Positions 1 to 64,000 of a stretch of 64,000 nucleotides of DNA are shown here, one piece after another. This stretch comes from Candidatus Rubrimentiphilum sp. (lineage in GTDB: Bacteria > Vulcanimicrobiota > Vulcanimicrobiia > Vulcanimicrobiales > Vulcanimicrobiaceae). The notes beneath the pieces are model-generated. The model saw nothing but the letters and a program-made list of their open reading frames with translations, made no database searches and was not told the DNA's origin. How positions within the stretch are numbered: position 1 is the first letter of the stretch; each line of letters opens with the position of its first letter. The stretch lies in the NCBI GenBank assembly GCA_035710515.1, contig DASTDE010000004.1, positions 1 through 64,000 on the forward strand, given 5' to 3'. A program made the translations under genes and the position numbers.

Positions 1-3000
1 CGCCACATTCGGTTTGAAGAACGAGCCCGGGTTCATGGGATCGACGTACTGGCCCGTGCCGGTCGTCGAGCATGCCGGGCACGCATTCGTGAACGGAATG
101 TTAAACGGTTGGCCGTTGATGAACGCCGACGTAATGAAACCGGGTCCAATCGGGTACCCGACATTCCACTGCGTTTGCGGCGAGATCCGCCAGCCGTTGT
201 GCGTTTCGTACGACAGGTCGAACGAAGCCACGAACGGCGAAAGGAAGCCAACGCGGTAGACGTTGCCGAGCAGCACCGACTGCGCCGGAATCGACGGGAA
301 GAAGTCTTCGCTGCTCGATCCCGGGATGACGCTCGAGAGCTCGTTCTGATACGTGAAGCTGACCTGGCCCGAAAGCCCGTAGGTCTGCTCCTTGGTGAAC
401 TGTACCTCAACGCCGTCGGCCTGGTTCTTGCCGAGGTTGTTAGCCGTCGACGGATTGAAGATCTGCGCTCCGGTGATCGGATTCAGCAAGGGCACGCCGC
501 CAACGAACTTCGGCGTGGCTACGAGAGCAGTCTCGTCAAACGCCTTACGATACCAGGGCGTCAGTTTGAATGAGATCCCGTTCATCCATCCGCGTGTGAA
601 CTGGTGTTCCCACGAGAAGTCGATGTTGGTGAAGACCGTGGGACGCACGGGCATCAGCGGCACGCCGCCGGCGAATTCCCGGGCGTTGTCCCAATAGAGT
701 TGCTCTGCGTAGTTCGCGCAGACTTGATCGCTCACGGGTCCGCAGTCGCCCGTGTAACCCGGTATTGCGAAGAACTGCCGGTTCGGACCACCGAAGTAGT
801 CGATGTTGGCCGAGAAATCGACCAGACCAAGTGTCGGGAAGTTCACCGAACGTCCGTACGACGCGCGGACCGAGTCATTTGCACCGAGGCGATACGTTGC
901 CGAGAGAATCGGCTCCGGAATGATCGGACGCCGCGACTGATTCGTCAATTGCGGGAACGTTGCGACCGGGCACGTGCCCAGAGGCGTCACCGAAGAGGCT
1001 CCCGTGACCGGGTTTATGTAGCTGGTTTGCGCGTTGGGATTCGTGCTCGGTGTCGTTAAGAGCACGCCGCCCGACGTCGTCGAGTAGGTCGGCAGAAAGA
1101 CCGACGTACAGGTGTACGGATCGATTTGAGCCTTCGGATAACCGAAGCTGGCTCCGTCGAGACGCAGACCGCCTTCGATCTTCAGTTTGTCGTTCGGCGA
1201 CCACGTGTCGTCGATGTAGCCGGCCCAATCGTGACGCTCCACTGACGTGTTCTCGTACGCATTGGGAACCGTCTGCGGCGAGCTGACATTCGAAACTCCG
1301 TTGTTGTAGATGTAACCGCAGCCGGCAACGCCGACTGCCGCACACGCAGCAGGAGTAAAGAAGTCGAACTGTTCGCCGTGCTCAAACATCAGATTTTCGA
1401 ATCCGAAGTCGTTGGCCGGAGCATCAAAGACCGGAATAAGGTATTTGTACTCTCCGCCGACCTTGAGCAGGTTCTTGTCGCTCAGCTGTTTGGTGAAGTC
1501 GAGCTTATAGCCGCTCGTTCTGCCGCCTTGCAGCTGGTTGCGGTCGACGTTGAACGAAGCGTAGCCGCCCGGCAGCGCTAAGTCGAACGTTGTCACCGCA
1601 TCGAGATGATATGCCATCGCTTCCAGTACGCTGGAGCTGTTGATGTTCCAGATGTAGCCGAGTTTGAAAGCGGCGTTGGGTTGATAGTTGTTCTGCGGCC
1701 GCTGGTTAACCGATCCTAACGTCTGGTTGGCAAAACTCTGTCCGGGATAGTTCTGCAGGACGCTCTGAATCAGTTGGATGCGCCCGTACGCCTGCAGCGC
1801 GGCGGCACTCGGCGGACTTCCCAAGGGAGGAGCCGTGTAGCCCGCGCAGTTGAGCGGCGTCGGGCATGTGGTTCCGTTCAGCGGGTTGGTGGCGAATCCA
1901 CTAAACGCGGCCATCTGCTGCAGCGTGAACGGATCGCACGTTGCGAAGCAGAGGTTCTGGAAGTTGTTAAAGCCGCCGTACCCCGTGAAGAAGTTCGACT
2001 GGCCAATGTCTGTGAAGAACTGCAGCGCCTGGTTGTTGTTGTGGCCGAACTTGTAGACCAAGTTGCCCAAGAACTCGCGCTTGGTTTGATAGAGCCGCGA
2101 GAAACAGGTGCCGATGTTCAAGCAGTTTGCCGAGAGCGTATTGAACGCGCTGGCTTGATTGTTGTCCGAGAGCGCCATGTAGGCGGAGATGCGGCCGTTC
2201 GGCGATGCAAATCCCCACTCGGCGTTGGCCTGGTGCCGGAATGCCGGCGAGCCGATTGCGAACTGACCCGTGGCAAAGCCCGGATACGCTCCGCGTTTGG
2301 CAATCAGATTGAAGGTACCGGTGCCGTAGTTGTCCTGGGACGCGTTGCCAAGGCCCGGCGTCAGCTGGGCGCTTTGCAGTCCGAGACCCGGGGTACTCAG
2401 CGAGTTCGTAAACTGGTTGGTGAACGCATCCGTAAACGGAATGCCTTCGAATTCAAAGTTCTCTTCGTTCTCACGGCCGCCCCGGATAACCGGATAGCCG
2501 CTGCTGTCGAAAGACCCGCCCGGGAGCGACGTAATCAGCGTCGACTCATTCAGGTTGAGGGCAGAACCAAGAATCGTTTGAACTTGGTGCTGGGTGACGT
2601 TGTACGTGTTCACCGTTTGATTCGGTTGAAACGCACCACCCACGCTTCGCGAGGTCACGTGAACGATCGTCTTCAGTGACTTGACCAGCGTCGTACTGAC
2701 GGTGGTCGTCAAATCGGCGAAAACGTTTTGACCCGGAATAGAAACCGGCTCGTACCCAGTGATGGTGAACGAAACCGCATAGGTGTCGGGTGACAAACCC
2801 GCCATCGAAAAGAACCCGTGGCTATTGGTTGTCGCGGTTGCGCGCCCCGTAGGCGCGGAAGCCGTGACTTGCACGTTCGCCAGTGGTGCCGATGTTGCGG
2901 AATCCGTGACGGTTCCGGCTAGGATCCCCGTCGTTCCCGCAAATGCCGGCGTACATGACTGCACGAGCAAAAAGCCTGAGATAAAAAGTGCTACGAACAA

Positions 3001-3045
3001 ACGTAAAATCGTCCGAGCACTCTGCCTGCTATGAAAAGAGCTCAT
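1..3045 (-). CDS. TonB-dependent receptor with carboxypeptidase-regulatory-like N-terminus (3' end outside window)
   Basis: An open frame of 1015 codons runs from an ATG at 3045, preceded by GGGAAG, to the window edge without a stop, so the C-terminus is missing. Residues about 13-37 form a signal peptide ending in FAG. Next come a carboxypeptidase-regulatory/SpaA-like beta-sandwich (about 38-120, GILAGTVTDSATSAPLANV...) and a plug-like domain with the PVIRGGRENEENFEFEGIPF region. A long beta-barrel section rich in aromatic residues and Asn follows. The family imports large or scarce substrates through the outer membrane using TonB energy; the substrate cannot be told from sequence. No TonB/ExbBD genes adjoin, although a TonB-like protein sits at 34673. 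It is preceded by its own promoter and an operator-like palindrome. Family call is firm, substrate unknown. Confidence 0.9.
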   Translation of the reverse strand, partial: MSSFHSRQSARTILRLFVALFISGFLLVQSCTPAFAGTTGILAGTVTDSATSAPLANVQVTASAPTGRATATTNSHGFFSMAGLSPDTYAVSFTITGYEPVSIPGQNVFADLTTTVSTTLVKSLKTIVHVTSRSVGGAFQPNQTVNTYNVTQHQVQTILGSALNLNESTLITSLPGGSFDSSGYPVIRGGRENEENFEFEGIPFTDAFTNQFTNSLSTPGLGLQSAQLTPGLGNASQDNYGTGTFNLIAKRGAYPGFATGQFAIGSPAFRHQANAEWGFASPNGRISAYMALSDNNQASAFNTLSANCLNIGTCFSRLYQTKREFLGNLVYKFGHNNNQALQFFTDIGQSNFFTGYGGFNNFQNLCFATCDPFTLQQMAAFSGFATNPLNGTTCPTPLNCAGYTAPPLGSPPSAAALQAYGRIQLIQSVLQNYPGQSFANQTLGSVNQRPQNNYQPNAAFKLGYIWNINSSSVLEAMAYHLDAVTTFDLALPGGYASFNVDRNQLQGGRTSGYKLDFTKQLSDKNLLKVGGEYKYLIPVFDAPANDFGFENLMFEHGEQFDFFTPAACAAVGVAGCGYIYNNGVSNVSSPQTVPNAYENTSVERHDWAGYIDDTWSPNDKLKIEGGLRLDGASFGYPKAQIDPYTCTSVFLPTYSTTSGGVLLTTPSTNPNAQTSYINPVTGASSVTPLGTCPVATFPQLTNQSRRPIIPEPILSATYRLGANDSVRASYGRSVNFPTLGLVDFSANIDYFGGPNRQFFAIPGYTGDCGPVSDQVCANYAEQLYWDNAREFAGGVPLMPVRPTVFTNIDFSWEHQFTRGWMNGISFKLTPWYRKAFDETALVATPKFVGGVPLLNPITGAQIFNPSTANNLGKNQADGVEVQFTKEQTYGLSGQVSFTYQNELSSVIPGSSSEDFFPSIPAQSVLLGNVYRVGFLSPFVASFDLSYETHNGWRISPQTQWNVGYPIGPGFITSAFINGQPFNIPFTNACPACSTTGTGQYVDPMNPGSFFKPNVA

Positions 3046-3100
3046 TAGCTTCCCTTTCAAACTGGAGTGCTAAACGCGCGCCGCTTCTAATGGTGAGTTA

Positions 3101-3129
3101 ATGTTAAGCGCAGTACAATGTAAAGTCAA
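3101..3129 (-). promoter_or_regulatory. Sigma70-type promoter of the TonB receptor
   Basis: On the minus strand TTGACT (3129-3124) and TAACAT (3106-3101) are separated by exactly 17 bp, about 55 bp before the receptor start codon. The flanking DNA is much AT-richer than the coding regions. Confidence 0.6.
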
Positions 3130-3142
3130 AGCATTAAAGCAA

Positions 3143-3160
3143 AATTCATTAAAGTGAATT
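3143..3160. promoter_or_regulatory. Operator-like inverted repeat AATTCA-N6-TGAATT
   Basis: A perfect 6-bp inverted repeat with a 6-bp spacer lies just upstream of the -35 box of the receptor promoter. The octamer CATTAAAG occurs twice at 15-bp spacing (3132-3139 and 3147-3154) and overlaps it. The position fits an activator or repressor site, perhaps for one of the two regulators encoded next door. The binding protein is unknown. Confidence 0.4.
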
Positions 3161-3174
3161 GTTATTAATAAGTT

Positions 3175-3201
3175 ATTAAAAACGCCGATTCGAGCGGCGT
3201 T
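3175..3201 (-). terminator. Rho-independent terminator after the 566-aa regulator
   Basis: AACGCCG (3181-3187) pairs with CGGCGTT (3195-3201) around a 7-nt loop. Read on the minus strand the stem is followed by TTTTTAATAAC. It starts 9 bp past the stop of the gene at 3210. Confidence 0.65.
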
Positions 3202-3209
3202 ATCGAACG

Positions 3210-4910
3210 CTAGGTTAACTCGCCCAGCGTGATCAGATCCCGAAGAGTCGCGCCAAAAGCACCGCGTCTTTCGAAGGGCAACAGGACGGAAAGCCACCGC
3301 GCACTGTCCGATGCAAGTGATTCCGAACGATCCGTGGATTCGTCGCCGGCACACTTCTGTCGCGGGCTAGGCGTAGAATCCAGAGCAAGCGCAATCGCGC
3401 CTCTCCACCAGCTTGTGGCCTTGGCGTCTCGCCCTTCAATCAGCGCATGATTGGGATGGCGCAAAAGCATCACGCGCCGGAATTCTTCAAGAAAGACTTC
3501 GTCTACGATCAAATCTTCACAGCTGTAGCGGTTGTTTTCTCGCAAGACAAACGCGTCATGAGCTACAAAAGCATCGCCTATAGCCGCCAGGCTGACCCAT
3601 GCACGGATCAAACAGGCCTTGGCATCTTCCCCGCCCAGCAGGCCTTGGGTCGCAAGCCCGTAGCCTACCAGGATCCCGGCGCCCATTGCTTGGGCTCGAT
3701 CCAGATCGTCCGCGAGCATCTTCGAGTCCACAGCGCTGCTCAATCGATGCTGCGTGAAACCATAAAACAATCTTGCGAAGCTGTCGTCGCTCTGCCATCC
3801 GTCCGCGGGGCCCGGCAAATCTAACTCGACGCCTCCCGCGAGCTCGATGCGATTTGCCATCGTCAGCAACCTGAAATAATCGGTCATCCGGTGCTGCAGT
3901 GCGAGCGCGGCCGGACGCAAAGTTGCCGCTGCAGCGGCCCAATCGCAATTCAGAAACGCAACGCCGGCGCTCACGCTCGCAAAATGGCTCAGTTCGCGAA
4001 GACCCCCGCTCGAGACAATGATCGGTTCGAGGAGACGCAGGAATGATTCGGCGATTTTGTTCTGGCCTTTGCGCACGGCGGTCTCCAGCTGCGTCAGCAT
4101 CGCACGCGTCTTCTGCTCTTCGCTTTCTGCCGCAGCGCACGCTCGTTCGGCAATTTGCGCGGCTGCGTCGGTGCTGTCGTAGAGCACCGCTCGAACGTAC
4201 GTCGCGCAAAGAAATTCGAATGCTGCCTGCTGTGATTCGGCGAGCGCAGGCGTATAACGAAGGCGCTCGAGGATCGTCTGGGCTTCTTGCCTGTCGCCGC
4301 GGGCGAATCTGTCCACGCTGATCCGGATCATCCCGATAGCCTGCTGCACGGGATCCCACTGTGCAAGGTCCTGGGGGTCCACGCGTTCGCCCGCGGCCAG
4401 CGCAGCGGTTAGCCGCTGCAAGTTGGAATCGGGCGAAGGTCCGAGGACGGTCATGGCGGCCGCGGGATCGACGTCAGCCAGCAGCGTGGTGAGCTTTTGC
4501 GCGGCTTGCGTGGTCGAAGACCGGCGCGCGAAAATCGATTCCAAACGCTCCGCAAGCGCGTCTACCGCCTCGCCCCGATAGCGAAAATACTGACGCGGTG
4601 AGAGACCCATCTGACGCGCGACCGACACCATGGGGAGATCGCCTTCGATGTCCGTCAGCCTCAACAGTTCCAGAAGCCGCTGCCCACGAACGGTACGAGC
4701 GTCGAACGTTTCGCCGATAAGAGCGATGACGGCGTCGTAAGCCGTCGGCGCCGAAGATGCTTCGAAAAGCATCTGTCCGATCGGATTGCGAGCGAGCAGA
4801 TGCGGACGCTTAAGGGCTCGCAGCAGCCTCCCGACCTCTTTTTTCGGGTCCTGCGCGAAGGTGGAGTTGGCGCCGACCGTCCCGGACGGTGCGGCAGCGC
4901 GCGCGGGCAT
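3210..4910 (-). CDS. Large putative transcriptional regulator, family not recognised
   Basis: 566 aa, soluble, without signal peptide or membrane segment. Residues about 90-125 (VSVARQMGLSPRQYFRYRGEA) look like a helix-turn-helix: a short helix, the turn GLSPRQ, and a basic recognition helix. The remainder is Ala/Leu-rich helical sequence resembling TPR/SARP-type repeats, as in large regulators that sense through helical repeats. The gene has a consensus promoter with repeated ATTAGT motifs in its leader, which suggests autoregulation. It is flanked by a TonB receptor and a second TPR-type regulator in the same orientation. The DNA-binding role is inferred from this one segment and the context; I know no named family. 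Confidence 0.5.
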   Translation of the reverse strand: MPARAAAPSGTVGANSTFAQDPKKEVGRLLRALKRPHLLARNPIGQMLFEASSAPTAYDAVIALIGETFDARTVRGQRLLELLRLTDIEGDLPMVSVARQMGLSPRQYFRYRGEAVDALAERLESIFARRSSTTQAAQKLTTLLADVDPAAAMTVLGPSPDSNLQRLTAALAAGERVDPQDLAQWDPVQQAIGMIRISVDRFARGDRQEAQTILERLRYTPALAESQQAAFEFLCATYVRAVLYDSTDAAAQIAERACAAAESEEQKTRAMLTQLETAVRKGQNKIAESFLRLLEPIIVSSGGLRELSHFASVSAGVAFLNCDWAAAAATLRPAALALQHRMTDYFRLLTMANRIELAGGVELDLPGPADGWQSDDSFARLFYGFTQHRLSSAVDSKMLADDLDRAQAMGAGILVGYGLATQGLLGGEDAKACLIRAWVSLAAIGDAFVAHDAFVLRENNRYSCEDLIVDEVFLEEFRRVMLLRHPNHALIEGRDAKATSWWRGAIALALDSTPSPRQKCAGDESTDRSESLASDSARWLSVLLPFERRGAFGATLRDLITLGELT

Positions 4911-4926
4911 TAGACTGCTATACCTA

Positions 4927-5030
4927 CCAATTAGTGCATGAACGAACGACGAAGCTCACACGCGCACGAGTAACACTAATTTTTAGTAAGTATATGACCG
5001 CCTTGGCCAGCTGTCAACTAGCAAATTAGT
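4927..5030 (-). promoter_or_regulatory. Consensus promoter with three ATTAGT boxes
   Basis: TTGACA (5017-5012) and TATACT (4994-4989) are 17 bp apart on the minus strand, a near-perfect sigma70 promoter for the 566-aa regulator. AATTAGT motifs occur at 4929-4935, as the inverted pair ACTAA-TTT-TTAGT at 4975-4987 directly downstream of the -10 box, and at 5024-5030 upstream of the -35 box. Sites on both sides of the core promoter would suit repression or looping. Confidence 0.6.
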
Positions 5031-6389
5031 TTAAGCTGCCGAGGCGGCTTCTGAGCCGGCGAGCTTGAGAAACTCGCGTTCGGACCGCTGCCCGTCAAAA
5101 TACGGCGATATATTAATGAAGGCCGCCCAGGGATCGCCGATGGCCATAGCGTGCTTGAGACGCGCAAACATCTCCTCGTAACGTCCCAGGCCGCAGAGGC
5201 ATACTGCCAGCGCGTAGGGCGAAACATGTCGTGTGCGTTGCATGGCGCGCAGCGCCGAGAGGTGATCGTGCGCTCGACTCTTCGCTCCGAAACGAGCCTC
5301 GAGAAAACATAATGCCGCCATTGCCTGCTGCCGTAGGTTCGTTTGCATCGCTTGCAACGGTTGAAAGTTCTGAGCACAGACGTGCTCCAGCTCGGCGCGC
5401 GCTTTGGCTATCTCGCCACTAAACAAGTACGTCAATCCCAGGTAAAACCTTGGATGCGTCAGGACGGGGTCGATGGCAAGCAGCGGCGACAGCGAGAGGG
5501 CAGCAGCCGCATAGTCGCGGCGCGCAAAATGCACAAAGCCCACGAGCGACCGCAGCAATGTCAAATCCGGATTTGCTTTCGATCCTTCCAACGCTACGGA
5601 CAAGGCTGCGTCGAAGCGCTGTTCGGCTGCAAGAACCTGCGTCCGCACGGTTGCGATCTGAGCCATCCCCGGATCAAGCTCGCCCGCTTTGTCCAAATAA
5701 CGATGCGCGCGCGCGAAGTCTTTCCATCGAAAGAACGCAGCCGCACCTAACGCGGAGTAGGCTTCGGCGTTAGAGCTGTCGATCGCAAGAGCCTGCCTCG
5801 CATACTTCTCCGCGGTGTCGAAGCTCGTCTCCGGCTCCGAATAGAGGTACACGGCCAGAATCATATGAGCCTGGGCAATTCCGGCGTACGAGCGCGCATC
5901 TTGCGGATTCAGATGAATGGCCCGCATAAAGAGCTCGATCGCCGAAAATAGCGCAGCCTCGGTCCGGATCCCCAAGAAGTACCGGCCATTGTGATGGAAC
6001 TGTTCGGCTGCGAGATTCGCTTGCTCTATCTGCGAAGGAGCGACTATGGCCTCCACATTGCGAATAAACCGGGGCTCCTCAGCCACGAAGCGGTAGCCTT
6101 TCCCCGGCACGGTCGCGATGTACACGAACGGTTTCCTTGTGTCCCCTAGCGTGCGGCGGACGAGCGAGACGTGCTGCACGATATTGTTGGAGGAGACCGA
6201 TTCGTCTCCCCATACTGCTTCAATCAACTGATCCGCCGTAACGACCTCGCGAGGCCGCTGGACAAAGTATATGAGCACGTCCATGACCTTGGGATGAATA
6301 GGCACCATTTCGCCGTCAGTACGAAATAGCAACCTTCGCCGAAGATCTAAACGGAACGGCCCAAACGCGAGAAACTCCTCGGTCATCAT
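5031..6389 (-). CDS. Winged-helix (OmpR/CadC-type) regulator with TPR-like repeats
   Basis: 452 aa. Residues 5-105 match the Trans_reg_C winged helix: FGPFRLDLRRRLLF, then VPIHPKVMDVLIYFVQRP, then the NNIVQHVSLVRRTLGD recognition region and a GKGYRFV hairpin. There is no receiver domain and no membrane helix, unlike CadC itself. From about residue 120 helical repeats follow (AQAHMILAVYLYSEPE, YSALGAAAFFRWKDFARAHRYLDKAGELDP), typical of TPR sensors. Such proteins are usually cytoplasmic one-component regulators whose repeats bind a partner or small molecule. The stop is about 120 bp before the next gene, which has its own promoter, so it is probably transcribed alone. The start is supported by GGAG upstream. 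Confidence 0.8.
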   Translation of the reverse strand: MMTEEFLAFGPFRLDLRRRLLFRTDGEMVPIHPKVMDVLIYFVQRPREVVTADQLIEAVWGDESVSSNNIVQHVSLVRRTLGDTRKPFVYIATVPGKGYRFVAEEPRFIRNVEAIVAPSQIEQANLAAEQFHHNGRYFLGIRTEAALFSAIELFMRAIHLNPQDARSYAGIAQAHMILAVYLYSEPETSFDTAEKYARQALAIDSSNAEAYSALGAAAFFRWKDFARAHRYLDKAGELDPGMAQIATVRTQVLAAEQRFDAALSVALEGSKANPDLTLLRSLVGFVHFARRDYAAAALSLSPLLAIDPVLTHPRFYLGLTYLFSGEIAKARAELEHVCAQNFQPLQAMQTNLRQQAMAALCFLEARFGAKSRAHDHLSALRAMQRTRHVSPYALAVCLCGLGRYEEMFARLKHAMAIGDPWAAFINISPYFDGQRSEREFLKLAGSEAASAA

Positions 6390-6467
6390 GGTTCTAATAC
6401 TCCGTTAAAATCTGTTCGGCTTCAAAAACGAGGACGGCTGGCAGTAACGCGGCACAACGTGAAATTC

Positions 6468-6590
6468 TTCAGAATGTATTCATATTTTCGCCGTCCTTTG
6501 GTGCGGCCGGAAACTAATCAAAAGAATATCAAAGCACAATCAAAACGCGTGAGCGCCTGCGCGAGTTCAGAAACTTTTCAGAACCGGTTC
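6468..6590. promoter_or_regulatory. Upstream region with three TTCAGAA boxes and a palindrome
   Basis: This 292-bp gap (6390-6681) holds no gene. TTCAGAA occurs at 6468-6474, 6566-6572 and 6577-6583, the last two one helical turn (11 bp) apart. They are followed by the perfect palindrome GAACCGGTTC (6581-6590). The first copy lies in a small inverted repeat, ATTCT-TC-AGAAT. A regulator binding region for the winged-helix gene is plausible; I could not settle on a core promoter. Confidence 0.35.
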
Positions 6591-6673
6591 AAGACATCCG
6601 GCGCTACGAATGATATGCTTTGGGCGGCGTAGGAAGCTCTTTCTAGAGTCAATTGCGCCGCTAAAAGCGAAAG

Positions 6674-6695
6674 CGCCGGCTTCAGGAGGCCGGCG
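6674..6695 (-). terminator. Hairpin overlapping the stop codon of the NTF2-like gene
   Basis: CGCCGGC (6674-6680) and GCCGGCG (6689-6695) form a 7-bp GC stem with an 8-nt loop that contains the TGA at 6684-6682. On the minus strand it is followed by CTTTCGCTTTTAG, an interrupted T-run. Probable terminator of the two-gene unit 7154-6682. Confidence 0.5.
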
Positions 6696-7164
6696 TTTTC
6701 GTCGTCCAGGTGTCGGCGGCGATTTTCCACTCATCTCCGTCCTTCGCGAGCACGAACAGCCATAGCGCCTGCTGAGTTACTCGCGCTCCCGTTCGCGACG
6801 ACGTGAACGTTAAGGTTGCGGGTAACACGAACATGACGCGCGTGCCACGCAACGACGATTGAAAGGACTGAGCCGCACCCACGGAAACGTGCTGGTTGCC
6901 CGGTTTAATGAACGCGTCGATCGCGCTCGCCCACGCGCGTTCGCCCGCCTCTCCGGTCCACACGTAGGGCGGGAACTCATCGGTGATCACGACGTCGCCG
7001 GTAAATATATCTTCCGGCAAGGCAGTGCCGCTGTTGTACGCGTCGATCCAGCGCTGCACCGGGCGCATCATGAACGCATCCGGCGCCGGTTGCGCGCGCG
7101 CTACAATCGCCGGCGCAAGCGTTAGCGCGAGCGCAATGATGAGTAGGATCGCTTTACGATACAT
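6682..7164 (-). CDS. Exported SnoaL/NTF2-like protein
   Basis: 160 aa. Residues 1-24 are a signal peptide (MYRKAILLIIALALTLAP...ARAQ). The rest has the SnoaL/DUF4440 pattern: a helical start (VQRWIDAYNSG), a middle with FTGDVVITDEFPPYVW, and an ending strand pair (WLFVLAKDGDEWKIAADTWT). The NTF2 fold forms a small cone-shaped pocket used for ligand binding or catalysis. No catalytic residues can be assigned here. It overlaps the 3' end of the DJ-1/YHS gene by 11 bp, so the two are probably co-translated. Confidence 0.65.
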   Translation of the reverse strand: MYRKAILLIIALALTLAPAIVARAQPAPDAFMMRPVQRWIDAYNSGTALPEDIFTGDVVITDEFPPYVWTGEAGERAWASAIDAFIKPGNQHVSVGAAQSFQSSLRGTRVMFVLPATLTFTSSRTGARVTQQALWLFVLAKDGDEWKIAADTWTTKTPAS

Positions 7165-8047
7165 TCAGGAACCGCTGCGGCTCTGAATCAAACATTTGCT
7201 TGTGCTCGGGCAGGCAGAAGTAATACCGCTTGCCTCGATACTGCGAAGATAGCCCGGTCTTCGGATCGACCTCCATCCAGCAGATCGGGCAGAGTGCGAA
7301 GCCGGCGCGCGGAGCAGGCGGCTTACTGTAGGCAGCGTTGGAGTTTCCATCCCTCCACGACTCGCTTTGATACTCCATGTAGTACGCCGTTTGATGGGCG
7401 GCGTCTTCACCGAAATAGCGCGCCACCATGTGCAGCGCAAGATCGATGCCGGAAGACAAACCGGCCGCTGTCGCAATGCGACCTTCATCCACAAAACGCG
7501 CGCCGCGACGCACCATGATAGCCGGATACTGCATCGCAAGGCGCGTCAGTGAAGCGTGATGCGTTGTTGCGTGGTGTCCGTCCAGAAGTCCGGTCTTGGC
7601 GAGCACGAATGCGCCCGTGCAGACGGACATGACGGTGTCGGCGCTGCGCGCCACGCGCTTGAGCCATTGCAGTGTCGCGCCCGATGGTGCGGATTGCGCC
7701 GGTATAACGACGAGTTTGGGCGGCGGCGCATTCGTGAAATCATACCGCGGCACGATCTGCATTCCGTCGCTTGTGCTGATTGGCCGCGTGCTTTCCGCTA
7801 CGGTGTACGGAACGAATGCCGGCTGCGTACGGCCCGGAACGTTCGCATCCTGAAAAACTTCCCACGGTCCGGCAAAATCGATCAACACCGCCCCGTCGGA
7901 CAGCAAAAACGCCACCGGCACGCCCGTTGCCGGAGCGGTCAGTGGCGAGAGCGGAGTACGGCGAGCGGACCCGGAGTTTCTCGCGGAAAGGCCGCTCGAG
8001 AGCGCGGCAAATGCAGCACCAGACTGCAATAGTTCGGCACGATTCAT
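7154..8047 (-). CDS. DJ-1/PfpI family protein fused to a YHS domain
   Basis: 297 aa. The N-terminus is a weak export signal (about 1-25). Residues 43-225 are a DJ-1/PfpI domain with the nucleophile elbow SVCTGAF (Cys143) and the following DGHHATTHH segment. Residues 252-295 form a YHS-like module with two Cys (CPICWMEV) and RGKRYYFCLPEHKQMF, a probable metal-binding site like those on copper/silver ATPases and some metalloenzymes. DJ-1/PfpI members include glyoxalases, isonitrile hydratases and chaperones; which applies is not visible. Two related genes lie at 12854 and 13600. Export and metal binding are inferred. Confidence 0.8.
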   Translation of the reverse strand: MNRAELLQSGAAFAALSSGLSARNSGSARRTPLSPLTAPATGVPVAFLLSDGAVLIDFAGPWEVFQDANVPGRTQPAFVPYTVAESTRPISTSDGMQIVPRYDFTNAPPPKLVVIPAQSAPSGATLQWLKRVARSADTVMSVCTGAFVLAKTGLLDGHHATTHHASLTRLAMQYPAIMVRRGARFVDEGRIATAAGLSSGIDLALHMVARYFGEDAAHQTAYYMEYQSESWRDGNSNAAYSKPPAPRAGFALCPICWMEVDPKTGLSSQYRGKRYYFCLPEHKQMFDSEPQRFLNVS

Positions 8048-8143
8048 GACCTCAGTATTGCATCTGCCGTCGCGCAGCGTCTTGAACGCCGTTAGCTTCG
8101 GCCGTGACCGAGGAACCTTACAACGGGCTACTAAGTCTACGCC

Positions 8144-9127
8144 ATGCCGTTAAAGAACTGGCTTCTGCTTGTATTTGTAGCCATTTGCGCGGGTGCGGCC
8201 ATCGCGAAAGCACCCACTTCGGACCAGGTAACATTGGTCGTTGCGAACGCAGCGTCAAATGCCGTAGCATTCTATCCGCTGGGCGCGCATGGAAACGTAT
8301 CGCCGGTGCATGTATTGCAAGGCCCGCGCACACGGCTGCAACACCCTAATAGCGTCTGGCCCGTAACCGGGTCGCAGCTCTATGTTGCCAACCGCGCCGG
8401 CGCTTCCATTAGTGTTTATCGCTACGCGCAAGGCGGTAATACCGCGCCAGTTGCGACAATCCGAGGAAACAAGACCGGGCTACGGATGCCATGTTGCGTA
8501 GAGGTTGACGCCAAGCTCAACATTTGGGTAGCTGACAGCGCAGCGAACAGCATCTTCGAGTTCCGGGCGGGCGCGAACGGCAACATCGCGCCGATGCTGC
8601 GGCTAGCCGGACCTCACACCGGTATAAACGGCCCGGCCGGCTTACATGTAGCTTTTCGCACGGGTGACATTTATGTAAGCAATGCGCGCGACAGTTCGCT
8701 CGAGGTTTTTTCGGCGGGCACGCACGGTGATGCGGCGCCACGGCAGCATATCGCCGGATCGAAAACCGGGCTGCGCGACCCGGCGGAGCTGCATTTGGAC
8801 CTCAAAGGCAATATGTGGGTCGCAAACACTGCCGGCGGTAACGTGCTTCAGTTTGCGTATAACGGCACTGGAAATATCGCGCCGATGAATGCGCTGTCCC
8901 TCTCCGGCGGCAAACCGTTTTCGCCGACCGGACTGTTTCCGGATTTCTCGGACAACATTTTCGTAGCCGACGCCCTCCATAATACGGTGTACGAATTCGC
9001 CTCGACGGCGAAGGGACCGAGCAAGCCGATTGCAACGTTGCGCGGGAACAAGACGGGCTTGCAGGCTCCCACGCAAGTTTCAATTCCTCAACCTGAATTC
9101 ATGGCGCTTCCAAGCGCGACGCCCTGA
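8144..9127 (+). CDS. Exported NHL-type beta-propeller protein
   Basis: 327 aa with a signal peptide (about 1-22, ending AIAKA). Six repeats of roughly 48 residues share the pattern G-x-G-N-x-x-P, then I-x-G-x-x-TGL, then P-x-x-L/V, followed by a WVADS or YVSNA strand. Examples are FRAGANGNIAPMLRLAGPHTG and FSAGTHGDAAPRQHIAGSKTG. This is the look of an NHL/SMP-30-like six-bladed propeller used for ligand or protein binding in the periplasm or outside the cell. No catalytic residues are evident. The gene is divergent from the DJ-1/YHS gene and shares a 96-bp intergenic region with it. Confidence 0.7.
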   Translation: MPLKNWLLLVFVAICAGAAIAKAPTSDQVTLVVANAASNAVAFYPLGAHGNVSPVHVLQGPRTRLQHPNSVWPVTGSQLYVANRAGASISVYRYAQGGNTAPVATIRGNKTGLRMPCCVEVDAKLNIWVADSAANSIFEFRAGANGNIAPMLRLAGPHTGINGPAGLHVAFRTGDIYVSNARDSSLEVFSAGTHGDAAPRQHIAGSKTGLRDPAELHLDLKGNMWVANTAGGNVLQFAYNGTGNIAPMNALSLSGGKPFSPTGLFPDFSDNIFVADALHNTVYEFASTAKGPSKPIATLRGNKTGLQAPTQVSIPQPEFMALPSATP

Positions 9128-9168
9128 ACGCGCAGGGCCGCAGCTCAAGACGCCTGAATGCGGCAAGC

Positions 9169-9747
9169 GTGAAACAAATTGTCGGGCTTACGCTTTTCTG
9201 CCTGCTTCTTAGTCTCGCCGCGCCTGCATCAGCGGCGCTCATTGTTCCGCCGAACTCTGAGCTTGGGCACGTTCTTGTGTTAACGGACGGAGTGCAAGTA
9301 TACGTGCATACTGACGCACAATCAGCGATTTTTTCGGCTCTGTTGCCGTCGGCTTGGAGCTATTCAATTCTTGTGGATGGCGACGAAAATGGCGCTTGGG
9401 GTGACGGTCCGCTTGGCAGCAGGAAGTTATCCCACTCGCAAGCGGATTTCGCCTACGCCACGGCCCGAGGAAAATTGTGCACGCAATACATCTACGCAGC
9501 ATATCCTGACAATCCGGACATGGTCTACGACTCTTCCGTGTGCGGAGCGCGCAAATCACGGGCGACGTTTGGGTTGGTCGCTGCCGCCGATGGTGTTTCC
9601 TTACAAACATTCACCATACCAAAAAGCGAATTACGCGACGGCCCGGGAGAGGTGCACTTCGCCATTGAGGTTTGGGATGGATCGGCTACGTCCGTTTTCG
9701 GGTCTCCCTCAGCGCCCTATGTTTTGACGCTCGTGCTCACAGCTTAA
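9169..9747 (+). CDS. Exported protein of unknown function
   Basis: 192 aa from a GTG start, 41 bp after the propeller gene in the same direction. Residues 1-23 are a signal peptide ending in ASA. The mature part looks all-beta (GVQVYVHTDAQSAIFSALLPSAWSYSILVDGDENGAWGDG), with an Asp-rich turn DGDENGAWGDG that could bind calcium. It contains two Cys (in GKLCTQY and SSVCGAR) that could form a disulfide. No family recognised. The GTG start lacks a strong ribosome site, so coupling to the gene upstream is possible. Confidence 0.6.
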   Translation: MKQIVGLTLFCLLLSLAAPASAALIVPPNSELGHVLVLTDGVQVYVHTDAQSAIFSALLPSAWSYSILVDGDENGAWGDGPLGSRKLSHSQADFAYATARGKLCTQYIYAAYPDNPDMVYDSSVCGARKSRATFGLVAAADGVSLQTFTIPKSELRDGPGEVHFAIEVWDGSATSVFGSPSAPYVLTLVLTA

Positions 9748-9760
9748 GGAGGGCAACAAG

Positions 9761-10078
9761 ATGTACAAACGCGTTTGCCTGGCGCTCTGTTTAATGCTTG
9801 CCTCGGTTGCGCCGGCGATTGCGAAACCGGTCTACGTGCGGACAAATATGCACGATATGTTTCTCAGTTGGTGGCCGCACGAATATTGTAAGGAACTAAA
9901 CGAGAAGAAAGCCGAGTGCTGGGACGCGGGTCCAAGGGGAAACACCATTGGCTGGACGATCCCAGGAGCTGCCCCGTGCTACATCGATTTCGATCGTAAA
10001 GGCGGCTCGTGGCATCTACGCGGTACACGAGGGCACTGCAGTGCCCGTGTGAAGGGCGACAGCTTTATCGTGTATTAG
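9761..10078 (+). CDS. Small exported cysteine-containing protein
   Basis: 105 aa, signal peptide 1-21 (ending AIA). The mature protein is short, basic and Trp-rich, with four Cys (HEYCKEL, AECWDAG, APCYIDF, GHCSARV), so two disulfides are likely after export. AAGGAGGG overlaps the stop codon of the preceding gene (9745-9747) and sits well before the ATG, so translation is probably coupled. Function unknown. Confidence 0.6.
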   Translation: MYKRVCLALCLMLASVAPAIAKPVYVRTNMHDMFLSWWPHEYCKELNEKKAECWDAGPRGNTIGWTIPGAAPCYIDFDRKGGSWHLRGTRGHCSARVKGDSFIVY

Positions 10079-10084
10079 ATGCGA

Positions 10085-10357
10085 TTAGCGCTCGCAGACA
10101 AGATTTCCGTCGCGATTGGCAATGTCGCGGCCACGGCACGGAAGTTTGAGCCTCGTGATCCTTTCCTTCGTCACTGTCTGCCCCATATTTCTGCCTCGAG
10201 TCTGGTACTTGCATCGTGCCGTCAGTTCGTTAGTTCGAGAGTTCACCCAAGTGTTTCTGCACGATGATTGATACGAGCCGTGCGGCACGTTTGCGGCAGC
10301 TGGTATCGCGGGCACGGCAAGCAGCAGCGCTAGTATTCCGAATCCGATACGCTTCAT
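10085..10357 (-). CDS. Exported cyanovirin-N homology (CVNH) protein
   Basis: 90 aa from ATG 10357 (GAGGTG upstream); a GTG two codons earlier is less likely. Residues 1-22 are a signal peptide (ending AAA). The mature 67 residues carry the CVNH repeat signature: GSYQSSCRN, then NELTARCKY, a basic stretch, LKLPCRGRDIANRDGNL and a final VCER. CVNH proteins usually have two such repeats binding high-mannose glycans or other sugars, and many bacterial members have one. It is convergent with the gene at 9761 (6-bp gap) and divergent from the one at 10488. Sugar binding is a family property, not shown here. Confidence 0.75.
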   Translation of the reverse strand: MKRIGFGILALLLAVPAIPAAANVPHGSYQSSCRNTWVNSRTNELTARCKYQTRGRNMGQTVTKERITRLKLPCRGRDIANRDGNLVCER

Positions 10358-10487
10358 ATGCACCTCAAGATAGGAACATGCTAAGTGACGGGTTCCTTCG
10401 CGATTTTTCTGCCAGATACCCCGAGACGGCCCTTGGTATCTCGCCTCGCTCTAGCGAGCGCGAGAGGCGTGCGCCGGCGGCAGTTGA

Positions 10488-11405
10488 ATGGCGCTTCTGA
10501 TGCAGCTGCCCGGAGTCTGCGCGTATTTCCTCATCGGACTTCTCTTAGCGCAGAGTTCGCCTGGAGCTGCTCAATCCGGCATAGCGTTCGATGAATTTGA
10601 AAAACCGAACGTTACTAGACCCCTTCCGCTTCCGTCCGACTTCGAGCGAGTGTGGACCGACGCACTCGCCCTTGGGCGTACACTTAAACCGTACGATCCT
10701 AAGGTCGTCTCGCCGAGAGCCGGTCTGCTCGAGCATGTTGCCATACTCGGAAATAAGATTCGGATTGAAAATGTCTTTCAGCCTGACCTCGTAGAGATTG
10801 ACACGCTCGGCCAAGCCAATGGCATGTTTCTGAATCTCGCAACCCATACGTATTGGGCGGGCAAAGCGTCAAGTTACCTGCCGCCATTTACTGCGGCTGA
10901 TATAGGCGTCTTGACCACTCCCGGGACTCCTGTGCTGGACGCAACCGTGCATCCGGTTTCGGACAGCTGGCCGAACATTACGGTGTCCGGCATGACCTTC
11001 GATGGAACGACGACTCGAACAATTATCCAAACGAACGCTGCCCCACCGTGCCGCCCGGCAACCGGTGTCGTCGAAACGACAATCTTTTCAGCGCCGGCCG
11101 TACCCGAACAACGCTATCAAGAGGAATTCTACCTCGGCGGAGCGCCGCTCATATGGGCTCATCTGGCCGCGTTGACACACTGTTCTTTGCGAGCCGCCTC
11201 GCTTGTCGATCATTTGGGCGGATATCCGGGCTTTTTGCTTTATCGCGCGATGATGTTACAAGTCGGCGGACCAGGCACCGATCTCATGCCTTTTCCCGCT
11301 AAGACAATAGCGGATGTTATGATGCGCGGCCATATCATGTTACTTACGGATGCCGACGCTGGACTTTTCGCGATCCCGCCGGGATTTGTCAGGCGAGGTC
11401 CGTAG
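10488..11405 (+). CDS. Exported protein of unknown function
   Basis: 305 aa with an N-terminal hydrophobic signal (about 1-28, ending GAAQ). The mature part is mixed alpha/beta with many Pro and Thr, including LPSDFERVWTDALALGRTL, VFQPDLVEIDTLGQANGMFLNL and three Cys. I recognise no domain and no catalytic motif. It stands alone: divergent from the CVNH gene and convergent with the gene at 11457. Start could be the second Met (10500). Confidence 0.55.
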   Translation: MALLMQLPGVCAYFLIGLLLAQSSPGAAQSGIAFDEFEKPNVTRPLPLPSDFERVWTDALALGRTLKPYDPKVVSPRAGLLEHVAILGNKIRIENVFQPDLVEIDTLGQANGMFLNLATHTYWAGKASSYLPPFTAADIGVLTTPGTPVLDATVHPVSDSWPNITVSGMTFDGTTTRTIIQTNAAPPCRPATGVVETTIFSAPAVPEQRYQEEFYLGGAPLIWAHLAALTHCSLRAASLVDHLGGYPGFLLYRAMMLQVGGPGTDLMPFPAKTIADVMMRGHIMLLTDADAGLFAIPPGFVRRGP

Positions 11406-11456
11406 AACGTTTGACCATGGCGCTACTCTAGCGAACCCGAGCCGCCAATCCCGCGC

Positions 11457-12176
11457 CTACCGGCGTACGAAGATGTAGATGGACGGGTCGGCTGTCCCCG
11501 CCGTATCCACGGTCATTGTCAAAGTCTTGAGATCGGAAGAAAGTTCGAAGCGCCGAGTCTGCGTGATCTTGCCCTTTGAGTTGCGCGTTATTTCCACAGC
11601 GCGTGCGTTTAGCCGCCGCGCATTCTTGCCGTCGAAGTTCGCGTTGACGATCCAATTGGTTAAAGAGGGGATGGTAAAAGAAAGGCCGTTGCTCCCGTAG
11701 GGATGGACCTGAAGCACAAAGTCGGAACCGAGCGGCGCGATCACGCCGGCCCACCTGCCCGCAAAACCTTGTCCGGCTGCTTTTCGCTTGTAGAGATATT
11801 TGGCGTTGGACGCAGATCCGTCTTGACTGAAAGCAGTGAAGTCGTCCTTGAGCACATTTCCGTTTTTGGAAAGCGTCCACGTCGCCGCGAGGAGCTTGCG
11901 ACCACTCTTCTCGCGCACGACCTTCCAGGTTGGGCCGTCGGCGACAACGGATAGCGTGGTGCCTGCACTAGCGGGCTGTTGGTTTCCATCGAGCACGATG
12001 GTCTCGACACCACCGCCAAAGTCAAACGCGAATGTGTTTGCGCCGACCTTCGTGACCTTAAACTGATCGGTTTGCCTTATGAGCTTCCATTGGCCAACGA
12101 AGGGATCGGTTTGCGCCCGCAGCGGACCCGTCGCGAGGCCAACGATCAATAGAAAATGAAAAATGCGGCTTAACAT
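11457..12176 (-). CDS. Exported lipocalin-like protein
   Basis: 239 aa from ATG 12176. A GTG one codon earlier is possible, but TGATG coupling with the upstream regulator favours the ATG. Signal peptide 1-21. The mature part starts TDPFVGQWKLIRQTDQF, the G-x-W pattern of lipocalin/THAP4-like barrels. A second copy of the theme follows (GFAGRWAGVIAPLGSDFVLQV) and then alternating beta strands. This suggests two small barrels or one long one binding a hydrophobic ligand. Neighbouring XRE-cupin gene probably controls the pair. Confidence 0.6.
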   Translation of the reverse strand: MLSRIFHFLLIVGLATGPLRAQTDPFVGQWKLIRQTDQFKVTKVGANTFAFDFGGGVETIVLDGNQQPASAGTTLSVVADGPTWKVVREKSGRKLLAATWTLSKNGNVLKDDFTAFSQDGSASNAKYLYKRKAAGQGFAGRWAGVIAPLGSDFVLQVHPYGSNGLSFTIPSLTNWIVNANFDGKNARRLNARAVEITRNSKGKITQTRRFELSSDLKTLTMTVDTAGTADPSIYIFVRR

Positions 12177-12775
12177 CACGTCTTATGCTCGATCACCACG
12201 TAGAGTAGGGCGCGGGAGGAGCCTGTATTGGTGTATGCGTGTCGCACGTCCGCGTGGAAGCCGATGCAGTCTCCGGCCTCGAGCTCGTAATCGCCATTGC
12301 CGACTCGCACCTTTAGCGAACCCTGCACCACGTGGACGTACTCGGTCGACTCACCAGCGTGGGGCGCCAAAGTGCCGGTGCCCTTCTTAGATGGAATAGC
12401 GAGCTGGATGATCTCGCAATCCCCGCCCGAGATTTCCGGCGCCAGTTGCCTACGTTCAATACCCTGAGCATCGACGAGCCGTTGTGAACTCGCCTTCCGC
12501 CGGATCGCGACGTGGCTCGCCGCATCCGCATCAGCGACCAACTCCGATAAGCGCACTGCCAGCGACCCCGCGATCGCAGAAAGTACAGCAATAGTTGGGG
12601 ATTTCGTGCCGTTTTCGATGTCGCAAATCATCGAAGAAGAGACTCCGCTCTTTTCGGCTAGAGCCCGCATACTAATGCGGCGTTTCGCGCGCAGCTGGGC
12701 AATTCGGGAGCCAACCGCCGCGGCAGCGCCCGGAATTCTACCAGAGGACGCTCGTCCACTATCGCGAACAGACAC
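12176..12775 (-). CDS. XRE-family HTH regulator with cupin sensor domain
   Basis: About 199 aa. The frame stays open to 12979, but that would run into the divergent DJ-1 gene, so I chose the GTG at 12775 (upstream GGGCCGGGA). Residues about 20-80 are an XRE helix-turn-helix (GSRIAQLRAKRRISMRALAEKSGVSSSMI, then IENGTKSPT). The last 70 residues are a cupin_2 barrel (HAGESTEYVHVVQGSLKV ... LEAGDCIGFHADVRHAY). Cytoplasmic one-component regulators of this type sense small molecules. The TGATG overlap with the lipocalin-like gene makes an operon, and it is divergent from two DJ-1 genes it may regulate. Confidence 0.85.
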   Translation of the reverse strand: MSVRDSGRASSGRIPGAAAAVGSRIAQLRAKRRISMRALAEKSGVSSSMICDIENGTKSPTIAVLSAIAGSLAVRLSELVADADAASHVAIRRKASSQRLVDAQGIERRQLAPEISGGDCEIIQLAIPSKKGTGTLAPHAGESTEYVHVVQGSLKVRVGNGDYELEAGDCIGFHADVRHAYTNTGSSRALLYVVIEHKT

Positions 12776-12853
12776 TCCCGGCCCTATTCGACTTCGGCTG
12801 GGCTTATCCCAGCGGCATTTCCGGCACCGCAGAAAGAACGGTTCGCGCAACAG

Positions 12854-13582
12854 ATGCAGCGTAAACATGCCCTCGTCACGATCGCAGGACTCGCAGGCGG
12901 TCTCGCCGCTTCGTCGGCCATGCCGGCGGTGGCTGCCTCGGTTCCGAATCTCGGCAAACCGCTGACGCCTCCCGCTCAAGGCCAGATAAGGGTGGGGTTC
13001 GTGATCGGTCCCGGTCTTGTTGCAATCGATTGGATCGGTCCGTGGCAGACCTTCGGCGATGCATATTTAGGAACAGTGATGGATATGTCCGGGCCGCCGC
13101 TCTTCAACTATTATGCGATGACTCCGACCGGAGAGCCGACTACCATGGACGGTGTGAGCATCGGGCCGCAATACTCATTTGCAAATGCTCCACTACCGCA
13201 CGTCTTAGTCGTGCCGGGGCAGCGAGGTTCGGCCGAGACGGTCGCCTATATCAAGGAGGTTGGCCCGCGTGCGGACGTGACAATGTCCGTTTGCACGGGC
13301 GCGTTTCTGGTCGCGCGAGCGGGATTGTTCGATGGCCTCAACGCGACGACGCACCACACTGCTTACGATGAATTCGAAAAGGCGTTTCCAAGAGTCACGT
13401 TGATTCGCGGCGCGAAATTCGTCGAAAACGCCAACGTTTCAGCATCGGGAGGCGAATCTTCGGGCATCGATCTCGCGCTGCGCGTCATCGAGCGTTACTA
13501 CGGCTCGCAAGCTTCAAGAAACGCAGCGTACAATATGGAGTATCGCCGCACCGCCAGGCCGCAAAATATTAACGACGTCTAA
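12854..13582 (+). CDS. Exported DJ-1/PfpI family protein
   Basis: 242 aa. Signal peptide about 1-28 (ending VAA). The DJ-1/PfpI domain covers 45-230, with the elbow SVCTGAF (Cys147), the strand IRVGFVIGPGLVAIDWIGPW and the late GESSGIDLALRVIERYYG segment. It lacks the YHS tail of the paralogue at 7154 but shares the ATTHH motif after the Cys. Exported DJ-1 proteins are uncommon, and the role is unclear (isonitrile hydratase-like or protease-like). It begins a plus-strand run 12854-13600-14298, divergent from the XRE-cupin gene. Confidence 0.8.
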   Translation: MQRKHALVTIAGLAGGLAASSAMPAVAASVPNLGKPLTPPAQGQIRVGFVIGPGLVAIDWIGPWQTFGDAYLGTVMDMSGPPLFNYYAMTPTGEPTTMDGVSIGPQYSFANAPLPHVLVVPGQRGSAETVAYIKEVGPRADVTMSVCTGAFLVARAGLFDGLNATTHHTAYDEFEKAFPRVTLIRGAKFVENANVSASGGESSGIDLALRVIERYYGSQASRNAAYNMEYRRTARPQNINDV

Positions 13583-13599
13583 CCGTTGAGGAGATTCCA

Positions 13600-14310
13600 A
13601 TGAAACGACGTGACCTTCTCTCAGCCGCCGGCATTGGTATTGCCGGATCCATCATTCCGGCGCTCAGCCCCATTCCGGCCCTGGCGCAAGACGCCGCCCC
13701 GGATTATCCGCTCATGGGGAAACCGCTTAAACCACCGGCGAATGGGCCGGTACAAGTTGCCTTTGTGATTGCACCGCACACGGTGCTGATCGATCTGGCC
13801 GGCCCATGGGAAGCGTTCTACGACTCAATGTCGGGCTTTCATCTGTACACCGTCGCGCCAAGTATGGATATGGTGACAATGGGTGGTCTCAAAGTGCTGC
13901 CGGACTATACCTTTGAGAACGCTCCAAAACCAAACGTCGTCGTCGTTCCGCAATCGAAAGAGCTTCCCGAAACCATTGCGTACATAAAAGACGCCGCCAA
14001 GGACGCCGATGTCACCATGTCGATCTGCACGGGAGCGCTCCTTGTGGCAAAGGCGGGCCTGTTCGATGGTCTCCATGCGACCACGCATCATAACGCCTAT
14101 GATGCTCTTGCGCAGTTTCCCAAAGTGAAGCTCGTGCGCGGGCCGCGTTTCGTTGAAGAGGCGAACGTTTCGAGCTCGGGCGGCGAGACGTCCGGAATCG
14201 ACCTGGCATTGCGCGTCGTCGAACGCTACTACGGAAAGAGTGCCGCGCGGTCCGCTATCTCGACTTTGGAGTTCGTTAGCGCCAAACGCGCTCTCCCATG
14301 GACAAAATAG
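13600..14310 (+). CDS. DJ-1/PfpI family protein with Tat-like signal
   Basis: 236 aa. The N-terminus MKRRDLLSAAGIGIAG resembles a twin-arginine signal, ending near ALAQ (30). The DJ-1/PfpI domain spans 50-225, with SICTGAL (Cys143), ATTHH and GETSGIDLALRVVERYYG. It is a tandem paralogue of the gene at 12854 (17-bp gap). GAGGAG sits at 13588-13593 before the ATG. It overlaps the following hydrolase by 13 bp, so the three are probably one transcript. A Tat signal would imply folding, perhaps with a bound metal, before export. Function unknown. Confidence 0.8.
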   Translation: MKRRDLLSAAGIGIAGSIIPALSPIPALAQDAAPDYPLMGKPLKPPANGPVQVAFVIAPHTVLIDLAGPWEAFYDSMSGFHLYTVAPSMDMVTMGGLKVLPDYTFENAPKPNVVVVPQSKELPETIAYIKDAAKDADVTMSICTGALLVAKAGLFDGLHATTHHNAYDALAQFPKVKLVRGPRFVEEANVSSSGGETSGIDLALRVVERYYGKSAARSAISTLEFVSAKRALPWTK

Positions 14311-15815
14311 CGGGGCGAAGCCTCGCTTGGCTTTGGATCGCCTTCTTTGCGATCGTCGGCAGTACGCTCGTCAGTCCTGGACCAGTTGTGGCGCAACAGG
14401 CAGATGCTCAAAGCCTGGCAGAGCGGACAAGCCGAATTGAAAATGGCCTGATTCCCGCTTCCGTCATAAAAGGCCAGCCGGTTCCGGCATTTAGCATTGC
14501 CGACAGGATGCGCCATTTTCGTGTACCGGGCCTGAGTGCGGCCTTTATCGATCACGGAAGGGTGGTGTGGGCCCGCGCTTATGGCTATGCCGACATTGCG
14601 TCTGGACGGCTCGTTACGACGAACACCATCTTTCAGGCGGCTTCGATCAGCAAGCCGTTGACGGCGATGGCAGCGATGCGTTTGGTGCAGCGCGGACAAC
14701 TGCAGCTCGACAATGACGTCAACTCAGCGTTGCGAACTTGGAAGATTCCGCAAAATGAATTCACGCGCACACAAAAGGTAACGCTTCGGGAATTGCTCAG
14801 CCATACGGCTGGAATGACGGTCCATGGTTTTTCGGGCTATACGCCCGGACAACCACTACCGACGCTAGCTGAAATACTCGACGGCCGGCCCCCGGCAAAT
14901 TCAGATCCGATCCGCGTGGACGCTACGCCGGGTACTGCGTACAGTTATTCAGGTGGAGGATATGTCGTCATTCGGACGTTGCTCAGCGATGTAACCGGCT
15001 TGCCGTTTCCGGCGTTGATGCAACAGCTCGTTCTGGAGCCGCTGGGGATGTCGCACAGTACGTTCGAACAGCCGTTGCCCCAGGCGCTGCAGAGCTCCGC
15101 GGCAACAGCCTATCAATCAGACGGGCAACCCTTTGACGGCCGCTTTAATACGTATCCGGAGCTCGGACCCGATGGACTTTGGAGCACGCCGTCCGATCTA
15201 GCGAAGTTTGCGATTGCCGTTCAAAATGCGCTGGCAGGTAGGCCGAATACAATCCTGCTCCAGTCAACTGCTCAAACGATGCTTAAGCAGCAGATGGCGG
15301 GCTATGCGTTGGGCTTCAAAGTCGGTTCGGACGACGGCAGGGACTATTTCGATCACGACGGCTCGAATTTCGGTTTCTTTTCGGAAATGTTCGCATTTTC
15401 CGGCGCCGGTTCGCAGGGCGTTGTCGTGATGACCAACGGCAACAATATCAACCTAAAGACTGAGTTCATTCGCGCCGTGGCTCGGGAATATCATTGGCCC
15501 GGGTTTGACCCGCAGGAGCACGTGCTCGCGAGTAACGTCAGCGGCGAGGACCTAGCATCTTGCGCCGGAGCCTATGACGCGCCGGACGTCGGCAGAATCG
15601 TCGTATCGGATACTAGCAACCGCCTTTTTCTGGATGCTCCCGGCATGAGGATTGAGTCAGAGGAGATGTTTCCGGAGTCGGCGACCCGCTTCTTCATCCA
15701 GACGAGTACATCCGCATTCATATTCAACAAAGATGCCAGCGGCAATGTTACATCGTTAACTATTCAACAACGTAACGGATCGATCGAAGCGAAAAAGCAG
15801 ACTCCTGCACGCTGA
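14298..15815 (+). CDS. Class C beta-lactamase-related serine hydrolase
   Basis: 505 aa, signal peptide about 1-33. The penicillin-binding fold shows the S-x-x-K motif SISK (116-119), the second motif Y215-S-Y217 in GTAYSYSGGGYVV, and FDHDGSNFGFF in place of the KTG/HxG motif. LLSHTAGM and GLWSTPSDLAKFA are typical of the beta-lactamase/EstB/D-aminopeptidase group. About 110 extra C-terminal residues form a separate small beta domain. Likely a periplasmic esterase or peptidase rather than a true beta-lactamase. It overlaps the DJ-1 gene upstream by 13 bp. Confidence 0.85.
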   Translation: MDKIAGRSLAWLWIAFFAIVGSTLVSPGPVVAQQADAQSLAERTSRIENGLIPASVIKGQPVPAFSIADRMRHFRVPGLSAAFIDHGRVVWARAYGYADIASGRLVTTNTIFQAASISKPLTAMAAMRLVQRGQLQLDNDVNSALRTWKIPQNEFTRTQKVTLRELLSHTAGMTVHGFSGYTPGQPLPTLAEILDGRPPANSDPIRVDATPGTAYSYSGGGYVVIRTLLSDVTGLPFPALMQQLVLEPLGMSHSTFEQPLPQALQSSAATAYQSDGQPFDGRFNTYPELGPDGLWSTPSDLAKFAIAVQNALAGRPNTILLQSTAQTMLKQQMAGYALGFKVGSDDGRDYFDHDGSNFGFFSEMFAFSGAGSQGVVVMTNGNNINLKTEFIRAVAREYHWPGFDPQEHVLASNVSGEDLASCAGAYDAPDVGRIVVSDTSNRLFLDAPGMRIESEEMFPESATRFFIQTSTSAFIFNKDASGNVTSLTIQQRNGSIEAKKQTPAR

Positions 15816-15847
15816 ACCGGCCAGAACTTTGTGACGCAACCCCCGAA

Positions 15848-18085
15848 TTATGTTCCCTTATCGCTGCCGGCGTAGAAAATATACTTAAAGAGGGCCTGCG
15901 GCACGGTCGTCAGCGCATTGGGATCGCCATATGCCAAGAAAATCTCGCCGCGCTGAAATCGCGCGTGATAGGCGAACGTGACGTTCGAACATGCGCCACT
16001 GCAGCTGCCGCCTCCGTTGGGGAGCGGCGGGACTCCGACAATCCGGCGCAGGCCGATCCCGATCGACGAATCGCGGTCCATCTGATACGTATACGCCAAG
16101 CTGTCGAACCACTGGATGCGCGACGGGGCCGAATCAAACCACTGCGCCGTGTCGTCGGCCTGCACGGTGAGGGTTCCGCGCTTTCCGACTCTTACCGTCG
16201 ACGAGCGAATCCACGTATCGAGCCTCCCCGCCCCAAATCTCCCGGAATTGAACGAAACGCGCGTCGGCGTCGCCGACGGGCCGTGCGCGTCAAACCCGAC
16301 CGGGTTGTTGATCTGTGAGCCGCTGTGATAGGTCAGGCTGACGCCGTTTTGCGAGATCGGCGTCATCACGTTTCTGATGAGCAAATACGAAGACCCGACA
16401 GTAACGTTCACATCGATGGCGTTCCTTGTCAGAATATCGAAATCGATCTTATTACTGGTTTGGTTGAAGGGCCCATCGTCAGAATGGTTGCGCGTCATCG
16501 TTGCGCCCAAGGCAACCGCCGCCAGCGGCGACCTCGGAGCAAACGTCCAAATTTTGTTCGTGAACAGGCCCCAGCCGTTGACGCCTGATCTGAGGATAAA
16601 CGCATCGGCCGGATTGAAATACTGTCCGATCCGGTGCACGCCGCCCCAAACGCTAAAGTTTTGACTGCCCCACAAGAAACCGGTGTCGTAGTACTGCGCG
16701 CGATTGCCGCGCAAGACGTCGGTCCCCGAGTCCGTTCCGTAGTTGGCATAGAGGTTGACGTGCTTGAGATCGTTATAGAACACTCCCGCCACCGTTTCTA
16801 TATCGTTGAAGCCCGGGATGTTCACTCGCACGTGGTCTAGCGAAGCGGTCCAGCGCGTATCCTGGCTGGTGTACGTCAAGCCCGCGGCGATGTCTTGGCG
16901 TGACACACCGACCGCGTCAAAGCCGGTAAAACTGAGATCGCCGGCTTTTCCCTCAATTGCATAACCACTGCGTGGCGTTGGTATCGCCGGCGTATAAAGC
17001 GGGGTCAACCCGTTACAAAAATTGCAGCCGTAGTTATTAAAGTTGCCCGAACCTTGCGTGAAGAACGGACGCACCTCTGCGAATGCGCGCGGAAAAACCG
17101 TCGGCGATATCGTCTGCTGATCGAGCTCGACGTTCGAATCATCGGGATAGAACGTCGCGTAAACCGACGTCTTCTGGCTGATCGGAATAGAGAAATCCAA
17201 TCCCGATCGCAACGCGTTTCCGCCGGCAGCTTCCGAACCGATCCGAGTGAGCACGTACGTCCCGAGCCGCGGATGAGGACGCTGCGACGCTCGTGGGGAT
17301 GTGATGCTTAGCGTCCCCGCTCTCGCCGGATCGTCGGCGCTGGTTTGCGTAGCGTCATACGACCAAACCGCCTGCTGCCCAGTGGCACGTACATAACGTG
17401 CGAATTGCACTCGCCAGGCTGCGCTGGACTCCGCGCCGCGCATCACTTGGAGCGGAATCTTCATCGTGACCGTATACCCGCCGGCGCGCAACGCGCCGTA
17501 GGACTCCCAGCGCGGCGCAAAATTGGAGTTTTCGGTTGACGATTGATAATGTGTGCCGTTGGGCGTCGCGACGAATTGATATTGAAAGCCTGTGGGGCCA
17601 TCCGGCCACACGTCGATCCAAACGTTGTCGTCCGTCCCTTGGCCGATGTCGTTGGTGCGCTGCGCGCTGATGATCGGTTCGCGTTGAGTCGCCTCGAAAC
17701 GAACGTAGAGAAAACTGCCGTCGCCTGAGACGCGCACGATCGTCGGCTCGCTCATCGGTCGCGCCGACTGCAAATCCCACGGCAGTGTAACCGTTGCAGC
17801 GCTCGACCATGCGGAGGAGTCGGCATTTGGATCCAATGGCGGATGAGCAGTAGTGGACGGAACAGTGATTCGGGGCAGCGCCAATGCCGGAGCCGCCGCC
17901 ATAGACATCAGCGCCGCCAGAGCGGCGCACGTAACGCTAACGCGTCTTTGAGTAGTGACGACGCGCTTTGGCGCGGTTGCCGCAGCCTTGCATCGAACAC
18001 CAGCGTCGCTTTTGGTTCTTGCTCGTATCCAAGAACAACCAGCCGCATTCCGGTCCGCCGCAAAGTCGAACGTGCTGTAGATCAT
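15848..18085 (-). CDS. CBM9-like / DUF5916-type outer-membrane protein
   Basis: Open frame of 745 codons. Around residues 40-70 a signal peptide is visible (KRVVTTQRRVSVTCAALAALM...ALA), then a CBM9/DOMON-like sandwich (about 95-250, PTIVRVSGDGSFLYVRFEA ... DDNVWIDVWPDG). About 450 residues of beta-rich, aromatic sequence follow, as in DUF5916 proteins, which are probably barrels. The first 49 codons overlap the end of the CGNR gene out of frame. No ATG, GTG or TTG lies between its stop and the signal peptide core; the next in-frame ATGs (17908, 17902) would cut into the signal. The start is therefore unresolved. Function of the family is unknown; saccharide binding is possible. Confidence 0.7.
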   Translation of the reverse strand: MIYSTFDFAADRNAAGCSWIRARTKSDAGVRCKAAATAPKRVVTTQRRVSVTCAALAALMSMAAAPALALPRITVPSTTAHPPLDPNADSSAWSSAATVTLPWDLQSARPMSEPTIVRVSGDGSFLYVRFEATQREPIISAQRTNDIGQGTDDNVWIDVWPDGPTGFQYQFVATPNGTHYQSSTENSNFAPRWESYGALRAGGYTVTMKIPLQVMRGAESSAAWRVQFARYVRATGQQAVWSYDATQTSADDPARAGTLSITSPRASQRPHPRLGTYVLTRIGSEAAGGNALRSGLDFSIPISQKTSVYATFYPDDSNVELDQQTISPTVFPRAFAEVRPFFTQGSGNFNNYGCNFCNGLTPLYTPAIPTPRSGYAIEGKAGDLSFTGFDAVGVSRQDIAAGLTYTSQDTRWTASLDHVRVNIPGFNDIETVAGVFYNDLKHVNLYANYGTDSGTDVLRGNRAQYYDTGFLWGSQNFSVWGGVHRIGQYFNPADAFILRSGVNGWGLFTNKIWTFAPRSPLAAVALGATMTRNHSDDGPFNQTSNKIDFDILTRNAIDVNVTVGSSYLLIRNVMTPISQNGVSLTYHSGSQINNPVGFDAHGPSATPTRVSFNSGRFGAGRLDTWIRSSTVRVGKRGTLTVQADDTAQWFDSAPSRIQWFDSLAYTYQMDRDSSIGIGLRRIVGVPPLPNGGGSCSGACSNVTFAYHARFQRGEIFLAYGDPNALTTVPQALFKYIFYAGSDKGT

Positions 18086-18533
18086 CGCCCGTTAGAAGGT
18101 CGGAAAGCGAAAGTGCAACCGCCGACAACGGGATGTCGGGATTCTTTCCCTCGGGAAGGTTCCATGAGAATCCCTGACGGGTTTGCCGTATTTGCGAACC
18201 GCCGCGCGCCTGCGCGGTAACCGAATTGATCCGGCGAAGATCGGCATCAGGTGCCGATTTGCGCGCAAGCGCGGCGCGCAGCACTCTATACGCGGCTTCA
18301 CGAAACTCGATCGCGCGCTGCAGCGCCGCCGCGGCCTCCCGTTTCGTGAACGCGTCGTGTAGCGGCCGCGCCTGCGCCTGCGTAAGCGCGCCGGCGCCGA
18401 CTGCCCACTCCAGCAGGTCGGCGTACGTGTGCAAGTACTCCTCGGGCTCGGCTCTGCCGCGCCAATCGAGTGAGTTCACAAAATCCAGACAGAGCACGCC
18501 CCCGAACAGCGGGAGGTCTTTAGGGGACCTCAT
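17937..18533 (-). CDS. ABATE/CGNR zinc-finger regulator
   Basis: 198 aa. Residues 5-140 form the ABATE (DUF1470) domain (GGVLCLDFVNSLDWRG, YADLLEWA). The C-terminus is a CGNR zinc finger: RLCGGPECGWLFLDTSKNQKRRWCSMQGCGNRAKARRHY, seen here in shortened form. Four Cys (C..EC..WC...GC) bind zinc. Family members are predicted stress-related transcription regulators. The start codon lies directly next to a perfect inverted repeat, consistent with a leaderless or autoregulated transcript. It overlaps the DUF5916-type gene by 149 bp. Confidence 0.85.
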   Translation of the reverse strand: MRSPKDLPLFGGVLCLDFVNSLDWRGRAEPEEYLHTYADLLEWAVGAGALTQAQARPLHDAFTKREAAAALQRAIEFREAAYRVLRAALARKSAPDADLRRINSVTAQARGGSQIRQTRQGFSWNLPEGKNPDIPLSAVALSLSDLLTGDDLQHVRLCGGPECGWLFLDTSKNQKRRWCSMQGCGNRAKARRHYSKTR

Positions 18534-18567
18534 GTATAACCTATAAACGAAGAATAGACGGTTATAC
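18534..18567. promoter_or_regulatory. Inverted repeat GTATAACC-N18-GGTTATAC between divergent genes
   Basis: A perfect 8-bp inverted repeat with 18-bp spacing sits between the CGNR gene (start at 18533) and the YVTN propeller gene. The minus-strand -10-like hexamers TATAGG and TTATAC lie within about 12 bp of the CGNR start codon. It could be an operator bound by CGNR or part of a divergent promoter. Confidence 0.45.
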
Positions 18568-18637
18568 CAAACCTGTCAATCATTCCAACGCGCTTGGGCG
18601 CACCGGCTCACGGCCCCTTGAAAATGAGGAGGAAATC

Positions 18638-19813
18638 GTGCTCAAGCAATTGCTCTTAGGACTAATACTAGCGTTGCCGCTTGTTCTATCGACAGCGAAG
18701 GTGAGCGGCGCGCAACCGGCCTGCCGAATCGATCGGTCGTACGATATTGCGCTCCCCGGTCATCCTCAAGGTATCTCCGTAACTGCGGATGGGACGTTGT
18801 TTGTCGCGCTCAACGCGACCAAACCCAGCGAAGAAAATGGAATCGCAGTCCTGGCCTGCCACGCGCGTCACTATGAGCTCAAGCGGGTTTTTCAGTTGGA
18901 GCATCAGCCAAACGTGTTGGCGCTGACGCACGACGGAAAGATGCTCGTCGTCCCCGACGACAACTTTATCGCATTTATCGACACGCGAAAGCTGCGTTCC
19001 GGGACCGGTCAGCCGCTTCTCGGATTCATTGAAGATATTCCCGGCGACGACGGCGGCGCGGTCTATGCAACGGTTTCGCCCGATGACCGGCAGGCGCTCG
19101 TGGCTGAAGAGGGAGCTGGAACGATAACCGTCATCGACCTGCAGCGCGTGCGCGCCGGCAAGTTCGACCGCGCAGTGATCGGCGCTGATATCCTGGTCGG
19201 CAGCGCGCCCGTTACTCTGGCTTACGCGAAAGACGGAAAATACGTGTTTGCAACCGTGCAAAGAGCGTTGCCGGGCAAGAACTGGGAGGCCACTTGCAAT
19301 CCGCAGAGCGGGAGTGCCACGGATCCCAAAGAGCGACCGGGTGCGGTGGTGACACTCGATGCATCCCGGCTGGTTACGGATAAGGACGGGGCGATCGTTT
19401 CTTACGTTCCGGCGGGCTGCCACCCCGTTCGCGCCGCACTCTCACCCGACGATTCAAGGCTGTGGGTAAGCGCGCGCGCATCGAATAAAGTGTTCTCGTT
19501 CAGCACAGACGACCTCCGGGGAAATGCCGCCAATCCTCAGAGTGTGCAGGTTTTAGTTGGACCGGCTCCCGTCCCGATCATCGTCACCGCGAGCGGGAAG
19601 CATGTGCTGGTCGGTAACAGTAACCGTTTCAACGCCGCGCCGAGCAGCCAAACTCCGATCGACGTGATCGATGCCAAAACCGGCCAAGTCGCGATGCACC
19701 TGCGCTCCGGTGAGTTTCCGCGCCAATTCGCGATCTCGCCGGACGGCTCGACGATTTTTGTGAGCAACTACGGTTCGGACTCGATCAGTCTCCTGGATGC
19801 ACGGTCGCTTTAG
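18638..19813 (+). CDS. Exported YVTN-type beta-propeller protein
   Basis: 391 aa from a GTG preceded by AGGAGG (18627-18632). Signal peptide about 1-24. Repeated strands such as GISVTADGTLFVALNAT, NVLALTHDGKMLVVPDDN, RAALSPDDSRLWVSARASNK and QFAISPDGSTIFVSNYGSDS follow the YVTN/lactonase-like seven-bladed propeller pattern. The mature part holds several Cys. Such proteins bind ligands or act as lactonases; no catalytic residue can be placed. Monocistronic or leading the hydrolase pair 73 bp downstream. Confidence 0.75.
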   Translation: MLKQLLLGLILALPLVLSTAKVSGAQPACRIDRSYDIALPGHPQGISVTADGTLFVALNATKPSEENGIAVLACHARHYELKRVFQLEHQPNVLALTHDGKMLVVPDDNFIAFIDTRKLRSGTGQPLLGFIEDIPGDDGGAVYATVSPDDRQALVAEEGAGTITVIDLQRVRAGKFDRAVIGADILVGSAPVTLAYAKDGKYVFATVQRALPGKNWEATCNPQSGSATDPKERPGAVVTLDASRLVTDKDGAIVSYVPAGCHPVRAALSPDDSRLWVSARASNKVFSFSTDDLRGNAANPQSVQVLVGPAPVPIIVTASGKHVLVGNSNRFNAAPSSQTPIDVIDAKTGQVAMHLRSGEFPRQFAISPDGSTIFVSNYGSDSISLLDARSL

Positions 19814-19886
19814 ACCGTAACGCCAAACCAGGGAGACTCGGTAACCACCAGGAATCCGCAGCTCGCTGGACGGAGCAGCATGTGCA

Positions 19887-21383
19887 ATGTTTGGAAACCG
19901 TTCTATTTACCTATTCGTTCTGATGCTGGCGCCGCTTCTCGGCGCAGGTCATCATGCGCCGTCCATGCCGCGGTTCGCAACAGCACCATGCCCGAAAATG
20001 CAGGAGCCGATTGAGGCGCTAAAGCGTGCCAGGTGCGGTTTCTTGCTGGTACCGGAAAACCGTTCGATCAGCAACAGCCGGACCATACGTCTGCAAGTCG
20101 CGATACTGCGCTCGCGTTTACAGCCAGCGCTCCCGGACCCAATCGTATTTATGACCGGCGGCCCAGGCGAGGCCGCGATTGGGACCACGCCGCTTTTGGG
20201 GAGCGCCGGCATCAATCGCAATCGCGACGTCATTATCTTGGAGCAGCGCGGCACATTGTACGACGATCCCGACCTCAATTGCCCGGAACTCGACCGCTAC
20301 TATGGACGCCAAGTCAGTCTATCGTACGATGCGCCATCCACCGGGCGCGCGCAGGCTGGCGCGGCCGCCGCATGCCGCCGCCGGCTTGTGAGTAAAGGCA
20401 TCGACCTCAGCGCCTACAACACCACGGAAAACGAACAAGACTTTGTTGACCTTCGACGTGCGCTCGGCATTCGTCAATGGAATGTGTACGGATATTCATA
20501 CGGGACCGATCTTGCACTATCGTTGATGCGCGATCACCCCGAAGGCATTCGCACCGCGATCATCGACTCAGTAGTTCCGCCCGACATCGTCGACCTTCCC
20601 TGGACGTGGAGCAGCATGCGGGAGGGCATAACGACGATCTTTGGCGACTGTCAGGCACAGCCCAAATGCGCCCGCAAATACCCGAATCTCTTGCAAACGT
20701 TCACGCGGCTCGTCGTGCAACTCGAGGCGCATCCGGTGATCCGCAGCGTTGTCCCGGCACACGGCGGCCCCGCCCTGAAAGTTGTGTTGGACGGCGGAAC
20801 GCTCGTGAACATGATCGTTGCCAACCAGCCGAAGCCCGGTGATATGCCGGCCGCACTTACTGCGCTAGCGCACGGCGATGCGCGCACCTTCTTGCAAGCG
20901 CGCGCCGCGTCGGCGCACGTAGCCGCCGTTCCGGACCAAGCGCAAGGCATGACCCAAAGTATCATTTGCCGGGAATGGGCGCCCTACGGATCGCCGGCGG
21001 ATATTTTGCGCGCCGGAAAACGTGAGTTCCCCGCCTTCCCGGATTCGGTCCTCATCAATGCAGTGCAGATGCCGTTCGAACACGAGCTCTGCAAGGCGTG
21101 GAACGTTCCAGTCGGACCGGCCTCGCAGCGCGTTCAAGTGCGCAGCACTATCCCGACGCTGGTTGTATCGGGTACGATCGACGGGAAGACGGGTGCCCAG
21201 TATGGACGCTACGTTGCAAGCCTCCTCCCGAACTCAACCTATGTGCGCATAAACGGTATCGGGCATTGGGCGATCGCGCAGTCGCCATGCGCGCAGCAAA
21301 TCTTCCAATCGTTTCTTTCTAGTCCGCGCTCACCAAAAACGTCGTGCGCTCCTACCACACCCGGAGTGAAGTTTAGGATTTGA
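19887..21383 (+). CDS. Exported TAP-like alpha/beta hydrolase (first of a pair)
   Basis: 498 aa, signal peptide about 1-24. An alpha/beta hydrolase with MTGGPGEAAIG (oxyanion region, 89-99), the RGTLYDDPDLNCPE loop, and the nucleophile elbow YGYSYG with Ser204. The TAP-like C-terminal segment contains VVSGTIDGKTGAQYGRYVA and GIGHW, supplying the probable acid and His. The family includes Streptomyces tripeptidyl aminopeptidases and carboxylesterase-like proteins acting outside the cytoplasm. Substrate unknown. Immediately followed by a paralogue. Confidence 0.85.
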   Translation: MFGNRSIYLFVLMLAPLLGAGHHAPSMPRFATAPCPKMQEPIEALKRARCGFLLVPENRSISNSRTIRLQVAILRSRLQPALPDPIVFMTGGPGEAAIGTTPLLGSAGINRNRDVIILEQRGTLYDDPDLNCPELDRYYGRQVSLSYDAPSTGRAQAGAAAACRRRLVSKGIDLSAYNTTENEQDFVDLRRALGIRQWNVYGYSYGTDLALSLMRDHPEGIRTAIIDSVVPPDIVDLPWTWSSMREGITTIFGDCQAQPKCARKYPNLLQTFTRLVVQLEAHPVIRSVVPAHGGPALKVVLDGGTLVNMIVANQPKPGDMPAALTALAHGDARTFLQARAASAHVAAVPDQAQGMTQSIICREWAPYGSPADILRAGKREFPAFPDSVLINAVQMPFEHELCKAWNVPVGPASQRVQVRSTIPTLVVSGTIDGKTGAQYGRYVASLLPNSTYVRINGIGHWAIAQSPCAQQIFQSFLSSPRSPKTSCAPTTPGVKFRI

Positions 21384-21385
21384 AG

Positions 21386-22927
21386 ATGAAATTCGTAGCA
21401 TGGGTTGTCGTGTTCGCTTGCGCCGTTATAGCGTTAAGCATAGGTGCATTTTTTGCTGCGGCTCGTACCGCAGCGGCTTCGTCCTTCGTTCCGGGCCCGT
21501 GTCCGGTTCCACCTCAGCCCATAGCAGCATTAAAAACCGCACGCTGCGGACAACTCATCGTCCCCGAAAACCGGCGGCATCCCGATAGAAAAATGATCAG
21601 CCTTTCGGTTGCGATCATTTCGTCAAGCTCACCTAAGAAAAAGAACGATCCGATCGTCTGGCTCGCGGGCGGCCCGGGCGACGATGCGATCACCGAAATT
21701 CCGATGGCGTTAGCCGGAAAACTGAACGCTAATCGTGATGTGATTTTCATGTCGCAGCGCGGCACCTATACCGCGAAGCCAAAACTGACGTGCGACGCAG
21801 TCGATCGTTGGGCTGCGGAAACACTGAACATGCCGTACGATTCACCGGCCACCGGTCGCGCGTCTTCGATTGCGACGCGTACATGCCGCGGCGACGTGTT
21901 GACCAGGACTGCGGATCTCAGCGCATACAACACGCTCGAAAGCGTTGACGATCTCGAAGCCTTGCGCCTTGCGTTGCGTATCCCGAAATGGAATCTCTAC
22001 GGCATCTCGTACGGAACCTACTTCGCGCTGACGTACATGCGCCAATATCCGAAGGGCATTCGATCCGTTGGCATTGACGGCGTTTTTCCGCCTTCGCTCG
22101 CAGGCGGCGCCGCCACCTGGAAAACCGCAGGCGAGGGAATCAACGCGGTTTTCGAAGCGTGCCGGCAGCAACTTCGGTGCCGTCAGCGTTATGGAGATAT
22201 AGGCGCGACGTTTCGACGCCTCGTGCTCCAGTACGAGAAGTCGCCTAAGACGGTCAAGGTGAAGGTGCCCGGCCATTCCGGGACCGTGAACGTAATGATC
22301 AGCGGCGGCATGCTCGTGCAATGGGCCGTGTCGCCCGGTACGCACATCGCCTCAAAACTTCCGTCATCGTTCGACGCGCTTGCGCACGGCGATCCTGGGC
22401 CGATCGCTTCAACGTGGGCCGCGCCGAAGCTGGACCCTGCCGGCATTGGCGTGATAAGTAACGGTTTAAATGATAGCGTCGCCTGCGGTGAGTGGGTGCC
22501 GTATGAAACTGAAAAGAATGTTATCGATGCGGGACGGCGCGCGTTCCCGACGTTTCCGGTTTCAATTTTAAAGAACGCGCCCAACTTGCCGTTTCTGCGC
22601 GAAAACTGCCTGGAATGGAAAGTGCCGGCAGTCTCTCCGTTAGTGCGAGCAGTAACGCGAAGCAGCATACCGACGCTCGTCATCTCCGCCCAATACGACG
22701 CTCAAACGGCGCCGTCGTTCGGTCCCTATGTGGCGCGAACGCTCACGAATGCTACGGTGGTGACCATTCCGAACGTTGCACACGTTGCCTTCGGCAGCCC
22801 GTCGGCGACTGCAAACGCCTGCGCGTATAAAATCGTCAGGTCCTTCTTCGACCAGCCGAACCGGGCAGACACGAGCTGCGTCAAAAAAGTCCCTGCGACG
22901 AACTTCGTGATCAACCCGCGCCGCTAA
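21386..22927 (+). CDS. Exported TAP-like alpha/beta hydrolase (second of a pair)
   Basis: 513 aa. ATG at 21386 lies 3 bp after the previous stop; a TTG two codons earlier is also in frame. Signal peptide about 1-31. The layout matches its neighbour: VWLAGGPGDDAI, MSQRGTYTAKPKLTCD, elbow GISYG, and VISAQYDAQTAPSFGPYVA with NVAHVAFG at the end. The N-terminal PCPVPPQPIAALKTARCGQLIVPENR block is shared with the first copy, so the pair arose by tandem duplication followed by strong divergence. Both are probably periplasmic peptidases or esterases. Confidence 0.85.
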   Translation: MKFVAWVVVFACAVIALSIGAFFAAARTAAASSFVPGPCPVPPQPIAALKTARCGQLIVPENRRHPDRKMISLSVAIISSSSPKKKNDPIVWLAGGPGDDAITEIPMALAGKLNANRDVIFMSQRGTYTAKPKLTCDAVDRWAAETLNMPYDSPATGRASSIATRTCRGDVLTRTADLSAYNTLESVDDLEALRLALRIPKWNLYGISYGTYFALTYMRQYPKGIRSVGIDGVFPPSLAGGAATWKTAGEGINAVFEACRQQLRCRQRYGDIGATFRRLVLQYEKSPKTVKVKVPGHSGTVNVMISGGMLVQWAVSPGTHIASKLPSSFDALAHGDPGPIASTWAAPKLDPAGIGVISNGLNDSVACGEWVPYETEKNVIDAGRRAFPTFPVSILKNAPNLPFLRENCLEWKVPAVSPLVRAVTRSSIPTLVISAQYDAQTAPSFGPYVARTLTNATVVTIPNVAHVAFGSPSATANACAYKIVRSFFDQPNRADTSCVKKVPATNFVINPRR

Positions 22928-22930
22928 CCG

Positions 22931-23284
22931 TTAGGTGTGGATCTTGCTGTTTTCGTCAATCCTGATCGTCATGTCGGGTGCTTTATACTTGATCGTGTGA
23001 TTCTGCCAATCGGTGCCGGTGCAACGCTTAACGTTGCTTTTGAGCGTGATCTTTACTTCCTGAATTCCGACAATATGAAAATCACGCGTGCGGGCTCCCG
23101 GAGATAGGCATCCGCCGGTATTAAAAACGCCGGGTTTCTTGATGATGCTGTAGCTGACGTCGGTCTTGCTCTCGTTTTCAATGGCTAGGAAGTCAATAAC
23201 GTCACCGCGGGCGCTGAGTGGCTTGGCGACGAGAGATACACCGAGAGCAACGATGGCAAATAGAGCAAATATTTGATGTTTCAT
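22931..23284 (-). CDS. Small exported protein of unknown function
   Basis: 117 aa from the ATG at 23284, which has a strong GGAGG site. The frame extends further upstream but without a ribosome site and across a repeat. Signal peptide 1-26. The mature part is a predicted beta sandwich (FLAIENESKTDVSYSIIKKPG, VQEVKITLK-type strands) with two Cys (GGCLSPG, KRCTGTD). Convergent with the hydrolase gene (3-bp gap). No family recognised. Confidence 0.6.
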   Translation of the reverse strand: MKHQIFALFAIVALGVSLVAKPLSARGDVIDFLAIENESKTDVSYSIIKKPGVFNTGGCLSPGARTRDFHIVGIQEVKITLKSNVKRCTGTDWQNHTIKYKAPDMTIRIDENSKIHT

Positions 23285-23306
23285 GTGTTCCTCCAAGCGT
23301 TGGGTG

Positions 23307-23382
23307 CTAGAACGGCGCAGTCTCACGATTTGGCCGAATATCACAATATCTCCCGTTTTCGCCTGCATTTCACAGTATCTCA
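23307..23382. repeat. 76-bp intergenic repeat, copy A
   Basis: From CTAGAACGGCG to CACAGTATCTCA this matches 25656-25732 with four substitutions and a 1-bp indel. Internal words repeat: TTTCACA(A/G)TATCTC occurs twice, at either end of a C/G-rich core. It lies between the small exported gene and the AraC gene. No open frame. Confidence 0.85.
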
Positions 23383-23402
23383 AAACAAGAAAAGGCCGAT
23401 CG

Positions 23403-24224
23403 TCAATCTTCGAACTTTTTTCGGATCCGACGGCGATATTCACCCGGAGCTTGCCCAACTAGCCGTTTGAAGATCCTCGACATGTGGCTTTGGTCGGTGA
23501 ATCCGGCTTCAGCGGCGACGTCCGCAAGAGGCCACTCCGTCTCGACGACCCGCCTGCATGCCAGCTGCATACGGAGCCCTACGACGTAGTCTCCAATCGA
23601 ACGTCCGCGAAAGCGGTGAAACGCGCGGCAGAGGTGCGACGGGTGCACGCGGGCTGCTTCGGCGAGAGCGCGCACTGAAATAGCGTCCGTAAAATTTCGC
23701 TGCAGATTCCGGTCCACATCCGCCATCCAAGGCGGCTCATGAGCAGGCGTTGCCGGCATGTGTCCCGCGAAAGCACAGAGTTCATAGAGTAGCGATTCAA
23801 TTGACAACTCGGTGGTCGCATCACGCGTCAGGAATTCTTGGTAGAGCCGGGACATCAGCCAGGCCGGATCACCGCCGGCTAGCTCCACAAAATGTTCTGG
23901 TAAACCGCCGGCGGCCGCAATCATCTCGGTCCATCGGGGCAACAATTCGACCATAAAAAACCGCCCGCCGGCCGGGCCGATTGTATCGGTATGTTCCATC
24001 AGCGGCGCATGAAAAACCACGGTGAAAGGATCGTACGCGATCGTATCGCCGCCGGAAGTTTCGCGGTACGATCCTTCAATAAGCAGGCTAAAATAGGCGT
24101 ATTCGTGCGTATGAGCCGGAACCGTCTTGCCCAAGTCGTGGCGGACTTCAGACAGCACGGCATCAGCAATTCGCGCGCTCACAGTCTGCCCAAAAAATGC
24201 GCCGGCTTTTAGTGCGATCGTCAT
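23403..24224 (-). CDS. AraC-family transcriptional regulator
   Basis: 273 aa from ATG 24224, which overlaps the stop of the upstream hydrolase as ATGA. The longer frame to 24533 is an out-of-frame overlap. Residues about 30-130 form a cupin-like sensor (VPAHTHEYAYFSLLIEGSYRE). The last 100 residues hold two HTH motifs: ISVRALAEAARVHPSHLCRAF and WPLADVAAEAGFTDQSHMSRIFKRLVGQAPGEYRR, the standard AraC/XylS pattern. Cytoplasmic and probably ligand-responsive. Co-transcription with the hydrolase suggests they respond to the same compound. Confidence 0.9.
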   Translation of the reverse strand: MTIALKAGAFFGQTVSARIADAVLSEVRHDLGKTVPAHTHEYAYFSLLIEGSYRETSGGDTIAYDPFTVVFHAPLMEHTDTIGPAGGRFFMVELLPRWTEMIAAAGGLPEHFVELAGGDPAWLMSRLYQEFLTRDATTELSIESLLYELCAFAGHMPATPAHEPPWMADVDRNLQRNFTDAISVRALAEAARVHPSHLCRAFHRFRGRSIGDYVVGLRMQLACRRVVETEWPLADVAAEAGFTDQSHMSRIFKRLVGQAPGEYRRRIRKKFED

Positions 24225-25513
24225 GTCCGCGGGTTCAAGTTCCGGTTCGCAGCGAACGTTATTAGCATATCCAGGAAGCCGGGCGCGTTGTGCGGCCATC
24301 CGTCGGCGGTTGCGGGCGGAATGCGCAAGGTATGATCCGCTCCAGGAAACGTCCGTACCCAGACTCTTTGATTCCCGCCGCGTTTCAACAGCCGAAGCGT
24401 CTTGGCGATGCTTTGCTGCACCGGAACGAGTGCATCGTCGGCTCCAAACAGTATCAGCACCGGGACGCGGACCGCTTCCCACGCTTGTGAGTTGTCGTAG
24501 TTTCCAACCTTGCGGTACCAGTCCCAAATCCAATTGTTATCGTCCGGAATCGCAAGGTCGCTCAACCATAGTGAGCCTGCGTACTCTTTGATGTCCATGC
24601 GCAACTGGTCGTGCGAGGTGCCGTTGCGCGCTGTATCGACGAATTCAGCATAGACCCTTTCCGCCGAGATGAGCTCCTGCCCTGAGTAGTGCTGGCGCAA
24701 ATAGGTGTCGACCCGGAAGAGATCTTGGTTATACTGCGGACCAACCGGCCCATCCGCAGCCGCCAGCCATGTAACTTCGGGATTGCGGAAAGCGATGGCC
24801 GGTGCGATCTCGGCACCTTGACTGTGTCCGTAAAGCCCGACGCGCGTCCGGTCCACGTCGGAGCGCAGCCAGAGCGTGTGGACGGCCGCACGCGCGTCGC
24901 CAGCCAAGTCTTGCAGCGATGCTCGGCGCCAGTCACCGGTTGATGTTCCGACGCCACGCTTATCGTAACTCAATGCAATGATGCCGTGGCGCGCTACGTA
25001 GTCGGCTAAATACGCCGTAGCCCACCGGCCTTCGGCGCCGGAGCCGTGCACGAAAACGATTGCCGGATGCTTGCCTGCCGACTGAGGCACGTAAATGCTA
25101 CCAGCCAGACGCACTCCGCCGCTTTCGAACGAGGTTTGCTCGACCGCATAAGGTTTGGCAACTGACTGCGAAACGCGGTGCAGTTTGAATGTTCCGTAAC
25201 TGCTATTTTCATGAAACGTGCCACGGATCACGTTTCCGCTCGCCGATGCATCAAAGAGTGTTGTCGTAGTGTCGCCGACAAGTTCCCAATGCAATGCAGG
25301 GCCTAGTTGCAAGTTTGAGAGCGGTATATCGAGCGCGCCTAGGTCTGTAGCCGAGAACGTCCCGCGGTTGAGCTTTGCGTCGAGGTCTATGCTTACGTTG
25401 AGCTGCGACGAGCCGCGCAGCATCGTCCCTTCCCAGTGGCCGGCGAGAGGTGACAATCCTTGGAGAACGTTGGCCGCGCCAAGGACGAAGTAAAGAGTAA
25501 GTACCTTAAACAT
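24221..25513 (-). CDS. Exported alpha/beta hydrolase (dienelactone hydrolase/S9-like)
   Basis: 430 aa. Signal peptide about 1-19. An N-terminal beta domain of about 125 residues precedes the hydrolase fold: HPAIVFVHGSGAEGRW, ALSYDKRGVGTSTGDWRR, nucleophile elbow GLYGHSQGAE, then LILFGADDALVPVQQS (Asp) and GADHTLR (His). This resembles exported acyl-peptide hydrolase or esterase proteins with an N-terminal lipocalin-like domain. It leads a two-gene unit with the AraC regulator. Confidence 0.85.
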   Translation of the reverse strand: MFKVLTLYFVLGAANVLQGLSPLAGHWEGTMLRGSSQLNVSIDLDAKLNRGTFSATDLGALDIPLSNLQLGPALHWELVGDTTTTLFDASASGNVIRGTFHENSSYGTFKLHRVSQSVAKPYAVEQTSFESGGVRLAGSIYVPQSAGKHPAIVFVHGSGAEGRWATAYLADYVARHGIIALSYDKRGVGTSTGDWRRASLQDLAGDARAAVHTLWLRSDVDRTRVGLYGHSQGAEIAPAIAFRNPEVTWLAAADGPVGPQYNQDLFRVDTYLRQHYSGQELISAERVYAEFVDTARNGTSHDQLRMDIKEYAGSLWLSDLAIPDDNNWIWDWYRKVGNYDNSQAWEAVRVPVLILFGADDALVPVQQSIAKTLRLLKRGGNQRVWVRTFPGADHTLRIPPATADGWPHNAPGFLDMLITFAANRNLNPRT

Positions 25514-25633
25514 CTTCGCAGTTTCTCACATAAACGGCCATTAGGCTTGTATGGAGATTGCATCCGAGCGCGGTGAAACGTGGTCACTGTCACGGCGCGG
25601 CGATGCTCAAGGAGCTAAAACGGCTAAAACGTC

Positions 25634-25663
25634 AGAACGCTAGAACGCTAGAACGCTAGAACG
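25634..25663. repeat. Tandem 8-bp repeat AGAACGCT
   Basis: Almost four head-to-tail copies of AGAACGCT precede and run into the 77-bp repeat. The same unit recurs as two to three imperfect copies at 26264-26287, where the last one encodes the end of ssb. The 25514-25756 gap otherwise holds no gene. Confidence 0.8.
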
Positions 25664-25732
25664 GCGTTGTCTCACGATTTGGCCGAATTTCACAATATCT
25701 CGCCGTTTTTGCCTGCATTTCACAGTATCTCA
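25656..25732. repeat. 77-bp intergenic repeat, copy B
   Basis: Near-identical to 23307-23382 (four substitutions, one 1-bp insertion) in the same orientation. It lies between the alpha/beta hydrolase promoter region and the VOC gene. A more decayed relative may be present at 26196-26255 (TTTCACAATA, then CTAATATCT and CTGTTTTCGGCC). Confidence 0.85.
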
Positions 25733-25756
25733 TTTTTTCGCTTTGTAAGATGCGGT

Positions 25757-26083
25757 TTACCGGCCGCCATAGCTCTTCGTGAGGTTGAAAATGAGGCCGA
25801 ATGGATCGCGCAGATAGCAACGCGGTAGGTCAGGATCTTCCTCGACAAGCGCACATCCCTGTTCGATCAGGTTCCTCTTTGCCTCTTCCAGATCGTCGAC
25901 CTCAAACTCGAAAACCGATCCATTCTCTTCCCCCGGCTCGAAGTACAAGATGAAGCTGCCGGTATCGAAGCCGATCACCCGTTCCGATTCCGATGTGATC
26001 GGAAAGCCGAGGACGCCGTTGTAGTAGTTCTTCGCTTCTTGGAGATCTTTGGCACGAAGCATGACGTCACTTGTCGATTTCAT
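25757..26083 (-). CDS. VOC (glyoxalase/bleomycin-resistance fold) protein
   Basis: 108 aa, cytoplasmic. Two beta-alpha-beta-beta-beta units: MLRAKDLQEAKNYYNGVLGFPI, then FILYFEPGEENGSVFEFEVDDLEEAKRNL, ending CYLRDPFGLIFNLTKSYG. Glu and His positions of true glyoxalase I are only partly present, so the reaction is unknown. It may be dimeric, each monomer giving half of the site. Flanked by repeat DNA on both sides. Confidence 0.8.
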   Translation of the reverse strand: MKSTSDVMLRAKDLQEAKNYYNGVLGFPITSESERVIGFDTGSFILYFEPGEENGSVFEFEVDDLEEAKRNLIEQGCALVEEDPDLPRCYLRDPFGLIFNLTKSYGGR

Positions 26084-26195
26084 TGTTTGACCTCTTTTTG
26101 GTCATCGGAACCAACGGTTTTCAAGGCGGGCTTTCCCAGCGCAAAGAACGCGATTACCGCGAGGTTTTTAGGCCGTGCTACGAGTACGGGCGCCG

Positions 26196-26278
26196 CATTT
26201 CACAATAACGAGGCAGTTTCCTAATATCTACCTGTTTTCGGCCAGATACTGGGAGCCATCATTAGAACGCTAGAACGG
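26196..26278. repeat. Degenerate intergenic repeat next to ssb
   Basis: The gap 26084-26278 has no gene. Its right half carries words of the 77-bp repeat (TTTCACAATA, TAATATCT, CTGTTTTCGGCC) in the same order, followed by AGAACGCT units at 26264 onward. I read it as a decayed third copy; the match is weaker than between copies A and B. Confidence 0.4.
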
Positions 26279-26713
26279 CTAGAACGGAATCTCTTCGTCG
26301 AGCGCGTCGCCTAGCGGAGCTGCGCCGGCCGCAACCGGTGTGCCGTTGCCAAAGCCTTCGCTCGATTCTTGCTGCTGCTGACGATCGCGTGGCGAGCCGA
26401 GCATCTGCATCGCGTTGATGACGACCTCGGTGGCCTGGCGTTTGTTGCCTTCTTTATCTTCGTATTGCCGAATCGAAAGCCGGCCCTCGACCAGGCACGA
26501 CATGCCCTTCTTTAAATAGGTGTTGCAGGTCTCAGCCAGTTTCTCCCAAGCGACGATGTCCACGAAGAGCGTGTCTTCGGGTTTGGGGTCGCGCTTATTG
26601 GGATTGACCGCGATGCGAAACTTCACGACGCCGGCGCCGGAGCCGATGTACCGGATCTCCGGGTCGCGCACGAGCGTCCCGACCAAAATCACTCTGTTAT
26701 AACTTGCCGCCAT
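26279..26713 (-). CDS. ssb: Single-stranded DNA-binding protein
   Basis: 144 aa. The OB fold covers residues 1-105 (NRVILVGTLVRDPEIRYIGSGAGVVKFRIAVN ... CLVEGRLSIRQYEDKEGNKR). A Gln/Gly-rich linker (QQQQESSEGFGNG) and the acidic tip DEEIPF follow. SSB coats unwound DNA as a tetramer and recruits repair and replication proteins through the tip. It follows rpsF by 75 bp, a common order; rpsR and rplI are not in this cluster. The last codons (TTCTAG) form part of the AGAACG repeat on the other strand. Confidence 0.97.
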   Translation of the reverse strand: MAASYNRVILVGTLVRDPEIRYIGSGAGVVKFRIAVNPNKRDPKPEDTLFVDIVAWEKLAETCNTYLKKGMSCLVEGRLSIRQYEDKEGNKRQATEVVINAMQMLGSPRDRQQQQESSEGFGNGTPVAAGAAPLGDALDEEIPF

Positions 26714-26787
26714 GATGCCTTACCTGTTCCTTTAGATGCAGTTGCTGCCGCCAGCATAGTGCCGGAGACTGCCACCAGTCTGGCACT

Positions 26788-27153
26788 CTATTCCGAAGGC
26801 GGGACCGTTGCCGGTGGCGGGACGGGGGGTGCCATCGCAGCCACTTTCTCCGCCTCGAGCGCTTGTTTGTCGAGCCGGATCAGCAGTGCCCGCAGGACGT
26901 CCTCGTTCAACCCGAGTTGGCGCTCAAGTTCCTTGGCGGCCTCGGCCTCGCTACGGAAGCGCATGACCACGTAGATGCCTTCGCGGACATCGTTCATCTC
27001 ATAGGCGAGGCGCTTTTTCCCGAGCTTCTCGACGTTGACGACTTCGCCGCCATTAGACTTGAGCGACTTGGCGATTGCCTCAGCGCGCTGGTCGGCTTCG
27101 GCCTCCTCGAGGCTGGGGCGCAATAGATAGGTTACTTCGTATTCGTTTGCCAT
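26788..27153 (-). CDS. rpsF: 30S ribosomal protein S6
   Basis: 121 aa. The S6 ferredoxin-like fold is plain: EYEVTYLLRPSLEEAE, then GGEVVNVEKLGKKRLAYEMNDVREGIYVVMRFRSE. A Pro/Ala-rich tail of about 20 residues (MAPPVPPPATVPPSE) replaces the usual acidic tail. S6 binds S18 and 16S rRNA on the 30S platform. Head of the rpsF-ssb unit and divergent from the RND gene, with a 102-bp shared upstream region. Confidence 0.97.
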   Translation of the reverse strand: MANEYEVTYLLRPSLEEAEADQRAEAIAKSLKSNGGEVVNVEKLGKKRLAYEMNDVREGIYVVMRFRSEAEAAKELERQLGLNEDVLRALLIRLDKQALEAEKVAAMAPPVPPPATVPPSE

Positions 27154-27255
27154 GGCGGGTCGCGGTGTTCCCCGAGGGGGGCCGGAGGGCCTCTCAGCGG
27201 CTTCTCACCGCCATCTGGCAAATTCACAGGTAGGATGGGAACACCGCCCTAGCCG

Positions 27256-30200
27256 ATGCCGATCGCCCATTTCGCCGTAAATCGCCGCGTAACGGTGGCC
27301 ATGATCGCCTGCGCGATCGTGGTGCTGGGAATATTCGCCTTCCCGCGCCTGCCCATCGATCTGCTGCCCAGCTTCTCGCCCCCGGTCATCAATGTAAGCG
27401 TCAGCTACACCAACGTCGCGCCGCAGCAGATGGAAACGCTGATCACGCGGCCGCTCGAAAACGCCGTCAGCCGCGTTGCGGGCATCCAGCAGATCAATTC
27501 GACTTCGTCCGAAGGCAGCAGCAACATTACCGCGCAGTTTTATTACGGCGTCAACATCGACACCGCCGCGGTCGACGTCCAGCAGCAAGTCTCGCGCGCG
27601 TTCAGCCAGCTGCCGAACGATCCCAATCTTTCCCAGCCGACGATCACCAAGTTTAATCCGAATTCGCTGCCGGTCGTGCGTATGTTCGTGACCGACCCGA
27701 ACATGTCGATGCGCGACCTGGGGGACCTGTGGGTCAACACGCTCTCGGATGAATTCTCCGCAGTATCCGGAGTAGCATCAGTCGGCATCAGCAACGATCA
27801 GACGCGCGCCATCATGGTGCAGCCCGATCTCAACAAATTAGCCGGCTACAATCTGACGATGAGCACGATCGTCAATCGCATCAACCAGGAAAACGTAAAC
27901 CTTCCAGCCGGTCTGGTGCAGATCGCCAAGAACGAGTACCAGGTTCAGACGAACGCGCTCTTCACCAACGCTTCGCAGATTGCGAACATCGTCGTCGCGA
28001 CCAAAAATGGCGCTCCGATATTTTTGCGCGACGTCGCCACCGTCAGCGACTCAATCGAGGAACAGCGGCTCTTCCAACGCGTCAACGGCGCGGAGGCGCT
28101 CGGCGTATCGGTGACGGCGCAGCCAAATGCCAACGTCGTGCAAGCCGCGCAAGGCATCTATGCCAAGATCGATCAGATCAAGGCGCGCTACCCCGGCATG
28201 CAGTTCGCCGTCGTTTTTGACCAAAAGGGCTTCATCACGCAGGCCGTCACGGCGCTCGAGCACACCGCCCTCTATGGCGCGATCCTCGCGGTCTTGATTA
28301 TTCTGCTCTTCTTACACTCGTGGCGCTCGACCGTGATCGTGGCGATTTCGCTGCCGATCTCCGTGATGGGCACGCTGTTCGCCGCCTACATGTTCGGGTT
28401 CACGCTCAACACGATGACGCTGGGAGGTTTGGCACTGGCCGTCGGGCTCATTGTGGACGACGCGATCGTCGTCATCGAAAACATCTACCGGCACATGGCG
28501 CGCGGACAACATGTAAAGGAAGCCGCTGAGAGCGCGGTTACCGAAATCTTCTCCGCGGTTTTAGCATCATCGGTGACGGTCATTACGGTGTTTGTCCCGC
28601 TGCTGCTCATTCCGGGATTGCAGGGACTGCTCTTCATGCCGTTCGCGCTGATGGTAATGACCGCGGTTGCGATCTCGCTGCTGGTTGCGCTGACGACGGT
28701 CCCGATGCTTTCGACGCTTCTGCTGCACGACGAAAAACCGCATACGAACGGGCACCGCCAAGGGTGGTATGCGCGTTTCACGCAAAAATTTGACGCCGGC
28801 TACGAGCGTTTCGCCGAGTGGTACCGCGCCAGGCTTTCCTGGTCGGTGGATCACCCCGGCCTCGTAATGGGTGCGGCCGGCGCGATCTTGCTCGTCACGC
28901 TGATCGCGCTACGTCTGGGTGCAGTTGCGACAGAACTCTTCCCGGCGTCAAACTCGCCCTTCGTACGCTTCAGCTTGCGCATGCCCAACGGCACCGCGCT
29001 CAACGTCACCAACGCCGTCGCCAAAGAGGTCGAGACTCGGATGCAAAAAGACCCGCGCATCCAAGCGCTCGCGGTCCAAGTCGGCGGCGGCGGAGGCGGT
29101 TTCGGAGGCGGCGGCAGCAACAGCAATTCCGCCAACATTTCGATCGCGCTTCAGCCCGGAACGAGCAGCGCCGTTGCCGGCCAATTCGTGCAGCAATGGC
29201 AAGGCGCTTTGAACGGAACGTTCGGCGGGCGCGGAGGCCGCGGCGGCGGTGCGGGCGGTGGTGGCGCGGGCGGCGGTGGCTCCGCGCGTCCGAACAATCC
29301 GCAGTTCGCGAAGTACCGCGCGATGTTCGGCAGGCCGATTCCGGGACTGCAAGCTTTTGGGCGCACGCAAGACATCGTGCAAAACATCATCGCGCGCGGA
29401 CAAGACAGTCTGGACATCCAGATCTATGGTCCGGACGTCACGCAGCTCTACAACATCGCGCAGACCAAGGTAATTCCGCAACTCGCGCAAGTGCCGGGCG
29501 TTACACGCCCCGATACGGGAATCACGCCGTCGCAACCGCTGCTGAACATCAACGTTGACCGCATCCGAGCCGCAGCGCTCGGTCTTTCGACGCAGACGAT
29601 CACGCAGACGATCGACACGGGCACGAGCGGCAGCATCGCGTCGTACTTGCAGACGAACGGCACGCAGTATCCGATCGTCGTGCAGCTGCGGCCCGACCAG
29701 CGGCGCAGCCTTCAATCGATCACCAGCCTCCAAGTGCCCGCGCCGGGCGCGGGCGGCGCGCAAATAGCGGGCGGCACCATCGGCGGCGCGGGCAGTCTGC
29801 TTTCCAATTCCACGACAAACTTCAGCCAGCAATACGCGCTGCCGACGGTTCCGCTGGGCGACGTTGCCACCATTGCCGTCGGCACCGGACCCTCGCAGAT
29901 CACGCGGCAGAACAAGCAACGCGAGATCGACGTGACGGCGTCGGTCTCCGGCGCTCCGCTCGGCTCGGTTGTTCAACAGGCGCAAGACATCATGAACTCC
30001 ATCGCGCTGCCGGCCGGGTACTATTGGCAGTTCGGACAGTCGCAACAGCAACAGAGCCAGACGTTCAGCAGCCTGGGGCTCATCGTGCTGCTGGCAATTC
30101 TTCTTATATATATGCTGCTCGCTTCGCAGTTCGAATCGCTGCTGCACCCGCTCGTCATCATGACGGCGGTCCCGCTTTCGATCTTCGGCGTCGTGCTCGC

Positions 30201-30642
30201 GCTGGTTATTACGCAGCGCGCCTTCGGACTGACCGCGTTCATCGGAGTGCTCATGCTCGTGGGCATCGTTGTGAAAAACGCGATCTTGGTCGTGGAGTTT
30301 ACCAATCAACTGCGCCGCCGCGGACTTGCTCCGCGAACCGCCGTGCTGCAAGCCGCGCCGATGCGGCTGCGGCCGATTCTCATGACGACGCTGGCAACCA
30401 TCGGCGGCATGCTGCCGATCGCGTCCGGCATCGAAGCCGGCAGTCAGACGCAAGCGCCGCTTGGCACAGTCGTCATCGGCGGATTGCTCTGCTCGACCAT
30501 ACTGTCGCTCATTGTGATCCCGACGCTCTACTTGTGGGTGGTCACCAAAGTCGAGCCGCGCTTCAAGCAGCGCCGCGTCGAAGGCGACGGGCGCGCGCAC
30601 GTGGGCGAGACTCCGGCGCCGTCCGGCGTCCCTGCGAGCTAG
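27256..30642 (+). CDS. RND-family efflux transporter with Gly-rich insertion
   Basis: 1128 aa. AcrB/MdtC-like order: TM1 (VTVAMIACAIVVLGIF), porter domain, TM2-6 with GLIVDDAIVVIEN carrying the two Asp of the proton relay, a second porter half, then TM7-12 (LIVLLAILLIYMLLASQFESLLHPLVIM ... VGIVVKNAILVVEF). Residues about 613-685 contain two Gly-rich stretches (GGGGGGFGGGG and GGRGGRGGGAGGGG) not normal for the family. It exports hydrophobic or amphiphilic compounds. No membrane-fusion or TolC partner gene adjoins, so partners must be elsewhere. Convergent with the TSUP gene, overlapping by 4 bp. Confidence 0.92.
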   Translation: MPIAHFAVNRRVTVAMIACAIVVLGIFAFPRLPIDLLPSFSPPVINVSVSYTNVAPQQMETLITRPLENAVSRVAGIQQINSTSSEGSSNITAQFYYGVNIDTAAVDVQQQVSRAFSQLPNDPNLSQPTITKFNPNSLPVVRMFVTDPNMSMRDLGDLWVNTLSDEFSAVSGVASVGISNDQTRAIMVQPDLNKLAGYNLTMSTIVNRINQENVNLPAGLVQIAKNEYQVQTNALFTNASQIANIVVATKNGAPIFLRDVATVSDSIEEQRLFQRVNGAEALGVSVTAQPNANVVQAAQGIYAKIDQIKARYPGMQFAVVFDQKGFITQAVTALEHTALYGAILAVLIILLFLHSWRSTVIVAISLPISVMGTLFAAYMFGFTLNTMTLGGLALAVGLIVDDAIVVIENIYRHMARGQHVKEAAESAVTEIFSAVLASSVTVITVFVPLLLIPGLQGLLFMPFALMVMTAVAISLLVALTTVPMLSTLLLHDEKPHTNGHRQGWYARFTQKFDAGYERFAEWYRARLSWSVDHPGLVMGAAGAILLVTLIALRLGAVATELFPASNSPFVRFSLRMPNGTALNVTNAVAKEVETRMQKDPRIQALAVQVGGGGGGFGGGGSNSNSANISIALQPGTSSAVAGQFVQQWQGALNGTFGGRGGRGGGAGGGGAGGGGSARPNNPQFAKYRAMFGRPIPGLQAFGRTQDIVQNIIARGQDSLDIQIYGPDVTQLYNIAQTKVIPQLAQVPGVTRPDTGITPSQPLLNINVDRIRAAALGLSTQTITQTIDTGTSGSIASYLQTNGTQYPIVVQLRPDQRRSLQSITSLQVPAPGAGGAQIAGGTIGGAGSLLSNSTTNFSQQYALPTVPLGDVATIAVGTGPSQITRQNKQREIDVTASVSGAPLGSVVQQAQDIMNSIALPAGYYWQFGQSQQQQSQTFSSLGLIVLLAILLIYMLLASQFESLLHPLVIMTAVPLSIFGVVLALVITQRAFGLTAFIGVLMLVGIVVKNAILVVEFTNQLRRRGLAPRTAVLQAAPMRLRPILMTTLATIGGMLPIASGIEAGSQTQAPLGTVVIGGLLCSTILSLIVIPTLYLWVVTKVEPRFKQRRVEGDGRAHVGETPAPSGVPAS

Positions 30643-31373
30643 CGCACGAAAAAGTAAGCGCTCATCGCGACGCCGATGCAGAGCACGACGACGCGCGTAA
30701 TTGCCGAGGGCACGCGGCGAAAGAAGCGCGAGCCGGCGTAACCGCCGATCATCGTGAAGACCGCCATGAGCAGCGCGATCTTCCACACGATGATGCCGGC
30801 AATCACGAACGGTATAACCGCCGTTCCGTTAATGACGATTGAAAGAACGTTCTTCAGGCCATTGGCGGCATTCATATTCGGCAGGCCGGAAAACGAGAGC
30901 ACGGCGAGCATCAAAATGCCCATGCCGGCTCCGAAGTAGCCTCCATAAATTGCAATGAAAAACTGCACGACGAGTTGGAGCGGCGTGTGCGGTTGCGCCG
31001 TTTTGCGCTCCTTCGTTACAAATGGGCTAATCGCGAAGACCGCCGTTGCAAAAAGCAGCAGCCAGGGAATCATCCGGACGAAGACCTTCGGCGGAGTGTG
31101 CAGCAATAGCACTGCGCCGATGACGGCGCCGACCAAACTCACGATGCACGCGGCGACCAGTAGATGGCGGTGCTCGCGAACCTCTTCGCGATAGCCGCGA
31201 GCGGAGGCGACGACGCCGAGCCACATCGCCGTATTGTTGGTTGCGTTCGCCGGAATCGCCGGGACGCCGGCCAGAATCAGCGCGGGAAACGTAAGGAAAC
31301 TGCCGCCGCCCGCAACGCTATTGATCGCACCGCCAAGCAGCGCGGCAATGGCGACTAGTAACCAGGGAGTCAA
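30639..31373 (-). CDS. TSUP (TauE/SafE) family membrane permease
   Basis: 244 aa, about eight membrane helices. The two repeated TSUP signatures are present: LLGGAINSVAGGGSFLTFPALILAGVPAIPANATN and, in the second half, YGGYFGAGMGILMLAVLSFSG with NAANGLKNVLS. The family exports or imports sulfite, sulfoacetate and other small organosulfur anions. Nothing nearby points to a substrate. Confidence 0.88.
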   Translation of the reverse strand: MTPWLLVAIAALLGGAINSVAGGGSFLTFPALILAGVPAIPANATNNTAMWLGVVASARGYREEVREHRHLLVAACIVSLVGAVIGAVLLLHTPPKVFVRMIPWLLLFATAVFAISPFVTKERKTAQPHTPLQLVVQFFIAIYGGYFGAGMGILMLAVLSFSGLPNMNAANGLKNVLSIVINGTAVIPFVIAGIIVWKIALLMAVFTMIGGYAGSRFFRRVPSAITRVVVLCIGVAMSAYFFVR

Positions 31374-31391
31374 CCCCTCGTTACCTCGGGG

Positions 31392-31409
31392 TCCTTCGAT
31401 ACCTCAGGA
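31392..31409. repeat. Small hairpin repeat, copy 1
   Basis: TCCT-TCGATACCTC-AGGA lies in the gap between TSUP and rel. The minus-strand sequence around it, CATCCTGAGGTATCGAAGGA, matches 42075-42094 except at two positions that pair with each other. Could also help terminate rel. Confidence 0.6.
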
Positions 31410-31419
31410 TGACAAGAAA

Positions 31420-33588
31420 CTACGATGATGCTTTCGCTTCGCGTTTGGTGACGCGATAGACGCGGCGGATGTCTTTGAGCGTCTCGAGTTTGCGCAAGAT
31501 TTTGTGCAGATGGTCGAGATCGTGGATCTGCACGGTAAGGCTGACGACTGCATGGCGATCGCGTTTGACACGCGCCGTGACGGAACTCACCACGGTCTTC
31601 AGCCCGGCGAAAACAGCCATGATATCTTGCAGGAGCGCCGGACGGTCGAGCGCTTCAACTTCAATATCCACTGCGTGCGCGATCTCGGTCTTAGCCGCCC
31701 AACTCGCTTCGAGCATCCGTTCCGGCGTCGCGGTCATGTACGCGACATTCGGGCAGTCCGCACGGTGCACGGAGACGCCCTTGCCGATCGTCACGTATCC
31801 GACGATTGGATCGCCGGGCACGGGGCTGCAGCATTTCGACAGACGGACCAGCACGTCGTCGACTCCGGCAATGCGAATGCCGCTGCTCGTGCGCGCAGTG
31901 CGCCGCGAAACCGACTCCGGTCGCGCGATGGTGTCGAATTTGACGACGTTCGAGGACTTGAGTTCTTCCTTGATGCGATTGATCACCGAGACCGCGGAGG
32001 CGTCGCCGAATCCGATCGCGGCGAAGAGATCGCTCGGTGCGGTGTAGTTCATCCGGCGCGCGATGCGTTCGATCAAGTCGCCGCGCAGCACTTCGAAACC
32101 CATATGCCGGCGCGCCAGCTCTTTCTCGATCGCCTCTTGCCCGGCAAGCACGTTCTCCTCGCGGCGCTCCTTGCGGAACCACTGTTTGATCTTGTGCTTG
32201 GCGCTGCTCATCTTGACGACCGAGAGCCAGTCGAGTGACGGACGGCCGCTCGACTTGTTGACGAGAATCTCGCAGATGTCGCCGTTCTGTAGCGAGGAGT
32301 CCAGTGGAACGATCCGGCCGTTGACGCGCGCGCCGACGCAGTGGTTTCCGACGTCGGTGTGAACGACGTACGCAAAGTCGAGCGGCGTGCCGCCCGCCGG
32401 CATACTGAAGACGTCGCCGCGCGGTGAGAACACGAAGACCTGTGAGTCGAACAGATCGAGCTTCAGGTTTTCCATGAAGACGCGCGAGTCGCGCATGTCT
32501 TTCTGCCACTCGAGCAGCGCGCGCAGCCAGGAGAGTTTGTTCTCGAACTGATCGGCTTTGCCGCCCTCTTTGTAACGCCAGTGCGCCGCGATGCCGTATT
32601 CGCTGGTGCGGTGCATCTCCAAAGTGCGGATTTGAATCTCGAGCGCTTCGCCTTCGGGGCCGACCACCGTCGTGTGCAGCGACTGATACATGTTCGGCTT
32701 GGGCATCGCGATGTAGTCTTTGAACCGGCCGGGCAGCGGAGTCCAGAGCGCGTGCACCGCGCCCAGCGCCGCATAGCAATCCTTCACCGAATCCACGATG
32801 ATGCGAATCGCCGTCAAATCGTAGATCGTCGAAAAGTCGCGCCCCTTCTTCATTTTGGTGTAGATCGAATAAAAGTGTTTGGGGCGGCCTTCGATCTTGG
32901 CGTTCACACCGAGCAGTTTGAACTCTTCACCCAAGCGCTCTATGACAGACGTCACGACGCCCTCGCGCTCGTTTCGCGTCTTGGCGACGCGTTCCACGAT
33001 TTCGCGATACCGTTCGGGATCGATGTAGCGGAGACACAAGTCCTCCATGTCCCACTTGATCTTCCAAATGCCCAAACGGTGCGCGATCGGGGTGTAGATG
33101 TCGAGCGTCTCGCGCGCAATCGCCAGTTGCTTCGGCGGCGGCAGACTCCCGAGCGTTCGCATGTTGTGCAGACGGTCGGCAAGTTTGATGATGATCACGC
33201 GAATGTCCTTAGCCATCGCCATGAACATCTTGCGCAGGTTTTCGACTTGCGCTTCTTCCTTCGATTGATACGGAATGCGCGTCAGTTTGGTGACGCCGTC
33301 TACCAGGCTCGCGATCTCTTTGCCGAAATCCGCGGCGACCTGCTCGGTCGTGAGGCTGGTGTCTTCGACGACGTCGTGCAGCAAAGCGGCCGCGATCGTC
33401 TGCCGGTCCATTTCGAGTTCGGCCAGGATTCCGGCCACGGCCAGGGGGTGCTCGACGTAGGACTCGCCCGAAGCTCGCCGCTGGCCCTCATGGGCCTTTA
33501 CGGCCGTGTCGTAGACGCGCTGCAGCCACGCCTCGTCCAGGGAGGCGTCGTACGACTTGACTCGGCAGACAAGCTCGGCGAACGTCAT
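31420..33588 (-). CDS. rel: Bifunctional (p)ppGpp synthetase/hydrolase
   Basis: 722 aa, full length. The HD hydrolase domain has all motifs (AALLHDVVEDTSL, LADRLHNMRTL). The synthetase domain has IYDLTAIRIIVDS and GRFKDYIAMPKPNMYQSLHTT, where RFKD is the R-x-K-D form found in bifunctional enzymes. TGS (VFSPRGDVFSMPAGGTPLDFAY), the helical/zinc-finger region and a C-terminal ACT domain follow. It makes and degrades the stringent-response alarmone on the ribosome. With both active sites intact it may be the only long RSH in the genome. Probably monocistronic. Confidence 0.96.
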   Translation of the reverse strand: MTFAELVCRVKSYDASLDEAWLQRVYDTAVKAHEGQRRASGESYVEHPLAVAGILAELEMDRQTIAAALLHDVVEDTSLTTEQVAADFGKEIASLVDGVTKLTRIPYQSKEEAQVENLRKMFMAMAKDIRVIIIKLADRLHNMRTLGSLPPPKQLAIARETLDIYTPIAHRLGIWKIKWDMEDLCLRYIDPERYREIVERVAKTRNEREGVVTSVIERLGEEFKLLGVNAKIEGRPKHFYSIYTKMKKGRDFSTIYDLTAIRIIVDSVKDCYAALGAVHALWTPLPGRFKDYIAMPKPNMYQSLHTTVVGPEGEALEIQIRTLEMHRTSEYGIAAHWRYKEGGKADQFENKLSWLRALLEWQKDMRDSRVFMENLKLDLFDSQVFVFSPRGDVFSMPAGGTPLDFAYVVHTDVGNHCVGARVNGRIVPLDSSLQNGDICEILVNKSSGRPSLDWLSVVKMSSAKHKIKQWFRKERREENVLAGQEAIEKELARRHMGFEVLRGDLIERIARRMNYTAPSDLFAAIGFGDASAVSVINRIKEELKSSNVVKFDTIARPESVSRRTARTSSGIRIAGVDDVLVRLSKCCSPVPGDPIVGYVTIGKGVSVHRADCPNVAYMTATPERMLEASWAAKTEIAHAVDIEVEALDRPALLQDIMAVFAGLKTVVSSVTARVKRDRHAVVSLTVQIHDLDHLHKILRKLETLKDIRRVYRVTKREAKASS

Positions 33589-33601
33589 GGGGTTAACGTC
33601 T

Positions 33602-33631
33602 ATAATGCCACAGGCCCCCGCCCGCTTGCAA
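33602..33631 (-). promoter_or_regulatory. Probable rel promoter
   Basis: TTGCAA (33631-33626) and CATTAT (33607-33602) are 18 bp apart on the minus strand; TGTGG before the -10 adds an extended -10 element. Transcription would begin only a few bases before the rel ATG, giving a very short leader. Confidence 0.4.
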
Positions 33632-33642
33632 AAAGGGCCCGC

Positions 33643-34086
33643 CTAGACGAAGAGGAGTACGGCGATTTTCCCGTCGGGCTGGAGAGCGAACTCCATGTCG
33701 ATGCTGCCGTGCTCGCAGGTCATCCGGTAGACGTACACGTTGACGTTTCGCGTGCGGCTGATGCCCCGGAAATTCACGGTTTGCAGCGCGCCGAGCGCGG
33801 CGAGCGCCTTTTCCGAACCGTCGAGCAGTTCGTCGTTCAGCTGCGCGTTGACGTCGTCGGAATACTGTTTGCGATCGACGACTCCGCCTTGGAACGCCAA
33901 GAATTGACGGACCGCGAGTTTGTGCATCTTCGGATCGTCGGGCGCCGGCTTGGGAGGCGGGATCGGCGGCGGGGAGTTTTCAACTGCCGGCGGCGGCGAA
34001 CCGGTGGCTTCTTGGGCGTGCGTCAGCGACGCGGGGAACAGTGCCACGCCGGCGGCCAACGCGAGAAACAATAGGGTTCGTCTCAT
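33643..34086 (-). CDS. Exported protein with Pro-rich linker, DUF3887-like
   Basis: 147 aa. Signal peptide 1-24 (ending THAQ), then a Pro-rich linker (PPPAVENSPPPIPPPKPAPDDP) and an NTF2/DUF3887-like domain of about 90 residues (KMHKLAVRQFLAFQGGVVDR ... IDMEFALQPDGKIAVLLFV). The linker may reach through peptidoglycan. Coupled to apt by a TGATG overlap, though no functional link is obvious. Confidence 0.6.
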   Translation of the reverse strand: MRRTLLFLALAAGVALFPASLTHAQEATGSPPPAVENSPPPIPPPKPAPDDPKMHKLAVRQFLAFQGGVVDRKQYSDDVNAQLNDELLDGSEKALAALGALQTVNFRGISRTRNVNVYVYRMTCEHGSIDMEFALQPDGKIAVLLFV

Positions 34087-34598
34087 CAGTACTTGATGAA
34101 TGTTGTAACGTCGGCGCCCGGCAAAGCGTCTCGCCCTTTGAGCGCTTCGAGTTCGATCAGGAACGCAAACCCGGCGATCTTGGCGCCGAGACGTTCGAGC
34201 AGGCGACGCGTTGCCGCGGCGGTTCCGCCCGTGGCCAGCAGATCGTCGACCACCAAGACGCGGTCGCCGTCGCCGAGCGCGTCGGCGTGGATTTCGAGCG
34301 AGTTCGTGCCGTACTCCAGCGCGTACGACTCGCTGAGCTTGCTGAACGGCAGTTTTCCGGGCTTGCGCACCGGTACGAATCCGGCGCCGATGGCGTAGGC
34401 CAGCGGTGCTCCCAGCATATAGCCGCGCGCCTCGATTCCCACGACATGATCGATTTTCGCCTGCTTGTACTTATCCACGAAGAGATCGATCGCTGCCTTA
34501 AAGGCTTGCTTGTCCTTCAGGAGTGGGGTAATGTCACGGAACAGGATACCCGGCAGCGGGAAATCGGGAATGGCGCGTATGTAGGTTTGAACGTCCAC
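34086..34598 (-). CDS. apt: Adenine phosphoribosyltransferase
   Basis: 170 aa, normal length. The type I PRTase fold carries FPLPGILFRDITPLL at the start, GIEARGYMLG, the KPGKLP flexible loop and the PRPP motif VLVVDDLLATGGTA. It salvages adenine to AMP in the cytoplasm. The stop overlaps the next gene. Divergent from the TonB-like gene. Confidence 0.97.
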   Translation of the reverse strand: MDVQTYIRAIPDFPLPGILFRDITPLLKDKQAFKAAIDLFVDKYKQAKIDHVVGIEARGYMLGAPLAYAIGAGFVPVRKPGKLPFSKLSESYALEYGTNSLEIHADALGDGDRVLVVDDLLATGGTAAATRRLLERLGAKIAGFAFLIELEALKGRDALPGADVTTFIKY

Positions 34599-34672
34599 GG
34601 CGCACCGCTTTCCGCGAACCAGGCCATGCGGCCTTTCCGTTGTTCGTGGGGATGATCTAAGACGGAATATTC

Positions 34673-35506
34673 ATGAATCTCGCAACCGAGGGCAAGCATG
34701 CGCGGGACTCGTCCGGGCAGAGCAGCTGGCTCTCCTCAATTTTGGAGATCGGGTTCCGCCGGCGGATGGTCATCGCCGTGGCGGCGGCCCTGGCTATCCA
34801 CGAGATTCTGGCCGGGCTGGTGCCCTGGCGCACCACCACGATCCCGCCCGAGCAGCCCGAGACCCTCACCATTGCGAAGCTCACGATCATTCAGCACAAG
34901 CCGACGCCCAGGCCGATCGTCCACGTCCACGTGATCGCGCCGACTAACGTCCAGCCCACCATCGTTAATCCGGGCAAGCCGTCGGAGAACCAGCACATCC
35001 GGCGCGTGGCTTCGGCCCGCCCGCTCGTGAAGACTCACTACCATAGCGCACCAGCCCGCATACACGTGCCGACCGGCGGCCACGGGGCAGGGTCGAGCAA
35101 GACCGCCAAAGCCAGCATCGGCGGCATCGGGACCGGCGGCACGGGGACCGGCCAGAGCGGCATCGGCACCGGAACCGGCGGCGCGCCCGCCGCGCATGAG
35201 CCGTGCGGCTATGTGGATTTCATTCCTTACGATACGCCCACGATAGATAGCTCCGGCCGCAGGTGGGAGCACATCTCCCTGGTCGTGCATTTCCCCGACG
35301 GTTCGAGCCAGAGCACGGACCTCGATTATCCGTTTTACTATGCGTCGTCGCTGGTCGATCCGTTCGTGCCGGCAAACAAGAACATTCCGGCTACCTTCCA
35401 ATTTCCGCCGGCCGGCCAGAGCGTCTCGTCACCAGTAGTGCAATACGTCATCGCCCACACGAGGCCCGATGGCACCACCGTGCTCAAGGATTGCCCCTCC
35501 GGCTAG
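34673..35506 (+). CDS. Membrane-anchored TonB-like protein
   Basis: 277 aa. About 28 cytoplasmic residues, one membrane helix (VIAVAAALAIHEILAGLV, about 33-50), then a Pro/His/Ile-rich periplasmic stalk with PRPIVHVHVIAPTNVQP. A Gly/Thr linker (GGIGTGGTGTGQSGIGTG) follows, and then a C-terminal domain of about 95 residues (LVVHFPDGSSQSTDLDYPF...). The architecture is that of TonB/TolA energy transducers. The C-terminal domain does not clearly match TonB_C, and ExbB/ExbD genes are absent here. It may serve the TonB receptor at 1-3045 or a different envelope function. Confidence 0.55.
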   Translation: MNLATEGKHARDSSGQSSWLSSILEIGFRRRMVIAVAAALAIHEILAGLVPWRTTTIPPEQPETLTIAKLTIIQHKPTPRPIVHVHVIAPTNVQPTIVNPGKPSENQHIRRVASARPLVKTHYHSAPARIHVPTGGHGAGSSKTAKASIGGIGTGGTGTGQSGIGTGTGGAPAAHEPCGYVDFIPYDTPTIDSSGRRWEHISLVVHFPDGSSQSTDLDYPFYYASSLVDPFVPANKNIPATFQFPPAGQSVSSPVVQYVIAHTRPDGTTVLKDCPSG

Positions 35507-35567
35507 CAGGACGGTGAAACAAGCCGGGGCCTAGGCGGTTAAATTAGCTATGGCGTACGGGGGGTTT

Positions 35568-36278
35568 ATGACAGCGAAATCTTTTCTTTTGCTTGCGGTA
35601 ATTTCGCTTGCGGGCTGCGTCGGCGTATCGAGCTTTGGCGGACACAACGTCGAGGCGCGGATTCACCACGCGCTTCCCGCCGCCGGCGTGAGGTACGTCA
35701 ACGTGGAAAACGTTTCCGGCTCGATCGTGATTGACGGCTGGAACCACTCCGGCGTCGACGTCAGCGCGCTCGAGTATGGTTCGGATCAAGGTGCGCTCGA
35801 TCGCACGCATGTCAGCATCGGGCAGAACGGTTCGACGGTTTTCGTCAAGACAACCTACGACAGCGGAGGCGGCTTTTTCTTCGGACACAACGGCGCGCAA
35901 GTTGATTACACGATCCACGTTCCGGCAACCGCATCAATCTCGGTTTCGAACGTTAGCGGTCCCACAACATTGAAGGGATTGGACGGAAACTTGGACGTTT
36001 CGGAAATCAGCGGCGCGCTCGACGCGTCGCTCGGGCGTGTGGCGGGGACGCGCAACATTCATATGAGCGCGATCAGCGGACACATGACCGTTCGGATCGC
36101 GCGCAACAGCGACGCGCGAGTGGACGCCAGCACGATCAGCGGCGACGTAAACCTCTTCTTCCCATCCGACACGCACCAAGGATCGGTGGGCAATGCCGCC
36201 ACCGGCCAGCTCGGTAAGGGCGCTGCCTCCATGACTCTAAAAACCATCAGCGGCGCGATCGACGTGCTTCCGAAGTAA
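35568..36278 (+). CDS. DUF4097-type beta-helical lipoprotein
   Basis: 236 aa from ATG 35568; an ATG six codons earlier is possible. Lipobox LAGC gives a predicted lipoprotein. The rest consists of short repeated strands (VENVSGSIVIDGW, VSNVSGPTTLKGLDGNLDVSEISGALDA, MSAISGHMTVRI, ASTISGDVNLFF, LKTISGAIDVLP), the repeat of DUF4097/adhesin-like beta-helix proteins. Probably an outer-membrane or periplasmic lipoprotein of unknown role. Confidence 0.8.
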   Translation: MTAKSFLLLAVISLAGCVGVSSFGGHNVEARIHHALPAAGVRYVNVENVSGSIVIDGWNHSGVDVSALEYGSDQGALDRTHVSIGQNGSTVFVKTTYDSGGGFFFGHNGAQVDYTIHVPATASISVSNVSGPTTLKGLDGNLDVSEISGALDASLGRVAGTRNIHMSAISGHMTVRIARNSDARVDASTISGDVNLFFPSDTHQGSVGNAATGQLGKGAASMTLKTISGAIDVLPK

Positions 36279-36352
36279 CCGTTCCGGATCGGTAGCCCTT
36301 TCTAAATAGCGCCCTCGTCGGGATAGCCTCTCACAGATCTGTGGGAGGTTTT

Positions 36353-37531
36353 ATGCTCGAGTTCGGCATTTATCGCGACGGGGACAATAATCTGGACGTG
36401 TCGCAGGAAGCAGCGATCCGTCAGGCTCGCAACGTGAGTGCGGCAAATTCCGCAATCCAATTCACGGTAGAGGACACCCGGGAGCAATTCGGCAGCGCCA
36501 CAACCGTTCGTTCGACGATCCAGGACGGCCGCGAGATCGTCAGCGGCAGCGTTGATGCCGCGGACGATATGGCCTCTCCGGAGAATCTCGCGCGGTTTGT
36601 CGCGCGTACGCTCGACAACGCGCAGAAATCCGGCGCCGGTCAGACGTGGATCGAGCTCGTCGATCACGGTGCCGGCGACGGCGGCGGCCTGGAAGCGGAC
36701 TCATTCAAACAATTGATGCCGATGCCGCAGATCGCCGCCGCAATCGCAACGGGCGTCAAGATGCACGCGCAAGCGCATCCTGAGGACGCTCAGCGCGGCG
36801 TCGACGGCGTCGTTGCAAACCAATGTCTGATGGCGTCACTCGGATTCGCGGACGCGCTTTCACATGCGGGCGTGAAGTGGCTGGCCGCAAGTCCGGAGAC
36901 GATGGTGTCGCCCGGCGTGCCGAGCAGCGTCGCCAACGCCATCCAGAAAAATCTCGACGACCCGCAGAACATGGGAAAGGCGATCGCCGGCGAGGTGATG
37001 GGACAAACCTACGGCACGGGCGCGTTCGAATGGAAACCGGCCGCGGCTTTCGACGTGCTCGATCTGGATCCACGCAAGCGCAAAGCCGTTGAAACAACGG
37101 TAAGAGCGTTTAACGACGCAATCGGCGCGCGGGCGAGCGACTCAGCCGCGATGCGGGCGCTGCGCGAGGATGCGTCTTCGGTGCAAGGCATGGTGCGCTT
37201 CCATGAAGCGACGTCCGACATGCCGTGGCATGCGGACCGCCCGGCCATTGCGCTTTACGGTGCGATCGCAAACGACGCGCGACTGGATCCGCAGCTGCGC
37301 GGCGTGGCCCGGAACGCGCAGCGAGCAGTTCGGGCGCTCGTCGTCGCGCATAGCGAGAGCTCGGCGTTCGCACCGTTCGACGGCGCGGATTACCGGGACG
37401 CCGCCGGCCCCACCGTGCACTTCCCCGTGAACGAACGGCAGATCGATCCGTGGGCGCCGCGGGTTACCGAGACGCACAACCGGTTCTATCAAGAAACCGG
37501 CGCCGCATCGGCAGCACGCGCGCTGGCATAA
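36353..37531 (+). CDS. Clostripain-like (family C11) cysteine peptidase
   Basis: 392 aa from ATG 36353 with GGGAGG upstream; the frame also has a GTG four codons earlier. C11 features: an opening strand FGIYRDGDNNLD, the catalytic His in WIELVDHGAGDGGG (His105) and the catalytic Cys in VVANQCLMASLGFADAL (Cys158, usually D-x-C-L-M). No signal peptide is visible, unlike secreted clostripains, so it acts in the cytoplasm or leaves by another route. Cleavage after Arg or Lys is the family norm. Strong terminator follows. Confidence 0.75.
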   Translation: MLEFGIYRDGDNNLDVSQEAAIRQARNVSAANSAIQFTVEDTREQFGSATTVRSTIQDGREIVSGSVDAADDMASPENLARFVARTLDNAQKSGAGQTWIELVDHGAGDGGGLEADSFKQLMPMPQIAAAIATGVKMHAQAHPEDAQRGVDGVVANQCLMASLGFADALSHAGVKWLAASPETMVSPGVPSSVANAIQKNLDDPQNMGKAIAGEVMGQTYGTGAFEWKPAAAFDVLDLDPRKRKAVETTVRAFNDAIGARASDSAAMRALREDASSVQGMVRFHEATSDMPWHADRPAIALYGAIANDARLDPQLRGVARNAQRAVRALVVAHSESSAFAPFDGADYRDAAGPTVHFPVNERQIDPWAPRVTETHNRFYQETGAASAARALA

Positions 37532-37535
37532 GAAA

Positions 37536-37561
37536 AGGGCCGGTCGTTACCGACCGGCCCT
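37536..37561. terminator. Bidirectional terminator
   Basis: AGGGCCGGTCG (37536-37546) and CGACCGGCCCT (37551-37561) form a perfect 11-bp stem with loop TTAC. It lies between convergent genes. T-runs follow on both strands (GGCTTTTGG on plus, TTTTCTT on minus). Confidence 0.9.
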
Positions 37562-37581
37562 GGCTTTTGGACAGAGCTCGT

Positions 37582-40146
37582 TTAGCGGATTAGGCCGGAT
37601 GGGACGATAATGGCCTGGGCATTCAAAGCCTGCTGAGCCACGACGCCGAGCGCTTCGAGATGCGCGCGCGTCAGTTCGCTCAGTCCGCCTCTTTGCAATC
37701 CCGCCGCCACCAACTGCCGCAGTTGCTGCAGTTGCATGCGAGCCAGCGCTTGAGCGTCAGCCGGCGTTCCGGGGGCCGGATTGACCCACATATCCGCCAG
37801 ACGTTTGGCAAACGCTATCTGCAAATTGCGGCGAATCGGACCGGCGCTGTTAATGCCGCCGGTTAAATCGCCGAAGATGCCTTGGCGCGACCAATCGAAC
37901 AGATTCGTGAGAGACATCGTCGCACCAGGACTGTACTTGGTCTGCAGATCGTCGATCCGCTGAAGTGTCAGCGGAGCAAACAGCTCGGACAGTACCTGGT
38001 TCTGCTGGGCATTAATGATCGCCGTCACGGCGACGTCGTGGCGCGGCGACGGATTGTACGCCCACGATGCGCCCACAAAGTCTCCATACTCGGAGTACGT
38101 GAGCTTATTGAGCACGCTCGGATTGAAGTGCCACGCCGCTTCGGAGAAGAGGCCGTCGGCAAGTCTGGTCCAAGCCGCGTGCTCGTCCGCGAGTGAAACC
38201 GGGGTAAGCGGAGCGTTCGCGCCCGGATCGCCCTTAGCCGCGCGCGAGAGATACTCGCCGCCGATCCAGTTCGCCGGCATCGAAGCGCAGCGCAGATAGG
38301 TCGTCAGCGGTGCGGTGAACGCCTGACGCGCCTCGTCGAACGAATGTCCCGGCGCCGGAAAGCGCTGGCTGACCGCGTTCATGACGTTGTGCATTGTCTT
38401 CATCTGCACGTCACACCATTCCAGCGGGTGGTTTGTCAGGTCGTAGGTCACGACGCGCGGATCGATCGCGTGGCCGCCTTGGTGCGAGTTATCCTCGTCG
38501 CTGGCGAAGCGGTACCACGGGTTAGACCAGAGCGATGCCCAACGCCGCAGCGTCGGGAGCTCGGCGTTCGGCGTCGTTGCGCCCGGAATGTATCCGTAAC
38601 CGTAACGGATCGCGTAGTAATCGTACGGCCCGAGAGCTGTTTGGAAGTAATCACCTTGCGGCGTGCCTTTGGGCCACAAATTGACCGGGCTGTACTCCAT
38701 GACCGAGTTGGAAACGCCGTAGCGCGATGTAAAGGCCTTGCTCTGCATCTGCTTGGGCGTGTAGGCCATCGTTCCGATGAAGTTATGCTGTAAGCCGAAG
38801 TTGTGTCCGGATTCATGCAGGATGACCGAACCGATCAAGTCTTGCACGAATTGGTTCTCGGCGGCTGCCGAATCGGGAATGCCGCGCGCAGGCGCGACGA
38901 TATAGCGATACGTGCGGCCGGCCAGACCTTCGACCGCATCGAAGTTCACACCGATGTTCAGTTCTTCACCCGTGCGCGGATCGGTAACGAGCAGCGCCTC
39001 GGCGCCGAACGCCGGCGACGTGGTATTCAGCCAACGAAGCATATTGTGCCGGATGTCTTCCGGATCCCACGACGGATCGTTGGGCTGCTGACGCACCTGA
39101 ACCGCGTCCAGGATACCGATCTTCTTGAAAGCGTTGTTCCACGTCAGCAGCGCATTTCTCACCGTCGTGCGATACTGATACGGGATGTCGTTGCTGAGCC
39201 ACATCACCAGCGGATTGGTCGCGTGCATCGGAGCCGATGACGTGCGCTTACCGAAGTTCCAGCGCATAATGTAATGCACGGTGCGCCCTGTGGTCACCTG
39301 GTCGGTCGAGAAGTTGACCAGCGGCTGCGTGAAGTAGCCAATGCGCGGATCCGCAATGCGCGGCACGTAGCCGTCGCTCGGAGCCTGAATGAAGTTGTAG
39401 GTCATCAGCACTTCGATGCTGCGCGCATCAGGCGCGTTGTCGATCCGCGAAAAGTTCGGAGCGGCCGACGTCCACGTCTGGTCGACGCGCAGCACGTCGT
39501 TTTCCGGGAAAGCCTTGGTTACCGAAAAGAACGAGCGCGAGGCATCGAGCCGGTACGCGCCCGGACTAGGCGGTCCGAAATTGAGACTGGAGTCGAAATC
39601 CGCCACGTCGCCCAATAGGAACGACGCCGGAATGACCACCGTCGTGTCGTCGGCGGCTGCGATTGGCACCACCGCAATGACCGAGCTCGGCAGAGACTGC
39701 TGCACGCCGGTCGCTTCCGGAGTGTTCGGCCGCGTAATCGTATACGTATTCGGCCAGCGCACGACAACGGTGTCTTCGACTTTTTCAAAACGGAGTAAAC
39801 GCGCCGGCGCCACATAGGGCTCACCCTGCGCCGGGCCTAATCCGCCGAGCCCGCTCGACGGGACGGCCGTTTGGATGAAATCGGCGCCCAGCTGTGAGCG
39901 TTTGATGGCCAGATAGACGCGCCCGGCCTTGTGAATGATTGGGATGAGTCCGTCCTGGACCGTTGCGCCGCGCACGAAGACGTCGTAAGGGGCGGGCTGG
40001 CCCGCCTGCGCAGCGGCTGCCGCGGCTGCTTGCATAGCGGCGGCCTGGTTCGCCGCGCTGGGCGGCGGATTGTTCTGCGCCGAGGCCGGAGCGGCCAGGG
40101 CCAACACAAAAAAACCGCCGAGTATAATGCGAAAAAGACTGGTCAT
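37582..40146 (-). CDS. Exported zinc metalloprotease (DUF5117/DUF4953 type)
   Basis: 854 aa. Signal peptide 1-23 (ending ASAQ), then an Ala/Gln-rich stretch. A DUF5117-like region follows (VQDGLIPIIHKAGRVYLAI ... LLRFEKVEDTVVVRWPN), then a metzincin-like catalytic centre near residue 450: ILHESGHNFGLQHNFIGT (HExxHxxGLxH, with the three zinc His). The C-terminal 300 residues are helical. The family is common in Bacteroidota and Acidobacteriota and probably degrades extracellular protein. Monocistronic; it ends at the shared terminator. Confidence 0.92.
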   Translation of the reverse strand: MTSLFRIILGGFFVLALAAPASAQNNPPPSAANQAAAMQAAAAAAAQAGQPAPYDVFVRGATVQDGLIPIIHKAGRVYLAIKRSQLGADFIQTAVPSSGLGGLGPAQGEPYVAPARLLRFEKVEDTVVVRWPNTYTITRPNTPEATGVQQSLPSSVIAVVPIAAADDTTVVIPASFLLGDVADFDSSLNFGPPSPGAYRLDASRSFFSVTKAFPENDVLRVDQTWTSAAPNFSRIDNAPDARSIEVLMTYNFIQAPSDGYVPRIADPRIGYFTQPLVNFSTDQVTTGRTVHYIMRWNFGKRTSSAPMHATNPLVMWLSNDIPYQYRTTVRNALLTWNNAFKKIGILDAVQVRQQPNDPSWDPEDIRHNMLRWLNTTSPAFGAEALLVTDPRTGEELNIGVNFDAVEGLAGRTYRYIVAPARGIPDSAAAENQFVQDLIGSVILHESGHNFGLQHNFIGTMAYTPKQMQSKAFTSRYGVSNSVMEYSPVNLWPKGTPQGDYFQTALGPYDYYAIRYGYGYIPGATTPNAELPTLRRWASLWSNPWYRFASDEDNSHQGGHAIDPRVVTYDLTNHPLEWCDVQMKTMHNVMNAVSQRFPAPGHSFDEARQAFTAPLTTYLRCASMPANWIGGEYLSRAAKGDPGANAPLTPVSLADEHAAWTRLADGLFSEAAWHFNPSVLNKLTYSEYGDFVGASWAYNPSPRHDVAVTAIINAQQNQVLSELFAPLTLQRIDDLQTKYSPGATMSLTNLFDWSRQGIFGDLTGGINSAGPIRRNLQIAFAKRLADMWVNPAPGTPADAQALARMQLQQLRQLVAAGLQRGGLSELTRAHLEALGVVAQQALNAQAIIVPSGLIR

Positions 40147-40203
40147 GAAGCCTCCGGAAAGAGATGCGATCGAACGCCGTACGCGCGTCCAGACCTAATT
40201 GTT

Positions 40204-42252
40204 TCAGCGAAGTAGCGGCTGGCCCTGCGGGTAGATCGGACGATTAATAATCCGCTCGAGCGTCTCCGCCTTTGAACTCAGCACGAAGCCGCAAAAGCGG
40301 GCGAAGTTGTCCCGCTCGGCCTCGCCTTCGGCGAACCGCTCGTTGCGGGTCAGGTCGATCTTTCCGGCGGCCGGCAGAAAGCGGACGTAACGACCGCCGT
40401 CGTCGATCCCGGCCTCGATCAACCCCTCATCTTCGAAGATGCGCAAAGCCACGCCCACCGTGCGTTCGTTGACCTTGTCGAACTCCAGCGTGCTCGCAAT
40501 ATCACTCTGTGAAAGCCGGACCACGCCCCCGAAGGCCAGCGTCCGGATGCCGCGGTAGAGCTCGCGCAGCACGCCGAGCGTCGGCGCCTCTTGATCGATG
40601 ATGTACTCGTTGATGCGGCGGTCGCTCTCGCCAAACAGCAAGTGAATCTGCGCGGCCGCGCCGTCGCGTCCCGCGCGTCCGGCTTGCTGATTGAATTCGG
40701 TAAATGAAAAGTTCAAATGATAGAGCACGACGTGGCGCACGTCGGGCAGGTCGATGCCTTCGCCGAAAGCCGACGTCGCCACGACGATGCGCAGCTGCCC
40801 GGACCGGAAGTAGTTTTCGACCTCGGCACGTTCCGCCGACGGCATGCCGGCATGATAGAACATAACCTCGTTGCCGTACTCTTTACGGAGGCCGTCAGCC
40901 ACCTTCGAGACCTCGTTGCGCGAGTTACAGTACACGATCGCCTTGCCGTCTTCTGCGAACGTCCGGCGGAGATAAGCCAGTTTATCCCTCGTTCCGCGCG
41001 CGTCGATCACGCGAAGGTTCTCGCGCACCGACGGATCGATCACCCACGCATCGATCTTCAGCTCCTTGACTACGTGGGCGAAGGCTTCGTCGCGCGCCGT
41101 CGCCGTCAGCCCCAAAATCTGCGGTCCGCCCAGCGCCGCTATCGTCTGCGAAAGTTTCCCGTACGCGGCGCGATGGTTCGATTCATAAGCATGGTGCGCT
41201 TCGTCCACGACCAGCAGCGACGGCGCGCTCTTTCCCGCAAACGCTTCACGATGGAACTGCAAGAACTCGGGCGTCGCCAGAATCACGTCCCACTCCCCGT
41301 GCTCTAACGCCGCCATGAGCGTTGCGCGTTCTTCAACGCCGATAGCGCCGTTCGCGCGTAATATCCGCAGCCCAAAATCGTCCAGCCGGCGTTTGAGCGC
41401 TTCGAATTGATCGTTGGCCAGCGCGCGGAGCGGATAGAGCACCAACGTCTTCTGGCCCGACTCGAGCGCGCGATATGCGGCCGGATATTGAAAACAAAAC
41501 GACTTTCCACGGCCCGTGCCCATCACTGCCAGCGTATTCTTGCCCGCGTCTAGACGCGCGAGCACGTCGCGCTGCGCCTTGTGCAGCTCGGCGTCGCCGA
41601 TCAGCGCGCGGCGTATTGCCGCGTGGTCGGCTTGCGCGCGCGCTTGAACCGCAAACGCGTCAACTGCGCTTCGTACTTCGCGCGAAACGCGGATGTTGAC
41701 GCCGTAGTTCTTACCATCCCGGCCGCCGGTGACGTGCTCGACGCGGACGCCGTACGCCATGCCGGCATCCATGAGCGGAGCGAGATGTTTGGCGATCTGC
41801 TTACGAAGAAAGCCTATCTGAAGCGCGCCGTACTTAACCGCAATCGCATTTGAGTCGACCGGATTCTGCGGCTGGCGCTCCAGGTGCAGCTCCAAACCAG
41901 GCACCAGACCGGCTGCGACGTCCTGGCGGCCTTCGAACGACACGCCGACGATCTTCGTCGGAAAGGTATCGCGCTCGCCGATTCCCGCGAACGCATCGCG
42001 CTCCAAGAACTTCTTTTGCTGCGCGAACATACGCTCGACAAACTCGTCGATACTTTCATGGTCATCGGCTTTGTCATCGTGAGGTATCGAACGACCGCGA
42101 GGCATTGCCGAGCGGCCCTGAGCGGATGCGAAGGGTTCAGCTTCGAGGAGCGCCGGCGCTGCGCCAAATGACTCAAGGACGCGTTCGAACGCGGCCTCGG
42201 ATGCGGTCGGTGGCGGGAGGGCGCTACTCTTGTTTGTCTTGCTGCGCGTCAT
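40204..42252 (-). CDS. RecQ-like DNA helicase with N-terminal HIRAN domain
   Basis: 682 aa from ATG 42252, overlapping the end of secF by 29 bp; the frame is open to 42333. An N-terminal linker contains two translated hairpin repeats (42077-42135). A HIRAN domain (PTKIVGVSFEGRQDVAAGLVPG ... NPVDSNAIAVKYGALQIGFLRKQIAKHLAPLM) and a long helical spacer follow. Helicase motifs then appear: GTGRGKSFCFQYP (Walker A), LVVDEAHHAYES (DEAH), LTATARDEAF, and VVATSAFGEGIDLPDVRHVVLY with QQAGRAGRDG. The C-terminus has a winged-helix-like part. HIRAN binds 3' single-stranded DNA ends at stalled forks. Role in replication or repair inferred. Confidence 0.88.
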   Translation of the reverse strand: MTRSKTNKSSALPPPTASEAAFERVLESFGAAPALLEAEPFASAQGRSAMPRGRSIPHDDKADDHESIDEFVERMFAQQKKFLERDAFAGIGERDTFPTKIVGVSFEGRQDVAAGLVPGLELHLERQPQNPVDSNAIAVKYGALQIGFLRKQIAKHLAPLMDAGMAYGVRVEHVTGGRDGKNYGVNIRVSREVRSAVDAFAVQARAQADHAAIRRALIGDAELHKAQRDVLARLDAGKNTLAVMGTGRGKSFCFQYPAAYRALESGQKTLVLYPLRALANDQFEALKRRLDDFGLRILRANGAIGVEERATLMAALEHGEWDVILATPEFLQFHREAFAGKSAPSLLVVDEAHHAYESNHRAAYGKLSQTIAALGGPQILGLTATARDEAFAHVVKELKIDAWVIDPSVRENLRVIDARGTRDKLAYLRRTFAEDGKAIVYCNSRNEVSKVADGLRKEYGNEVMFYHAGMPSAERAEVENYFRSGQLRIVVATSAFGEGIDLPDVRHVVLYHLNFSFTEFNQQAGRAGRDGAAAQIHLLFGESDRRINEYIIDQEAPTLGVLRELYRGIRTLAFGGVVRLSQSDIASTLEFDKVNERTVGVALRIFEDEGLIEAGIDDGGRYVRFLPAAGKIDLTRNERFAEGEAERDNFARFCGFVLSSKAETLERIINRPIYPQGQPLLR
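42077..42135. repeat. Two small hairpin repeats (copies 2 and 3) inside the helicase gene
   Basis: TCGT-GAGGTATCGA-ACGA (42077-42094) and CCCT-GAGCGGATGCGA-AGGG (42116-42135) sit 21 bp apart in the 5' coding part of the helicase. Both are read through in frame, giving a low-complexity linker (AEPFASAQGRSAMPRGRSIPHD). Stem bases differ between copies but stay paired. Confidence 0.65.
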
Positions 42253-43558
42253 CCGGTGGCAGAGGCTGCTCCGGTTCGAACCCTTCGAGGTTGAGTTTGA
42301 TCTCTTCGTGACCGGCGTCGTACGCGGCATCATGCAAGCCGGCGCTCTGCGCGTCCAGCGGATCCATCTCGGCGCCCGCTTCCGTCCCAGTTTCCGTGCT
42401 TACCGCGCCGGCAGCGCTCTCGTCGCGCTTGCGTTTATACCGCGCGGGGACCGGAGCCGGACCCCGTCCCGACTTTGCTTTTTCGCGCCGCGCTTTGCGC
42501 GCCGCGACGATGTCTTCGCGCGCCATGCCCGAGTGCGAGCCCAGTGCGCGGCTCTCCGCAACACTTCGCGCGGAACGCGAGCCTTGCGCCGCCAATCCGG
42601 CCGCGCGTTTGCGCGCTGCCGCATCGAGCTGCCGTTTGCGGAAAAAGAGCACGAGCGGCGCCGAGTAAAAGATTGAGTGATATCCGCCCGAGCAGATGCC
42701 GACGAGCAGCGCGAACGCAAAGTTCTTGAGCGAATCTCCGCCGAGCGCGAGCAGCGCGACCAACGTGATCACGACCGTCGCCAACGTGTTGAACGACCGC
42801 GTCATCGTCTGCAGAATTGAGGTATTGACGATTTTATCGTAGGCTTCGCCCGCCATCACGCGGGTGTTCTCACGTATTCGATCGAGAATGACGATCGTGT
42901 CCATGACGGAATAGCCGATGACTGTCAGCACGGCCGCCAGAAACGCATCGTCCGCGCGCCTGTCCGCCAGCGCGTAGATGCCGATCATCATCGCAGCGTC
43001 GCGCACCAGCGCGATGACGGTAACCAAGCCGAAGATGTAGTTCCACCCGAATCGAAACGCGATGTACAAGAATTGGATCAACAGCGCGATGATCAGCGCC
43101 TCGATCGCCTTCGTTAGATACTCTTGGCCCAGCGTCGGACCGACGGATGTGATGGCCGACTGCGAACGGTCGACCGGCGCCGCCTTATTCAGCGCGCCCC
43201 AAACAGCCTTCGTATTGTTTCCGAAAGCAGTTTGCGTTTCGATCGAATACCTCGACCAGGCGTTCGGCGCGGAAGGCTTACCGACGGTGGTTATGCGTTC
43301 GTCGGTGATGCCCAACGGCGCGATTGCGGCCTTCAGTTGATCCTGGGTCACGGGCTGCGTAAAAACGACGTTCACTGCGGTGCCGCCGGTGAACGAGAGT
43401 CCCAGCCTTAGCGCGTGCGAAGGTTGGAAGCCGCCCCCCGGTGCGGTGAACGAATGATAGAGCATCGAACCCAAGCCGGCGAGGATGATCGCATACGAGA
43501 TCGCCGAGACGATGCGAAACCAGCCGACGATGTTCCAGTTTAGGCGGCGGAAAAACAT
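42224..43558 (-). CDS. secF: Protein translocase subunit SecF
   Basis: 444 aa. Six membrane helices with the SecF pattern: an N-terminal helix, GLSFTGGTAVNVVFTQPV at the start of the periplasmic P1 domain, then FGWNYIFGLVTVIALVRDAAMMIGIYAL and VIGYSVMDTIVILDRIREN. The tail beyond about residue 330 is about 110 residues, long and charged, and not part of the conserved fold. SecDF uses the proton gradient to pull exported proteins off SecYEG. The ATG overlaps the secD stop (TAATG). Confidence 0.96.
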   Translation of the reverse strand: MFFRRLNWNIVGWFRIVSAISYAIILAGLGSMLYHSFTAPGGGFQPSHALRLGLSFTGGTAVNVVFTQPVTQDQLKAAIAPLGITDERITTVGKPSAPNAWSRYSIETQTAFGNNTKAVWGALNKAAPVDRSQSAITSVGPTLGQEYLTKAIEALIIALLIQFLYIAFRFGWNYIFGLVTVIALVRDAAMMIGIYALADRRADDAFLAAVLTVIGYSVMDTIVILDRIRENTRVMAGEAYDKIVNTSILQTMTRSFNTLATVVITLVALLALGGDSLKNFAFALLVGICSGGYHSIFYSAPLVLFFRKRQLDAAARKRAAGLAAQGSRSARSVAESRALGSHSGMAREDIVAARKARREKAKSGRGPAPVPARYKRKRDESAAGAVSTETGTEAGAEMDPLDAQSAGLHDAAYDAGHEEIKLNLEGFEPEQPLPPDDAQQDKQE

Positions 43559-44934
43559 TACGAACCTGCCGCCGCGGAGCGCGCAAAGACGCCGACGTCT
43601 TCCTCGCGTACTCCCCAGAGCTGCGGGTTAGTCGCCACGTCGTTGTCAACGAGCAGATCGACAAAGAAGCGCGTTATGAAGACGGCGGTCACCAGCGAGA
43701 GCACGGTTCCCCAGAAGAGCGTGTATGCAAAACCTTTGACCGTGCCGGTGCCGAGCATGAACAGCACGCCCGCGCCGACGATGGTCGTAAAGTGGCTGTC
43801 GAAGACCGCCGTAAACGCGCGCGCGAAGCCCGTCCGCACGGCGGCGCGCATTGTCTTGCCTGCCCAAAGCTCTTCTTTCATGCGTTCGAAGATCAACACG
43901 TTCGCGTCAACTGCCATGCCGATCGAAAGCACGAAACCGGCGATACCCGGGAGCGTCAGCGTCGCGTGCGCAGCCGCGAGCAATCCCAGCATCATGATGA
44001 CGTAAATGACCAACGCAATATCCGCCAGCAGACCCGGCAAACGGTACACGACGATCATAAAGAGCAAGACGAGTCCCAAACCGAGCATCGAGGCGTAAAG
44101 CGACTTCGTGAGATCGATCTTGCCGAGCGTCGGCCCAATCGACTCGTTTTCGACAATCTTGATGTCCACCGGCAGGGCGCCCGCATTTAACTCGTTGGCC
44201 AGCGTGATCGTCTGGTCTTCGGTGAACTGACCCTCAATCTCGCCGCTGTCGGAGATCGCGCCGTTGATCGTCGGCGCCGAAATGTACCGCTTATCCAAGA
44301 ACATGCCCAGCGGCTTCCCGAGATTGGAGTTCGTTAGCGTGTAGAACTTTTTCGGATTCTTCGTTTGGAACGTGATGATGGGCTGGTTTGCCTGACTGTA
44401 AGCGGGCTGAGCAGCTTTGAGATCCTTGCCCGAATAGACGGTCGGGCCGCTGGCGGCGTAAGCACCCTTATTGAGGAAGTCGCAGGCAGCGCGGTTCGCT
44501 TTGCATTTGGCCGGGCTCGGAGAAGGGCCGACCAACGCCAGTGCAGCTTCGGCTCGCTGCACGACGGGCACCGGTACGATCTTGTACTCTAGCGTCGCTA
44601 CCGTTTTTATGAGCGCCTCTGCTTGCTCGGGATTCTTAACCTGCGGCAGCTCGATCAAAATGCGATCGCCGCCGGATTTGCTAATCTGCGGCTCGGTGAC
44701 GCCCAGTGTGTTGATGCGGTGGTCGATGACGTCGATCGTTTCATTTTGGACGTCCGGCGTGATGGTTTTGACTTCGGCGGTCGGGTAGAGCTGCAGCAAG
44801 AGGCGGGCCCCGCCTTGCAGGTCCAAACCCAACGAAATCTTCCTTTGCACCGGCGTTGCGCTGTACAAACAGAGCGCTACGATCGCCAGGACGAGCAGCG
44901 CCTTTACCGGGTTCTTCCATCTATTCCAGGTCAT
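43558..44934 (-). CDS. secD: Protein translocase subunit SecD
   Basis: 458 aa from ATG 44934; ten further upstream codons are in frame but begin with an unlikely start. TM1, then LGLDLQGGARLLLQL, a P1 domain with RINTLGVTEPQISKSGGDRILIELP, and the C-terminal membrane block with GIAGFVLSIGMAVDANVLIFERMKEEL. Works with SecF in late Sec export. Follows flhA's upstream gap of 47 bp; same strand as the flagellar run, so read-through is possible. Confidence 0.96.
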   Translation of the reverse strand: MTWNRWKNPVKALLVLAIVALCLYSATPVQRKISLGLDLQGGARLLLQLYPTAEVKTITPDVQNETIDVIDHRINTLGVTEPQISKSGGDRILIELPQVKNPEQAEALIKTVATLEYKIVPVPVVQRAEAALALVGPSPSPAKCKANRAACDFLNKGAYAASGPTVYSGKDLKAAQPAYSQANQPIITFQTKNPKKFYTLTNSNLGKPLGMFLDKRYISAPTINGAISDSGEIEGQFTEDQTITLANELNAGALPVDIKIVENESIGPTLGKIDLTKSLYASMLGLGLVLLFMIVVYRLPGLLADIALVIYVIMMLGLLAAAHATLTLPGIAGFVLSIGMAVDANVLIFERMKEELWAGKTMRAAVRTGFARAFTAVFDSHFTTIVGAGVLFMLGTGTVKGFAYTLFWGTVLSLVTAVFITRFFVDLLVDNDVATNPQLWGVREEDVGVFARSAAAGS

Positions 44935-44981
44935 GCCAACCGCGGAATGTTCTGCCGGGCCCAAATTGGGCCTTCAGCGCC

Positions 44982-46997
44982 TCAGGCGGCCTTCACGACC
45001 CCTGCGGGCACGAGGCGGATTTCGGGCGGAATCTCGGCATAGCTAAAGACGTTGATCCGCAGCCCCGAACGCGCCAAAAAGTCGGCCACCAGCGGCCGAA
45101 CGGCGCTCGTGCAGACGATCGCAGCCTTTTGCGGCGCGACGGACTGTACGTACGTCTCCGCCTCTTCATGGATCCGCATCGCCACGCGCGGGTCCGCGGC
45201 TCCGGTCGCAGCGGCCAGTTCGCGCTCGAGCTGCGGATCGAGCAGCAATGGTTCCAGTTGGGGGATATCCTTGCGCCGCAAAAGCGCCGGAACGGTGCAG
45301 CGGCGCGCGGCTTCGGCGAGGTCGCGGGGATCGCGTGCGGTGGCCGCGCATTCGATCATGCTTTCCAAGATCGCGACCGGATCGCGGGGCCACGCGCGTT
45401 CGCGAAGCAGCAATGCAAACGCGCGATGGACGGAAGCCAGCGGGAGCAGCTCGGTTCCTACTTCTTTAACGACGGTGGGAACGGTAGCGCGCAGATGTTC
45501 CAGCAGTGTCTGCAGTTCTTGGCGGCCGAAGAGCGCTTCGGCGCGCATGCGAGCCACTTCGGCAAGGTGCGATCCGACAACCGAGATCGGATCGAAGACC
45601 AGCGCGCCGGACTGCAACGCGCGATCGCGCGCCGGCGAATCGATCCATTTTGCGGGAAAACCGTACACCGGCTCGCGCGTTGCCTCGCCCTCGATGCGAC
45701 CCAGCACCGCGTCATCGCCGACGGCCAGCATGCGCGCGAGATCGAGTCTGCCCTCTGCGGCAAGTTCGTCCCTCACGCGAATGGCGTACGTATCGGGGTC
45801 GCGAGTCAGATCGTCGCGCAGACGCACGCCCGGCAGGACAATTCCAATCTCCGCGGCCAGAGCCCGCCGCACTTCGCCGATGCGATCCAGCAGCGCCTCG
45901 CACAGCGGCGGCGTCAGCAGATTGCCCAAACCAGAACCAATCTCGATGGCGACCGCGTCGACGCCCACTAAGTTCAACGCCATCTCGGGACGCCGGATGG
46001 CCTGCCGCTTGGCAGCGTCCTTCTGCTGCGCGAACCAATCGTCGCGCGACCTCTGGCGCCGCCGCGCCAGCTGCGCTCCGCCGAACGCGCACAAACCGAG
46101 TATGACGAAGATCGGCCGCGGCAGACCGGGGACGAGCGCCAAGCCCAACAGAAGCGCACCGGCCGCGCGCATCATATCCGGACGCGCAAAGAGTTGTGAA
46201 GCGAGATCCGATCCGAGCGATCCGTCGGAAGCCACGCGCGTCACCATCATGCCCATCGCCGTGGAGATCAAAAACGCCGGGAGCGTCGTTACGAGCGCGT
46301 TGCCGATCGAAAGCAGCGCGAACGTCTGCAGCGCGTCACCTGGAGAGAGGCCGCGATACGCCACGCCGACTACTACACCGCCGGCCAAGTTCAGCGCCAC
46401 GATCACGAGCGCCGCAATTGCGTCGCCCTTCACAAACTTTCCCGCGCCGTCCATCGCGCCGTAGAAATCGGCTTCGCGTTGAACCAGCTCGCGCTTGGTG
46501 CGGGCTCCTTCGGCGTCGAGCGCGCCCGCATGCACGTCGGCGTCGATCGCCATTTGCTTGCCGGGCATCGCATCGAGCGTGAAGCGCGCGGCCACTTCCG
46601 CCACGCGCTGCGATCCGCTGGCGATAACGACGAACTGAATCGTGATCAGAATCGCAAAGACGATGAGCCCGACGACGAGGTTGCCGCGCACGACGAACTC
46701 GCCGAACGCCGGAATAATCGCGCCCACGCCGCCGGCTTCGTGCCCTTGCGTCAGAATCAGCCGCGTCGCCGAGACGTCCAGAGACAGACGAAAGAGCGTC
46801 GCGATCAGCAGAGCCGGAGCGAACGCTGAAAACTGGAGCGGCTCTTCGATCGTCACGCTGAGCAAAAGCACGAGCGCTGAGGCAAAGACGTTGATGCCCA
46901 GCAGCAGATCCAAGAGCAGCGGCGGCAGCGGGACGATGAGGATCGCAACGATGCACAGGACGAGTGCGGCAAACCCGTACGTCGGCACACGGCTCAT
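44982..46997 (-). CDS. flhA: Flagellar-type export gate protein FlhA
   Basis: 671 aa, close to usual length. Seven to eight N-terminal membrane helices with the FHIPEP-type loop (VRGNLVVGLIVFAILITIQFVVIASGSQRVAEVAARFTLDAMPGKQMAIDADVHAG). A cytoplasmic domain from about 330 follows (GVDAVAIEIGSGLGNLL ... GIVLPGVRLRDD). FlhA forms the nonameric ring that receives export substrates and couples the proton gradient to transport. Last gene of the operon, overlapping flhB by 4 bp. Confidence 0.96.
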   Translation of the reverse strand: MSRVPTYGFAALVLCIVAILIVPLPPLLLDLLLGINVFASALVLLLSVTIEEPLQFSAFAPALLIATLFRLSLDVSATRLILTQGHEAGGVGAIIPAFGEFVVRGNLVVGLIVFAILITIQFVVIASGSQRVAEVAARFTLDAMPGKQMAIDADVHAGALDAEGARTKRELVQREADFYGAMDGAGKFVKGDAIAALVIVALNLAGGVVVGVAYRGLSPGDALQTFALLSIGNALVTTLPAFLISTAMGMMVTRVASDGSLGSDLASQLFARPDMMRAAGALLLGLALVPGLPRPIFVILGLCAFGGAQLARRRQRSRDDWFAQQKDAAKRQAIRRPEMALNLVGVDAVAIEIGSGLGNLLTPPLCEALLDRIGEVRRALAAEIGIVLPGVRLRDDLTRDPDTYAIRVRDELAAEGRLDLARMLAVGDDAVLGRIEGEATREPVYGFPAKWIDSPARDRALQSGALVFDPISVVGSHLAEVARMRAEALFGRQELQTLLEHLRATVPTVVKEVGTELLPLASVHRAFALLLRERAWPRDPVAILESMIECAATARDPRDLAEAARRCTVPALLRRKDIPQLEPLLLDPQLERELAAATGAADPRVAMRIHEEAETYVQSVAPQKAAIVCTSAVRPLVADFLARSGLRINVFSYAEIPPEIRLVPAGVVKAA

Positions 46998-47995
46998 CGC
47001 AAGCCGCCGGTCTTGTGCAGATCCGCTACGATCTCGGCCACGGCCACATACGATTCCACCGGAATGTAGTCGTCAACGTGCGCGCTCGCGTACAGTAGGC
47101 GCGCTACTTCGACATTGCGCACGAGCGGAACGCCGCAGTCGGCCGCGATCTCGCGAACGCGCTGCGCGGCTGCATCCGCCGCGCGCACGAGCACGCGCGG
47201 CACCGGCACCGCGGGCGGCCGGTACTCGAGCGCAACCGCAATATGCTCGGGGTTGCATACCACGAATGCTGCATCTCTGACGCGCCGCAACGAGCCGCGC
47301 GCAAATTGCCGGTACAGCGAGCGCCGGCGGCTGCGCGCCAGCGGATCGCCGTCGTGCTCTTTGCGATCGCGCTGCAGCTCTTCGTGCGACATGCGTAGGC
47401 GCCGGCGCCAGCGGCGCAGCTGCGTCGCGAAATCCGCCACCGCGAAGATTCCGCCGGCAGCGCATGCGGCTGCGGCCGCGCGCAGTGACCCATGCCAAGC
47501 CGCGTCCGCCAGACCATCGACGCTCGCGCCGTGCAGCGATGCGCCGGCGACGCCGCGTGCCGCGGCCAGCGCTGCCGCAGCCGCGCAGACAAATGCCAGC
47601 AAACCCCGCAGCAAGCCGATCGCCGTTTCGCGCGACAGAATTCGCTTCAAATTTTCAGCCGGCGAGAGACGCTCGAGTTTCGGGGCCGGCGGCGCAAAAC
47701 GCATGCCTCCGGCTTGCAGTACCGCGCACGCGATCGCCGCCGCAGCGCTCGCGCAAACCGGGACGAGAACCAGCGCGCCGGCTCGAACGGCGAGCGGAAA
47801 CCAGTCGGCCCGCCGCAATGCTGCGGCCAGTAACGCATGCAACGTAGCGCCCAGAGGGAAAGCGATTGCGGCAACCGCTGCCGCTCCGGCAGCGAAAGCG
47901 CACAGCGAACTCAAGTCTTGCGACCGCGCAGCGTCGCCCTCACGCCGCGCCTTTTCAAGCCGCGACTGTGTCGCTTCGAACTGTTTGTCAGCCAT
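46994..47995 (-). CDS. flhB: Flagellar-type export switch protein FlhB
   Basis: 333 aa. The typical start ADKQFEATQSRLEKARREGDAARSQDL, four hydrophobic segments and a cytoplasmic domain. The autocleavage site reads N-P-E-H (FVVCNPEHIAVALEY) instead of the nearly universal N-P-T-H; Asn and Pro needed for cleavage are kept. FlhB switches export from rod/hook to filament-type substrates after self-cleavage. Membrane part is Ala-rich with many Arg. Overlaps fliR by 8 bp. Confidence 0.93.
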   Translation of the reverse strand: MADKQFEATQSRLEKARREGDAARSQDLSSLCAFAAGAAAVAAIAFPLGATLHALLAAALRRADWFPLAVRAGALVLVPVCASAAAAIACAVLQAGGMRFAPPAPKLERLSPAENLKRILSRETAIGLLRGLLAFVCAAAAALAAARGVAGASLHGASVDGLADAAWHGSLRAAAAACAAGGIFAVADFATQLRRWRRRLRMSHEELQRDRKEHDGDPLARSRRRSLYRQFARGSLRRVRDAAFVVCNPEHIAVALEYRPPAVPVPRVLVRAADAAAQRVREIAADCGVPLVRNVEVARLLYASAHVDDYIPVESYVAVAEIVADLHKTGGLR

Positions 47996-48701
47996 GCATG
48001 AACGGCAGCCGCAGCCACGGCACGCCGCTCCGCGCGAACAGCACCGGAATCGTGGCGATCGTCGCCAGCAGTGCCGCGCCGAACATCACCGGAAACGTGA
48101 GCGTGAAGCCGGCAAAACGCGGCGTCACCCGCGCCAGCGAACCGAGCGCGCATTGCGCCACAAAGACGAGCGCGATCGCGGGTCCGGCGACAAACAGCGC
48201 AGCTTCGACGATGCCGGCCGGCAACATGACCGCGTACAAATAAAGTTCGCGCTCGTCCGGCACGCGCCCGGCGGGCATTACGTCAAACGTATGCGCGAAT
48301 GCAAGGATCGCGATGCGGTAGCCGCCCAGCAAGAAAAAACCCGCCGTAAAAATTAGCGACCATATGCGGCCGAAGCCGCTGGCGGCATAGACTTGTGCGT
48401 TGGGAACGCTGCCGCGAATGCCGATATAATCGTCGAGCGCACGCCCTCCCGCATAGGCGCCGTCGTATAAGATCGATGCCGCGACGCCGATCGCTGCGCC
48501 GATCGCGAGTTCGAGTGCAACGGCCGCCACCAGCGCGATACTGCCGGGCGCCGGCGCGCGGACCGAAGGGAACAGCGCGATCGCAAGAACCAAAGCTAAC
48601 CCGGCGCGGATGGGCGCCGGCACCGCCGGGTGCGACAGACCCGGCGCCCGGAAGACGAAGCCCGCGCACCGCGCGAAAACCAGCAGCCCTGCGCCGCTCA
48701 T
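47988..48701 (-). CDS. fliR: Flagellar-type export protein FliR
   Basis: 237 aa from ATG 48701, which overlaps the fliQ stop; the longer frame to 48911 only reads fliQ in another frame. Usual length is about 260. Six predicted helices, with LVFARCAGFVFRAPGL, the ELAIGAAIGVAASILYDGAYAGGRALDDYIG block and a final FAGFTLTFPVMFGAALLATIATIPVLFAR. Part of the FliPQR export pore. Confidence 0.92.
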   Translation of the reverse strand: MSGAGLLVFARCAGFVFRAPGLSHPAVPAPIRAGLALVLAIALFPSVRAPAPGSIALVAAVALELAIGAAIGVAASILYDGAYAGGRALDDYIGIRGSVPNAQVYAASGFGRIWSLIFTAGFFLLGGYRIAILAFAHTFDVMPAGRVPDERELYLYAVMLPAGIVEAALFVAGPAIALVFVAQCALGSLARVTPRFAGFTLTFPVMFGAALLATIATIPVLFARSGVPWLRLPFMHG

Positions 48702-48964
48702 CCGGCCGTCAAGTTGCGAATCTGCGCGATCGCTTCGTTGAAAAGATCGGCACACGAGTGCATGGCGAAAGCACCGAACAACGCGATGCAGACGCCGACG
48801 GCCACGAGTTTTGGAAAAAGCGATAGCGTCTGCTCCTGCACCTGCGTCGCGGCCTGCGCAACCGCGACGATGGTGCCGATCAGCGTCGCGACGCCCAAAA
48901 CCGGCAAGCACAGGAGCGCCGTCAGCACGAGCGCGTGATGCAAGAGCCCGTCAAACGCCGCCAT
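48698..48964 (-). CDS. fliQ: Flagellar-type export protein FliQ
   Basis: 88 aa, normal size. Two membrane helices with ALLCLPVLGVATLIGTIVAVAQAATQVQEQTLSLFPKLVAV, the T-Q-[IV]-Q-E-x-T-L-x-F-x-P-K FliQ signature. Member of the FliPQR pore. Separated from fliP by metF, which is unusual. Confidence 0.95.
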   Translation of the reverse strand: MAAFDGLLHHALVLTALLCLPVLGVATLIGTIVAVAQAATQVQEQTLSLFPKLVAVGVCIALFGAFAMHSCADLFNEAIAQIRNLTAG

Positions 48965-49001
48965 ACGGCGACGGTAACGCGAGCCTGTTACCGGATTGTG
49001 G

Positions 49002-49901
49002 CTACGGAGCTACGGCAAAAGACGGGCGCCACGCCGTGGCCGCGATCAGCGAGCTGACGATTGCGCGGCTGGCCGGCGATTTGTTGAGCGTATAGAAATG
49101 AATGCCGGGCGCACCGCGCCGCAACAGATCCGCGCACTGCAGCGTGGCAAAGGCGACGCCAAGATCCTCGACCGCCTTGGGTTCTTCGCGCCGCTCCTCG
49201 AGTTCGACCAGCAGCTTCGGCGGAATGGTCGCGCCGCACAGCGCCGTAAAGCGTTGAATCTGTTCGAAGTTCGTGATCGGCATGATTCCCGGAAGGATGG
49301 GAACGGTAATGCCTTGCGCCCGGGCGAGTTCGACGAACGAAAAATACTTGTCGTTGTCGAAAAAGAGTTGTGTAATCAAGAACTCCGCGCCGGCGTCAAC
49401 TTTCTCGCGTAGATAGCGCAAGTCGGTTGCGAAGTCGGGCGCTTCGATATGTTTCTCGGGGTGGCACGCGCCGCCGACGCAAAAGCGGTAGTTGCGCTTG
49501 ATCATCGCAATCAGCTCGCTCGCGTGCGCGAATCCGCCTTCGGGCTGCACGAACCCGGCCGCGTCGCGCGGAGGATCGCCGCGCAGCGCCAGGACGTTCT
49601 CGATGCCGGCCGACTCCAAGTCGTTCAGCAGCGAACGCAACTCCGAACGTGTACTGCCGACGCACGTAACGTGCGCCATCACGTTGAGCCCGATCTCGCG
49701 GCTGATCTGCTTGGAGACTTCCACCGTTCGCGCGCGTGTCGAACCGCCCGCGCCGTACGTCACTGAGACGAAAGCTGGCCGCAGGTCGCGCAAGGTCTGC
49801 GCGGTTTCGAGCAGCTGAGCACGAGCCTCGTCGTTCTTGGGCGGAAAGAATTCGAACGAAAAGAACGGCCGCTGCGCCGCCAGCGCGTCGCTGATTCGCA
49901 T
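49002..49901 (-). CDS. metF: 5,10-methylenetetrahydrofolate reductase
   Basis: 299 aa, typical length. FSFEFFPPKNDEAR at the start, VSVTYGAGGSTRARTVEVS, NVLALRGDPP, ITQLFFDND and VPILPGIMPI match the FAD-binding TIM barrel. It reduces 5,10-methylene-THF to 5-methyl-THF for methionine synthesis in the cytoplasm. It sits between fliP and fliQ, 9 bp after fliP and 37 bp before fliQ in the same direction, so it is probably co-transcribed with the export genes. Confidence 0.96.
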   Translation of the reverse strand: MRISDALAAQRPFFSFEFFPPKNDEARAQLLETAQTLRDLRPAFVSVTYGAGGSTRARTVEVSKQISREIGLNVMAHVTCVGSTRSELRSLLNDLESAGIENVLALRGDPPRDAAGFVQPEGGFAHASELIAMIKRNYRFCVGGACHPEKHIEAPDFATDLRYLREKVDAGAEFLITQLFFDNDKYFSFVELARAQGITVPILPGIMPITNFEQIQRFTALCGATIPPKLLVELEERREEPKAVEDLGVAFATLQCADLLRRGAPGIHFYTLNKSPASRAIVSSLIAATAWRPSFAVAP

Positions 49902-49910
49902 GACGCTTTC

Positions 49911-50567
49911 TTAACGAAAGCTCGACGCGACGCCTCCGCAGACCAGCCCCCAGCCGTCCACCATGACGAACAACAGCAATTTCACGGGTAGCGAGATGAC
50001 GGACGGGCTGAGCATGAACATTCCCAAGCCCATCAGGATCGACGCGATCGCCAGATCGATCGCCACGAACGGCAAATACAGCGCAAAGCCGATTGCAAAC
50101 GCGTCACGCAGCTCGCCGACAACGAAAGCCGGAATCAGCACGACGAGCGGCGCGCGCGCGGGGTCCTCGAGCGGACGGTGCGCGACGCGGCGGAAGAGCT
50201 CGATGTCGGCGGAATGCGTTTGGTGCAGCATGAAGTCGCGCAGCGGAGCTGCCGCGCGATCCAGAAATTGGGATTGTGAAATGCGCCCCTTCGCGTATGG
50301 ATCGATTGCATCGTGCGAGATTCGCGACAGCGTCGGCGACATGATCGCGGCGCTGAGCACGAGCGCTAACCCGGTGAGAACGGCGTTGGGCGGTAGCGCA
50401 GCCGCGCCAATGGCGGAGCGCACCAGCGAGAGGACGACGACGATGCGAACGAACGAGGTGGACATGACGAGCACGAACGGCGCAACCGACAGAGCAGTAA
50501 GCGCAGCGAGTACATCCAAAGGAAGCGAGGCGTGCGCGCGGCCGGCGAGCGTCATCAGGCCATCCAT
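49911..50567 (-). CDS. fliP: Flagellar-type export protein FliP
   Basis: 218 aa, shorter than the usual 245-250. The long N-terminal signal region of FliP is reduced. The core is intact: LTALSVAPFVLVMSTSFVRIVVVLSLVRSAIGAAALPPNAVLTGLALVLSAAIMSP, then VVLIPAFVVGELRDAFAIGFALYLPFVAIDLAIASILMGLGMFMLSPSVISLPVKLLLFVMVDGW. Five copies form the pore with FliQR. Overlaps fliN by 1 bp. Confidence 0.95.
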   Translation of the reverse strand: MDGLMTLAGRAHASLPLDVLAALTALSVAPFVLVMSTSFVRIVVVLSLVRSAIGAAALPPNAVLTGLALVLSAAIMSPTLSRISHDAIDPYAKGRISQSQFLDRAAAPLRDFMLHQTHSADIELFRRVAHRPLEDPARAPLVVLIPAFVVGELRDAFAIGFALYLPFVAIDLAIASILMGLGMFMLSPSVISLPVKLLLFVMVDGWGLVCGGVASSFR

Positions 50568-50824
50568 TATGAAGGTTCCGATCCGGCAACGAGCTCCGTG
50601 ATTCGCAGTCCGTAGTTGTCATCTATGGCAACGATCTCGCCGCGGCCGATCAGCTTCCCATTCACCAGCATATCCACCGCAGCGCCGGCGGCGCGATCGA
50701 GTTGGACGAGCGAGCCGGTGCCCAGCGCCAAAATCTGCGAGATGGGCATCGCGCACGCGCCGACCTCAACCGCAATACGTACGCGCACGTCGTTCAGCAT
50801 ATCCAGCTTGCGATCGGCGGTCAT
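50567..50824 (-). CDS. fliN: FliN-like C-ring/SpoA protein
   Basis: 85 aa from ATG 50824, overlapping the fliM stop as ATGA. Nearly the whole protein is the SpoA domain (VRVRIAVEVGACAMPISQILALGTGSLVQLDRAAGAAVDMLVNGKLIGRGEIVAIDDNYGLRITELV). The usual N-terminal extension is missing. FliN forms the base of the C-ring and delivers FliH-FliI with substrates to the export gate. Confidence 0.93.
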   Translation of the reverse strand: MTADRKLDMLNDVRVRIAVEVGACAMPISQILALGTGSLVQLDRAAGAAVDMLVNGKLIGRGEIVAIDDNYGLRITELVAGSEPS

Positions 50825-51591
50825 TGTAGAATCACAACGCTGCGGCCGTTCAGGTCGCCGCACTCGCCGCGCGCAATGACGTTTTCCCCCGCGCGCACGA
50901 TCGCGCGATCTGCCAGCCGTGAATCGAGTTTTACAACGTCGCCGCGACGTAAACTCAACAAGGCCGGCGCCGGTAGGAAACCGTGCGCAATTTCAACGGC
51001 CAGGTCGAGTTCGATATCCTCCAGATGCGCGATGCCGAGCGAAGGAACGGCCTGCGGCACGGGTTCGCGCGACAGCGCGACGCCGATACGCGCTTCGACC
51101 GGCTCCTCCAAAAGGAGTTCGAAGTACGTAACAAAGCCGGTCAGATGAGTCAAACGCTCGATGCGTGCGTCTGCGCGCGCACCGCAGACAGGAGTCAGCG
51201 TACCGCACAATGCACCGACGATGCGCGCCAGCAATTCCGCTTCGAGCGGCGACATTGCGCGCGTCGTAACCATGCGTTCGCCGAAGGCCGCGCCGGCGAG
51301 CGACAGCGCGTCGTCGGAACGCAAAACAAACGCCGCATCGGCCACGCTTCCGCGCACGGCGAAGATCTCCGCACCGCTCGCGATGCAACGCCAAGCGGCG
51401 TCGTTCGGAATGAGCGGCTCAAACAGCCGAAGCGTCACCGTTCCGAGGAGTTCGGACAGCGTCTCGCGCGCGGCGTTGGCAACCAGGCAAGCCGCGGCCA
51501 CGGGCAGCAGCGAGCGCCGCACAAAAATCGCATCGCGCACGCAGCGTCCGCCGGCGACGCGCGCACTGCGTTCGAAACCAAGCACGTTCAC
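50821..51591 (-). CDS. fliM: Shortened FliM-like / YscQ-like C-ring protein
   Basis: 256 aa against about 330 for FliM. The C-terminal 70 residues are a SpoA domain (LGIAHLEDIELDLAVEIAHGFLPAPALLSLRRGDVVKL). The middle part (ALSLAGAAFGERMVTTRAMSPLEAELLARIVGALC) resembles the FliM CheC-like region only weakly. The N-terminal CheY-binding peptide and the GGxxG motif that contacts FliG are not seen. This could be a C-ring protein without a switching role. Start is GTG 51591, overlapping the rod gene's TGA. Confidence 0.75.
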   Translation of the reverse strand: MNVLGFERSARVAGGRCVRDAIFVRRSLLPVAAACLVANAARETLSELLGTVTLRLFEPLIPNDAAWRCIASGAEIFAVRGSVADAAFVLRSDDALSLAGAAFGERMVTTRAMSPLEAELLARIVGALCGTLTPVCGARADARIERLTHLTGFVTYFELLLEEPVEARIGVALSREPVPQAVPSLGIAHLEDIELDLAVEIAHGFLPAPALLSLRRGDVVKLDSRLADRAIVRAGENVIARGECGDLNGRSVVILQ

Positions 51592-52244
51592 TTCAGCAGG
51601 TCCAACGCTGTTTTTTGAACGCTGCCTTGCGCAGTGCTCGCCGCGCGCAGCGCATCGAGCGCCAGATAGGCTTCCTGCAGCCGCTGCAGCCCCAAATCCA
51701 AATCGCCGTTACGCGCTCCCAACGGCTCCTCTCCCAACGGCGCAAAGTTTCCATCACCGGGAACGCCGATGTGCGGCGTCACGCCCGCCGGTGCGGCCGA
51801 GTACGATCCGTCGCCGGCAGTCAAACGCGTACCCGCCGGGAAGCGCGCTACGGCGAGCCGCCCCAGCGACGTGTACTGCAGCAGCCGCTCTCCCGTGCGC
51901 GGATCGATCGTTTGCCGCGCGTAGCTCACCGTACCATCGGCGCCAATCCGTGCATCCGCGGTGACGCCGAGGGCCAGATCCACGGCATCGGCGCGCAGCG
52001 GCGAAAGCGCCGATCCGGGCGTACGGTATCCGAGGATCTCGCGACCGTTCGCATCCGTCATCGTCCCGTCGCGCAAGAACAAAGCGTCGCTGCGCGTGAA
52101 GAGCAGACGTCCCGTTTCGTCACGCGTTATGAAGTATTCGCCGGCCGGCGGCAGCGATTGCATCTGCGGAAAGACTCCGGTGAGATCGCGCTCGCGTGCC
52201 GCCACATTTTCGAGCGCACGCGCGGTGGCATCGGCTATGAGCAT
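51588..52244 (-). CDS. FlgF/FlgG-like rod or hook-basal-body protein
   Basis: 218 aa from ATG 52244 with GGGAGAGGG upstream. The central part has the flagellar D1/D2 repeat (EYFITRDETGRLLFTRSDALFLRDGTMTDANGREILGY), the F-T-R-x-G-x-F theme of FlgE/F/G. The C-terminus has a helical ending (LDLGLQRLQEAYLALDALRAASTA). The N-terminal heptad helix motif of true rod proteins is weak. Probably the only distal rod-type protein in the cluster; it is shorter than FlgG (about 260). Confidence 0.75.
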   Translation of the reverse strand: MLIADATARALENVAARERDLTGVFPQMQSLPPAGEYFITRDETGRLLFTRSDALFLRDGTMTDANGREILGYRTPGSALSPLRADAVDLALGVTADARIGADGTVSYARQTIDPRTGERLLQYTSLGRLAVARFPAGTRLTAGDGSYSAAPAGVTPHIGVPGDGNFAPLGEEPLGARNGDLDLGLQRLQEAYLALDALRAASTAQGSVQKTALDLLK

Positions 52245-52777
52245 GATTCCCTCTCCCAAACTCTTGCGCTAACGCTCGCGCCGCGCGCGGCGAGCGTATA
52301 GCGGGCTTGCGCGAGCGCCGCTGAAACGGTTGCTTTCATCGGTTCGGCGCAAAGCGCGATCAGGCGGACGCGGTTCCCGTCGGCGCGAACCAAAACGCGC
52401 ACGCGACCACGAGCGCCATCGATCGTGAACGTCGCGCCGGATTTTTTACGGCGTGGCCGCGCCACAAACAGTGCGATCTTCCGCGCCAGCGGCAAACGCG
52501 GCGCGCGCCGGTCCGCGATGCCGGCTCCAACGGCTCGCTGCACGTGCACCGCACGCCCCGGCGCGTTTCGGATTGACTCACGCGCGCGCTCTTCCTTCGC
52601 GACGGGATGGGACGCACTGCGCTCTTCCGCTCCCTGCGCGCGCGCAAGCGGCTGTCTTGCCGCAGGTGCTTCCGGCCGGTACAGCGCGGAGTACCAAGCC
52701 TGCGAAAGTACGCGCCGGTCCGCGGCGGCCAGCGGTGCGCTCAACACGCTGAACTGCAATTCTTGCGTAATGGACAT
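52235..52777 (-). CDS. Possible FliK-like hook-length control protein
   Basis: 180 aa, very basic and Ala/Arg-rich. Its last 65 residues (GRVRVLVRADGNRVRLIALCAEPMKATVSAALAQARYTLAARGASV) resemble the Flg_hook C-terminal domain of FliK, which touches FlhB to switch export specificity. The N-terminal half is low complexity. No signal peptide. The call rests on this weak resemblance and on position before the rod gene. Confidence 0.45.
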   Translation of the reverse strand: MSITQELQFSVLSAPLAAADRRVLSQAWYSALYRPEAPAARQPLARAQGAEERSASHPVAKEERARESIRNAPGRAVHVQRAVGAGIADRRAPRLPLARKIALFVARPRRKKSGATFTIDGARGRVRVLVRADGNRVRLIALCAEPMKATVSAALAQARYTLAARGASVSARVWERESCS

Positions 52778-52836
52778 GCCGCGAAGCTACGCGCCGCTTG
52801 TGAACGGCGTGTGGCAAGAGGGTTACGGAATGACTG

Positions 52837-54447
52837 TTATCTGCCGCGGCGGCGGCCGTCGTCGAAATGCGCGGAGGGATGCGCGTAGAGTTTTGCGTTG
52901 GCGAGATCGATCGTCAAAATGAAGTTCTTGAGAATGCCCAACCCGATGTTGCCGGCGGCGAACCGGTCCGCAAAGGCGCCCTGCGTGCCGAGCATAACGT
53001 TGGCGTAGCAGTTAAAGAACCGGAACGGCCCCAGGTCGAGCTCGTCGACGGTGACACCGACGGCGTTTGCTGATCCGCCTACTCCCATGTTGTTGGCGAA
53101 ACGCCCGCCGGCATAGGCGATCAGACCCTGATGAGTGTGCAGGAACGGACTATAGACGAGCAACTCGTTCCCATTGCCGGTGTCGAGGACAAACCGGCCC
53201 GCGGCTCCGTTCACCGTTGCCGGCAGCTCGATCAGTTCGCGGTCCGAGTCGACGTCAAAACTCGTGCCGTCCGGCTTGAGCATACCCGGCTTGCCGAACG
53301 TCATCGTGCTCGAATCCGGATCGATGCGCGCTTCGGCAGCCGCGAAGAACGGATACCCGAGAATGCCGTCGATCGGCGGAGCGCCCGTCAGGCCGCGCAG
53401 ATCCAACACGGTGACCATCTTCACCGGCAGCGATGCCGTTCCGATTTCGATCGAATCCAATGCGGCCACGCCCAATCCGCCCGTTCGCTGGGCGCCCGCC
53501 ACTTCGAGCTGCCCCTCCGGTTTTAGTCCGAGTTCTTGCGCAACGTGCCCGTCGAGCACGATCGCCTGCGCGCCGCTGTCGAGCAAAAACGTGTAGCCGC
53601 GATCGTGAATGCGAACGCGGACATAGACGTGCGTATCGCGGAACGAGAGCGGAACCGTAACGGGCGCACTCACCTGCACTACAGCCGACTCCGGCAGCGT
53701 GAAGACGTCCGGCGAGATCGGGCGATCGACGAAGACCTTGGTCGTCAGGCGCGTGAGATCGAAAGCGTGATCGCCGTTTGATTCGACCGAACGCTGAGCG
53801 AGCAGTAAACCCGCGAAAACGCGGTAGTCGTAGTAGTCTTCCGTTGAGGTTCCGTCCGCGTCGTCGAACGCGACGCGGTCGAGCATCCAGGTCTTGCGGT
53901 CGAGGTAGAGCGTTTCGGGTTGCCCCTGCGGCGGCGAAACCGCAATGGCGTAGACTTCGCGTCCATCCGGAAGCTGCTGCAGCCCCAAGAGTTGATCGTA
54001 CTGGGGCTGGTCTACGAATGTGTCGCTTTCGATGAAGTCTTGCGTGACCTGACGCGCACGCAGCAGACCGTGAAGCTCGCGGACCGCCCCGTTTTCGTTC
54101 ACGATATATTCGCGATCGCCCAGACGGTACGTCGCCTGCAGCCGCACACCCGTGTTTTCATCGTAACGCTGGTTCGCGCCGTCGTGCCAGCTCGTAAACG
54201 TGCCGCGCAAGGCCGCACCGCTCACGATTCCGCGAACTTCGCTCGAGCGCGGTTCGCGAACGCGCATGGCGGCGGTGGCCGCGCGCCTGGAGGACAGAAT
54301 GTTTTCAAGCGCCGGCGGCGATTGTGCGCTCGCGGCTCGCGGCACAGCGAACGTCAGCGCCAACGCAGCCAAGAGCAGCTTGCTAACGTTGCTTATAGCG
54401 ACGGTAACTTCGCAGGACGGCCTCGACGTACGCTTGGGTTTCGGCAT
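52837..54447 (-). CDS. Exported protein with two retropepsin-like aspartyl protease modules
   Basis: About 536 aa. Signal peptide core SKLLLAALALTFAVPRAASAQ near residue 23-42. A 250-residue domain of unknown type is followed by two aspartic-protease-like half units: YTFLLDSGAQAIVLDGHVA with GILGYPFF, and GRFVLDTGNGNELLVYSPF with GNIGLGILKNF. The D-S-G and D-T-G give the two catalytic Asp, as in one-chain bilobal enzymes. The start is unresolved: ATG 54447 overlaps slt by 65 bp, and no ATG, GTG or TTG lies between the slt stop and the signal core. It lies inside the flagellar operon. Confidence 0.78.
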   Translation of the reverse strand: MPKPKRTSRPSCEVTVAISNVSKLLLAALALTFAVPRAASAQSPPALENILSSRRAATAAMRVREPRSSEVRGIVSGAALRGTFTSWHDGANQRYDENTGVRLQATYRLGDREYIVNENGAVRELHGLLRARQVTQDFIESDTFVDQPQYDQLLGLQQLPDGREVYAIAVSPPQGQPETLYLDRKTWMLDRVAFDDADGTSTEDYYDYRVFAGLLLAQRSVESNGDHAFDLTRLTTKVFVDRPISPDVFTLPESAVVQVSAPVTVPLSFRDTHVYVRVRIHDRGYTFLLDSGAQAIVLDGHVAQELGLKPEGQLEVAGAQRTGGLGVAALDSIEIGTASLPVKMVTVLDLRGLTGAPPIDGILGYPFFAAAEARIDPDSSTMTFGKPGMLKPDGTSFDVDSDRELIELPATVNGAAGRFVLDTGNGNELLVYSPFLHTHQGLIAYAGGRFANNMGVGGSANAVGVTVDELDLGPFRFFNCYANVMLGTQGAFADRFAAGNIGLGILKNFILTIDLANAKLYAHPSAHFDDGRRRGR

Positions 54448-54889
54448 AAGGCGGAACACCGCCATACTTCTCGACCGCGTACGGTCCTGCATTGTATCCC
54501 GCCAACGCCAGGGGCATGTTGCCGTGAAAGCGATCCAAGAGACCGCGCAGATAGCGCGTCCCGCCGTTGATGTTCTGCACGGGATCGTACGGATCGCTGA
54601 CGCCCAGCCCCGCCGCCGTCGCCGGTTCGAGCTGCATCAGGCCTTGAGCGCCCGACGGTGACGTCGCGCCCGGATCGAAGCCGGATTCATTGGCAACGAT
54701 CGCCTTCACGAGCGCGCTGTCCACGCCGTATTTCGCGGCGCTCGCGTCGATGAGACGTTGGAACCTGTCGTTTGAACCGGTCCGCGGCAATGCCGGTTCA
54801 AACGCCGGCGGATCCGCGGCAAGCGGCGGCGCGCCTTCGATCTGCGCGATGCGCTGCAAAATCGCGCTTAAGCCGGCTGGGAACTCCAC
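54383..54889 (-). CDS. Lytic transglycosylase, SLT domain
   Basis: 168 aa. The Slt70-type domain covers residues 40-165: YGVDSALVKAIVANESGFDPGATSPSGAQGLMQLEPATAAGLGV, with catalytic Glu in ANESGF, and AGYNAGPYAVEKYGGVPPY. It cuts peptidoglycan glycan strands. No clear signal peptide, so export by the flagellar-type route is possible, as for FlgJ-like enzymes that open the wall for rod assembly. Overlaps fliI by 22 bp, in the place often held by fliJ. Confidence 0.9.
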   Translation of the reverse strand: MEFPAGLSAILQRIAQIEGAPPLAADPPAFEPALPRTGSNDRFQRLIDASAAKYGVDSALVKAIVANESGFDPGATSPSGAQGLMQLEPATAAGLGVSDPYDPVQNINGGTRYLRGLLDRFHGNMPLALAGYNAGPYAVEKYGGVPPYAETQAYVEAVLRSYRRYKQR

Positions 54890-56130
54890 GCTTCTTCCTT
54901 TAAACTGCGGGCGAGTTCGCGCAACCGTTCGAGTGTAGCCGCAGGGCGCCGCACGTTTGTTTCGCGCAGGAACGATTCGATCGATCCTTCGGCCGCCAGC
55001 GCGCGAGCAAACTCTTCTCCGATCGGCACGATCCCAATAGCGCGCGCTTCTTTCGTTCGCTCGAGTTCGCCGATCGCCGCGCGCACCGCCGCTGCGTCGC
55101 TTCGATGTTCGGAGGTCGCGACGGCGTCCATCGTCCGGCTCATGCTGCTCAAGACGTCGATCGCCGGAAACTTCCCGGCATGTGCGAGTTCCGCCGACAG
55201 TTGGATGTGACCGTCAAGCAGGGCGCGTGCCGCATCGCTGACCGGATCGCGCTCGTCACCGTCGCTGAGGATCGTTGCAAAGAGCGTGATCGAACCGGTC
55301 TCGAACTTGCCGGCGATCTCCGCGAAAGCGGCCAGCTCGGCAAAGACTCGCGCGGGGTACCCGCCGCGCCCAACGCTTTCACCGCACGCCACGGCGATGT
55401 CGCGGTGCGACGCGGCGAGGCGCGCGAAGCTGTCGAGAATGAACAGAACGTCCAGCCCGTGCGATCGCAACCGGTTCGCCTGCGCCATCGCAAGTCGAGC
55501 TGCATTGACGCGTTCCGCGGCGGCGCGATCGCCGGTCGCACAAAAGACTGTCGCGCGTGCGGGGGCTGCGCGAAGCCATTCTTCCGCTTCACGTCCGCGC
55601 TCGCCGACGAGTCCGACCACTACTGCGTCGGCTTGCGCGCCGCGCATCAACGCGTGCAGCAGCATCGACTTGCCCGCACCCGGCGGCCCAAAGATTCCGA
55701 CGCGCGCGCCCGTCCCGACGGTCAGCAATGCGTCGATCGCATTCACTCCGGTCCAGAACGGCTGCCGGATCGCGCGGCGGCTTCCGGGCGCCGGAGCACG
55801 CGTGTCGATCCTCCGCAACGCGGCGCGCAGCGGCGGTTTTCCGTCGATCGGTTTGCACCCGCCGTCAAAAGCGCGGCCCAAGGCGCACAAACCGAGCGGC
55901 GCTTCCAGCGTCGCGGCGTCGCTGCAGATCGCATCGCCCGGGCCGAGGCCGTCGATTCGACCGCACGGCGTCACCAGTACAGCGCCGTCGCAAAGCGCAG
56001 ACACGACTCCATAAATCGCACCGCGCGAACACGTCATCCGAACGCCGTCGCCGATCGACACTCCGGGAATGCGCGCTTCAATCAGAGCCGGCCGCGCCGA
56101 CGTCACGGTCCCGCGAGCGATCACGGGCAC
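54868..56130 (-). CDS. fliI: Flagellar-type export ATPase FliI
   Basis: 420 aa. GTG start at 56130, overlapping fliH by 10 bp. Walker A GIFGPPGAGKSMLLHALM, Walker B region LDVLFILDSFARLAASHRDIAVACGE and the RGGYPARVF segment fit FliI/SctN; the N-terminal barrel domain is short. FliI unloads chaperones and unfolds substrates at the export gate under control of FliH. FliJ, its usual stalk partner, is not encoded nearby. Confidence 0.94.
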   Translation of the reverse strand: MPVIARGTVTSARPALIEARIPGVSIGDGVRMTCSRGAIYGVVSALCDGAVLVTPCGRIDGLGPGDAICSDAATLEAPLGLCALGRAFDGGCKPIDGKPPLRAALRRIDTRAPAPGSRRAIRQPFWTGVNAIDALLTVGTGARVGIFGPPGAGKSMLLHALMRGAQADAVVVGLVGERGREAEEWLRAAPARATVFCATGDRAAAERVNAARLAMAQANRLRSHGLDVLFILDSFARLAASHRDIAVACGESVGRGGYPARVFAELAAFAEIAGKFETGSITLFATILSDGDERDPVSDAARALLDGHIQLSAELAHAGKFPAIDVLSSMSRTMDAVATSEHRSDAAAVRAAIGELERTKEARAIGIVPIGEEFARALAAEGSIESFLRETNVRRPAATLERLRELARSLKEEAWSSQPA

Positions 56131-56588
56131 GCTCTCAGCACTGCGTCGAGGCGGGCGCCGAGCGATGCATCGATCGTTCCGGTTCGTAATTCGAGCACGG
56201 CGTCGCCGCGGCGCAGCTGCGCATCCGCGACGGCAGGTACCGTTCCGTCAAACGCGCCGAGATCGTCGGGATGCACGCGCACGCGAACCGGCGTCTCCAA
56301 CACGTAACGGCGTACGGTGCGTTCGACAATCGAGCGAAGGTCGGCCGGCGCCAGCTGCAATTCGCGTCCGACGATTTCGGCCGCGATGTCCGCACGCAGC
56401 ATCTCCGTTGCGGATTCGACCGCTTCGGCGACGCGCGCCATGAAGAGCCGGACCTCGCGCGCCGCGGCGATCCGATCGCCGTCATGCACGCCATCGTCTT
56501 CGGGCGGTTCGGCTTGCGCGGCAAGCTGCTCATCGCGCGGCTCGCGCAAGCGGTCGGCCAAACTGCGAAACCCTTCAGGCTTTTGCAA
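56121..56588 (-). CDS. fliH: FliH-like ATPase regulator
   Basis: 155 aa from a TTG at 56588, overlapping fliF by 14 bp. Acidic N-terminal part, then FliH/HrpE-like helical and globular region (AREVRLFMARVAEAVESATEMLRADIAAEIVGRELQLAPADLRSIVERTVRRYVLETPVRVRVHPDDLGAF). About two thirds the usual length. Holds FliI and links it to FliN at the C-ring. Confidence 0.8.
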   Translation of the reverse strand: MQKPEGFRSLADRLREPRDEQLAAQAEPPEDDGVHDGDRIAAAREVRLFMARVAEAVESATEMLRADIAAEIVGRELQLAPADLRSIVERTVRRYVLETPVRVRVHPDDLGAFDGTVPAVADAQLRRGDAVLELRTGTIDASLGARLDAVLRACP

Positions 56589-58038
56589 TCAAACTCTCCG
56601 GATCCGAAAATAGCGGAGATGCCGGCCGCTGCATGCGCCGCACGATGGCCGCGCGTTCTTCGGGCGGATACATGTCGAGTACGGCGGCCGCCGTCGATGC
56701 CGGCAGCGCGCTGATGATCGCCGCAGCGGCGTGCGGCGGCTCGTTCGCCAGCGCGCCGCGGACTCGTCCGGGCGGAATTCCCGAAACCGCCGCCGCTCCG
56801 CGCGCGATGCGCGAGCGCTCCAAAAATGCATGCAGCAGCGTGCCGATGGCGGGCGTGCTCCACCGGAGTGCAACGAGCGCGGCGAGCGCAACGACCAGCG
56901 TCGGCAAAAGTGGAACGATCGCGCCATACGCCAGCCACCACGCATCCTTGCGCGGAGAGGCCGCGTGCGTGAATGCGATCGTTCCAACTTCAAGCGAGTC
57001 GCCGCGGCGTTTATCGATGCCGAGTGCGGCGGCGGCGAGCGACCGGACTTGATAGAGATCTGCGCCCCGCGCCGCATCGACGAAAACCGCCGCCGTGATT
57101 CGCGCGATCCCTCCGGCCGGCGATGAAGCCGTGAGTTCGCGGGTCTCGCTTCCGCGATCGAGCTGCTGATCGGTGCGATCGTACCGTTTGCCGCCGCCGT
57201 CGTAGTGTTCGCGCTGTACCGTTCCGGCAATCGCTGCGGAACTCGCGGGAACGCGCCGCGTCACGCTGCTCTGCAGCGATCGCCGCTCGTAATCGACGTG
57301 GACGCGCACGATCGCGGCGCCCGCGCCGATCGCCGAATCGAGGGCAGACTGCAGCGAGGCTTGCAATTCGGCGCCGCCGCCGTTCTGATCTCCGCCTCCG
57401 AGCGCCACCCCGCGGTCGTCCACGATCGTGACGTGCCGCGCATCCAGATCGGGGACGCTCGCCGCGACGAACGCCCTGATGCCGTCAACCGCGTCGGCGG
57501 CAAGGTGCGCGCCCGGCAGTAAGCGCAGGCGCACGCTCGCGCTCGCGTCGCGGGCGCTCTCATCCGCGAAGTACGCGGGCTTCGCCGGCGCGACGATGAC
57601 CTTCGCGTCTTGCACGCCGTCGATGCCGCGCAATCCCAGTTCGATGTCGCCCGCCAAGCCGTCGCGTGTCTGCGCGTCGATGACGGCTTGCGGCGTGAGC
57701 GCTCCGATCTTGCTCAACACGTCGTTCGAACTCTCGACGTGCGCGTGCGGCACGCCCGCGAGGGAGAGGCGCAGGAGCAGATTGCTGCGGCTCTTGCCGT
57801 CAACGAGAACGTTGTCGCTGACCGGCGCGAACGAAACGTTCCAGCTCGCCAGCCGTTCTTCAACCTCGGTCAACTGCTCGGCATGCAAACTCGATGAAAA
57901 GAGCGCCGCGCGCTGCGGATGCGCCAGCATCGCCGAAACGATGCTCAGCACTATCGCGCAACTCGCAATACAGCCCGCGGCGGTCCGTGCCAACCGCGGC
58001 AGGCTCTTCCACCGTTCGAGCAGCAGCGCGAGTTGCAC
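56575..58038 (-). CDS. fliF: MS-ring protein FliF with a FliG-middle-domain-like tail
   Basis: 487 aa from a GTG. TM1 (AAGCIASCAIVLSIVSAML), the YscJ/FliF ring-building domains (LSLAGVPHAHVESSNDVLSKIGAL, GLAGDIELGLRGIDGVQDAKVIVAPAKPAYFADESARDASASVRL), a second domain up to about 340, and TM2 (YGAIVPLLPTLVVALAALVAL). After TM2, residues about 415-475 (RVRGALANEPPHAAAAIISALPASTAAAVLDMYPPEERAAIVRRM) read like the FliG middle domain, with E-P-P-H for E-H-P-Q. Normal FliF ends with a short FliG-binding helix, so this looks like a natural partial FliF-FliG fusion. It lacks the torque domain of FliG. Confidence 0.85.
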   Translation of the reverse strand: MQLALLLERWKSLPRLARTAAGCIASCAIVLSIVSAMLAHPQRAALFSSSLHAEQLTEVEERLASWNVSFAPVSDNVLVDGKSRSNLLLRLSLAGVPHAHVESSNDVLSKIGALTPQAVIDAQTRDGLAGDIELGLRGIDGVQDAKVIVAPAKPAYFADESARDASASVRLRLLPGAHLAADAVDGIRAFVAASVPDLDARHVTIVDDRGVALGGGDQNGGGAELQASLQSALDSAIGAGAAIVRVHVDYERRSLQSSVTRRVPASSAAIAGTVQREHYDGGGKRYDRTDQQLDRGSETRELTASSPAGGIARITAAVFVDAARGADLYQVRSLAAAALGIDKRRGDSLEVGTIAFTHAASPRKDAWWLAYGAIVPLLPTLVVALAALVALRWSTPAIGTLLHAFLERSRIARGAAAVSGIPPGRVRGALANEPPHAAAAIISALPASTAAAVLDMYPPEERAAIVRRMQRPASPLFSDPESLIAKA

Positions 58039-58041
58039 GGG

Positions 58042-58329
58042 CTAGACTTGCATGGTGAAGATCGCTTGCAAGGCTTGCGCCGCACGCTGCGACGCGGCGG
58101 TCGCTACCGCTATGGCGACGTCGGCACGAGCCCGCTCGTAGATCGCGCTCTGCAAATCTCCAGTGCCGTTTGCGAACGCATCCTCGGCGCCGTTTGCCGA
58201 ACCCAAAGCCGCTTCGAGATCGTTGAGAACCTTGCCAAAGCTGCCGGGTTGCGCCGCTTCATGCGTTTGCATCACGTTCGCGTGGCCCGCCGGGCTCGGA
58301 ACATCCGGAACGAACGGTGTCACGGTCAT
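58042..58329 (-). CDS. fliE: FliE-like MS-ring/rod adaptor
   Basis: 95 aa, near usual size. FGKVLNDLEAALGSAN, then DLQSAIYERARADVAIAVATAASQRAAQALQAIFTMQV match the FliE helical pattern (the usual M-I-x-x-Q-x-A-x-x...). FliE joins the MS ring to the proximal rod and is needed early for export. 3 bp before fliF and overlapping flgC by 4 bp. Confidence 0.88.
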   Translation of the reverse strand: MTVTPFVPDVPSPAGHANVMQTHEAAQPGSFGKVLNDLEAALGSANGAEDAFANGTGDLQSAIYERARADVAIAVATAASQRAAQALQAIFTMQV

Positions 58330-58658
58330 ACGCGTCCCATCTCGATCGTGCGCTCCGCGACGTGTTTGCCGATTTCGAAGATCGCAGCGTTTGCTTCATA
58401 GGCGCGCGACGCGTTCAGCACCGAGACCATCTCGGCGAGAACGCCGGCGTCGTCCCCGCTGCTTCTCGCCGCGCCGGCGTAGACAATACGCGACGAGCCG
58501 CCGTCGTCAACGAGCCGGAACTGCGGAACAAAACGTTCGTAGGATCCCTTTGGACCGGCAGCTTGCGAGGCCGCTACATTGCGCGCGAAGACGTCGAGCG
58601 CCGCACGTTGCGCATCCATGCCGCTCGCCGCCGTGCGTAACATGTCCAGGCTATCCAT
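58326..58658 (-). CDS. flgC: FlgC-like proximal rod protein
   Basis: 110 aa from ATG 58658, overlapping flgB; the track to 58700 would read flgB out of frame. The N-terminal LDMLRTAASGMDAQRAALDVFARNVAASQ is the flagellar rod signature. The C-terminus ends with VLAEMVSVLNASRAYEANAAIFEIGKHVAERTIEMG. About 25 residues shorter than usual FlgC, the loss being in the middle. Confidence 0.9.
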   Translation of the reverse strand: MDSLDMLRTAASGMDAQRAALDVFARNVAASQAAGPKGSYERFVPQFRLVDDGGSSRIVYAGAARSSGDDAGVLAEMVSVLNASRAYEANAAIFEIGKHVAERTIEMGRV

Positions 58659-58869
58659 GCGCGACGCTCTTGATCTCGGCGAGCCGTGCGTGTACCGCAT
58701 TGAGCAACGCTTCGGTGAAGATCGCTTGGCCGGCGGCCTGGGCCAACGTACTCTCGGTCCGCGCCGAACCCAGCGGAGTCGCCGAGCGCGATACGCCGCC
58801 GGCGGCGGTAGCGAGGCCGCTCTTGGCGGACGCGAGCGCGCCCATCAGTGAGTCTGCAACATCGAACAT
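58651..58869 (-). CDS. flgB: Very short FlgB-like proximal rod protein
   Basis: 72 aa compared with about 130-140 for FlgB. The start MFDVADSLMGALASAKSGLATAA and the end LAQAAGQAIFTEALLNAVHARLAEIKSVAHG fit the two terminal helices of FlgB, but the whole middle with the N-A-x-T-P-G-Y motif is gone. Position before flgC-fliE supports the call. First gene of the operon. An upstream promoter should lie in 58870-58930, but I see no clear boxes. Confidence 0.6.
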   Translation of the reverse strand: MFDVADSLMGALASAKSGLATAAGGVSRSATPLGSARTESTLAQAAGQAIFTEALLNAVHARLAEIKSVAHG

Positions 58870-58930
58870 GCCCCAACGCTACGCGCGGTTCGTGTCCGAA
58901 AACGTGCGCGGATGTTACCGCGACATGTCC

Positions 58931-60010
58931 CTAGAGCGAGACGCGCGGAAAGGGCAGACCCTGACGGTTCAGCGGAATTGCCACCAAGAGTTGGGTCACT
59001 TCGCCATAGTTGCGCACTCCCGACGCAATGCGGTTCGACTTGAGATAAGAGTTGTACACCCGCCAGGAAAATCTCGAAAAACTCAAGTTCACGAAGTGCG
59101 CATTGCGCGCGCGCAGCGCGGCGAAGTCTTGCCAGACTTGCGGGGCAAACATTGTATGCGGATACTTCGGCAGCGGCGGCAGATACAGAAAGACTGCGAG
59201 CCAGCCGGAGTACTGCGCGATCGCATCCGAATCGCGCATGCACGTCAGCGCTGCGATATAGTTAGCCTCGTCTTCGCGATTGTAACCGGCCACGTGGCTC
59301 CATTCGTGCGCCTGCGAGAAGGGGCGCTCGAACCACAGCAGGTCGGGCGCGAGCTGCGTCTCGAGGGTGAACGGGTTCGTGAAGCCGCTCGTGCCGCCGG
59401 CGTCCATGAAGAATCCCGCCAGCGACCATTTTGCCGGCGCCACCGAAGGCGTCCAGCGATCGCCCAAGCGCTGCACGACGGGCATCCACGCGTTGCGCAT
59501 GAGCTCGTCCGCCAGCGGCGAGTATCCGGGCGCCGCGTCTTGCTGCGCGTGTGCGAGCGGCGCCAGCCGGTTGATTTCGGCGACCGCACGCCGGCGCAAT
59601 GCGTCAACGTTCTTGGGCGTGATGCGCGAGCTGTCGTACACGACGCGCGTCTGGAGCGGCGCGCGATTATAGCCCCAGCCCCATCCGGCGTAAAACCAAA
59701 ATGCGTACAATCCCGCCAAAGCCGCCACACCGGCGAGCAAGCGCAGCAGCGGAACGCCGAAGCGGCCGCGTCGCATGCGCGCGACGTTTCTCCAGACTTT
59801 GATTATCAGAACAACGACGCCCGCGAGCACCACGAAGTCGCCGAGCGAAAAGAACACCGAAGGCGTGAACGCTCCCCAGAAATTCTCCCACTTGGGATAC
59901 CAGCCGTTGCTGAACTCGGCTTCGACCCACTGCGCGGACGGATGCCAAAGCACGGCAAAGAGCCCTGCGGCGATCAGGAGGGTGTCGATAAGAACTGATG
60001 CGCGTTTCAA
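58931..60010 (-). CDS. DUF3810 membrane protein, putative metal-dependent peptidase
   Basis: 359 aa. Three N-terminal membrane helices (about 8-25, 48-72, 92-110), then an extracytoplasmic domain. FSQAHEWSHVAGYNREDEANYIAALTCMRDSD gives the H-E-x-x-H motif and a downstream E-D-E-A-N, the pattern of DUF3810, a family of predicted zinc proteases. Upstream of the flagellar run on the same strand, 61 bp from flgB, so it could share its promoter. Substrate unknown. Confidence 0.8.
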   Translation of the reverse strand: MKRASVLIDTLLIAAGLFAVLWHPSAQWVEAEFSNGWYPKWENFWGAFTPSVFFSLGDFVVLAGVVVLIIKVWRNVARMRRGRFGVPLLRLLAGVAALAGLYAFWFYAGWGWGYNRAPLQTRVVYDSSRITPKNVDALRRRAVAEINRLAPLAHAQQDAAPGYSPLADELMRNAWMPVVQRLGDRWTPSVAPAKWSLAGFFMDAGGTSGFTNPFTLETQLAPDLLWFERPFSQAHEWSHVAGYNREDEANYIAALTCMRDSDAIAQYSGWLAVFLYLPPLPKYPHTMFAPQVWQDFAALRARNAHFVNLSFSRFSWRVYNSYLKSNRIASGVRNYGEVTQLLVAIPLNRQGLPFPRVSL

Positions 60011-60039
60011 CTAATTGGCAGAGGGACCGAAGGTCGGGG

Positions 60040-60062
60040 GCCCCGGCGGCTTTGCCGACGGG
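60040..60062 (-). terminator. GC-rich hairpin after rpsI
   Basis: CCCCGGCGGC (60040-60049) pairs with GCCGACGGGG (60053-60062) with one mismatch around loop TTT. It follows the rpsI stop and precedes the DUF3810 gene. No T-run, so termination would be factor-assisted or partial. Confidence 0.4.
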
Positions 60063-60095
60063 GGGCGCGGAGCCCGCAGGGCGGATGCGCCTGTT

Positions 60096-60485
60096 CTACC
60101 GTTTGCTAAACTGGAAGCGCTTGCGGGCGCGCTTGCGGCCGTACTTCTTGGACTCTTTTTCGCGCGGGTCGCGCGTGAGCAGGCCGGCTTTGCGCAGAAT
60201 GACGCGCAGCGATTCATCCATCTCCACCAGCGCGCGGGCGATGCCGTGGCGCAGCGCTCCGGCTTGGCCGGACGTGCCGCCGCCTTCGACTTTTACGTCG
60301 ATGTTGAAGCGCGAAAGGCTCTGCGTTGCTTCGAGCGGCTGGCGCACGATCTGCTGCAGCGTCTGCCGCGTGAAATACTCTTCGATGGGCCGCTTGTTGA
60401 CGGTGATCTTTCCTTCTCCGAGCGCGATCTTCACGCGCGCGACCGATCGCTTGCGGCGTCCCGTACCTTGAAAGTTATCGATCAC
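60096..60485 (-). CDS. rpsI: 30S ribosomal protein S9
   Basis: 129 aa. [34 protein letters not shown] at the start, [27 protein letters not shown] in the middle, and the basic tail [17 protein letters not shown] that reaches the tRNA in the P site. Its start overlaps the rplM stop by 4 bp, the standard L13-S9 pair. Confidence 0.98.
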
Positions 60486-60907
60486 GCGAGCTCCTGCGGT
60501 TTCTGCGCTTCATGCGGATGTGTGGCGCCGGTGTAGACGTGCAGCCGTCCTAAGCGGACGTCGCGCAGCTTATTGGTCGGAAGCATGCCGCGCACTGCGC
60601 GCTCGATCAGCCGTTCGGGATGGTTATCCATCACTTCACGGGCCGTCTGCGTCTTCAAGCCGCCGGGATAGCCGCTGTGACGGTAGTACACTTTTTGGTC
60701 CCACTTGTTGCCGCCCAGCTCCACCTTCTCCGCGTTCACAACCACAACGAAATCGCCGTCGTCGATGTGCGGCGTCCAAGTCGGTTTGTGTTTGCCGGCA
60801 AGGGTCCGGGCAATGCGCACCGCCAGCGTTCCGAGACGCTGACCCGCGGCGTCAACGATATACCAATCGTGTTTCGCCTCGGCGGTTTTCTGTTGGTACG
60901 TGCGCAT
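60482..60907 (-). CDS. rplM: 50S ribosomal protein L13
   Basis: 141 aa from ATG 60907 with AAGGA upstream; the frame reaches 60976 but the homologous start is [20 protein letters not shown]. Contains [64 protein letters not shown], typical L13. An early assembly protein of the 50S subunit. Confidence 0.98.
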
Positions 60908-60947
60908 GGTCTTCCTTATAAGCGAGTCTACAGAGGGCAACCGACCT

Positions 60948-60976
60948 ACTATACGTGCGGCTGAGTCCGCCGTCAA
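60948..60976 (-). promoter_or_regulatory. Promoter of rplM-rpsI
   Basis: TTGACG (60976-60971) and TATAGT (60953-60948) are exactly 17 bp apart on the minus strand. This leaves a leader of about 35 bp before the rplM ATG. Confidence 0.75.
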
Positions 60977-61019
60977 GCGCGGGCCTGGGCCGGCCGGCCG
61001 GGGGTTCTAATGGAATCTT

Positions 61020-61036
61020 AACCCTTTGTGAGGGTT
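61020..61036. promoter_or_regulatory. Inverted repeat AACCCT-N5-AGGGTT
   Basis: A perfect 6-bp inverted repeat lies 50 bp before the exported-protein gene at 61086, in the leader shared with the rplM promoter region. Possible operator or leader hairpin. Confidence 0.35.
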
Positions 61037-61085
61037 TGGCCTAGCGGCAGGCAGACAGCAGCTAACCAAGCAAACAAGCCGCCCC

Positions 61086-61958
61086 ATGGAGCTTCGCGTT
61101 CTCGGCGCTATAGCCGCCGTCTTTTTTGCATTATCCGGATCGGCGCTCGCGGCACAGCCCGCTGCGGCCCTCGTCCCGCAGGGCGGAACGGCACATAGGC
61201 CCATCTCGAGCGCCTCACGCCAAATCGAGGCGCTCTGCGGGCAAACCGTGCACACCATTGCCAACCCGACCCATGCCAAACTGAACGCGTGCGTCGTGCC
61301 CCGCGGTCACAGCGTCATCGACGTCACGTACTATCAGAACGCCTCCAGCGTGGGCGGCACGGCCTTGGCCGCATATCCCGAGGCCACCATCCGGTTCGGG
61401 GTTGCACGCAATCTCGAGGTATTCATGGATGCCCCGTCCGACGTGGCCAAGTCAGGAGTGGATGGACTCGGCGTCTTTTACTTCACCCATCCCGGCTTCG
61501 GACTGAAAGCCTCGCTAAAGCAAACCCGCGTCTTCGCGTCGAGTTTTTCGGTGGAATCGCGGCCGCAGCTCAACGCGCTGGCGCATTTGAGTTTGGTACC
61601 GATGGCCGAAGCCGCACTCACCGGTTCGTGGGCGCCGCCGCGATCGAATCTCATTTTGACGGCGCAAGCCGGCGCGTTTTGGTTTCGTCAGCGCGGAATG
61701 GGCCACGCGCAGCGGACCGCCGCCACATTCGCCCTTGCCGTCACCGCGCCGGTCGCGCGCAAGACGTGGCTCACGCTTCAACTACGCAGCATTTCGGCGG
61801 CTGCGATGAACTCCGGCGCGCAGAGCTCCGGAACGCTCAGCGTGCAGCACGAATTCGGACGCAACGTCCTGATCAGCGCACAGTTGGGCACGGCCTTTAA
61901 CGCGGCCGGTCACTCGAAAGCACATTACTTGGGGTTTGGGTTTACAATCCGCCGGTGA
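61086..61958 (+). CDS. Exported outer-membrane-like beta-rich protein
   Basis: 290 aa. Signal peptide 1-22 (ending ALAA). The mature part has alternating strands ending in aromatic residues (ATIRFGVARNLEVFMDAPSDV, LTGSWAPPRSNLILTAQAGAFWFRQ, TWLTLQLRSIS) and a C-terminal AHYLGFGFTIRR with alternating aromatics, suggesting an outer-membrane barrel of the transporter-like (DUF3187/OmpW-like) kind. Exact family not recognised. Convergent with truA, overlapping it by 17 bp. Confidence 0.6.
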   Translation: MELRVLGAIAAVFFALSGSALAAQPAAALVPQGGTAHRPISSASRQIEALCGQTVHTIANPTHAKLNACVVPRGHSVIDVTYYQNASSVGGTALAAYPEATIRFGVARNLEVFMDAPSDVAKSGVDGLGVFYFTHPGFGLKASLKQTRVFASSFSVESRPQLNALAHLSLVPMAEAALTGSWAPPRSNLILTAQAGAFWFRQRGMGHAQRTAATFALAVTAPVARKTWLTLQLRSISAAAMNSGAQSSGTLSVQHEFGRNVLISAQLGTAFNAAGHSKAHYLGFGFTIRR

Positions 61959-62715
61959 CCGGCGGTTCGCGAAACGAGTCGAACCCGTCACCGTAGCGCA
62001 CGCCCGCCAAATATAACCCGTGAGCCGGCGCGGTAAGCCCGGCGGCCGCGCGATTCGACGTACGCAGGATCTCCGGCACCGTGGCGGCATCGCGCCTTCC
62101 CGTTCCACATTCGATCAGCGTGCCCGCGATATTGCGCGCCATGCGGTGCAAGAAGCCGTCCGCGCGAATCTCCACGCGCACCAGATCGCCGGCGCGACGG
62201 ATATCGATTCCGCGCAGCGTGCGTGTGGTCGGCCCGCTTTCGGGCAGCACGCCGCAGAACGAACGAAAATCGTGCTCGCCGATCAAGTGAGCCGCCGCTA
62301 TCCTCATCGCCTCGACGTCGACCGGGAGCCAGACGTGATGGGCATAACGCGCGAAGAGCGGCGAGCGTTGCCGGCGATTCAAAATAACGTAGATGTACGT
62401 GCGCTCAACGGCGGAAAAGCGCGCTGAAAAATCATCCGGCGCAATTGCCGCTTCGCGAATTGAAAGATCGGCCGGCAATTCCGTGTTGGCGGCCAGCGCC
62501 AGCCGTTCGAATGGAAAGCGCGCTTCGGTCTTAAACGAGATCACTTGCCCGGTCGCATGTACCCCGGTATCGGTGCGTCCTGCGGACGTCACTTTCACCG
62601 GGCTTGCACACAACTTCGAAAGGGCGCGCTCGAGCTCGCCGGCGATCGTGCGCAGCTCGGGTTGGAATTGAAAGCCGCAAAAAGCAGAGCCGTCGTACTC
62701 GACGACGGCTCTGAT
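61942..62715 (-). CDS. truA: tRNA pseudouridine(38-40) synthase TruA
   Basis: About 257 aa of homologous sequence. IRAVVEYDGSAFCGFQFQPELRTIAGELERAL, catalytic Asp in SAGRTDTGVHATGQ, YIYVILNRRQRSPLFARYAHHV and RNIAGTLIECGTG are TruA motifs. It makes pseudouridine in the anticodon arm of tRNAs. The reading frame is open to 62883 but would overlap the DUF5069 gene by 163 bp. Homology begins at an ATC codon (62715), with no ATG, GTG or TTG between it and the DUF5069 stop, so the real start is uncertain. Confidence 0.9.
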   Translation of the reverse strand: MRAVVEYDGSAFCGFQFQPELRTIAGELERALSKLCASPVKVTSAGRTDTGVHATGQVISFKTEARFPFERLALAANTELPADLSIREAAIAPDDFSARFSAVERTYIYVILNRRQRSPLFARYAHHVWLPVDVEAMRIAAAHLIGEHDFRSFCGVLPESGPTTRTLRGIDIRRAGDLVRVEIRADGFLHRMARNIAGTLIECGTGRRDAATVPEILRTSNRAAAGLTAPAHGLYLAGVRYGDGFDSFREPPVTGGL

Positions 62716-62720
62716 CGTTG

Positions 62721-63155
62721 TTAAGCTGCTACGCGCTGCGGAACCGGACGGCGCTCGTCCAGATCCAGCAAGTCCGCCCAGCTCGTCACGTCCGTCCGAT
62801 CCGGGGCCACTTGATCGCGCAACTGCAGGAAGTACGTCTTCGATTCGCCTTCCGGTTCGTGCGTCACCCATTCGCGGTTCCACGCCTCGATCTGCTCGGG
62901 CGTTTTCTTGTCGACGAATTGCTTGGCGTACGCCTCGATCTCGGCATCGCTCTTGGCGTTCTTGATGACGCTCAAGAATTCTTCACCGTTGATCCCGAGA
63001 AACGCGAAGACTGCGCTATCCATGGGGCAGTTGAAGTGGTATTCTCCAACGTTGCCGTGCGCCGTGGCCTTGCCCTTATCGATTGCTCGGCCCAGCTGGA
63101 CGATGCCCAGCACCTTTTCGTGCACACTGCGGGGGTATGTTTTTGTTAAGTCCAT
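62721..63155 (-). CDS. DUF5069 protein
   Basis: 144 aa, cytoplasmic. MDLTKTYPRSVHEKVLGIVQLGRAIDKGKATAHGNVGEYHFNCPMDSAVFAFLGINGEEFLSVIK is the DUF5069 pattern; EIEAYAKQFVDKKTPEQIEAWNREW follows. Family function unknown; members occur in Acidobacteriota, Verrucomicrobia and relatives. Located between lysS and truA on the same strand, probably co-transcribed with truA. Confidence 0.88.
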   Translation of the reverse strand: MDLTKTYPRSVHEKVLGIVQLGRAIDKGKATAHGNVGEYHFNCPMDSAVFAFLGINGEEFLSVIKNAKSDAEIEAYAKQFVDKKTPEQIEAWNREWVTHEPEGESKTYFLQLRDQVAPDRTDVTSWADLLDLDERRPVPQRVAA

Positions 63156-63165
63156 GCCCCCGTAG

Positions 63166-63187
63166 ACCCACCTTACTTTAAGTGGGT
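63166..63187. promoter_or_regulatory. Leader hairpin ACCCAC-N10-GTGGGT before the DUF5069 gene
   Basis: A perfect 6-bp stem ends about 10 bp before the DUF5069 ATG (63155), so it would hide or present the start region of the message. Could be a control element or the end of the structured element beside it. Confidence 0.35.
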
Positions 63188-63200
63188 TGCACAGGTTCGG

Positions 63201-63385
63201 TAGCCAGGCGGCCGCACGGCCCGCGTTCCTGGTCCAGCCGCAGGCGCGATGCGCCGAGTCCTGAGCCTGTCGAAGGGCACGGATGGCGAGAGCGGCCTGA
63301 AGAGGCAGGGTGAGCGGAGGCGGGATTCCGCAGCGAGCGCGTGGCCAAGCGAAACGGGACCCGGGCCGCGCGGCCTCCTAGCCAG
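63201..63385. other. GC-rich structured element with imperfect terminal inverted repeats
   Basis: The gap 63156-63391 has no convincing gene. Its ends, 63201-63225 (TAGCCAGGCGGCCGCACGGC...) and 63361-63385, are inverted repeats matching at about 20 of 25 positions, several mismatches being G-U compatible. They enclose a 135-bp core with the small hairpin repeat copy 4. It could be a short mobile repeat (MITE-like) or a folded RNA between lysS and the DUF5069 gene. Confidence 0.45.
63259..63277. repeat. Small hairpin repeat, copy 4
   Basis: TCCT-GAGCCTGTCGA-AGGG: three pairs plus one G-T wobble, with the conserved GAG...CGA loop edges of the copies at 31392 and 42077-42135. Confidence 0.55.
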
Positions 63386-63391
63386 CGAGCT

Positions 63392-64000
63392 TCAGCCGTG
63401 CTGCCGCTGAAGCGGGAAGAGTAAGACGTCCTTGATGCTGGGCTGATTCGTCAGCAGCATAACCAGCCGGTCCACGCCGATGCCGATTCCGGCTGTGGGC
63501 GGCATTCCGTACTCGAGCGCACGCACGAAATCCCAATCCGGTTCGGGGATCTCCTCATCGCCCGCGGTGCGTTGTTTGATCTGCGTTTCGAACCGTTCGC
63601 GCTGATCGTCGGGATCGTTCAGCTCGGTGAACGCGTTGCTGATCTCCGCGTTCGCGCAGAAAAGTTCGTACCGGTCGGTGATCTCGGGATCGTTCTTGCG
63701 GCGCTTGGCCAGCGGCGAAATTACGACGGGATAACCTGTTACGAAGGTCGGCTCGAACAGATGCGGCTCCGCCACGCGTTCGAAAATCTTGTCGAGCGCG
63801 TGCGCATGCGAGGGCGATTCCGGCAACTCCAGGGCTTTCAGAATCTTGGCCGCGCCTTTGGGATCCAGCAATTGCTCGCGCGTGTGACCGCCGTGCCTGC
63901 GCAAGAGGTCGAGGTATTCCACGCATTTGAAAGGCTGCTTGAACGAAACGGTCTTGTCGCCGATTTGCAGCTCGTCTTTCCCCCCGGTGACGTTCGAAAC
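63392..64000 (-). CDS. lysS: Lysyl-tRNA synthetase, class II (C-terminal part; 5' end outside window)
   Basis: 203 codons in frame up to the window edge. Includes FVTGYPVVISPLAKRRKNDPEITDRYELFCANAEISNAFTELNDPDDQRERFETQ and motif 3 region MPPTAGIGIGVDRLVMLLTNQPSIKDVLLFP, the class II LysRS ending. It charges tRNA-Lys. The stretch before ...PFKCVEYLDLLRR belongs to the same frame, so any internal GTG (63922) is not the start. Confidence 0.95.
   Translation of the reverse strand, partial: VSNVTGGKDELQIGDKTVSFKQPFKCVEYLDLLRRHGGHTREQLLDPKGAAKILKALELPESPSHAHALDKIFERVAEPHLFEPTFVTGYPVVISPLAKRRKNDPEITDRYELFCANAEISNAFTELNDPDDQRERFETQIKQRTAGDEEIPEPDWDFVRALEYGMPPTAGIGIGVDRLVMLLTNQPSIKDVLLFPLQRQHG

Follow-up and report, generated by a model that had tools for sequence, protein, structure and literature searches.

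Two near-identical direct repeats in the window (the whole 64,000-nucleotide stretch that was analysed, from genome G000) are probably the right ends of small transposon units that carry no transposase of their own and lie at the 3' end of ssb. These units would have been inserted by a transposase, the likeliest being a protein with a SWIM-like finger and a DDE_Tnp_1 domain. Cassettes of this kind stack, in one orientation, at the last codons of ssb; an undescribed enzyme that cuts DNA and targets this one point has probably moved them.

Repeats and units in the window

The repeat copies, 76-77 bp long and 93.5% identical, occupy positions 23307-23382 and 25656-25732. Their direct orientation with four substitutions and one indel, the doubled word TTTCACA(A/G)TATCTC within them and the placement of both an AraC gene (23403-24227) and a hydrolase gene (24221-25513) between them are as described in an earlier sequence-only reading, which took the pair to flank a mobile cassette or a recombination product. 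Across the 2.54 Mb of genome G000 (5 contigs), these two were the only full copies that a search returned (E = 6e-25). No second location in G000 carries the paired word TTTCACA(A/G)TATCTC with two mismatches allowed, and TTTCACARTATCTC, also with two mismatches, is found elsewhere in G000 as scattered singles only. A common genome-wide repeat, the alternative that the earlier reading had set against its own, is ruled out by this copy number and by the lack of a further paired site; in relatives the copies bound variable genes. The features of the region are as follows.

26279..26713, minus strand: ssb (single-strand DNA-binding protein, ending ...LDEEIPF-stop), anchor gene and putative insertion target; Pfam SSB E 2e-31, C-terminus and downstream sequence
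26279..26286, minus strand: presumed target octamer, formed by the 8 bases that close ssb (CGTTCTAG, Phe codon and stop); the plus strand reads CTAGAACG
26262..26277, minus strand: two additional octamers (CGTTCTAG, CGTTCTAA) from the ssb stop to the left end
26197..26261, plus strand: left end (LE) of the ssb-proximal unit; LE profile (seed member) and alignment
25757..26083, minus strand: cargo of unit 1, gene of a glyoxalase-fold protein; Pfam and synteny
25663..25732, plus strand: right end (RE) of unit 1, repeat copy 2, with terminus TGTCTCAC and two TTTCACARTATCTC sites
25617..25664, minus strand: six consecutive octamers whose Phe-stop alleles are mixed (TAG, TAG, TAG, TGA, TAG, TAG; TTC and TTT)
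24221..25513, minus strand: cargo of unit 2, secreted-type alpha/beta hydrolase (S33/S15-like); Pfam and patchy distribution
23403..24227, minus strand: cargo of unit 2, AraC-family regulator overlapping the end of the hydrolase gene; Pfam HTH_18
23314..23382, plus strand: RE of unit 2, repeat copy 1, terminus decayed (CAGTCTCAC)
23307..23314, minus strand: single octamer beyond the RE of unit 2

Unit 1 (LE-glyoxalase-RE) spans 25663-26261. Unit 2 (hydrolase-AraC-RE) runs from 23314 to about 25616 and has lost its left end; six octamers separate the two. To the right of the glyoxalase-fold gene stand ssb and then a gene that reads as rpsF by sequence. Beside every copy are CTAGAACG octamers that the earlier reading overlooked, six consecutive ones at about 25617-25664, one at 23307-23314 and three at 26262-26286, the last three extending into the ssb stop codon. 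The sequence at 26196 that had been taken for a decayed third copy is real, but it represents the left end, opposite to the RE, of an element of this type (26197-26261): its match to the LE profile has E = 2e-18, a circular value because the sequence is in the profile seed, and its match to the RE is non-significant. The idea of a mobile cassette is supported in that the repeat marks the boundary of variable gene content at one locus in relatives, but the two copies are not the paired ends of a single unit; one is the right end of the glyoxalase unit, the other that of the AraC-hydrolase unit. The ends in the window are partly decayed, and the array is probably inactive now in G000. Adjoining the array at 19870-22929 are two TAP-like hydrolase genes; a pair with 91% identity to them occurs in G003, farther from ssb and with more units between.

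Genes carried between the ends

The AraC-hydrolase block is missing from the ssb locus in 6/6 congeners. One of these, G006, approximates the strain that the earlier reading had proposed to look for, without the unit and with one repeat left: it has ssb, the LE and, at the same position, a homologue of the glyoxalase gene (85% DNA identity), without the following RE and without the AraC-hydrolase unit. The best homologues of the hydrolase within the genus reach about 31% identity (G005, G006), those in genera g37 and g9 56-63%. The closest include one of 60% in G089 and one of 56% in G094, both paired with AraC outside arrays and with no such ends nearby, which suggests that a ready-made two-gene operon was captured. 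The genes between copies vary by species and include an esterase with TetR, a nitroreductase, an NmrA-type reductase, a TonB receptor and sigma/anti-sigma genes, among others. Pfam scans of about 60 array genes revealed no shared recombinase. In other genera (loci L102, L108, L109, L101 and L051) cargo with defence- or toxin-like domains was observed (AIPR, RES, HEPN, Schlafen AlbA_2 and Fic), and at L047:2829-3000 there is a near-empty unit whose LE and RE almost touch, in tandem with a full RE.

Site and orientation in the family

Within the genus, copies are present in 6/7 genomes and cluster next to rpsF-ssb; G002 has seven in about 10 kb and G003 six in 23 kb. The repeat was turned into a sequence model, R1, which matched in 21 of 99 genomes of the family, belonging to 10 genera. 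Family-wide, every RE copy whose contig also contains ssb (31/31) lies downstream of the gene and antiparallel to it, at a median distance of 4.2 kb, with one at 73 kb. A further 12 RE copies are on contigs with no identified ssb; some of these contigs are short, two copies are beside xseB and at least two are true off-site copies (G005 contig C7 and G025 contig C7). The diverged RE-like copy at G005:C7:119174-119246 (TGTCTCGGCG, TTTCGGAGTATCTC) is not at ssb, has no octamer and possibly belongs to a separate sub-family. In nine genera, namely that of the window and g6, g19, g26, g27, g32, g34, g35 and g37, the LE begins at the ssb stop, immediately behind an octamer.

This distribution bears on whether the repeat is an ordinary intergenic repeat or regulatory site, such as an AraC operator, that marks unstable DNA in which homologous recombination changes the genes. 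The doubled motif does look like a direct-repeat operator, and near-identical copies promote recombination. However, the genome holds two copies only, other genera have the same site and orientation with different versions of the motif, the flanking octamers are derived from ssb, and units without AraC have the same ends. The position of the LE, exactly at the ssb stop in nine genera, contradicts such an explanation, which we consider very improbable.

In G093 (contig C7, L101:3440-3500) the octamers and the same LE are found at the stop of a second target, xseB, which encodes the small subunit of exonuclease VII (Pfam E 2e-14) and ends EEEEIPF-stop, an SSB-like tail. An array at xseB with the same end codons points to recognition of the DNA sequence of the tail rather than of the ssb locus. 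Several contigs (G096:C4, G056:C94, G049:C164 and others, one of them 1.93 Mb long) stop at most about 11 bases past ssb; the array seems to break assemblies and so to be under-reported.

Structure of the unit ends

Read in the direction of ssb, the order is ssb ...CCG TTY TRR, octamer copies, LE, cargo, RE, octamer(s) and the next unit. The RE is laid out as (..GAGATACTGTGAAAT..)x2 followed by ..AAATCGTGAGACA-ACGC, and the LE as TGC-TGTCTCACGGTATCTAGCC..GGCCAGATACTGCGAAAT with one further site; several units have no LE. The termini of LE and RE are inverted (TGTCTCAC / GTGAGACA) and differ beyond TGTCTCAC, and both ends also hold internal copies of the same motif. In several genera the LE is a palindrome of two opposed sites, with fold z-scores of -4.4 to -8.9 in four of the seven tested; the palindrome is weak in the decayed LE of the window. 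No palindrome was found in the RE, which folds no better than shuffled sequences (z-score +0.9). The inner motif differs in other genera (CAGTATCTC, CCCTAACTC, ATTGAATCG, CATTTTCG), and terminal and internal sites covary genus by genus, as would be expected of one DNA-binding protein with several sites per end.

Tandem units in one orientation, anchored at one locus and made up chiefly of accessory genes, resemble the cassette arrays of integrons, in which case the repeats would be attC sites and the cassettes would be shuffled by an integrase encoded elsewhere. Against this, the RE has neither an attC-like palindrome, as its fold z-score indicates, nor visible RYYYAAC/GTTRRRY boxes, the anchor of the array is ssb and not intI-attI, and each unit has two different ends. 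With no integrase gene at the arrays examined and no attC fold, an integron was ruled out, and we give this origin next to no credence.

Origin of the octamers

In the window, ssb closes with the eight bases CGTTCTAG (CG-Phe-stop, from the Pro-Phe-stop end), and the octamer CTAGAACG is their reverse complement. A duplicate of this 8-base gene end lies beyond the units, on the side away from ssb. Octamers were picked by a rule that allowed one mismatch over the first six bases and left the last two free, so that a test on the stop alleles is not built into the picking. With consecutive identical copies collapsed, the alleles among 69 octamers include TAG 34, TGA 20, TAA 10 and TGG 2, the last against 11.5 expected from column frequencies (Fisher p ~1e-6), and the fifth base, at the Phe position, is only C or T. 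The displaced octamers thus vary only as Phe-stop ends may, which indicates copying from working ssb ends; by their sequence they are duplicated fossils of real ssb ends. At ssb-proximal units with both ends, the flanking octamers are identical in 4/6 and differ in 2/6. Mixed runs extend to as many as 14 octamers (L045 near 14733), and such long mixed runs suggest repeated events. G086 has a short octamer run at ssb with no unit behind it, which is how an excision scar would look.

Comparison with elements moved by tyrosine recombinases

Insertion at the end of ssb is already known from GInts, islands with three tyrosine recombinases and the genes ginABCD that insert there and leave the product unchanged (Bardaji et al. 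2017, PMC5385486), and GInts are a serious rival here. If tyrosine recombinases like those of GInts, SEs, RITs or Tn554 mobilized the units in trans, the octamer would be the crossover spacer, the inverted TGTCTCAC arms the core sites and the TTTCAC repeats the arm sites. The attL of GInts overlaps the gene end (PMC5385486), a trio element with different ends is present at ssb in G073, several tyrosine-recombinase trios and pairs occur in the genus, including one trio in G000, and GInt-type ends are interleaved with TGTCTCAC-type ends in some arrays. The single-octamer junctions between inverted arms (~12-8-11) also resemble a recombination core, and strand-biased circularizing elements (SEs) leave such spacers, of 6 bp (PMC10214605). 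However, no tyrosine recombinase gene was found inside any examined array of the TGTCTCAC end type, and the inspected surroundings of the trio and pair genes yielded no TGTCTCAC ends. One covarying motif is common to terminal and internal sites, as a single binding domain predicts, and a simple integrase crossover does not yield long tandem runs of mixed octamers. Mobilization by tyrosine recombinases is therefore unlikely in our view, although it retains some real weight.

GInts and the units described here share insertion at the very end of ssb, a site used by several unrelated GInts, and accessory cargo. Whereas GInts carry ginABCD at the element end and flanking repeats of 10-17 nt, the units are recombinase-less, with multi-site ends, 8-bp octamers and stacked arrays. 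SEs are similar in their inverted terminal motifs and in a short host-derived spacer that records past sites, but that spacer is 6 bp, they carry intA-tfp-intB-srap genes and they are reported from Gammaproteobacteria only (PMC10214605).

A second element family with GTTAAGTTAA-type ends occurs at the same ssb stop (L187:569-6800 in G073; also L171, L189, L157 and L170). The G073 element is GInt-like, with three consecutive genes of 410, 496 and 673 aa and Phage_integrase Pfam matches in the first two, and the G042 copy of the family carries a type I restriction-modification system. Elsewhere in G000, locus L129 (G000:C1:335500-339500) contains three consecutive genes of tyrosine-recombinase type, recombinase-in-trio-like, with relatives in G004 and G006.

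A candidate transposase

The likeliest driver of the units is a putative transposase of 400-540 aa that combines a SWIM-like CxCx10CxH finger with a DDE_Tnp_1 domain. Homologues of at least 40% identity were found in only three of 149 genomes of the phylum (G071, G088 and G064, from three genera), and in all three the gene lies just downstream of ssb, antisense, directly behind the same type of LE. The DDE, YREK (Y447, R450, E454, K461) and CxCx10CxH residues are intact in the three proteins, the catalytic and YREK ones invariant. Between the LE and the DDE gene there are 3 LE-type sites in G071 (0.02 expected), 4 in G064 (0.007) and 1 in G088 (0.004), and fragments of the protein are present in arrays of G087 and G092. 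In G071, G088 and G064 alike, the stretch directly behind the DDE gene showed no identifiable RE, so that a complete autonomous element is not seen in these genomes. Three genomes with co-location are few, and the gene could be a passenger. There is no close homologue in G000 or its congeners, though the ends look fresh in G003 and G005, and the array of G000 is thus probably a relic or served in trans. No relatives of the protein were found in plasmids and viral contigs, and no solved structure matched its profile.

The IS4 family is defined by the signature Y(2)R(3)E(6)K and a spacing of D(60-110)D(100-150)E (PMC2266710). The candidate has the signature, but its D309-D389-E454 spacing of 80 and 65 lies outside the definition. 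Its NCBIfam scores fall short of every family cut-off, the best being IS5 (80 bits vs 140), with IS1182 (52 vs 270) and IS4 (29 vs 115) behind it, and with these scores and the non-IS4 spacing it is left unclassified.

Tn7 and Tn7-like transposons also insert at a safe site, at the 3' end of an essential and conserved gene, and also have several binding sites per end and TGT...ACA termini, and the units might have been targeted to ssb by a TniQ/TnsD protein. TniQ occurs in 5/99 genomes of the family, however, never at ssb, and the TniQ loci lack these ends; the rve core is missing from G000 and most congeners, and the presumed duplication is 8 bp, compared with 5 for Tn7-like elements. The units differ further in being non-autonomous and in tandem. 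Since tnsABC and TniQ are not at the array, and a dual-TniQ element in G003 contig C4 has no such ends, a Tn7-like system was rejected and is highly improbable. That contig contains Tn7-like genes at L120:2684-8451, in the order tnsA-B-C-tniQ-tniQ as judged from open reading frames, unlinked to the ssb array.

In mobile insertion cassettes (MICs, e.g. MIC231 of the IS4 family), cargo lies between transposon ends without a transposase and is presumed to be mobilized in trans by a DDE enzyme. The LE-glyoxalase-RE unit of the window and other units have the same composition, transposon ends around transposase-less cargo, and presumably the same dependence on a DDE enzyme. MICs are not described as single-site arrays, whereas the units here form one and have three predicted binding sites per end and a palindromic left end. 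The term is used in PMC2266710 and other papers.

Proposed mechanism and implications

Insertion by a DDE transposase may proceed as follows. The enzyme would bind the repeated sites in the unit ends and recognize the DNA that encodes the acidic tail of SSB, (D/E)EIPF-stop. Each insertion of a unit would duplicate 8 bp of the target, leaving ssb with its full end, and would push older units and octamers downstream. Insertion followed by excision would leave extra octamers as scars. In its fullest form, which we put forward tentatively and as a little less than an even prospect, this would be an undescribed cassette-accumulation system in which the SWIM-finger DDE_Tnp_1 protein reads SSB-tail DNA, insertion occurs at a single point with an 8-bp Phe-stop duplication, and an integron-like array results whose octamers are an ordered record of past insertions and of ssb stop codons.

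If this is true, a DDE transposase of ordinary appearance would, without the extra targeting proteins of Tn7, be specific for a single site at the end of an essential gene, and its target would be chosen via codons that evolution can hardly alter. The system would explain the assembly breaks directly after ssb and could provide a compact site-specific insertion tool, and the convergence of unrelated element types, GInts and the ssb-end units, on ssb would become testable. For many bacteria of one phylum, the end of ssb would then be a place where accessory and defence genes are stored safely and in order.
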